A stretch of 34,000 bases of DNA, taken from assembly GCA_013139985.1 (NCBI GenBank), contig WSZT01000055.1:1-34000 (forward strand). Reading direction: 5' to 3'. Made by a program: the position numbers and the translations under genes. Positions within the stretch are counted from its first letter, which is position 1; each line of letters opens with the position of its first letter. This document shows, one piece after another, positions 1 through 34,000 of this stretch. Under the pieces are notes generated by a model, which ran no database searches, was not told where the DNA came from, and was given only the letters and a program-made list of their open reading frames with translations. This stretch comes from Candidatus Methanophagales archaeon. GTDB taxonomy: Archaea; Halobacteriota; Syntropharchaeia; Alkanophagales; Methanospirareceae.

Positions 1-100
1 GGGATGGCGGGAAAGGGGTGAAAAATATGGGTGTGCCGAGCAATTTGATTTTAGAGGTTGTTTAGGATTCAGATTTGTATTTGTATATCAATATAAAAAA

Positions 101-225
101 ACCACGAGATTTCACAAGATTAACACAAGAAATTGGGATTAATAAGGAATAAAGTAGCTAGGAGTATACTGAAACTATGTTAATATTACTCTTTTTCTCG
201 TGTAAATCTGTGTACTCTCGTGGTC
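101..225. repeat. Imperfect long inverted repeat (arms about 101-132 and 191-225) directly upstream of intron copy 1
   Basis: Left arm accacgagatttcacaagattaacacaagaa matches the reverse complement of the right arm tctcgtgtaaatctgtgtactctcgtggt with a few mismatches. Confidence 0.7.
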
Positions 226-1035
226 TGTTGACAAGAAGTTGCATCACAGATTGCCTAACCGGCTACCCTATCCATTCTGGGTAATCCTACCGTGGAATGC
301 GCGGATGGCAACGCCCACGTAGTAAGCTCGCGGAACAACGTGGAAAATCTGAAAGTCCGGTTTAGATCAACTGCAGGGATAAAAAAAACACCATGAAAAG
401 CGTAAAGCGAACCATTGTAAGAGTCGTCACTTATAATAAGCGAAAACGGACTGCTACGCTTAGACCAAAAGGTACGGAATCCGATTATAATGGCTATAGT
501 GACGTTATAGTGGATGGACGAATGATTCTCGGCTTACAGATGGCTTCTAAAGTGTTTATAATTATCTGTGATCTAGAACTTGGTAAGCCCCTTAAGCTCC
601 CGGAATATCCGGGTAGAGACCCCGTGAGGCCAAACGACGGCTTATGAGGTAGAGGATTCGGTAAAAAGCGAATGACATCTTGTAATGAGCGGTATAGGGG
701 TTCAAAATTTGCCCTAACCCGAGAGGGTGCTGAGTTACCAAATTGGTGTTTCCTTGTATGCAAGGAGGCAGAATGTAAGTAGTTTAATTACGCCCTTAAA
801 AGGCGAGAGACTTACAGACATTCTGCCCAAATTCAGGTGGACTGACATCGCCTGGAAAAAGGCTGAAACACATGTTAACCGGCTGCAAACCAGAATTACA
901 AAAGCAGTTAAACCAAACTGCTGCCCGATACAGAAAGGCTTATGAAATGCTTGAGCGGTATGAAGGGAAACTTTCACTTCATGTACCATTCTGAGACGAG
1001 GAGGGGCGAGCAATCGCCCCCTTCTTAATCGGCGG
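221..1035 (+). mobile_element. Group II intron-like element, copy 1 (intron-encoded protein reduced to an N-terminal stub); boundaries approximate
   Basis: Near-identical to copy 2 along most of its length. 3' end has a domain V-like hairpin (gagcggtatgaagggaaactttcacttcatgtaccattc, 953-991) followed by a domain VI-like hairpin (ggggcga-gcaa-tcgcccc, 1003-1020). Internal domain I-like segments include gtaagccccttaagctcccgg and ggtaaaaagcgaatgacatcttgtaatg. A reverse-transcriptase N-terminal remnant lies just before domain V. Confidence 0.8.
823..945 (+). pseudogene. N-terminal remnant of group II intron RT/maturase
   Basis: Translation LPKFRWTDIAWKKAETHVNRLQTRITKAVKP resembles the usual start of intron-encoded proteins (W..IDWKKAE..V.RLQ.RI.KA). 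The RT, X and endonuclease domains are absent and domain V follows directly. Confidence 0.75.
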
Positions 1036-1310
1036 TAGAATTTAAGGATATAGTGATTTCACTGGATTTTCCGATTGTGCCGTAAGTTTGGTACACGTGC
1101 CCTTCTAAAAGGGCAACATTCATGGGTACTAAATGGTTGCAGGGGTCAGTTTTTAATGCGGGGTTCAGAGTGAACCGCCAGAAAGTAATCGACCCGTGTT
1201 GCTTGTCTCGTGCATATATGGGGGTTTTGGTGAAAAACGAGAGGAGTAGCATGTGTAAGAAGTTATTTGTAGGGGTACAAAGAAGATAGGTGCGAATCTG
1301 AAGAACATGG

Positions 1311-1322
1311 GATATAAATAGT
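1311..1322 (+). promoter_or_regulatory. Candidate TATA box upstream of first ppk2
   Basis: gggatataaatag about 40 nt upstream of the ATG at 1359. Confidence 0.4.
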
Positions 1323-1358
1323 AAAAAACTTAGTAAATTTAATTAGAGTAGAGCTATT

Positions 1359-2321
1359 ATGACAGAGGCTGAAATAAAGCCAAAGGGGCCACGTGCCAGG
1401 ATCAGAGATGTAGTGAAGAAAGCGGAGCCACGAGTGGAACCAACCATTGCTGCAAAACAAGATCGAAGTATCCAAATTCAAAATATACTGCAGAACCTCA
1501 GAAAGAAAGAGAAAAGCAAAATAATAAAGTCTGCACTGTTGAAATATTATGAAGCAGAGGAACTGAAACCGTATCAGGCAGAGCTTATTAAATTACAACA
1601 TCATGTAGAAAAAACTGGGAAAAAGCTAATCATTCTTTTCGATGGCAGGGATGCATCCGGGAAAGGAGGCACTATCCGGCGGGTTACCCGGTATATGAAC
1701 GAAAAAAGGTATCGTGTGGTCGCCCTTGGCAAACCAAATGAAGATCAGGCAACTGAACTCCACATGAAGCGCTATATCGAACAGTTTCCTCATGCGGGGG
1801 AGATTGTACTGTTCGATCGAAGCTGGTATAATCGGGCAATGGTTGAACCGGTGATGGGGTTTTGTACCGGGCGTCAATATCAACAATTTATGGATAACGT
1901 GATCAGTTACGAAGAAAATTTCATCGCTGATGGAAAGACGACGCTTCTTAAATTGTATTTTTCAGTTTCTAAGGAGGAACAGGCAAGGCGATTTGAAAGG
2001 AGGAAAAACGACCCGCTACGACAGTGGAAACTCAGTGAAGTGGACTTACAGGCACAGGAATTATGGGCTGAATTTACTGAGAAAAAATTCAGATTGTTAC
2101 AAAAGACACATACAAAAACGCTGCCATGGTACATCATCCGGTCGGATGATAAACATCTGGCTCGACTGGAAACGTTTAAAACAATCCTCAGTACAGTTAG
2201 ATATATCGGCAGAAGTCGGAAGTTGGATTTTAACCGGGATCCGGAGATCGTGATCCCGGGAGATAAGGAAGTGAAGATAATGAAGAAGAGCTGGAGAAAA
2301 TATGGTAAGTACGAGTGTTGA
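1359..2321 (+). CDS. ppk2: Polyphosphate kinase 2 family protein (PPK2), paralog 1
   Basis: Walker A-like LFDGRDASGKGGTIRR and FDRSWYNRAMVEPVMGFCT motifs typical of PPK2. Confidence 0.93.
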   Translation: MTEAEIKPKGPRARIRDVVKKAEPRVEPTIAAKQDRSIQIQNILQNLRKKEKSKIIKSALLKYYEAEELKPYQAELIKLQHHVEKTGKKLIILFDGRDASGKGGTIRRVTRYMNEKRYRVVALGKPNEDQATELHMKRYIEQFPHAGEIVLFDRSWYNRAMVEPVMGFCTGRQYQQFMDNVISYEENFIADGKTTLLKLYFSVSKEEQARRFERRKNDPLRQWKLSEVDLQAQELWAEFTEKKFRLLQKTHTKTLPWYIIRSDDKHLARLETFKTILSTVRYIGRSRKLDFNRDPEIVIPGDKEVKIMKKSWRKYGKYEC

Positions 2322-2352
2322 TCGTATGGTTACATACCCAAGGGGGTAAAAG

Positions 2353-3252
2353 ATGACAACAAAAAATGACAATGAAAAATCTGAAAAAAAAGTGAAATTA
2401 GCTGAACATACTGCCATCAAGAATATGGACAAGGTGCAGGAGAAGAACCGTGTTAGCATATGGGTAAAAAGGAGTACTCTTGAATATGAAGAGGAACTGC
2501 GCAATCTGCAGACCGAACTTATAAAGGTGCAAAACCATGTCAAGTCTTGCGGACTGCGCATTCTGGTATTGTTTGAAGGACGGGATGCTGCCGGGAAAGG
2601 GGGCACGATAAAGAGATTTACCGAACATATAAATCCACGGGGTGTGCGGGTTGTGGCACTCGAAATGCCGAGCGACAGGGAACAAACCCAATGGTATTTT
2701 CAGCGATACGTCCAGCATCTCCCATCAGCAGGAGAGATAGTATTGTTTGACCGCAGCTGGTATAACCGGGCAATGGTTGAACCTGTGATGGGATTCTGCA
2801 CGGATGAGCAGAATAAACGCTTCTTAAAGGATGTTCCTCTCTTCGAACAATTGCTTGTAAAAGATGGAATTTTTTTATTCAAGTTTTATTTTTCAGTCTC
2901 TAAAGATGAACAGACAAGACGATTTGACGCAAGAAAGACCAATCCGCTGAAGCAATACAAGGTCTCCCGTGTTGATAAGATGGCACAGGAAATGTGGGAT
3001 CAGTATACAATAAAAAAGTTCCAGATGCTTAGTGAAACAAACCGAACCATTGCCCCGTGGATAATTATTCGATCCAATAACAAGAGAAAAGCAAGACTCA
3101 ACTGTATTAAATATATTCTATATAACCTGGATTACGAAGGCAAGGTTCATGAAAAAAAACTCGAGCCGGATCCGGAGATCGTGATTTCGGGCATTGATGA
3201 ACTCAAACACATGGAAGATAATCTGTTGAAACCGATTGAACTGCCGGGATGA
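2353..3252 (+). CDS. ppk2: Polyphosphate kinase 2 family protein (PPK2), paralog 2
   Basis: LFEGRDAAGKGGTIKRFTEHINPRGVRVVAL and FDRSWYNRAMVEPVMGFCT motifs; similar to the preceding ORF throughout. Confidence 0.93.
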   Translation: MTTKNDNEKSEKKVKLAEHTAIKNMDKVQEKNRVSIWVKRSTLEYEEELRNLQTELIKVQNHVKSCGLRILVLFEGRDAAGKGGTIKRFTEHINPRGVRVVALEMPSDREQTQWYFQRYVQHLPSAGEIVLFDRSWYNRAMVEPVMGFCTDEQNKRFLKDVPLFEQLLVKDGIFLFKFYFSVSKDEQTRRFDARKTNPLKQYKVSRVDKMAQEMWDQYTIKKFQMLSETNRTIAPWIIIRSNNKRKARLNCIKYILYNLDYEGKVHEKKLEPDPEIVISGIDELKHMEDNLLKPIELPG

Positions 3253-3293
3253 GGTGCGTTCTTGTTAATCTTGTGTGGATTTCCGCCTATAAA

Positions 3294-3354
3294 ACCACGA
3301 TTACACAAGAGTAACATCAACAGAACTCTTGTGGAAATCTGTGTAATCTCGTGG
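3294..3354. repeat. Imperfect inverted repeat directly upstream of intron copy 2
   Basis: accacgattacacaagag ... cttgtggaaatctgtgtaatctcgtggt; the reverse complement of the right arm begins accacgagattacacag, matching the left arm with a 2-nt gap. Confidence 0.7.
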
Positions 3355-4005
3355 TCTTTTGACAAGAAGCTGCATCACAGATTGCCTAACCTGCTACCCT
3401 ATCCATTCGGGGTAATCCTACCGCGGAATGCGCGGATGGCAACGCCCACGTAGTAAGCCTGCGGAACAACGTGGGAAATCTGAAAGTCCGGTTTAGATCA
3501 ACTGCAAGGATAAAAAAAACACCATGAAGAGCGTAAAGCGAACCATTGTAAGTGTCGTCACTTATAATAAGCGAAAACGGACTGCTACGCTTAGACCAAA
3601 AGGTACGCAATCAGACTATAATGGCTATAGTGACGTTATAGTGGATGGACGAACGATTCTCAGCTTACAGATGGCTTCTAAAGTGTTTATAATTATCTGC
3701 GATGTAGAACTTGGTAAGCCCCATAAGCTCCCGGAATCTCCGGGTATAGACCCTGTGAGGGAAAACGACGGCTTATGGGGTAGAGGATTTGGTAAAAAGC
3801 GAATGACCTCTTGTAATGAAAGGTATAGGGGTTCAAAATTTACCCTGACTCGAAAAGGTGCTGACTTACCAGCCGGTGTTTCATTGTATGCAAGGAGGCA
3901 AACCTGTGAATTATGAAATGCTTGAGCGGTATGAAGGGAAACTTTCACTTCATGTACCGTTCTGAGACGAGGAGGGGCGAGCAATCGCCCCATCCTTAGT
4001 CTGCT
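3351..4005 (+). mobile_element. ORF-less group II intron-like element, copy 2; boundaries approximate
   Basis: Same sequence as copy 1 but lacking the maturase stub (about 160 bp shorter). Domain V-like hairpin at 3924-3962 with a fully paired basal stem (GAGCGGTA/TACCGTTC); domain VI-like hairpin ggggcga-gcaa-tcgcccc at 3974-3991 with a candidate bulged A in tccttAgtc. Confidence 0.82.
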
Positions 4006-4079
4006 TAAAAACCCTTGGAAAATGTTAGTACCGTTCTGGCAAATTATTATTTGTGAGTCCCCCAATGGGGCAACGCAAA

Positions 4080-4458
4080 AGTCGTCCGGCAAACATGTGC
4101 AATTCCGACAACATAATGCATAACTATTTAGGTTATTGTGCAGTAAATGCAATTTATGAGACAAATAATAAAAAGACAGAATCTTCTAATGATGTTTCAT
4201 ATACAAAATTGAAGAACACGTTGAAGTTTCGGAGTGTTCACACTGTCCAGAATTATGTGCGATCCATTGAAGAAACGTATCTTGTTTTATATTGATGACC
4301 CGAAGACAAAGGCGCGGGAATTGAACTCGCTTGTCAAGGCGGCTGGTGAGCGGGATTGCAGTGACCTTCTTGTGATTACCCGGGACTGGGAAGGCGAGGA
4401 GGAGTTCAAGGGCTGCGGCATCCATTTTGTGCCGCTGTGGCAGTGGTTGCAGGGGTGA
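4080..4458 (+). pseudogene. Remnant of archaeal AAA ATPase (DUF4143-type C-terminal region), frameshifted and internally deleted
   Basis: One frame reads SYTKLKNTLKFRSVHTVQNYVRSIEETYLVLY. The next frame reads IDDPKTKARELNSLVKAAGERDCSDLLVITRDWEGEEEFKGCGIHFVPLWQWLQG. Both resemble segments of the same ATPase family that are normally separated by a longer stretch. Confidence 0.75.
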
Positions 4459-4560
4459 GAATTTGTTTTTTATAGCAATTCTTATCTGCATAACTATGTA
4501 TTGTTTATTCGAGCAGTCGGTAAAAAGGAAAAATAGAAGGGGGTAAACATAGTACGACAG

Positions 4561-5490
4561 ATGGAACGTATAAAATCAATCAAAGACATCCCGCCTGAAG
4601 AGAATATGCTCCCAGGCACGCCAGCTTGTGCGGGTTGTGGTGGTCTTTTGGCATTGAGGCACTGTCTGAAGGCACTGGGGAGAAGGATCGTTATCGTAAA
4701 TGCTGCAGGTTGCTTTACCCTCCTTACCATCTATCCCTATACCCCATTTAAGAATTCTTGGCTTTATACCGCAATGGCATGTGCACCTGCCGGGGCGCAA
4801 GGGATACGGGATGCGCTGGACATTTTAATAAAAAAGGGTAGGCTCGACCCGGAAGAGGATTTGAAGGTGGTTGTATTGACCGGTGATGGGGCTGCTTACG
4901 ATATGGGTCTTTCTTCTACTTCGGGAGCTATCAATCGCAACCTTGACTTCTATTATATCTGTTATGATAATGAGGCATATGGGAATACCGGCGTCCAGTG
5001 GTCAGGAGCAACACCATATGCATCAAAGACGGGCACAACCCCTCCTGGGAGGATAAGCCCAATAGGATCGGAGCTTGCAAAGAAAGATCTCTTTGCGATT
5101 TGGAAAAGTCACAAGCCGCCCTATCTTGCTACCATCTCGCCAGCCCACCCGGTTGATTTGATTAACAAATTTAAAAAGGCAGAACAGTACACGGGACCTA
5201 AACTATTTATAGCTCTTTCACCCTGCCCTCCTGGTTGGGGAATAGACCCGTCATACACGGTAAAACTCGCAAAACTAGCGGTTGATACTGGCATCTGGGC
5301 ACTAAAAGAGGCTGTTTTTGGTGTTGTTACTCATACGGTTGTCCCCAAAAGATTTAAGCAAGTGGAAGAATATCTACAAGTACAGGGGCGGTTCGCCCAT
5401 CTCTTTAAACCTGTTAGGCAGGAGGCGGCACTGAATAAGATACAGGAGGGAGTAAATGAGTACTGGAACAGACATAAGCTTCTTCTTTAA
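4561..5490 (+). CDS. porB: Pyruvate/2-ketoacid:ferredoxin oxidoreductase beta subunit (TPP-binding)
   Basis: PGTPACAGCGGLLALRH, TGDGAAYDMGLSSTSGAINRNLDFYYICYDNEAYGNTGVQWSGATPYASKT. Confidence 0.92.
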   Translation: MERIKSIKDIPPEENMLPGTPACAGCGGLLALRHCLKALGRRIVIVNAAGCFTLLTIYPYTPFKNSWLYTAMACAPAGAQGIRDALDILIKKGRLDPEEDLKVVVLTGDGAAYDMGLSSTSGAINRNLDFYYICYDNEAYGNTGVQWSGATPYASKTGTTPPGRISPIGSELAKKDLFAIWKSHKPPYLATISPAHPVDLINKFKKAEQYTGPKLFIALSPCPPGWGIDPSYTVKLAKLAVDTGIWALKEAVFGVVTHTVVPKRFKQVEEYLQVQGRFAHLFKPVRQEAALNKIQEGVNEYWNRHKLLL

Positions 5491-6823
5491 CCCGAAAACA
5501 ATCGCCGTTGTTGGTGCTTCACCAACCCCCGGAAAAGCTTCTCATATTATCTTGGAAAGCCTTAAGCGAATCGGTTTTAGAGGGACTACCTATCTAGTAA
5601 ATCCTAAATATCCATCTATTGATGGTCGCAAGTGCTATCGCACAATGACCGAGATAAAGGACAATATTGATGTGGCTATTCTTGCATTACCTGCCTCTAA
5701 AGTGTTGGAAGTGCTGAAGCCAGTCGAAAATGTCAAGGGTGCAATCATTATCAGTGCGGGTTTCAAGGAGGTCGGAGATTCCGGGCGGCGGTTGGAAGAA
5801 GCGCTAAAAGAGATTGTTGCGCGGAAAGGGATAAGGATCATCGGTCCAAACTGTTTGGGTATATATGATACTGTGTCCAGGATGGATACTTTTTTTATAC
5901 CTGTGGAACGGGTGAAGCGGCTCAAAACAGGCAGGATTTCTATAGTCACTCAGAGCGGTTCTTTTGCTGAAATGATCGTGGATGAGATGGCGTCAGAAGG
6001 TATTGGTGTCGCAAGGATTGTGAGTTATGGGAATAGAGTCGATGTTGGTGAGACCGAGTGCCTCAATTTCCTGGTTGATGATGATGCAACGAAGGTTGTT
6101 GTCTTATACATGGAATCGGTAGACGACGGAAGGCGGTTTGTAGAGGTGGCATCGCGATGCACAAAGAAAAAGCCCGTTGTTGCTCTTAAGGTTGGTAAAA
6201 GGGAGGCGGGAGTACATGCTGCCAGATCACATACGGGTGCAATATCTGGTAGGTATGAGCTATATAAAGCGGCATTTAAAAAGGCCGGGATAATTGAGGT
6301 GGACGGCTATGAGGGGTTAAAGGATGCCTGTAAGGTTTTGAACTCCTATGACCTGGTCGCAGGCAAAAAGGTTTTGATTATAACGGATGGTGGTGGTGTC
6401 GCTGTAACTATGGCAGATGCATGTGAAGATTTGGGACTTGACGTGAAGGAACTTACAGAGGAAACGAGAAAACGCTTGAGCGCCAAACTGCCCGGTTACG
6501 CTGCTACTGGTAATCCCATAGACCTGACCAGTAGTGTTACCGATGAGGATTATGCTATTGCCCTTGAAGAGGGTTTGAGGGACGAATACGATATTGTCAT
6601 TGTAATTGTTCTATGGGGTCCACCGGAAATCACGGAACGACTGGTAGATAAGCTGAAAGAGCTCAGAGACATATACAATAAACCGATACTCATATGTAGT
6701 CCGGGTGGCAAGTTTACAAGGCGAATGGCAAAGCATTTCGAGGAGAAAAAAGGTTTGCCTGTATTTTTTACACCCGAAAGCGCAGCTAGGGCTGCTGCGG
6801 TCTTAGCTGGCGGTAAGAGGTAA
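5456..6823 (+). CDS. acdA: Acetate/acyl-CoA synthetase (ADP-forming), alpha subunit (CoA-binding)
   Basis: FFNPKTIAVVGASPTPGKASHIILESL, IIGPNCLGIYD, ITQSGSFAEMIVDEMA-like region and SHTGAISG motif; overlaps the porB 3' end by 35 nt. Confidence 0.9.
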   Translation: MSTGTDISFFFNPKTIAVVGASPTPGKASHIILESLKRIGFRGTTYLVNPKYPSIDGRKCYRTMTEIKDNIDVAILALPASKVLEVLKPVENVKGAIIISAGFKEVGDSGRRLEEALKEIVARKGIRIIGPNCLGIYDTVSRMDTFFIPVERVKRLKTGRISIVTQSGSFAEMIVDEMASEGIGVARIVSYGNRVDVGETECLNFLVDDDATKVVVLYMESVDDGRRFVEVASRCTKKKPVVALKVGKREAGVHAARSHTGAISGRYELYKAAFKKAGIIEVDGYEGLKDACKVLNSYDLVAGKKVLIITDGGGVAVTMADACEDLGLDVKELTEETRKRLSAKLPGYAATGNPIDLTSSVTDEDYAIALEEGLRDEYDIVIVIVLWGPPEITERLVDKLKELRDIYNKPILICSPGGKFTRRMAKHFEEKKGLPVFFTPESAARAAAVLAGGKR

Positions 6824-6956
6824 GTGCAGACAATGAAAAATGTAAAATGTCAATACTAGGATTGATTTTATTTTGTTCTCTCAAAGTATCCTTTAAATTA
6901 TATTTATATTGAATAATCCTATTCTCTATCTAACCAAACAAAAAGGTGTAGAAGCA

Positions 6957-7484
6957 ATGACCGAAGCAACAAAGAAACATCAATACACGCTGATCATTCT
7001 GAAGCCAGACGCATTGGTGAAATACTTGACCGGGAACATCCTCACCCACCTTTTAGAAGCACGTCTGAGGATCGTTGGCGCAAAAGTTGTCAAAGTATCG
7101 CGGGAACTTGCGGAGCTGCATTATGAGCATTTAAAAGACGAACCGTTTTTTGATGACCTCTATGAGTACTTTTCCGGTAAAGCCTATGGCCCTGACTATG
7201 AACGCGTACTTGTGTTTGTGTCCGAAGGGGTGGACGCGATCTCAAAAGTGCGAAGGATAGCAGGTGCAACGAATCCGCTCGAAGCAGACCCGATAACCAT
7301 CCGCGGAGCATACGGTAGGATTAGCAAAAAGGGCATCATGGAGAATGTCATCCATTGCTCGGACTCCGAAGAATCCGCAAAAAGAGAGATCCATCTTTGG
7401 TTCGATCCGGACGAGATTATTGAAGAAATCTACCCTACCAAAACGGTCATTAAGAACAATTACGAAGTGACTGAATGGGCATAG
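6957..7484 (+). CDS. ndk: Nucleoside diphosphate kinase
   Basis: TLIILKPDAL, GAYGRISKKGIMENVIHCSDSEESAKREI. Start chosen at the internal ATG of ORF 6909..7484 (MTEATKKHQYTLIILKPDA). Confidence 0.92.
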   Translation: MTEATKKHQYTLIILKPDALVKYLTGNILTHLLEARLRIVGAKVVKVSRELAELHYEHLKDEPFFDDLYEYFSGKAYGPDYERVLVFVSEGVDAISKVRRIAGATNPLEADPITIRGAYGRISKKGIMENVIHCSDSEESAKREIHLWFDPDEIIEEIYPTKTVIKNNYEVTEWA

Positions 7485-7558
7485 TGCGTTCATGTGTCAA
7501 TGCGTGAGTTCATTGATGTGCTTATCATCATAAACTCAACTTCGTCTTGGATTGCATT

Positions 7559-7586
7559 TCTCGTAAAAATCTACGTAATCGTGAGG
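7559..7586. repeat. Degenerate copy of the palindromic-repeat half arm
   Basis: tctcgtaaaaatctacgtaatcgtgagg resembles tctcgtgtaaatctgtgtactctcgtgg (copy at 197-225) and cttgtggaaatctgtgtaatctcgtgg (3328-3353). Confidence 0.4.
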
Positions 7587-7597
7587 TTATAAAAGAG

Positions 7598-8434
7598 CTA
7601 AAACGAATTTGCGATTTTTTCGCTATCCACCAACTCTTTCACTTTATGCGCTATATCCGCAGCATTCATAACGGATGTGCCAACAAGTAAGGCGTCAGCA
7701 CCAGCGTCGAACATCCGCGTTGCATCTTCCGTATTATTTATTCCACTCAGAGCAACTAAAGGTACATCGTCCGGTATCTTCGGTTTGACTTCCGGTGCAA
7801 TCGCTTCAAAAGTCTCCAGGGTCACTTCAAACGTATCTAAGTCGCGATTGTTTATGCCTATTAACGATGATGATGAAATGTCCGTTAGGTCGGCATCAAG
7901 AATCTTGTCTTTTGATTCGCGATCTATCTCGATAAGTGATTCTATACCCAGTGAGGATGCTTTCTTTGCCAGCTCCTCCAATTTTTCCACAGTTAAGAAT
8001 CTCGCTATTAGCAATATCACATTTGCACCGCAAGCATACGATTCGTAGACCTGAAACGCATCGAAGATGAAGTCCTTTCTCAATATCGGCAGGTCAACAT
8101 AAACTTTTACGGCTCTTAAATCGTCTAAACTACCGGAAAACGCTTCGTCCGTCAGAACGGATAGCGCACATGCACCGCCTTCTTTCATTTGGCTCGCTGC
8201 TTCTTCTGCGTCTATTACTACTTCGTTCCCTCCGGCTTTTAAGCCTCTTCGCTTTACTTCTGTAATGACCGGTCGTTTCCCTGATGCTTTAGCCGCTAAT
8301 ATTGCGTCTTTTATGCTTCTTCGTTCTTTTAGCTTCTCGATAGTTGCCTGCTTTCTCTTTAGTATTTCTTCTACCATTTTATCGTGAAATTTTGTGCTGT
8401 ATTTTAAGTAAGCGTGTGATGATTTATATTTCAC
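7598..8434 (-). CDS. trpC: Indole-3-glycerol-phosphate synthase
   Basis: VITEVKRRGLKAG, LPILRKDFIFDAFQVYESYACGANVILLIA, IGINNRDLDTFEV. Confidence 0.95.
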   Translation of the reverse strand: MKYKSSHAYLKYSTKFHDKMVEEILKRKQATIEKLKERRSIKDAILAAKASGKRPVITEVKRRGLKAGGNEVVIDAEEAASQMKEGGACALSVLTDEAFSGSLDDLRAVKVYVDLPILRKDFIFDAFQVYESYACGANVILLIARFLTVEKLEELAKKASSLGIESLIEIDRESKDKILDADLTDISSSSLIGINNRDLDTFEVTLETFEAIAPEVKPKIPDDVPLVALSGINNTEDATRMFDAGADALLVGTSVMNAADIAHKVKELVDSEKIANSF

Positions 8435-9438
8435 TGCGCAAACCGAATAAAAGCCTCTAACTTCTCTGCCGCCTTCCCATCGTCCAATACTCCCTTCGCA
8501 ATTCCAAAACCTTCTTTTATGCTAGTTGCTTCGTCAGCGGCGAAGATAGCCGCAGCGGCATTCAACAAAACAACGTCCCGCTTCGCTCCCTCTTCCTTGC
8601 AACTCAATATATCACGCAATATCTTCGCACTCGCTTTCCTATCTCCACCTGCAATTTCATCAGGCGATGCCGGTTGCAGCCCAAAATCCTCTGGTTCTAT
8701 GTAATACGATTCTATATTGCCATTTTCCAGGTGCGACACCTTCGTCTTCCCGGAGATAGAAACCTCATCCACGCCCGGCTCACCATGCACCACTAACGCC
8801 TTCTTCAGCCCCAATATACGAAGCACTTTCGCTATCTTCTCGGTTACCGCAGCATCGTAAACGCCAATGAGTTGATGCGTTGCATTTGCAGGATTCGTTA
8901 ACGGACCCAGAATATTGAACACCGTCCTCATACCCAGCTTCTGCCGCACTTCCATCACATTCTTCATCGCCTTATGGTGCAGGGGCGCGAACATGAACCC
9001 AATCCCTATTTTCTCAATGCTTTCCTCTATCTTGCGAGGCGGCAAAGCCAGATTCGCACCTAATTCCTCTATTACGTCCGCACTACCACATTTTGACGTT
9101 ACAGAGCGGTTACCATGTTTCGCTACGGGCACTACGCAAGCAGTGATGAACGCAGCAGTAGTAGAGATATTGAACGTTTTTATCGCATCGCCGCCAGTCC
9201 CGCAAACGTCCACGCTCTTCTCCACTTTCGGTTTTATTTTTAGTGCCATGTCGCGCATGACGCGTGCAAAAGCCGCTATTTCGTCTTCTGTTTCGCCTTT
9301 CGTCCGTAAAGAAGCTAAGAACGCAGCGGTTTGTAGTTTCTCCGCGTCTCCGCTCATTATTGTTCGCATTGCAGCTTCTGCTTCTTCTGCGTTTAGGTTC
9401 TTCCTATCTACAACTTTGCCGAGATATTTTTCGAGCAT
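8431..9438 (-). CDS. trpD: Anthranilate phosphoribosyltransferase
   Basis: VDVCGTGGDAIKTFNISTTAAFITACVVPVAKHGNRSVTSKCGSADVIEELG; 4-nt overlap with trpC. Confidence 0.96.
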   Translation of the reverse strand: MLEKYLGKVVDRKNLNAEEAEAAMRTIMSGDAEKLQTAAFLASLRTKGETEDEIAAFARVMRDMALKIKPKVEKSVDVCGTGGDAIKTFNISTTAAFITACVVPVAKHGNRSVTSKCGSADVIEELGANLALPPRKIEESIEKIGIGFMFAPLHHKAMKNVMEVRQKLGMRTVFNILGPLTNPANATHQLIGVYDAAVTEKIAKVLRILGLKKALVVHGEPGVDEVSISGKTKVSHLENGNIESYYIEPEDFGLQPASPDEIAGGDRKASAKILRDILSCKEEGAKRDVVLLNAAAAIFAADEATSIKEGFGIAKGVLDDGKAAEKLEAFIRFAQ

Positions 9439-9488
9439 TTTTTATTTTCTGTTATGACTTTCATAATATATATCCTTCTTTATAAGAG

Positions 9489-10694
9489 ATGAAAGCATTA
9501 GTACTCGAACCTTTTTCCGGTGCCTCCGGCGACATGATCCTTGGCAGTCTACTGGATTTAGGCGTTGATGTATCGAAGATAAGCGATGCAATTTCTGCCT
9601 TTGACCTTGAGCTGGAGCTAAAAGAAGTGAGAAAGTGCGGTATAGCAGCAAAAAAAGTGGAGTTCGCAAGTAAGCGAAAAGATACTGAAAGCGGCCGACA
9701 TGAGAAGTCATACAAGGATATTGTGCACTTGATAGAAGACAGTGGATTGAACAAGGAGATAATACAGAACTCGTTAAGCGTATTTGAGAAGATAGCAGAT
9801 GCCGAAGCAAAAGTGCATGGTAAGCCGAAAGCTAGTTTGTCTTTTCACGAACTCGGTGATCTTGATACAATCGGCGACGTGGTGGGGTGCACAACAGCTC
9901 TTTTGGATATTCGGCCTGACACGATCATAAGCACACCCATTTCGGTTGGTGGCGGCTTCGTGGAGACTGCGCATGGACTTCTACCGGTACCGGCACCCGC
10001 AACACTTGAAATATTGAAACAGTCCGCTTTGCTATACCACGGCGGTCCTTCTGAATTTGAACTGCTCACGCCAACAGGGGCAGCGATATTAGCTCATTTT
10101 GTTCATCGCTCTGAACCCTTTTCTCCTCCAATGCGTATAGAAGAAACAGGATACGGTGCCGGGTCGAGGGACTTGCCTGTGCCTAACGTCTTAAGAGCGA
10201 GCATAGGCGAAATCGCGAACTCCATGCCATTATTAAGCACAGATGATGTGGACGTACTGGAGACCAATGTAGACAATGTCACCGGCGAGGTGCTGGGCAA
10301 TCTAATAGAGGTTCTTATGGCGGAGGGTGCAAAGGACGTTGCCATCACACCTGCACAGATGAAGAAGAACAGAAGCGGGCACAGTATCAAGGTGATTGCA
10401 GCACCGCAAGACGTCCCACAAATAGCCTATCGAATAATGGCCGAGACCGGATCCCTGGGCGTTAGGGTTATGCAGGTAAAACACCGGTTCATTGCTGATA
10501 GAGAAGAGAAGAAGGTGAAGGTGAGAATAAAAGGTGTGGAAAAAGAAGTGGGTGTGAAAATAGGCAGGGATGCAAAAGGGGATATATTAAACATAGCTGC
10601 GGAATTTGAAGATGCGAAAAGGGTTGCGAACGAGCTGAAAATACCGCTAAAAGAAGTTATTAAGATCGTGGAAGGAACATATTACTATAAATAA
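9489..10694 (+). CDS. larC: Nickel insertion protein LarC family
   Basis: MKALVLEPFSGASGDMILGSLLDLGVD, FHELGDLDTIGDVVG, LLTPTGAAILAHF, LETNVDNVTGEVLG. Confidence 0.93.
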   Translation: MKALVLEPFSGASGDMILGSLLDLGVDVSKISDAISAFDLELELKEVRKCGIAAKKVEFASKRKDTESGRHEKSYKDIVHLIEDSGLNKEIIQNSLSVFEKIADAEAKVHGKPKASLSFHELGDLDTIGDVVGCTTALLDIRPDTIISTPISVGGGFVETAHGLLPVPAPATLEILKQSALLYHGGPSEFELLTPTGAAILAHFVHRSEPFSPPMRIEETGYGAGSRDLPVPNVLRASIGEIANSMPLLSTDDVDVLETNVDNVTGEVLGNLIEVLMAEGAKDVAITPAQMKKNRSGHSIKVIAAPQDVPQIAYRIMAETGSLGVRVMQVKHRFIADREEKKVKVRIKGVEKEVGVKIGRDAKGDILNIAAEFEDAKRVANELKIPLKEVIKIVEGTYYYK

Positions 10695-10726
10695 TGCTTT
10701 TCTTTTTAGTGTAAAACGGAAAGTTT

Positions 10727-10809
10727 GCGGGGGTTGCCAAGAGGACAAAGGCGCAGCGTTGAGGTCGCTGTCCCGTAGGGGTTCGAGGGTTCAAATCCCT
10801 CCCTCCGCA
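10727..10809 (+). tRNA. tRNA-Leu (anticodon GAG)
   Basis: Acceptor gcggggg/cctccgc, anticodon arm cagcg-ttGAGgt-cgctg, long variable arm, T arm agggttcaaatccct, discriminator A; no encoded CCA. Confidence 0.93.
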
Positions 10810-10902
10810 TTAAAGAGTTTTATCATAAACAAAACAAAGTATAACTGTTAAGTGCTTTTATCATTACATAGGTATATTATTTTTAATGGTGAGGTAGAGA
10901 AG

Positions 10903-11976
10903 ATGAAACAAGTTGGTGGAGGGGTAGTCTCGGAAGGCGAGAAAATAACTGTAAGGGAGAATGATGCTGAATTAGAAAAGATCCTGGAAAAATCAAAGAC
11001 CGTTATAAAGGTGATTGGATGCGGTGGAAGTGGGACAAATACAATAGAGCGGATGACAGTGGACGGTATTTTTGGCGCTGATTTATTCGCACTGAACACA
11101 GATGCGCAACATTTGTTGTTTTCAAAAGTGGATAATAAGCTATTGATAGGTAAGAAGACAACGAGGGGGCTAGGTGCAGGAAGTATCCCGAAATTAGGCG
11201 AAGAAGCAGCGAAGGAGAATGATTCTGATATAAGGGCTATGGTTGAGGATGCGGACATGGTATTTGTAACCTGTGGATTAGGCGGAGGCACAGGAACAGG
11301 GTCAGCGCCAGTAGTTGCACAAGCAGTGCAAGAAGCAGGCGCTCTTACTATCGGTGTGGTAACCGTCCCTTTTAAGGCCGAAGGGGATGTACGGATGGAA
11401 AATACAGATGTAGGACTGGAAAAACTGCGTGAGAATACTGACACTTTGATTGTTATACCAAATGACCGGTTATTGGAGGTAGTCCCGAGATTGCCATTAA
11501 ATGATGCTTTTAGAGTTGCCGATGAAGTCCTTATGCGTGCGGTTAAGGGGATAACAGAACTGATAACAAAACCAGGTCTTATAAATCTGGACTTCGCAGA
11601 TGTGAGAACGGTGATGAAAGATGGTGGAATGGCAATGATTGGATTTGGGGAATCCGACGGACAGAATAAAGCAATAGAATCAGTGAGAAAGGCGTTAAGC
11701 TCGCCCTTGCTCGATGTTGACGTCTCCGATGCCAAATCGGCACTGGTAAACGTAACAGGTGGTGAAGACATGACCGTAGAGGAAGCGGAAAGCGCCCTTC
11801 AGGAAGTGTCTAAAATGATGAGCCCTGATGCAAGAATCATCTGGGGTGTTCAGGTAAGTCCCGAGCTGAAGAATGTGCTAAGAACTCTGCTCATTGTGAC
11901 CGGTGTGAAGTCCGAGCAGATATATGCGAGGCGGGATACAAAGAAAGAGCGATATGGCATTGAAATCGTGCATTAA
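10903..11976 (+). CDS. ftsZ: Cell division protein FtsZ
   Basis: [50 protein letters not shown] opens at 10852, likely ATG at 10903. Confidence 0.95.
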
Positions 11977-11995
11977 TTAATAAGAGGTGACAACA

Positions 11996-12187
11996 ATGGA
12001 ACTGAAGTTCGGAGATCTGATGTTGAAGAAGTTACAGGTGTACATAAGAATACTGAAGTTGGCAAAACGGCCAACAAGAGACGAATTCTCCAAGATTTCT
12101 AAAATCGCTGGTGCCGCGATGGCTCTGGTTGGACTCATCGGTTTTTTTATCTATCTCCTGATGACAGTATTACCTGAGGCTTTGTAG
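11996..12187 (+). CDS. secE: Protein translocase subunit SecE/Sss1
   Basis: Short single-TM protein with [36 protein letters not shown], located between ftsZ and spt5 as commonly seen in archaea. Alternative GTG start at 11987. Confidence 0.9.
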
Positions 12188-12188
12188 T

Positions 12189-12656
12189 ATGGTTAATGTA
12201 TACGCGGTAAAAACAACGGTAAATCAAGAGCTAGCAGTTGCGACTATGGTTGAGGGTGCATTAGGCGAAGAAGGTGTGAAGGATCATGGAATTAGGGCGA
12301 TAATGGTACCCGAAGAGCTAAAGGGGTATCTGCTCGTAGAAGCCTCTTTTCCTGAAGCGCTAGAACAAATAATTCAGAGTATTCCACATGCAAGGGGATT
12401 GGTCAAAGGAGTGATGGGCTTGGAAGAAGTTGAGCATTTCCTTACGCCAAAACCATCTGTAACGGGGATATTGGAAGGTAGTATAATAGAAATTGTCTCG
12501 GGACCATTTAAAGGCGAACGAGCAAGAGTGAAAAAAGTAGACGAGGCACATGAAGAAATCACCATCGAATTATTTGAAGCTATGGTTCCGATACCTGTCA
12601 CGGTCAGAGGGGATAGTGTGAGAGTATTGAGCAAAGAGGAGAATGAAGCGGAATAA
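12189..12656 (+). CDS. spt5: Transcription elongation factor Spt5 (NusG-like)
   Basis: NGN-like domain and KOW motif [31 protein letters not shown]. Confidence 0.94.
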
Positions 12657-12662
12657 AACATT

Positions 12663-13016
12663 ATGGTCAAAGAGAAGGAATTAAAGTCCGCGATAGTACA
12701 GGATTATGAAACTGGGGAGGTCCTTATGCTTGCACACATGGATGATGAAGCGCTGAGGCTAACCCTAGAGACCAAAAAGGCACATTACTGGAGCAGGAGT
12801 AGAGGTAAATTATGGCTGAAGGGAGAGATTTCAGGTAATGAGCAGATAGTAAAGGACATCTTTATAGACTGTGATGAAGATGCAGTGCTACTGAAGGTGA
12901 AGCAGATAGGGGGGGCATGTCATATGGGATACCGATCATGCTTTTACCGCAAGATAAACGGCGAAATAGTGGGTAAGAAAGTGTTCGACCCCGAAGAGAA
13001 ATATGGTAAAAATTGA
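12663..13016 (+). CDS. hisI: Phosphoribosyl-AMP cyclohydrolase
   Basis: [77 protein letters not shown]. Confidence 0.95.
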
Positions 13017-13035
13017 TTTCCTAAGTGTTATAGTG

Positions 13036-13052
13036 ATACATTTATATATACT
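13036..13052 (+). promoter_or_regulatory. Candidate BRE/TATA promoter of alba gene
   Basis: atacatttatatatac about 40 nt upstream of the ATG at 13087. Confidence 0.55.
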
Positions 13053-13086
13053 CTAGACCTATAGTGCAAAGTGGTGATGCAAAAAA

Positions 13087-13365
13087 ATGCCAGACGACAA
13101 CGTGATATATATCGGAAATAAGTCTGTGATGAGTTATGTCTTAGCTGTGGTGACGCAGTTTAACAACGGCTTTGACGAAGTAGTGATAAAGGCGAGAGGT
13201 AGAGCAATTTCTAGGGCTGTAGACACCGCAGAAGTGGTAAAGAACAAGTTCATGCCAGGGGTGGAAGTGAAGGACCTAAAAATAGGGACGGAGCAAATAC
13301 AAGGGGAAGGCGGAGACAAAGCGAATGTCTCTTCGATGGAAATAACAATGAATACGAAGGCATAA
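13087..13365 (+). CDS. albA: DNA/RNA-binding protein Alba
   Basis: [51 protein letters not shown]. Confidence 0.96.
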
Positions 13366-13464
13366 CGGGAGATAGAAGTAGATCTAAGAAAGTTTACTCC
13401 TAAATTTCTATCATTTCCCACATTTTTTATTTTTTATAGAGATACTTATACCATCATATTAGAA

Positions 13465-14385
13465 ATGTTCACGAAAAAGCACATCATTTCGACACGTGAT
13501 TTCTCGAAGGCTGAACTAGATTTTATATTAAATCGTGCAGAGGAGTTAGAGTCATATGCCATACGGGGAGCGGGACAAGAAAGCGAGTTACTAAAAGGTA
13601 AAATACTCGCCAATCTCTTCTATGAGCCAAGTACTCGAACACGGCTATCATTTGAAGTGGCGATGAAGCGATTAGGTGGTGAAGTGGTAAATTTATCCTC
13701 GCCCGAAGCGAGTTCCGCAGCGAAAGGTGAAAATTTAGTAGATACTATAAGGGTAGTCTCAGGATATTGTGACATAATCGCGCTCCGACATCCGAAGGAA
13801 GGCGCATCGAGAATGGCTGCTTCTTTCTCTTCTGTGCCGATAATAAATGCCGGTGATGGTGCAGGGCAGCATCCTACGCAGACTTTGCTCGATTTATACA
13901 CCATAAGGAAGGAGAATTTACTTGATGAGCTCAAGATTGCCCTGATTGGGGACCTGAAATACAGTAGAACGGTGCATTCTCTGGCTTATGCCCTATCATT
14001 ATATGGTGCGAAGCTATTTTTTGTGTCGCCTGATGCTTTGAGGATGCCCGATGAGATAAAAATGGACTTAGAAAGTGCAGGGGCCGAAATCTTCGAATCC
14101 ACTAAAATAACGGACTTTATAAATGAAGTAAACGTGTTATATGTAACGAGGATACAAAGAGAGCGGTTTCCTGACCCTGCGGAGTATAACAAAGTGGCGG
14201 GCACCTACCGGATAACTACGGAGCTTATAGCGGAGAATGAAGATGTGGTAATTATGCATCCACTCCCCAAATTGGACGAAATAAATGCGGATGTGGACCA
14301 GACAAAAAATGCGAGATATTTCCGACAGGCTTTTTACGGCACGCCTGTAAGGATGGCCGTCCTTTCTTTATTATTGAGAAGTTAA
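13465..14385 (+). CDS. pyrB: Aspartate carbamoyltransferase catalytic subunit
   Basis: LANLFYEPSTRTRLSFEVAMKRLGGEVVNL, NAGDGAGQHPTQTLLDLYTI, VIMHPLPKLDEI. Confidence 0.95.
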   Translation: MFTKKHIISTRDFSKAELDFILNRAEELESYAIRGAGQESELLKGKILANLFYEPSTRTRLSFEVAMKRLGGEVVNLSSPEASSAAKGENLVDTIRVVSGYCDIIALRHPKEGASRMAASFSSVPIINAGDGAGQHPTQTLLDLYTIRKENLLDELKIALIGDLKYSRTVHSLAYALSLYGAKLFFVSPDALRMPDEIKMDLESAGAEIFESTKITDFINEVNVLYVTRIQRERFPDPAEYNKVAGTYRITTELIAENEDVVIMHPLPKLDEINADVDQTKNARYFRQAFYGTPVRMAVLSLLLRS

Positions 14386-14412
14386 AATAGAAAGTGGAGG
14401 CAAGAAAGGGGG

Positions 14413-15693
14413 ATGAAGAGAAGAATTGAGATGGAAGCAGAGATAGAAGAGATTGTGGATGCAGTAAGGAAACATCACGAACTGTATAAAAATGCATTGC
14501 CTATGATCGCAAGTGAGAATATCACGAGTAATAAGGTAAGGATGCTACTCGCTTCTGATTTGTCGCACAGGTATGCAGAAGGGGAAGTAGGAAACAGGTT
14601 TTACCAGGGCTGTAAATACATAGATGTGATAGAGACGAAGGCAATAGAGTTTGCAAAAGAACTCTTTGTGGCGGAACATGCAAATGTAAAGCCTATTTCG
14701 GGTGTAACTGCGAATATGGCCGCTCTTTTTGCTCTTACTTCTCCGGGCGAAAAATTAATGGCTTTATCCGTGCCTAATGGCGGGCATATAAGTCATTCGA
14801 AAGTTTCTATTCCCTCGATGCGGAATTTGACATTGGAAACGTTCCCATATGACGCGCGGGAAATGAATATAGATGTAGATGAGATGGTGAAGGCAATAAG
14901 GCTAAATAAGCCTTCGCTATTACTCTTTGGAGGTAGTCTATTCCTCTTTCCGCACCCTATTTCTGAGGCGAGGGAAGCAGCGGATGAAGTGGGTGCGAAT
15001 ATAGTGTATGATGGATCGCATGTATTAGGGCTTATTGCGGGAAAGAAATTTCAGGATCCCTTGCGTGAAGGGGCAGATGTTGTGGCAAGCAGCACACATA
15101 AAACCTTTCCGGGCCCTCAGGGTGCGCTGTTATTATGTAAAGAGAGCTTAAAAGAGAGAATAGATAGTGCTGTTTTCCCTGGAACTGTGAGCAATCATCA
15201 CCTGCATCATGTTGCGGGGTTGGCAGTTTCATTAGCGGAAATGCTGTATTTTGGTGAGGCCTATGCAACACAGATAATTTCAAATGCGAAAGTATTAGCA
15301 CAGAGCCTATATGAAAAAGGGTTTGATGTTTTATGCGAGCATAAAGGGTTTACCGAGTCGCATCAAATTGCCATAAACACTCTCAGCCATGGCGGTGGGG
15401 CTGCGGTTGCGGAAAAATTGGAAAAGGCGAATATAATAATAAATAAAAACATGCTGCCTTCTGATAAAGACCCCGAAAAGCCGGCCGGGATCAGAATTGG
15501 TGTGCAAGAACTTACGCGGATAGGGATGAAGGGATCGGAGATGAGAGAAATAGCTGCTCTTATAGCGCGGGTAGTAATAGGTGGAGAAGACGAAAATAGG
15601 ATAAAGGATGAAGTTCTAGCGCTAAGGGTGGGTTTTCAGCAAATCCACTATTGCTCAGATGATGGAGATGCATACGCATTTCCAACAATATAA
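14413..15693 (+). CDS. glyA: Serine hydroxymethyltransferase
   Basis: NALPMIASENITSNKVRMLL, HRYAEGEVGNRFYQGCKYID, SSTHKTFPGPQGALLL (PLP lysine region). Confidence 0.9.
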   Translation: MKRRIEMEAEIEEIVDAVRKHHELYKNALPMIASENITSNKVRMLLASDLSHRYAEGEVGNRFYQGCKYIDVIETKAIEFAKELFVAEHANVKPISGVTANMAALFALTSPGEKLMALSVPNGGHISHSKVSIPSMRNLTLETFPYDAREMNIDVDEMVKAIRLNKPSLLLFGGSLFLFPHPISEAREAADEVGANIVYDGSHVLGLIAGKKFQDPLREGADVVASSTHKTFPGPQGALLLCKESLKERIDSAVFPGTVSNHHLHHVAGLAVSLAEMLYFGEAYATQIISNAKVLAQSLYEKGFDVLCEHKGFTESHQIAINTLSHGGGAAVAEKLEKANIIINKNMLPSDKDPEKPAGIRIGVQELTRIGMKGSEMREIAALIARVVIGGEDENRIKDEVLALRVGFQQIHYCSDDGDAYAFPTI

Positions 15694-15697
15694 CTAT

Positions 15698-15716
15698 GAA
15701 AGCTTTTATATACGAT
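15698..15716 (+). promoter_or_regulatory. Candidate TATA box for COG1340-like gene
   Basis: gaaagcttttatatacgat about 30 nt upstream of the ATG at 15740. Confidence 0.5.
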
Positions 15717-15739
15717 AGTGTAATAGATATAAAACGAGA

Positions 15740-16606
15740 ATGCTAGAGGAGTTGGAAGAGCGGAGAGCGGAAATAACGAAAAAGGCGGATGAGTATAAAG
15801 CGAGAAGGACCGAGTTAAACTCTAAAGCTAGCAAATGGGCTGAGTTAAGGGACGAGTTGAACGGGCGGATAAAAAGCGCGGTCGAGAAGGCAAAGGGGTT
15901 CAAGAAGCAACGAGAGGAATACGAGAAGCTGATAGGGGACGGAAAGGCGAAACGTAGCGAGTTGAATAAAAAAGCGTCCCAGCACTATTCTACTGTAGAG
16001 CAGATGCGGAAGAAAAATGATATGCAGAGCATACAAGCTTTTGAACTGCTTAGGCAGAGAATAGACAAATTAGAATTAAGGCAGCAGGTAGAGGTGCTTA
16101 CCAAGGAAAAAGAGCGGAAGTTAGTGGCGAAGATAACCGAGTTGAAACGGGAATTTGATGGGATGGAGAAGGAACTGGAGAAGGACCAGAAATTGAAGGA
16201 ATTACTGAAAAAGGCGCAAAAGTACCGAAAGGAGTCCGATGAATATCACGAAGATGTAATGAAAAACGTGAAATACTCCCATGAATGTCGTGATAAGATG
16301 GTGAGATGCTTTAAAGAGGCAGATAGAGTAAGGGCAAAAGCAGATGAAGCGCACCAGCGCTTTTTGGAGTCACAAGAGGGGGCAGATGGAGCGCACAGGC
16401 TTTATATCCGGTATCTCCGTGACGTAAAAGACTTTGACCGCGTAATAACAGGTCTGAAGCGGAAAGTAAGTGAAGATTGGGTATTCCGGGGGCGAATAGA
16501 AGCGAAGAAGAAGGCTAAAGATATTTATGAGCGGTTCAGAGACGGTGAAAAGCTAAGTACAGAAGATTTGATGCAGTTGCAAAAATCTGAGATGATGTTC
16601 AAATAA
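15740..16606 (+). CDS. Archaeal coiled-coil protein (COG1340-like)
   Basis: Almost entirely charged heptad-like coiled coil; layout LEELEERRAEITKKADEYKARRTELNSKASKWAELRDELN fits the archaeal COG1340 family. Confidence 0.75.
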   Translation: MLEELEERRAEITKKADEYKARRTELNSKASKWAELRDELNGRIKSAVEKAKGFKKQREEYEKLIGDGKAKRSELNKKASQHYSTVEQMRKKNDMQSIQAFELLRQRIDKLELRQQVEVLTKEKERKLVAKITELKREFDGMEKELEKDQKLKELLKKAQKYRKESDEYHEDVMKNVKYSHECRDKMVRCFKEADRVRAKADEAHQRFLESQEGADGAHRLYIRYLRDVKDFDRVITGLKRKVSEDWVFRGRIEAKKKAKDIYERFRDGEKLSTEDLMQLQKSEMMFK

Positions 16607-16610
16607 AACC

Positions 16611-16640
16611 TTTTTTGCTTCGCAAAAAGCTTTACAAAGC
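16611..16640 (+). terminator. Two adjacent small hairpins downstream of the coiled-coil gene
   Basis: ttttttgc-ttc-gcaaaaag followed directly by gcttt-ac-aaagc. Confidence 0.4.
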
Positions 16641-16666
16641 ATAAAAATCTTCCCTCCGGTGAAAGG

Positions 16667-17476
16667 TTGCTGGGAAAAGTTTTGTTTGAGGTGGTCGAAA
16701 TCATTGATATACACTGTCATCTTACATTCAAGGAATACGACGCCGATAGGGCGCAGGTAATAGCGGATGCGGAGAAAGTGTTAAGATGTGTAGTGATAAG
16801 TGGAGTAGAGCCAGAAGATTCAACGCATGCGATAGCACTTGCGGCAATGCACGAACACTTCATTTTTGTCACTCTCGGGCTTCATCCAATACACGTATCT
16901 GAGTATACGGACCAGGATATAGAGCGGTACGTGGAATTTATAAGCGAGAACAAGCGAAAAATAGTGGGTATTGGTGAGATCGGGCTTGATTACCACTGGA
17001 TAAGAGACCCGAAGAAGATAAAGAGGACGAAAGAGATATTTGTGGAGTTTCTCGAGCTTGCAAAGGAACTTGATTTACCGGTTGTGCTTCACTTGCGTGG
17101 TACGGGTAGCGAGGCAATAGAAGAAGGTTTGAAGATTGTTTCGGATGAAGACATAAAGAAAGCGGTTTTTCATTGTTTCACTGGTAAACCGCTACTTGCA
17201 GAGCAGATATGCAAAGAAGGCTATTACGTATCGCTGCCAGCGATAATAGCGAGAAGTAAGAGCATGAGGAAAGTGGCGAAGAGAATACCCCTTTCGCTTT
17301 TACTCACCGAGACAGATGCACCTTATCTTTCGCCTGTTGAGGAAGAGAGAAATGTACCACAGAATGTGGAAGTGGTGTATGAGGAGATATCAAGGCAGAG
17401 AAAGAGCGATGTCGAGACGGTGGAAGAGGCGATCGAGAACAATTTTGCGCGGTTGTTTGGAGTTGCGCTGAGGTGA
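16667..17476 (+). CDS. TatD family metal-dependent hydrolase
   Basis: IIDIHCHLTFKEYDADR, LGLHPIHVSE, GIGEIGLDYHW, VLHLRGTGSEA, VFHCFTG, LLTETDAPYLSP. True start may be slightly downstream (GTG 16691). Confidence 0.9.
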   Translation: MLGKVLFEVVEIIDIHCHLTFKEYDADRAQVIADAEKVLRCVVISGVEPEDSTHAIALAAMHEHFIFVTLGLHPIHVSEYTDQDIERYVEFISENKRKIVGIGEIGLDYHWIRDPKKIKRTKEIFVEFLELAKELDLPVVLHLRGTGSEAIEEGLKIVSDEDIKKAVFHCFTGKPLLAEQICKEGYYVSLPAIIARSKSMRKVAKRIPLSLLLTETDAPYLSPVEEERNVPQNVEVVYEEISRQRKSDVETVEEAIENNFARLFGVALR

Positions 17477-17494
17477 ACTATAAGATCACATAGA

Positions 17495-17566
17495 CGTCCC
17501 AGCCGGGAGTCGAACCCGGATTTTGGGCTCCGCAAGCCCAAAGGATATCCATTACCACACTGGGAC
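17495..17566 (-). tRNA. tRNA-Arg (anticodon GCG)
   Basis: Reverse strand gtcccag...ctgggac acceptor, anticodon arm tgggc-ttGCGga-gccca, T arm ccgggttcgactcccgg. Confidence 0.93.
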
Positions 17567-17573
17567 AAAAGAA

Positions 17574-17972
17574 TTAGCCGTCAATAACATTCACACATGC
17601 TTCTCGCTTTCTTGGGCCGTCACATTCAATGAATAGGATACTTTGCCATGTTCCCAGAGCTAAATCACCGCCCTCTATTGGTATTGCCACACTCGAGCCA
17701 AGCACAACAGACCTGAGATGTGAATGTGCATTGTTATCAATTCTATCATGCGCGTATCCTCCTCCTTTAGGGATTAACTCGTTCAGGAACGTTAAAATGT
17801 CACTTTTCAGGCCTGACTCGTTCTCATTTATTGTAATTCCCGTAGTCGTATGTCTTGTAAATATCATACATATTCCGGAATCAACACCTTTTTCTTTAAC
17901 TATCCCCTTTACTTCCCCTGTAATGTCCATGACTTCGCTATTCCCCTTCGTCTGTATTTGGATTCTTTCCAT
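17574..17972 (-). CDS. YjbQ/UPF0047 family protein
   Basis: GICMIFTRHTTTGITINENESGLKSDI, DNNAHSHLRSVVLGSSVAIPIEGGDLALGTWQSILFIECDGPRKR. Confidence 0.92.
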   Translation of the reverse strand: MERIQIQTKGNSEVMDITGEVKGIVKEKGVDSGICMIFTRHTTTGITINENESGLKSDILTFLNELIPKGGGYAHDRIDNNAHSHLRSVVLGSSVAIPIEGGDLALGTWQSILFIECDGPRKREACVNVIDG

Positions 17973-18016
17973 GCCATTTAAGATAATGAGATATTAACAT
18001 AAATGGTAAAAAAAAA

Positions 18017-19897
18017 TTGCAACTGCTGTTCATACATTCGGATTATATAGAATACGAAGCGAAGGCAAAGACGAGGGCTGCCGAAGAGCTAGAAGAATCG
18101 AGTAAGAAAGAGCGGATAGAAGAAGCATTAGTCGCTTTCATTGCGGTGGAACGAGAGGATGAGCAGAATGTAAACTATGTCATAGAGAAAGCATCCGAAG
18201 AAACTATTTCTATTTTCAACAAGGTCAATGCGGAAAGAATAGTTTTATATCCCTATGCACACTTAAGCTCTGAACTAGCTTCACCTGATAGGAGTATAGA
18301 AATATTGCGAGGGCTAGAAGCTGATTTGGTTTCACGGGGTGTAGAAGTAAAGAGAGCACCATTTGGTTGGTATAAATCGTTCACAGTGCGATGTAAAGGG
18401 CACCCGTTATCCGAGTTATCACGGAAAATAAAGGTTCATGAAGGCGTGGAGGAAGAGAAGTCAAAGGCGTTAGAAGCGGAAGAAAAAGCGGAATCTCATT
18501 TCTTCTTTATGGATGTGGATGGGAACTTGACGTCTGATTTTGAATTTGAAGAAGTGTCGAATTTGAAGAAATTCTTCGTCTATGAAAGCGAGAAGAGAAG
18601 AGAAGTGGACAAGATACCACCGCATGTGGAACTCATGAAGCGGTTAGAAATTGCAGATTACGAACCCGCTTCGGACCCCGGGAATATGCGGTTTTATCCT
18701 AAGGGGAAGTTAATAAAGGGACTATTAGAAGATTATGTCAGGAAGTCAGTGTCAGAATACGGCGCTGTTGAAGTAGAGACGCCGATAATGTATAGTACGA
18801 GGCATCCAGCGCTGAAAGATTACCTCGAGCGGTTTCCTGCAAGGCAATATTCGATGGTTGGGAAAGGCGGCAAACCGGACTTATTCTTACGCTTTTCCGC
18901 TTGTTTCGGCCAGTTCCTCATGTGTAAAGATATGAGCATATCGTATAAGAATCTACCGTTGAAGATTTTTGAACTCGCACCTTCCTTTAGAAAGGAAAAG
19001 CGGGGAGAGCTTGTTGGCCTTCGGCGCTTGAGAAAATTCACGATGCCCGACATGCATACATTATGCAGAGACATGAATGAGGCATTGGATGAGTTTAAGA
19101 AACAGTACGAGTTCTGTATCCGAGTTCTTGAGGGTATAGGATTCTCAACGAGCGATTATGAAGTTGCAATAAGATTCACAAAGGAGTTCTACAATACGAA
19201 TAAGGGTTTTATAGAAGATTTAGTCCAAATAGCGGGAAAGCCAGTACTGATAGAGTGCTGGGACCAGCGCTTTTTCTATTTCGTGCTCAAATTCGAGTTT
19301 AACTTTGTGGATGCATTAGGAAAAGCATCGGCTCTGTCCACCGTCCAGATAGACGTGGAGAATGCAGAACGGTATGATATAACGTATATAGATACAAATG
19401 GCGAGAAAAAGAGACCTATCATACTCCACTGTTCTCCAAGCGGAGCAATTGAGCGATGTATATATGCGTTATTAGAGAAGGCATATTTGGATAAAGAAGG
19501 CGGAGTTCTGCCTATGCTGCCTCTTTGGCTCTCGCCTACACAATTGAGAATACTTCCTGTAGCAGAAAGGCACCTGGAATACATAGATAGTATTCTGCCA
19601 GTACTGAACGGGATAAGGGTGGATGTGGACGACCGGGAAGAGACAGTGTCGAAGAAGATAAGGGATGCGGGTCGTGAATGGATACCCTATGTTGCGGTGG
19701 TAGGTGATAAGGAAGTGGAGAATAAGACGTTGAGTGTTACGATAAGGGAAGAATCGAGCAAAAAAAAGAAAAAGGTGGCGGAAATGAGCGTTTCTGCGCT
19801 TAGAAAGCGGATTGAAGAGGGTTTAAAGGCTAAAAAAAACATTGAATCTACACTTTCTTACGGGCTGTCGGAGCGAGTGAAATTTGCGGGTGGGTGA
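18017..19897 (+). CDS. thrS: Threonyl-tRNA synthetase (archaeal type with N-terminal editing domain)
   Basis: N-terminal archaeal editing domain (MQLLFIHSDYIEYEA...RAPFGWYKSFTVRCKGHPLSELSR), class II core (VETPIMYSTRHPALKDYLERFPARQY), C-terminal anticodon domain; TTG start. Confidence 0.94.
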   Translation: MQLLFIHSDYIEYEAKAKTRAAEELEESSKKERIEEALVAFIAVEREDEQNVNYVIEKASEETISIFNKVNAERIVLYPYAHLSSELASPDRSIEILRGLEADLVSRGVEVKRAPFGWYKSFTVRCKGHPLSELSRKIKVHEGVEEEKSKALEAEEKAESHFFFMDVDGNLTSDFEFEEVSNLKKFFVYESEKRREVDKIPPHVELMKRLEIADYEPASDPGNMRFYPKGKLIKGLLEDYVRKSVSEYGAVEVETPIMYSTRHPALKDYLERFPARQYSMVGKGGKPDLFLRFSACFGQFLMCKDMSISYKNLPLKIFELAPSFRKEKRGELVGLRRLRKFTMPDMHTLCRDMNEALDEFKKQYEFCIRVLEGIGFSTSDYEVAIRFTKEFYNTNKGFIEDLVQIAGKPVLIECWDQRFFYFVLKFEFNFVDALGKASALSTVQIDVENAERYDITYIDTNGEKKRPIILHCSPSGAIERCIYALLEKAYLDKEGGVLPMLPLWLSPTQLRILPVAERHLEYIDSILPVLNGIRVDVDDREETVSKKIRDAGREWIPYVAVVGDKEVENKTLSVTIREESSKKKKKVAEMSVSALRKRIEEGLKAKKNIESTLSYGLSERVKFAGG

Positions 19898-20116
19898 AGA
19901 AGGTTAAATGTGACTTCACCCAGACCTACATCGAAACTCATATATTCATCCTTCTCTATTTCAATGCAACTGCTAATATTACTCCACTATAGGTCAAACC
20001 AACGTCCTCAGACCTAGTTGACATATTTGACACCTTTGGAATCAAAAAAGGAAGTGATTTTAATAAACTTTTTTGTTGCCAGAGCGATTTTCGCATCGGC
20101 ATTCACTCATTATGAC

Positions 20117-21055
20117 TCATTTCCTATACCAGAAGAGGCATACTGCGATTATTATACCGATTATAGCGAACAAAAATTCGGAGCCTGGTATTAATGGTGT
20201 TGGTGAAACTGCCAGAGATGGCGTAGGTGATGGTTCAGGCGTTGATGATGGTATCGTCAGAATAGGTGTAACTGTAGGGGTGACTGTTGGTATGGGGGTG
20301 GCAGTCGGTGTTAAATGAGGAACCGCAATCTCATTTTCTTTTTTGGGTGATGGTGTAGGGGAAGGTTCATAATATGATCCACCTCTTTTAACCTCTTTTT
20401 TTTCACTCACCGCATCCAAGCCACATGCATGCGCTGATTCGGTCTTTACCTGGAACGTGTAATCGCCTATCTTCCATCCGGTGGTTTTGAGACCGTCAGT
20501 GCCATATTTCTTCAATTCTGACACTGATATGTCTGTAAATTGTTGGTTGTTCAGCATATCATATTTTATTTGGCCATCTGGACCCTTTATGATGAGATCA
20601 ACTATGTCCTCATCGAACAGGTTTATTCCCGCGGTATCCACTCTAAGCTCTGTTCCCACAGCGATAAACGATACCGCTGTTGTGCCTACTTTAAGCTCTA
20701 ATGGTATATTCACAGTCTCGAGAGAAAGCTGAGCATCTGCATTCTTTGCCGTTGAGTTATAGTTCACATAATACGCGCCGGACATTGGCCAATTAACGTT
20801 GTAAATACGGTTATTGCCGTCTGCTGAATATGTATTCACTATATCGCCACCTACTAACCGGTATACTACTGGCAGTACGGAGAACCCCTCGAATTCTAAA
20901 TTCTGTCCGATTAACACTTTTTGTGGTGTTTGTTGTACAACTATATGGTTATAATTATCGCCCCTACTCGCAGCATAACTCATCGGCGCTGCAAAGACAA
21001 AAACGAACATAATCGCTGCTATTACAATCACTTTGCCTTTTGTCACGGTCTTCAT
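20117..21055 (-). CDS. Secreted DUF3821-like surface protein with Pro/Thr-rich linker and C-terminal membrane anchor
   Basis: N-terminal signal peptide (VIVIAAIMFVFVFAAPMSYAA), DUF3821-like start (IVVQQTPQKVLIGQNLEFEGF), PT-rich linker (TPTATPIPTVTPTVTPILTIPSSTPEPSPTPS), C-terminal PGSEFLFAIIGIIIAVCLFWYRK. Confidence 0.75.
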   Translation of the reverse strand: MKTVTKGKVIVIAAIMFVFVFAAPMSYAASRGDNYNHIVVQQTPQKVLIGQNLEFEGFSVLPVVYRLVGGDIVNTYSADGNNRIYNVNWPMSGAYYVNYNSTAKNADAQLSLETVNIPLELKVGTTAVSFIAVGTELRVDTAGINLFDEDIVDLIIKGPDGQIKYDMLNNQQFTDISVSELKKYGTDGLKTTGWKIGDYTFQVKTESAHACGLDAVSEKKEVKRGGSYYEPSPTPSPKKENEIAVPHLTPTATPIPTVTPTVTPILTIPSSTPEPSPTPSLAVSPTPLIPGSEFLFAIIGIIIAVCLFWYRK

Positions 21056-21104
21056 CTTTTTGATTGTATAATAACGTATAACTTCTACCTATAAATTTAA
21101 TTTA

Positions 21105-21165
21105 GGACGCAGATTTACACGGATTTACACTGATTTAATTTCTTCTGCGTTAATCTGTGTCAATA
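21105..21165. repeat. Repeat element related to the intron-adjacent palindromes
   Basis: ggacgcagatttacacggatttacactgattta...ttctgcgttaatctgtgtcaa; opposing ACACAGATT-type words in the divergent intergenic region. Confidence 0.55.
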
Positions 21166-21209
21166 ATTTATTTTTATAGGGAGGAGCATCTAAAGCAGAT
21201 AGTAAATAC

Positions 21210-22370
21210 ATGCACCTGACAAAAGAGGAAGAGCGGATATACGAAGGAGAAGAAGGCTGGACGAAGAAGAAAGCGATGGAGATACTGGTAGCAATCGGAG
21301 ATATAAACAACGCTTCTGAGCTGATCCCAATAGCAAGCGCACACATGTCTGGTGTATCGTACAAGACCATAGGAGACGCATTTGAATTCATAAACCGTCT
21401 CGAAGGCACGGTAAAAGTAAAAAGCACCTTGAACCCGATGGGCATGGATAGGGAACTGTGGTCGGAGATGAACATCACAAAAGAGTTCGCAGATAAGCAA
21501 ACTGCGGTATTCACAGCGTATAAAAATCTGGGCATCGCTCCCGAGTGTACATGTATTCCCTATCTACTGGAAGGCGGGGCGCCCCAAAAAGGTGTGCATA
21601 TCGCATGGTCGGAATCATCAGCCGTTTTATATGCTAACTCGGTCATCGGTGCCAGAACGAATATGGAAGGTGCACCTTCAGCTCTTGCCGCTGCACTTAT
21701 AGGAAAGACACCTTTTTATGGGCTTCACCAAACAGAGAACCGAGCGCCCGAGATACGCATCTGTGCGAGTTGTGACCTTGCAGATGCAGACTATAGCGCA
21801 CTCGGATTTTTAATTGGCGAACTCGTAGGCAATAGGATACCGCTAATAGAACTTCCATCTATACCAAGTAAAGACGAACTGAAGCATTTATCCGCTGCAA
21901 TAGGTGCAACCGGGTCCGTAGGACTGTATCATATAAGAGGACTAACACCTGAAGCATGGGACATACCCTCTGAAAAAATAGGTGTAGATGAAGGCGATGT
22001 GACTAAATGTTATGCAGGAGCAGAGGAAGCCGATGTAATCGCGATTGGATGCCCTCATTGCTCTTCTCTTGAACTCCAGCAGATACACAAGCTACTGCGG
22101 GTTGAGGGCAAAGGAAGGAAAGTGAAAAAAGATTTTTTTATATTTACCGCGAGAGCGATAAAGCAGCGCATGCAAGAACTGGTGATACGGATAGAGGATT
22201 ATGGCGTTAAGGTAATTTGCGATACATGTTTCGTGGTCTCACCTGCATTTGAGCAGTATAAGCACGTATTGACAAACTCAGGTAAAATGATGAGATACGT
22301 GCCTCTTCTCTCCGTAGGAGCGGAAGTGAGATTGTGCAAGACCGAAGAGTGTGTTAGAGCGGCATTTTAA
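21210..22370 (+). CDS. Aconitase X catalytic (large) subunit, candidate phosphomevalonate dehydratase large subunit
   Basis: MHLTKEEERIYEGEEGWTKKKAMEIL, IPIASAHMSGVSYKTIGDA, TLNPMGMD, CTCIPYL, IAWSESSAVLYANSVIGARTNMEGAPSALAAALIGKTPFYGLH. Confidence 0.9.
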   Translation: MHLTKEEERIYEGEEGWTKKKAMEILVAIGDINNASELIPIASAHMSGVSYKTIGDAFEFINRLEGTVKVKSTLNPMGMDRELWSEMNITKEFADKQTAVFTAYKNLGIAPECTCIPYLLEGGAPQKGVHIAWSESSAVLYANSVIGARTNMEGAPSALAAALIGKTPFYGLHQTENRAPEIRICASCDLADADYSALGFLIGELVGNRIPLIELPSIPSKDELKHLSAAIGATGSVGLYHIRGLTPEAWDIPSEKIGVDEGDVTKCYAGAEEADVIAIGCPHCSSLELQQIHKLLRVEGKGRKVKKDFFIFTARAIKQRMQELVIRIEDYGVKVICDTCFVVSPAFEQYKHVLTNSGKMMRYVPLLSVGAEVRLCKTEECVRAAF

Positions 22371-22382
22371 AATCTGAGAGTG

Positions 22383-22394
22383 ATTTATATAATC
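22383..22394 (+). promoter_or_regulatory. Candidate TATA box for the ribosomal protein operon
   Basis: gatttatataatcc about 45-55 nt upstream of the rpl3 ATG. Confidence 0.5.
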
Positions 22395-22437
22395 CTATAT
22401 TCATTCTAACTTTAACTAACTTCAGTACAGAGATAAG

Positions 22438-23382
22438 ATGGCAAAAAGACACAGACCAAGGAGAGGGTCGCTTGCCTTTACACCAAGGAAGCGAGCAAGA
22501 AGTGAGATTTGTAGGATAAAGAGAGAGACGATAGTCGATGGTGGGAATATACAGGGCTTTGCCGGTTATAAAGCCGGGATGACCCACATTATTCTGACCG
22601 ATAACGCCAGCCATAGCATGACAAAGGGGATGGAAATAGCTATTCCCGTGACAGTAATAGAGACGCCGCCTATGCGGGTAGAAGGATTCCGACTTTATAA
22701 GACCACTCACTACGGTAAGCAGACGGTAACGGAGGCATATGACGACCTTAGTAAAATAGAAGAACTAATCAAGAGTAATAGTACGGGACTTGAGTTGCGT
22801 ATGATTTCTTCCACACTGCCCAAAGCAGTGAATGGCGTGCCGAAGAAGAAGAAGGAAGTGATGGAGACACAGATGGGCGGCGAGCTAGGGAAAGACCTCG
22901 AATACGCAAAAGAAATGCTAGGGAAGGATATAAGTGCGAAGGATGTATTTAACGAAGGTGATTTTGTGGATGCCACTGCAGTAACCAAGGGTAAGGGCAC
23001 ACAGGGGCCCGTAAAAAGGTGGGGAATTACCATTCAGAACGCAAAGGCGCGAAGATCGGGAAAAGGCCGTCATGTTGGTGCTATCGGCGCTTGGACGCCT
23101 CGTAGGGTGAGGTGGCGAGTACCCCAGCTTGGACAGACAGGGTATCAGCAGCGGACAGAGTATAACAAGCGGATAGTGAAAATAGGCGAAAATGGTGAAG
23201 AGATAACGCCAAAAGGGGGTTTCCTGAATTATGGTATCGTGAGAAATGATTATGTTCTATTAAAGGGCAGCGTTCCAGGACCTAAAAAGAGACTGGTGCG
23301 ACTTTCTCGAGCTATTAGAGCCCCTCCTAAATTGGATGCGCCAGACATAGTATATATAAGCAAGGAGTCACAACAAGGGTGA
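22438..23382 (+). CDS. rpl3: Ribosomal protein uL3
   Basis: [46 protein letters not shown]. Confidence 0.97.
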
Positions 23383-23398
23383 TAAGAAGACGAGAGAA

Positions 23399-24205
23399 AT
23401 GAAAGAAGAACTAAAGGGGAAAGTGGTAGACTTATCAGGTAACTTTGTGAGGGAGATAACACTTCCACCGGTATTCATGGAAGAATACAGACCTGACTTG
23501 ATAAAGAACGCAGTGCTGGCAATGCAATCAAACAGGCTGCAGCCAAAGGGTACAGACCTTTTAGCAGGGCGAAAAACATCTGCAGAGAACTGGGGTCCTG
23601 GCAGAGCCGTTGCCCGAGTCCCACGCATAAAAAATGGGCGGAGAGCGGCAAAGGTGCCACAAGCGGTTGGCGGTAGAAGGGCACATCCGCCAAAAGTTGA
23701 GAAGATCCTGAAGAGGAGAATAAACAGAAAGGAACGGCGGAAAGCGATAAGATCTGCTATAGCAGCCGCTATAAATCCTGAACTCGTAAGAGATCGTGGT
23801 CATATGTTTAATACGGACGTAGAACTGCCGATAGTCGTGGAGGATTCGTTTGCAAGCCTTGAAAAGACCTCGGAAGTAACGGGATTTTTAAAATCCGTAG
23901 GCGTGTGGGCTGACTTACTGCGTGCAAAAGGCCGTAAAATACGGGCAGGTAGAGGGAAGATGCGGGGGAGAAGGTATAAGACCAAAAAGAGCATTTTAAT
24001 TGTCATCTCTGGTGATGAAGGAACAGTAGAGTCCGAGCATCCATCTAGAGATAGACGAATATTGAAAGGCGCGGAAAATTTACCGGGTGTGGATATATCA
24101 TACGTGTCAAAGCTAAATGCTGAATTGTTTGCTCCGGGAACGCATCCGGGCAGATTGACCATCTGGACAGAATCTTCCATAAATAAGCTTGCCGCAATGG
24201 AGTGA
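23399..24205 (+). CDS. rpl4: Ribosomal protein uL4
   Basis: [53 protein letters not shown]. Confidence 0.97.
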
Positions 24206-24211
24206 TAAGAA

Positions 24212-24460
24212 ATGGTGCTAAAACATGTGCTTCCAAGTGAAAAAGCAACTTTGATGATAGATTCGGAGAATAAGCTCCCGTTTATTGTGGATTTACGGGC
24301 TAATAGGGCAGAGATAAAGCGAGAAGTGGAAATAGTATTTGAGACACAGGTGAAAAGCGTGAGGACATTGATATCATCTAAAGGAAAGAAGAAAGCGATA
24401 ATAGAATTTGAGTATGAAGGCAAGGCGAAAGAAGTAGGTACTTCACTGGGTATATTATAA
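24212..24460 (+). CDS. rpl23: Ribosomal protein uL23
   Basis: VLKHVLPSEKATLMIDSENKLPFIVDLRANRAEIKREVE; operon position. Confidence 0.95.
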   Translation: MVLKHVLPSEKATLMIDSENKLPFIVDLRANRAEIKREVEIVFETQVKSVRTLISSKGKKKAIIEFEYEGKAKEVGTSLGIL

Positions 24461-24471
24461 TAATAAGAAAA

Positions 24472-25203
24472 ATGGGAAAAAGGATAATAGCGCAGCGGAG
24501 AGGGAAGGGTTCTCCCACGTTTAGGGCACCTTCACATCGTTATAAAGCTAATCTCGAACACGTGAGGGTGAAGAAGAATGAGACGGTATCATATAGGATC
24601 GTGGAAATAGTGCATGATCCTGCAAGGAGTGCCCCTATAGCACTTATAAAGCCAAAAGACGAGAACGGGGGGGGAGTTAAGCGTTTTATAGTTATACCAG
24701 AGGGTCTTGGCGTAGGTGACGAGGTATGTTACGGAGAATCAGCCGAGATAAAAGCAGGCAATACAATGCCACTTCGGAACATCCCAGAAGGACTCATGAT
24801 TTGCAATTTAGAGTTAAGATCAAATGACGGTGGTAAGATCGCACGGTCTTCAGGTGATTGTGCAACGTTGTTATCACATGAGCATGAGACAGGAAGATCA
24901 CAGGTATTATTACCAAGTGGAAAGAAGAAATGGCTATTATCAGACTGTTTTGCAACTATAGGTGTAGTTGCAGGTGGTGGACGTACCGAAAAGCCTTTTG
25001 TAAAAGCAGGAAAGAAATATCATAAGATGAAGGCACGAGCAGCAAAATATCCGATAGTGCGAGGAGTAGCTATGAATCCCGTTGACCATCCTTTTGGTGG
25101 TGGCGCGCATCAGCACGTTGGTAAGCCTAAAACAGTCGCCAGGGGTGCACCACCGGGAAGGAAAGTTGGGAACATAGCGGCAAAACGAAGCGGAAGGAGG
25201 TGA
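24472..25203 (+). CDS. rpl2: Ribosomal protein uL2
   Basis: MGKRIIAQRRGKGSPTFRAPSHRYK, VRGVAMNPVDHPFGGGAHQHVGKPKTV. Confidence 0.98.
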   Translation: MGKRIIAQRRGKGSPTFRAPSHRYKANLEHVRVKKNETVSYRIVEIVHDPARSAPIALIKPKDENGGGVKRFIVIPEGLGVGDEVCYGESAEIKAGNTMPLRNIPEGLMICNLELRSNDGGKIARSSGDCATLLSHEHETGRSQVLLPSGKKKWLLSDCFATIGVVAGGGRTEKPFVKAGKKYHKMKARAAKYPIVRGVAMNPVDHPFGGGAHQHVGKPKTVARGAPPGRKVGNIAAKRSGRR

Positions 25204-25207
25204 TCTG

Positions 25208-25624
25208 ATGGCAAAGAAGAAATCTAAAACAACATTGAAGAAGAAGGAAGAAGAATTCATATATAGAGGGTATACGATGGCAAAGTTAAAGAAGATGAAA
25301 CTTGACGAGTTGGTTAAACTTTTATGTGCAAAACAGCGAAGGAAAATAAAGCGGACTTTGCGACCTGAAGAAGAGAAACTGCTGGAGGTAGTTAGTTCCG
25401 GGAAAGATGATATAAGGACACATCTAAGAGATGCTATCGTTTTGCCAAGTATGATGGGGAAGAAGATAGGGATACACAATGGAAAAGGCTTTGAATATGT
25501 GGAGATAAAGCCAGAGATGATAGGGCACTATTTGGGTGAGTTTGCATTGACACGAAAGAGAGTATCACATGGAGCTGCGGGAGTAGGAGCGACAAAGTCT
25601 TCAAAGTATGTGCCGCTGAAATAA
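25208..25624 (+). CDS. rps19: Ribosomal protein uS19
   Basis: DAIVLPSMMGKKIGIHNGKGFEYVEIKPEMIGHYLGEFALTRKRVSHGAAGVGATKSSKYVPLK. Confidence 0.97.
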   Translation: MAKKKSKTTLKKKEEEFIYRGYTMAKLKKMKLDELVKLLCAKQRRKIKRTLRPEEEKLLEVVSSGKDDIRTHLRDAIVLPSMMGKKIGIHNGKGFEYVEIKPEMIGHYLGEFALTRKRVSHGAAGVGATKSSKYVPLK

Positions 25625-25629
25625 GTGAA

Positions 25630-26100
25630 ATGGGACGGGTAAAATATTGCACGGAAAACGTAATTGATCCGGAGACGACAGCTAGGGCTATGGCTTATGA
25701 ACTCCATATATCGCCTAAGCATGCGCATGAGGTGTGCAGAGCGATAAAGGGTAAGAAAGTGGGGGCTGCAGAGACGTACCTGGAGGATGTGCTTGGAATG
25801 AAGGTGGCAGTCCCATTCAAGCGATATAAGAAGAAAGTTGGGCATCGTAAGGGGCTAAATAAATGGTATGCAGGGAGATATCCTGTGAGGGCAACCGCGG
25901 CGATATTAAAATTGCTACGAGATGCAAAGGGCAGTGCTGAGTACAAAGGGCTTGACCTTGATCTAATGCGTATATGGCATGTGGCCACGAAGAAGGGTCG
26001 CACCATTCATGGAATAATGCCACGTGCTTTTGGTCGTGCTACGCCCAAGAATACTGAGACAGTCACTGTTGAGATAGTGCTAAAGGAAGTGGGAGGTTAG
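25630..26100 (+). CDS. rpl22: Ribosomal protein uL22
   Basis: ELHISPKHAHEVCRAIKGKKV, PVRATAAILKLL, RAFGRATP. Confidence 0.96.
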   Translation: MGRVKYCTENVIDPETTARAMAYELHISPKHAHEVCRAIKGKKVGAAETYLEDVLGMKVAVPFKRYKKKVGHRKGLNKWYAGRYPVRATAAILKLLRDAKGSAEYKGLDLDLMRIWHVATKKGRTIHGIMPRAFGRATPKNTETVTVEIVLKEVGG

Positions 26101-26109
26101 TAGAAGAAA

Positions 26110-26826
26110 GTGATAGAGAAGTTATTTGTGGAGGAAGGGATAAAGAAAGTTCGGATGGATGAATATTTCCAGAAAGAGTTAGAAAGAGCGGGTTATGGGG
26201 GTATGGATATAAAAAGGACCCCTATGGGCACGCAGATAACGGTCCATGTTGAGAAGCCGGGAATGATAATAGGGAAGAATGGTAAGCGAATAAAAAAGGT
26301 GACTGACGAAATAACCAAGAAACAAGAGCTGGATAATCCACAAATAGATGTTCAACCTATAGCAGCGCCTGAGCTAAGTGCGCAATTGATGTCTAATAGA
26401 CTTGCAAAGCTAATAGAGCGGGGTTGGCATTTCAGAAGGGCTGGGCGGTCAACTCTGCAACGTATAATGGGTGCAGGAGCACTTGGCTGTGAGATCACCA
26501 TGTCTGGAAAGCTTAGAGGACCGCGTGGCCGCGTGGAGAAGATGGTAGAAGGCTACATAAAACACTGTGGTTCAGTAGCTGAGGAAATAGTGGACAAGGG
26601 GTATTCCATAGCGCAGAAAAAGACTGGCGTTATAGGTGTCGTGGTTTGGATAGTAGCGCCCGATGCGAATATACCCGATTCTTTTCGCATGAATGTTGTA
26701 AAAGAGGCGGGTGTGGAAAAAGCAAAAGTTGAAGACGTAAAAGCTGAAGAAGTAAAGGTTGAAGAGGTAAAAGCGGAAGAAGCGGAATTAAAAGTTGAAG
26801 GAGCGGAAGAGAAAGAGGAAGAATGA
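26110..26826 (+). CDS. rps3: Ribosomal protein uS3 with charged C-terminal extension
   Basis: KH domain GTQITVHVEKPGMIIGKNGKRIKKVTDEI; GALGCEITMSGKLRGPRGRVEKM. Confidence 0.96.
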   Translation: MIEKLFVEEGIKKVRMDEYFQKELERAGYGGMDIKRTPMGTQITVHVEKPGMIIGKNGKRIKKVTDEITKKQELDNPQIDVQPIAAPELSAQLMSNRLAKLIERGWHFRRAGRSTLQRIMGAGALGCEITMSGKLRGPRGRVEKMVEGYIKHCGSVAEEIVDKGYSIAQKKTGVIGVVVWIVAPDANIPDSFRMNVVKEAGVEKAKVEDVKAEEVKVEEVKAEEAELKVEGAEEKEEE

Positions 26827-27035
26827 GTATATTTAGGATGGAAGAGATAAGAAAGATGGGCGAACAGGAGCGGCAGGGGGAATTGGAGAGTTTGATGAAG
26901 GATTTGTTACATGAACGAGGGATAATAGCCACAGGTGGAGCGCCTGATAATCCTGGTAGGATAGGGGAGATAAGAAAGGCAATAGCGAGGATAAAAACAG
27001 TTCGAGGAGAAAAGGGAAGAGAAGAAGAGAAATGA
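26823..27035 (+). CDS. rpl29: Ribosomal protein uL29
   Basis: FRMEEIRKMGEQERQGELESLMKDLLHERG...NPGRIGEIRKAIARIKTV. Confidence 0.94.
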   Translation: MSIFRMEEIRKMGEQERQGELESLMKDLLHERGIIATGGAPDNPGRIGEIRKAIARIKTVRGEKGREEEK

Positions 27036-27334
27036 GCATGGAGGTTTGTCCTAAATGTGGATTGCCAAAAGACTTATGCATATGCAAGGAGATCGCGAAG
27101 GAGCAGCAAGTAGTAAAAGTATTTACAGTGAGGAGGAAATTCGGTAAATATGCTACGGTAATAGAGGGAATGAATGGAAAAGAAGTGGACTTGAAAGCGC
27201 TGTCGAAGGAGTTGAAGTCAATATGTGCGTGTGGAGGCACGGTAAAAACGGGCTGCATTGAATTACAGGGTGACCAGAAAGAATTGGTAAAGAAGACGCT
27301 GCGCGAGATGGGCTATACGCTAGGGCATAAATGA
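27032..27334 (+). CDS. Translation initiation factor SUI1/eIF1
   Basis: CPKCGLPKDLCICKEIAKEQQVVKVFTVRRKFGKYATVIEGM...CACGGTVKTGCIELQGDQ. Confidence 0.96.
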   Translation: MSMEVCPKCGLPKDLCICKEIAKEQQVVKVFTVRRKFGKYATVIEGMNGKEVDLKALSKELKSICACGGTVKTGCIELQGDQKELVKKTLREMGYTLGHK

Positions 27335-27340
27335 TAAAAC

Positions 27341-27610
27341 ATGAACATAAATCCGCATAATATATTGCAGCACGAGCTGATAGGATTGAAAGCAGAAATT
27401 GGGGCTAGTACGAATAATAACATGGTGGGGCTCTGTGGGCTGGTAGTTGACGAGACGCGGAATATGCTGGTTATAGAGGCGGAGCGAAGGAATGAGAAGA
27501 GGATAGCAAAAGCTGGAAACACATTCATTTTTGAGTTGGGCGGCGGAGTACGAGTGCAAGTAAAAGGTAATCGGCTCGTTTCAAGGCCAGAAGATAGGAT
27601 AAAGAAGTGA
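27341..27610 (+). CDS. rnp1: RNase P protein component 1 (Rpp29/POP4)
   Basis: LQHELIGLKAEIGASTNNNMVGLCGLVVDETRNMLVIEAE; operon position. Confidence 0.93.
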   Translation: MNINPHNILQHELIGLKAEIGASTNNNMVGLCGLVVDETRNMLVIEAERRNEKRIAKAGNTFIFELGGGVRVQVKGNRLVSRPEDRIKK

Positions 27611-27655
27611 ACTTAGTTTAGTATGCAAGATTATATAATATGAGGTAATATCAAA

Positions 27656-27979
27656 ATGCGAAACATAGGAATAGAGGTCAAGAATCCCGATAAGGAATGT
27701 GAAGATGTCGATTGTCCATTTCACGGCAAGTTGCCAGTAAGAGGACAGATTTTAGAAGGCATGGTGATAAGTGATAAAGCACAGAAGACCGTTGTCGTTT
27801 TGAGGACAAACCTCAAAAAGATAAGGAAATATGAGCGGTTTGAACCTCGGAGGTCTAAGATTTCTGCACATAATCCACCCTGTATAAATGCAAAAGTAGG
27901 GGATGTGGTGAAGATAGCGGAATGCAGACCACTGAGTAAGACGAAAAGTTTTGTGGTGGTAGAAAAGCGAGCATCATGA
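27656..27979 (+). CDS. rps17: Ribosomal protein uS17
   Basis: [31 protein letters not shown]...[19 protein letters not shown]-like region. Confidence 0.96.
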
Positions 27980-28101
27980 TCCACGCAGGTAGCAGAACTT
28001 TTTTGGGGATAGTTGACTGAGCGTGACACGTCAAGAATTTGGTCATAAAAAATCTAACATTTTTTTATATTTAACGCTAAAAGACATATTTAGGTAGTAG
28101 T

Positions 28102-28500
28102 ATGAAGGGAATAAAAGCAAAGATAACAAAGGCATTGCCTACTGGTGCACGTTTAGACTGCGTGGATAATACTGGTGCGAAGGTGTTGCAGATAATAGCA
28201 GTAAAAGGATACCGTGGCGTGAAGAACAGATACCCGAAGGCGGGAATTGGTGACGTGGTGATTGTATCAGTGAAAAAGGGGAGACCGGAAATAAAGAAGC
28301 AGATAGTGAGGGCGGTGATAGTGCGGCAGCGAAAGGAATTTCGGCGGCCTTCTGGGATGCGAGTGAAGTTTGAGGATAATGCTGCGGTTATTGTAGATGA
28401 GAAAGGTATGCCAACGGGTTCAGAGATAAGGGGGCCAGTTGCGCGGGAAGCGGTGGAGCGGTTCGCGAAGCTAGCCTCGGCTGCAACGATAATCGTTTAA
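28102..28500 (+). CDS. rpl14: Ribosomal protein uL14
   Basis: [50 protein letters not shown]. Confidence 0.97.
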
Positions 28501-28509
28501 TCCGGCAAA

Positions 28510-28592
28510 GCGGAGGTTACCGAGTGGCCAAAGGAGGCAGACTCAAGATCTGCTCCCGTAGGGGTTCGCAGGTTCGAATCCTGCCCTCCGCA
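28510..28592 (+). tRNA. tRNA-Leu (anticodon CAA)
   Basis: Acceptor gcggagg/cctccgc, anticodon arm gcaga-ctCAAga-tctgc, long variable arm, T arm gcaggttcgaatcctgc, discriminator A. Confidence 0.93.
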
Positions 28593-28605
28593 TGCAGAAG
28601 CGAAA

Positions 28606-29181
28606 ATGCCAACGGAAGAAGAGGGAGAAGAGGGACTAAAACTCGCAAGAGCTGCGATAGTGGAACAATTGAGTAAGAACCGCAAAATACAAGCGCCGGA
28701 TAACGTACCCGTTAGTTTTGAAGAAAAGCGTGGCGTTTTTGTCACGTTGAATAAGCATGAAAATCTAAGAGGCTGTATAGGCTATCCTTATCCAATATTT
28801 AAGTTAAAAGATGCGATTATTGATGCCGCGATATCAGCAGCGCTCAACGATCCTCGATTCCCACCGGTTGCACTGGATGAGTTCAAGGATGTGACGATCG
28901 AGCTCACGATACTCACTACGCCACAGGTGTTAAAAGTGGAGCCAAAGAAATTGCCAGAGCAAATAGAGATAGGTAGACATGGTCTGATTGTAAAAAGAAG
29001 TGTGTATCAAGGGCTTTTACTGCCTCAAGTAGCTACTGAAAATAAATGGTCTGTGGAGGAGTTTTTATGTCAGACATGCTGGAAAGCGGGCTTGCCACAG
29101 GATGCTTGGTTACTGAAGGATACAGAGGTCAGCACATTTGAGGGACAGATATTCAAGGAGAAAAATGATAAAGATAGATAG
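28606..29181 (+). CDS. AMMECR1 domain protein
   Basis: GVFVTLNKHENLRGCIGYPYPIFKLKDAIIDAAISAALNDPRFPPVALDEF. Confidence 0.93.
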   Translation: MPTEEEGEEGLKLARAAIVEQLSKNRKIQAPDNVPVSFEEKRGVFVTLNKHENLRGCIGYPYPIFKLKDAIIDAAISAALNDPRFPPVALDEFKDVTIELTILTTPQVLKVEPKKLPEQIEIGRHGLIVKRSVYQGLLLPQVATENKWSVEEFLCQTCWKAGLPQDAWLLKDTEVSTFEGQIFKEKNDKDR

Positions 29182-29350
29182 ATACAGATGTGGGTATTGC
29201 GGTGCGTGTGTCACAGTATGTCCCACAGGGGCGATAGATTTGATGGGGTTGTGGATAGAGATAAAGGATGAAGAATGCAACAACTGCAAAGCTTGTGTTA
29301 ATCTCTGCCCGGTAGGTGCATTGGAGATGGAACTGAGGTCAGATAAATAA
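29165..29350 (+). CDS. Small 2[4Fe-4S] ferredoxin
   Basis: CGYCGACVTVCP and CNNCKACVNLCP clusters; overlaps the AMMECR1 stop. Confidence 0.93.
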   Translation: MIKIDRYRCGYCGACVTVCPTGAIDLMGLWIEIKDEECNNCKACVNLCPVGALEMELRSDK

Positions 29351-29422
29351 CGCTTGGATCGCTATAGTAGAGGAAGACATTAAGTATTTACGTACGGGAA
29401 ATAGGAGAAGGTAAACGCAGGT

Positions 29423-30724
29423 ATGAGCGAGAATGATGCTACTGGTGCAATTACAGATAATATAATCCTAGTAGGAACAGGGCACATATTAGAAAAGAGC
29501 GTGAAGGAAGTAGAAGCGGTAATAGATCGAGAAAATCCAGACGTAGTCGCTGTTGAATTATGTGAAGCACGCTACAAATCATTGAAAGGCGAAGTCGAAA
29601 ATTTTTCTGTTAAGGATACGTTAAGCACAAGCAGTCCTTTTTTAATACTCACTCATTGGCTGCTTGCATACGTGCAGAGGAAAATGGGCGATGAGTTAGG
29701 AATTGAGCCCGGTGCAGATATGATGGCGGCAATAGGGAAAGCCGAGGAGAAAGGTTGTAAAATCGCATTAATTGACCGACCGATACAAATAACGATGCAG
29801 CGATTCTGGAAGCAGATGAAGTTTTTTGAGAAGTTAAAAATGGTTTTTTCTATGCTATTTGCAATCACCAATATAAGAGGCGAGGGAAAAGGAGGAGCGG
29901 GTAAGGAAGGTGCCCAAAAGCTACAAATTGGTGGTATGACTGTGGGTGACGGTATAGATCTGGATAGAATAACAGATGAAGACGTGGTAACGCAATTGAT
30001 GGAAGAACTAAGAGAGTTTTCGCCGGGCGCTGCAACAGCACTATTAGACGAAAGGGATGCGTATATCGCGGGAAGTCTGTTGGAGCTCCAACATCATAGC
30101 TTGACCAACAATTTAGAGCAACTGAAAACAGTTGCGGTAGTAGGTGCAGGGCATGTAGCAGGAATAAAGAATCTTCTACGCCATCCGGAGTTAATACCAC
30201 CGAAGGAGGAGTTATGCGCACTACCTAAGAAGCGGTTTGGCATAAAGCATTTGTTAGGACTAGGGATAGGCGTAGCGCTAGTGGTTGTCTTTATAGCAGC
30301 ATTTTACTCCGGTATTTCTTGGGATGTTCTTCTTAGTGCGTTTCTTTATTGGGTAGTGATAAATGGCGTTTTCGCTGCGATAGGCGCGGTGATAGCAAGA
30401 GGACACCCGCTATCGGTACTCACCGCATTTTCCGTTGCCTGGCTTACCTCTTTGAACCCGCTTTTAGCTGCGGGTTGGTTTGCCGGATTGGTAGAGGCTT
30501 ATGTGAGGAAGCCAACAGCAGAAGACTTAAAAGGTATGATGAATGTGGACTCATTACGAGAATTGGCGAATAACAAGCTGTTTAAAGTCATTCTTGTAGC
30601 TGCGCTGGTAAATCTAGGTAGCATAGTAGGCACGTTTGTTGGTGCTTATGTCGTCTGGCGGGTGCTGGGTATAAGTATGGCAGATGTATGGACAGGCATG
30701 AGAATCGCTATTTTTGGGCAGTAG
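29423..30724 (+). CDS. TraB/PrgY family membrane protein
   Basis: LVGTGHILEKSVKEVEAVIDRENPDVVAVELCEARY, VVGAGHVAGIKNLL, several C-terminal TM segments. Confidence 0.9.
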   Translation: MSENDATGAITDNIILVGTGHILEKSVKEVEAVIDRENPDVVAVELCEARYKSLKGEVENFSVKDTLSTSSPFLILTHWLLAYVQRKMGDELGIEPGADMMAAIGKAEEKGCKIALIDRPIQITMQRFWKQMKFFEKLKMVFSMLFAITNIRGEGKGGAGKEGAQKLQIGGMTVGDGIDLDRITDEDVVTQLMEELREFSPGAATALLDERDAYIAGSLLELQHHSLTNNLEQLKTVAVVGAGHVAGIKNLLRHPELIPPKEELCALPKKRFGIKHLLGLGIGVALVVVFIAAFYSGISWDVLLSAFLYWVVINGVFAAIGAVIARGHPLSVLTAFSVAWLTSLNPLLAAGWFAGLVEAYVRKPTAEDLKGMMNVDSLRELANNKLFKVILVAALVNLGSIVGTFVGAYVVWRVLGISMADVWTGMRIAIFGQ

Positions 30725-30736
30725 AGATATGTAAAA

Positions 30737-31036
30737 ATGAGAGAAAAGATGGTTATCTGGCCTGCTTATTTAGCTGCGGGTAGGACGAGAAAGGAAGGTC
30801 GAAAAGTATCGCGAAGAAATGCGGTGAAATCACCCAAAGTGGAAGAGATAGAGAAGGTTGCAAGATTGCTCAAGTTGGAGCCTGAGGTGGAGACAGAGAA
30901 AGCATATCCAAAGACGCAATGGGAAAAGAGTGGGCGAGTATTAGTGGCTAAGGGTGATCGAAAAGGAGTGATTATGGCCAATATTGCAATTGACATAAGA
31001 GCGATGCGCGAGAAGACAAAGGCCGCAAAGCACTAA
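30737..31036 (+). CDS. srp19: Signal recognition particle protein SRP19
   Basis: MVIWPAYLAAGRTRKEGRKVSRRNAVKSPKVEEIEKVARLL. Confidence 0.92.
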   Translation: MREKMVIWPAYLAAGRTRKEGRKVSRRNAVKSPKVEEIEKVARLLKLEPEVETEKAYPKTQWEKSGRVLVAKGDRKGVIMANIAIDIRAMREKTKAAKH

Positions 31037-31086
31037 TATATGGTGGTATTATATAAAGAATTAAACAAGAAGAGAAAGAGAGGGGA

Positions 31087-31160
31087 GGGGCAGTAGGGTA
31101 GCCAGGTTATCCTCGTGGCTTTGGGAGCCATGGACCCCAGTTCGAATCTGGGCTGCCCCA
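31087..31160 (+). tRNA. tRNA-Pro (anticodon TGG)
   Basis: Acceptor ggggcag/ctgcccc, anticodon loop ttTGGga, T arm cccagttcgaatctggg. Confidence 0.93.
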
Positions 31161-31180
31161 TAAAATAAAATAAAATAAAA
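31161..31180. repeat. (TAAAA)4 short tandem repeat
   Basis: taaaataaaataaaataaaa directly after tRNA-Pro. Confidence 0.8.
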
Positions 31181-31212
31181 TTGAACTAATTAATAAAACG
31201 AGGGCATGACAA

Positions 31213-31710
31213 ATGAAGGGCAAGATCGTAATAGGAATCGCATTAATTGTCGTATTGGTAGCTATTATCGCTTTCAGCGCATTATCGCACAATATAAGAA
31301 CGCCTGGCCTAGAAGTAGTGGCTATTAACGTCTTAGACCCTGGACCTTCTCTATTAGATAGCCGATACATAGCAATTGATCTCGGTGAATCAGTTACTCT
31401 TGACGTCAAGGTCATGAATAAAGGTGACAATATCACGCAGCGGGACGCTTATACTGTCAGTATTGATGTGATATATCCCGATAAAGGTGCAGGATACTGG
31501 CTATTACCTACCGAACAATTAATACGGGCAGACCTTGGCCCCGGAGGAAAATCAAGTCATACTTTCACGCTGAAGAATAGAAAAGAGGTCCCTTTTAGTG
31601 GTAAATTTAAAGTCATGGCATTTATTAAATCTGTAGATACAGGTAAAGAAATCGCTCGTAGCGATAAGGTGACTATTGAAATAGCGTATCCAAGATACAA
31701 TAATTCATAA
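31213..31710 (+). CDS. Membrane-anchored extracytoplasmic beta-sandwich-like hypothetical protein
   Basis: N-terminal TM (IVIGIALIVVLVAIIAFSAL) then ESVTLDVKVMNKGDN...GPGGKSSHTFTLKNRKEVPFSGKFKVMAFI, CARDB/Ig-like pattern. Confidence 0.6.
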   Translation: MKGKIVIGIALIVVLVAIIAFSALSHNIRTPGLEVVAINVLDPGPSLLDSRYIAIDLGESVTLDVKVMNKGDNITQRDAYTVSIDVIYPDKGAGYWLLPTEQLIRADLGPGGKSSHTFTLKNRKEVPFSGKFKVMAFIKSVDTGKEIARSDKVTIEIAYPRYNNS

Positions 31711-31785
31711 AGTAAAGTAAAGTAACGGAATCAATAAAGACATACAAACATATACATATACAAAAGGAATTAATGTGAAAATATT

Positions 31786-32559
31786 ATGGGCATAACAAAA
31801 AAAGTTTGGGTGACGTACTGCGATAAGAGTAAGACAACGCTGAAGGCACCGATAGCGATAGTAGGTTCATCTGGGTTAAGGTCGGTTGGCAAAATTGCAG
31901 TGGATGTGCTGATAGAGAAATTGCAACCACGGCTATTTGCGGAACTCTATTCATACGGTTTCCCGGGCGTTTATTACGGGCCTTCTTATGTTGGTGCTCC
32001 TAGCAACGCGGGTACAATAAGGGCGAAAGGCAATTTAGTAGAACTACCAAAAGTGGAATTTTATCTGCTTGAAGCGGAAAAGATCCTAATAATACGCGGT
32101 TATCAGGCTTATGACTCTCTTAACCAATATCTGGTCGCAGAAACAGTTACGGATTTATTCAAGCAGTTTCACGTAAAAAAGGTGTTTTCGCTCGGTGCAC
32201 AGGTAATAGAAGAAGGGATAAGATGCTGTGCAACCGACCAGGAGTTATTGGAAGAGATGTCCAAACACGAAATAGAGAGAACGAATGTGGAGCTATTTAT
32301 TGGCTTTTCCGGACTTGTAGTTGCAATAGGGGAAGAGAAAGGGCTAAAAGGGATATGTCTATTCGCAAGCACGACACAGAACATGACAGATGCAGAAGAG
32401 CCCGATTATTATGCGGCAAAGGAACTAGTGGATAAATTAGGGGCAATATTGGGAATTAGCGTTGATACCGCAGATTTAGAGGGACGCGGGCACAAGGGGG
32501 ATGAACTGGCGGAAGAGGAAGAAGAAGAAGAAAGCGAATATCTGAGTGGATACGCGTGA
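31786..32559 (+). CDS. PAC2 (proteasome assembly chaperone) family protein
   Basis: IAIVGSSGLRSVGKIAVDVLIEKLQPRLFAELYS, GFSGLVVAIGEEKGLKGICLFASTTQNMTDAEEPDYYAAKELVDKL. Confidence 0.88.
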   Translation: MGITKKVWVTYCDKSKTTLKAPIAIVGSSGLRSVGKIAVDVLIEKLQPRLFAELYSYGFPGVYYGPSYVGAPSNAGTIRAKGNLVELPKVEFYLLEAEKILIIRGYQAYDSLNQYLVAETVTDLFKQFHVKKVFSLGAQVIEEGIRCCATDQELLEEMSKHEIERTNVELFIGFSGLVVAIGEEKGLKGICLFASTTQNMTDAEEPDYYAAKELVDKLGAILGISVDTADLEGRGHKGDELAEEEEEEESEYLSGYA

Positions 32560-32576
32560 AACATGAATAATGTAAA

Positions 32577-34000
32577 ATGGCAATGGATACGACTGCGTTT
32601 GAGCTTGCATGTAAAGAGATAGCTGATACTGTATCCGAACAAGGAATAAGTGAATCAGATAGCATAAATGCGCTAAAGAAGCGAATAAGCAAGAAATATC
32701 GGCTGCCTAGTATCCCTCGGAACTCAGATGTACTGAAATTGTGCCCTGATGAGTTTAAAGCGCGATTAATGAGGAAGAGAATGCGAACGGCTTCAGGTGT
32801 TGCCCCTGTTGCTGTGATGACTTCGCCTTATCCATGCCCGCATGGTAAGTGTGTAATGTGTCCCGGTGGTCCATTCTCTGATTTCGAGTCGCCACAGAGT
32901 TATGTGGGCCGGGAGCCGGCAGCTATTAGAGCCTTTCAACATGGTTTCGACCCGTACGAGCAAGTGAAAGCAAGGCTATATCAACTGGAAGAGATAGGAC
33001 ATGATTTCGATAAAGTTGAGTTGATCTTAATGGGTGGCACGCTAACCGCGAGACCATTAGAATATCAGCGCTGGTTCGTGGGACGATGCTTGGAGGCGAT
33101 GTCCGAGTGCGGTTCTGAGCGCGGGCGTGAGGTTAGAAATACTGGTATGACGTTCGAGACGAGGCCGGATTATGCAAAGGTGGGGGAGATAGATCGCATG
33201 TTGGCGATGGGCGCGACAAAGGTAGAGTTAGGCGTGCAGCAAGTAAATAACAAGATCTTAGAGCATATAGATAGGGGGCATTCTGTCGAGGATTCGATAG
33301 CGGCGAATAGTCGGGTGCGTGACAGTGCGTTAAAAGTGGGCTTTCACTTGATGCCCGGCCTGCCTGGCTCCTCCCAGGAAGCGGACAAAGAAATGTTTGA
33401 TCGGATCTTTTACGATTCGAACTTCAAGCCGGATTATTTGAAGATATATCCCACTCTAGTGGTTAAAGGTACGCAGTTGTACGACCAGTGGAAGAAAGGC
33501 GATTATGTGCCGCTTTGTGAGGACGAAGCGATTGAGATAATCGCATATGCGAAAAGGATAATACCTAAGTGGGTGCGGATACAAAGAATACAACGCGACA
33601 TTCCCGCTCAGTTCATAGAAGCGGGCGTAAAGAAGAGTAATCTGAGGCAATTGGTGAACGAACGATTGCACGAACAGGGCTATAAATGCAGGTGTATAAG
33701 ATGTAGAGAGGCAGGTCTTTCGCATTTGCAGGGTAGAATCGCAGATGATAGTAACATAAAATTTTTGACTGAAAGATACGAGGCATGTAACGGCACGGAA
33801 TATTTCCTCTCTTACGAAGATGTAGAGGCCGATATTTTAATTGCGCTTTTGAGATTGCGGTTCCCGTACCAGCCGCACAGGGCGGAGTTGAAACATGCGG
33901 CTCTTGTTCGTGACCTGCACGTGTATGGCGAATTGGCTGGCTTGGGCGAACGGAAGATAAATAGCTGGCAGCATCGCGGCTATGGGGCACGGTTGTTAAA
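32577..34000 (+). CDS. elp3: Elp3 family tRNA uridine(34) acetyltransferase (radical SAM/GNAT), truncated by window end
   Basis: Open frame from the ATG at 32577 to the window end: SGVAPVAVMTSPYPCPHGKCVMCPGGPFSDFESPQSYVGREPAAIRAFQHGFDPYEQ, then MGGT, FETRPDYAK and GVQQVN-type radical SAM motifs. Confidence 0.93.
   Translation, partial: MAMDTTAFELACKEIADTVSEQGISESDSINALKKRISKKYRLPSIPRNSDVLKLCPDEFKARLMRKRMRTASGVAPVAVMTSPYPCPHGKCVMCPGGPFSDFESPQSYVGREPAAIRAFQHGFDPYEQVKARLYQLEEIGHDFDKVELILMGGTLTARPLEYQRWFVGRCLEAMSECGSERGREVRNTGMTFETRPDYAKVGEIDRMLAMGATKVELGVQQVNNKILEHIDRGHSVEDSIAANSRVRDSALKVGFHLMPGLPGSSQEADKEMFDRIFYDSNFKPDYLKIYPTLVVKGTQLYDQWKKGDYVPLCEDEAIEIIAYAKRIIPKWVRIQRIQRDIPAQFIEAGVKKSNLRQLVNERLHEQGYKCRCIRCREAGLSHLQGRIADDSNIKFLTERYEACNGTEYFLSYEDVEADILIALLRLRFPYQPHRAELKHAALVRDLHVYGELAGLGERKINSWQHRGYGARLL

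Follow-up and report, generated by a model that had tools for sequence, protein, structure and literature searches.

An ORF-less group II intron of a family that has probably multiplied in trans in Methanophagales

The window, a stretch of 34,000 nucleotides, corresponds to contig C85 in an archaeal MAG of 2.13 Mb that is 87% complete. Two related group II intron-like elements (copies 1 and 2) lie near its start, separated by two adjacent PPK2 (polyphosphate kinase 2) genes at 1359-3252. Copy 2, the subject of this study, is intergenic; its features are collected in Table 1. A dispersed repeat (about TCTTGTGGAAATCTGTGTAATCTCGTGGT) was found at 196-224 and 3327-3355 and in more than 20 places in the genome, and several introns are placed exactly at its end. 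The 3' flank of copy 2 (4005-4060) is another dispersed repeat, TTAAAAACCCTTGGAAAATGTTAGTACCGTTCTGG, which is also present on contigs C224, C158, C105 and C16.

Table 1. Intron features located in the window.
Feature	Position	Strand	Basis
Sibling copy 1, with RT N-terminal stub; junction K near 911-912	225..1033	+	
5' exon: IBS2 TGTAAT (3342-3347) and IBS1 CGTGGT (3350-3355), at end of dispersed repeat	3342..3355	+	
ORF-less group II intron copy 2, 649 nt	3356..4004	+	Rfam RF02012 and RF00029; EBS1/IBS1 register; nested empty site
5' terminal motif CTTTTGAC (family consensus YTGTTGAC; G3 lost in copy 2, U instead)	3356..3363	+	
Domain I	3363..3713	+	RNAalifold, 38 introns; closing helices 3363-3366/3710-3713 and 3370-3382/3695-3707
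Open frame of 130 aa spanning D1-D4, taken as spurious (structural RNA)	3524..3916	+	no Pfam match; columns align as paired RNA
EBS2 CTTATA	3561..3566	+	exon-intron complementarity scan, against exon -9 to -14
EBS1 ATAGTG	3627..3632	+	top match of scan, exon offset 0, against exon -1 to -6
Domain II	3718..3781	+	helix 3719-3728/3771-3780, 95.2% paired over 38 introns, 7 covarying pairs
Domain III	3782..3825	+	helix 3806-3812/3818-3824, 90.2% paired, 7 covarying pairs
Domain IV remnant, ORF-deletion junction J (GGCAAACCTGTGAA/TTATGAAATGC) at 3910/3911	3826..3917	+	compared with RT-encoding L087 and L081
Domain V, 39 nt vs usual 34: AGC triad, CTTCA insertion 3948-3952, 2-nt bulge TG 3953-3954	3924..3962	+	alignment, folds
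J5/6 and domain VI (bulged A3998, candidate branch point), 3' end TGC	3963..4004	+	13/15 D6 pairs covary, 66 introns

Copy 2 is a group II intron without a maturase. It had been predicted to be a group II-like ribozyme from its 3' end and its domain I-like helices, and the proposed Rfam search returned significant matches, not the absence of a covariance-model hit that would have spoken against an intron: RF02012 (D1-D4) scored 51.1 bits (E 6.5e-8), and RF00029 (D5/D6) scored 43.1 bits (E 2e-5), above the gathering score. For copy 1, the RF02012 score was 44.4 bits and D5/D6 fell under the gathering score. The scores of the window copies are far beyond chance. Copy 2 contains no maturase remnant, and copy 1 keeps an N-terminal stub of the reverse transcriptase (RT), as had been noted.

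The intron had been placed correctly, at 3351-4005, but with inexact ends. Base 1 is C3356, which was fixed by two independent lines, namely the empty site of a nested intron and the EBS1/IBS1 register; the 3' end is the TGC at 4002-4004, 3 nt past the D6 stem. A start at GTGGTC (3351), which resembles GUGYG, was rejected because GTGGT is part of the dispersed repeat and the exon to which EBS1 pairs has its last base at 3355. The exon-binding sites were located by a scan of all intron positions against all exon offsets for intron-specific complementarity, without prior positions, and both EBS1/IBS1 and EBS2/IBS2 pairing with the 5' exon were found family-wide. In copy 2 itself, EBS1 and EBS2 each pair at 5/6 positions, wobbles counted, and the IBS1 match is poor, with one mismatch and three wobbles.

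The fold of domains I to III was derived with RNAalifold from 38 diverse related introns. The consensus contains 136 pairs, and almost all of its helices show covariation; copy 2 keeps 126 of the pairs, compared with 130-131 in intact RT-encoding members of the family. The pairing of CCCCATAAGC with GCTTATGGGG in the original prediction proved to be a real helix; it is domain II, directly 3' of the domain I closing helix (3363-3382/3695-3713). The same columns bear on the 130-aa frame, which is open in copy 2 and could be read as a real gene whose likeness to RNA is secondary. It is extremely improbable that this is so, since a Pfam search of the frame matched no family and its columns behave over the 38 introns, distant ones included, as paired RNA, with compensatory changes and frame-breaking indels; the frame was therefore rejected as a gene.

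Domains V and VI were aligned across 66 introns, with sliding of the pairing partners as the control. In this alignment, 96.6% of cells were paired, compared with 39-52% when the partners were slid, and 21 of the 29 pairs covary with double-sided changes. Thus, conserved and covarying structure, which had been named as a test of the prediction, was found among related introns in both D1-D3 and D5/D6. The bulged A3998 lies in a covarying domain VI stem as the 7th base from the 3' end. The basal stem of domain V, GAGCGGTA/TACCGTTC, has all its bases paired in copy 2, and the equivalent stem of copy 1 carries a C-A mismatch (TACCATTC), both as predicted; the remaining sequence details given in the prediction were likewise recovered.

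What the original prediction did not mention is the 5-nt insertion CTTCA in domain V, which is common to copies 1 and 2. In the fold of copy 2, the 8-bp basal helix and the 2-nt bulge, which belongs to the active site (PMC3669008), are kept; the distal helix is 5 nt longer, and the GAAA loop is replaced. Insertions of the same length are also present in G004:C66, G004:C55 and G003:C4, which makes five copies, lying at different genomic sites, in three genomes with an insertion at this place. It could be argued from these observations, and from the UG bulge that is also present in the apparently intact relatives L180 and L215, that the insertion is tolerated as a longer distal helix and that copy 2 is still competent, splicing and moving in trans today. 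This is unlikely: the GAAA loop of domain V and G3 of the 5' motif are lost, IBS1 is poorly matched, and the RT-encoding relatives that were aligned over D5/D6 all lack the insertion. In addition, the insertion has the appearance of a tandem duplication and could have arisen more than once. Copy 2 itself is probably defective, and from the domain V insertion, the loss of G3 in copy 2 and the C-A mismatch in copy 1 we infer that both window copies are impaired.

The claim that copy 2 is the well-kept copy is accordingly weak. Copy 1 also keeps 126 of the 136 consensus pairs and, although copy 2 has its domain V stem paired and departs at fewer of the 178 conserved D1-D3 columns (2 vs 4), the insertion is present in both, so that copy 2 is only marginally better preserved. 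The contrast of a still-folded copy 2 with a decaying copy 1 is not supported, given the equal D1-D3 pairing, the common insertion and the loss of G3 from copy 2. The two copies share 93% identity in their first 550 bases and lie on the same strand, with the same dispersed repeat as 5' flank and the common domain V insertion. These features could be explained if the region of the PPK2 gene pair had undergone segmental duplication or recombination between repeats, without separate retrotransposition events. Such an origin is quite unlikely, since the 3' flanks of the two copies are unrelated, their domain IV deletions differ, and copy 2 is as close in D1-D3 to L081 and L085 of another species as to copy 1.

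Relatives of these introns were found in 12 of 59 genomes, the window genome included. Full-length members are 2.2 kb long and encode an RT with RVT_N, RVT_1 and GIIM domains; this RT is intact in the sister genomes G001 and G002, whose RT-bearing contigs match CSMAG_2415 and CSMAG_2623, respectively, Methanophagales archaea of a public collection. The family was labelled CL/IIB-like, a class judged from the RT of the relatives, because the nearest solved structure to this RT is 6me0, which we take to be the T. elongatus TeI4h RT. The whole-genome search that had been suggested revealed other copies in the window genome, about a dozen copies or fragments, but not the full-length maturase: when an intact cognate RT was sought in this 87% complete MAG, only fragments of the family RT were found assembled. 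Own-genome contigs C183/C178 and C171/C34 end inside copies; therefore, middle parts are missing from the assembly.

Nesting was observed in G001:C88 (L081) and in own-genome L041/L042 (C183, C178), where domain I of one subfamily is interrupted by a member of another at AACGCTAT/GAAGAG. In G001:C88, the filled site reads AACGCTAT/TTGTTGAC...CTGC/GAAGAG, and the empty site AACGCTATGAAGAG is present in L087. EBS1 of the intron nested in L081 pairs at 6/6 positions with this site, with one wobble. In L035 (own-genome C41) and in L081:76-1119, the YADD motif of a group II RT is the insertion site of another, different group II intron (Rfam D1D4-2 in C41). The RT halves that flank it in C41 resemble two RT classes, which points to recombination or a chimeric contig. 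Internally deleted mini-copies of ~200-440 nt that keep the 5' sequence and D5/D6 were also recorded (L043 1089-1327 on own-genome C27, L098, L100, L106 and L109).

In several species, the same domain IV deletion junctions were found at sites that are not homologous. Junction J of copy 2 is identical in G003:C35 and G030:C52 (three genomes in all), and junction K of copy 1 is identical in G022, G030 and G069 (four genomes in all); the 3' flanks of the copies inspected are unlike, except for two G069 copies with a common flank. Because its stub junction is common to three other genomes, copy 1, too, is a deletion form that has dispersed and is not merely decaying in place. In the D1-D3 tree, the copies are not grouped by junction: K occurs in three RNA subfamilies and J in unlike ones. 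A single origin of each deletion form is thus unsupported; the copies may have exchanged their 3' halves, or deletions may have recurred at the domain IV hairpin. The latter leads to a rival account, according to which copies with the same junction are independent deletions at the hairpin arms (GCAGTT...AACTGC) and do not reflect the spread of ORF-less introns. Junction K is indeed situated between these arms, other joins occur at the same hairpin in L089, L092 and L086, and the presence of K in three subfamilies would fit. This account deserves consideration but is the less probable one, as the exact join recurs, and J, with one base of choice at most, has its breakpoints outside the arms.

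Copy 2 is therefore best regarded, with a probability of about 0.7, as an ORF-less, non-autonomous copy of an IIB/CL-like family that is multiplying in Methanophagales (ANME-1 type), spread by means of the RT of its relatives and now impaired. The basis of this reading is the fold, the boundaries, the EBS elements, the common deletion junctions at unrelated sites and the RT-encoding relatives. In the proposed course of events, a deletion inside domain IV would have removed the RT, and ORF-less intron RNAs would then have spread by reverse splicing and reverse transcription with protein supplied by RT-encoding relatives. Insertion sites would be chosen by EBS1/IBS1 and EBS2/IBS2 pairing, and copy 2 would have landed at the end of a dispersed intergenic repeat. 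In the ORF-less L086, all 12 EBS1 and EBS2 positions pair with the 5' exon, and in L088 11 of 12 do so, wobbles counted, as expected for retrohoming. The prediction of an ORF-less, non-autonomous intron is thus supported, and its mobilisation in trans is likely at the level of the lineage, judging from the same junctions at unrelated sites, the RT-encoding relatives and the exon pairing of L086 and L088, but not for copy 2 in its present, probably defective state. Against the overall reading speak the RT fragments, which are all that was assembled in the MAG, the scatter of both junctions over RNA subfamilies and the poor IBS1 match of copy 2.

Copy 2 has the ends CUUUUGAC...UGC, and the family consensus is YUGUUGAC...GC; neither agrees with GUGYG...AY. 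Since exceptions to these ends are known (PMC4424553, PMC7923331), GUGYG...AY is not strictly defining, and the departure marks a variant. The end bases (3356 and 4003 in the window) were compared across 40 introns of the RT family (rows L155-L262, e.g., L087, L195, L166 and L231); they were assigned from alignment, D6 pairing and, where possible, the EBS1 register, and a small number may therefore be wrong. The first and penultimate bases were G:A in 27 introns, Y:G in 10 and other in 3. A first pyrimidine was combined with a penultimate G in 10 cases and with another base in 2, and a first G with a penultimate G in none and with another base in 28 (27 A, 1 C). Fisher's test gave p 8e-8 with kinship ignored. 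On the RT tree, each trait changes about 7 times; there were 6 supported independent contrasts, of which a mean of 5.3 were in the same direction and none was opposite (sign test median p 0.06, range 0.03-0.125). The Y1:G(-2) rule is not perfect, as L161 (C:A) and L205 (C:C) depart from it, and L251, with G1 and a penultimate C, belongs to neither type. Across the RT family, these comparisons suggest, the two bases tend to change together, and the ORF-less members may have the same Y:G ends as RT-encoding ones.

A contact between the first and penultimate bases is known from mutants, as cited in PMC4238363 (Chanfreau and Jacquier 1993). A literature search, from which subscription papers were largely out of reach, yielded no report of covariation between these bases; within the same reach, a search on group II introns of ANME-1/Methanophagales yielded no description of the copy 2 family. 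If true, the coupled change would provide evidence from nature for a boundary contact that has otherwise been recognised in mutants, and it would explain misses by boundary searches that use GUGYG...AY. According to the available text of PMC7923331, UHB.I2, a group IIB intron of a hypersaline metagenome, ends UUGCG...GU, which fits the Y1:G(-2) pattern; unlike the Methanophagales family, it is a single RT-encoding intron in an integron, and that text proposes no covariation. RmInt1 (PMC4238363) also departs from AY at the penultimate base, but it ends CC; in the Methanophagales family, the GC end goes together with a pyrimidine as the first base.

Introns that spread in trans serve as a model of the way in which such elements turned into spliceosomal introns, and this lineage of methane-oxidising type offers several deletion forms, nested copies and RT-encoding partners for study. 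In Methanosarcina acetivorans, introns nested in related introns, some of them without an ORF, were reportedly described by Dai and Zimmerly in 2003. The Methanophagales introns are likewise archaeal, inserted in related introns and in part ORF-less; they differ in belonging to another family and in being nested both at the RT YADD motif and inside domain I of the ribozyme. A close parallel is provided by the ORF-less TeI3 introns of Thermosynechococcus elongatus, whose mobility in trans was shown experimentally (PMC2882425). Both systems have domain IV ORF deletions with common breakpoints, similar RT-encoding relatives and nested twintrons. Unlike TeI3, the Methanophagales family is archaeal, is known here from sequence alone and has non-canonical ends and several deletion junctions mixed among RNA subfamilies, and copy 2 carries the domain V insertion.
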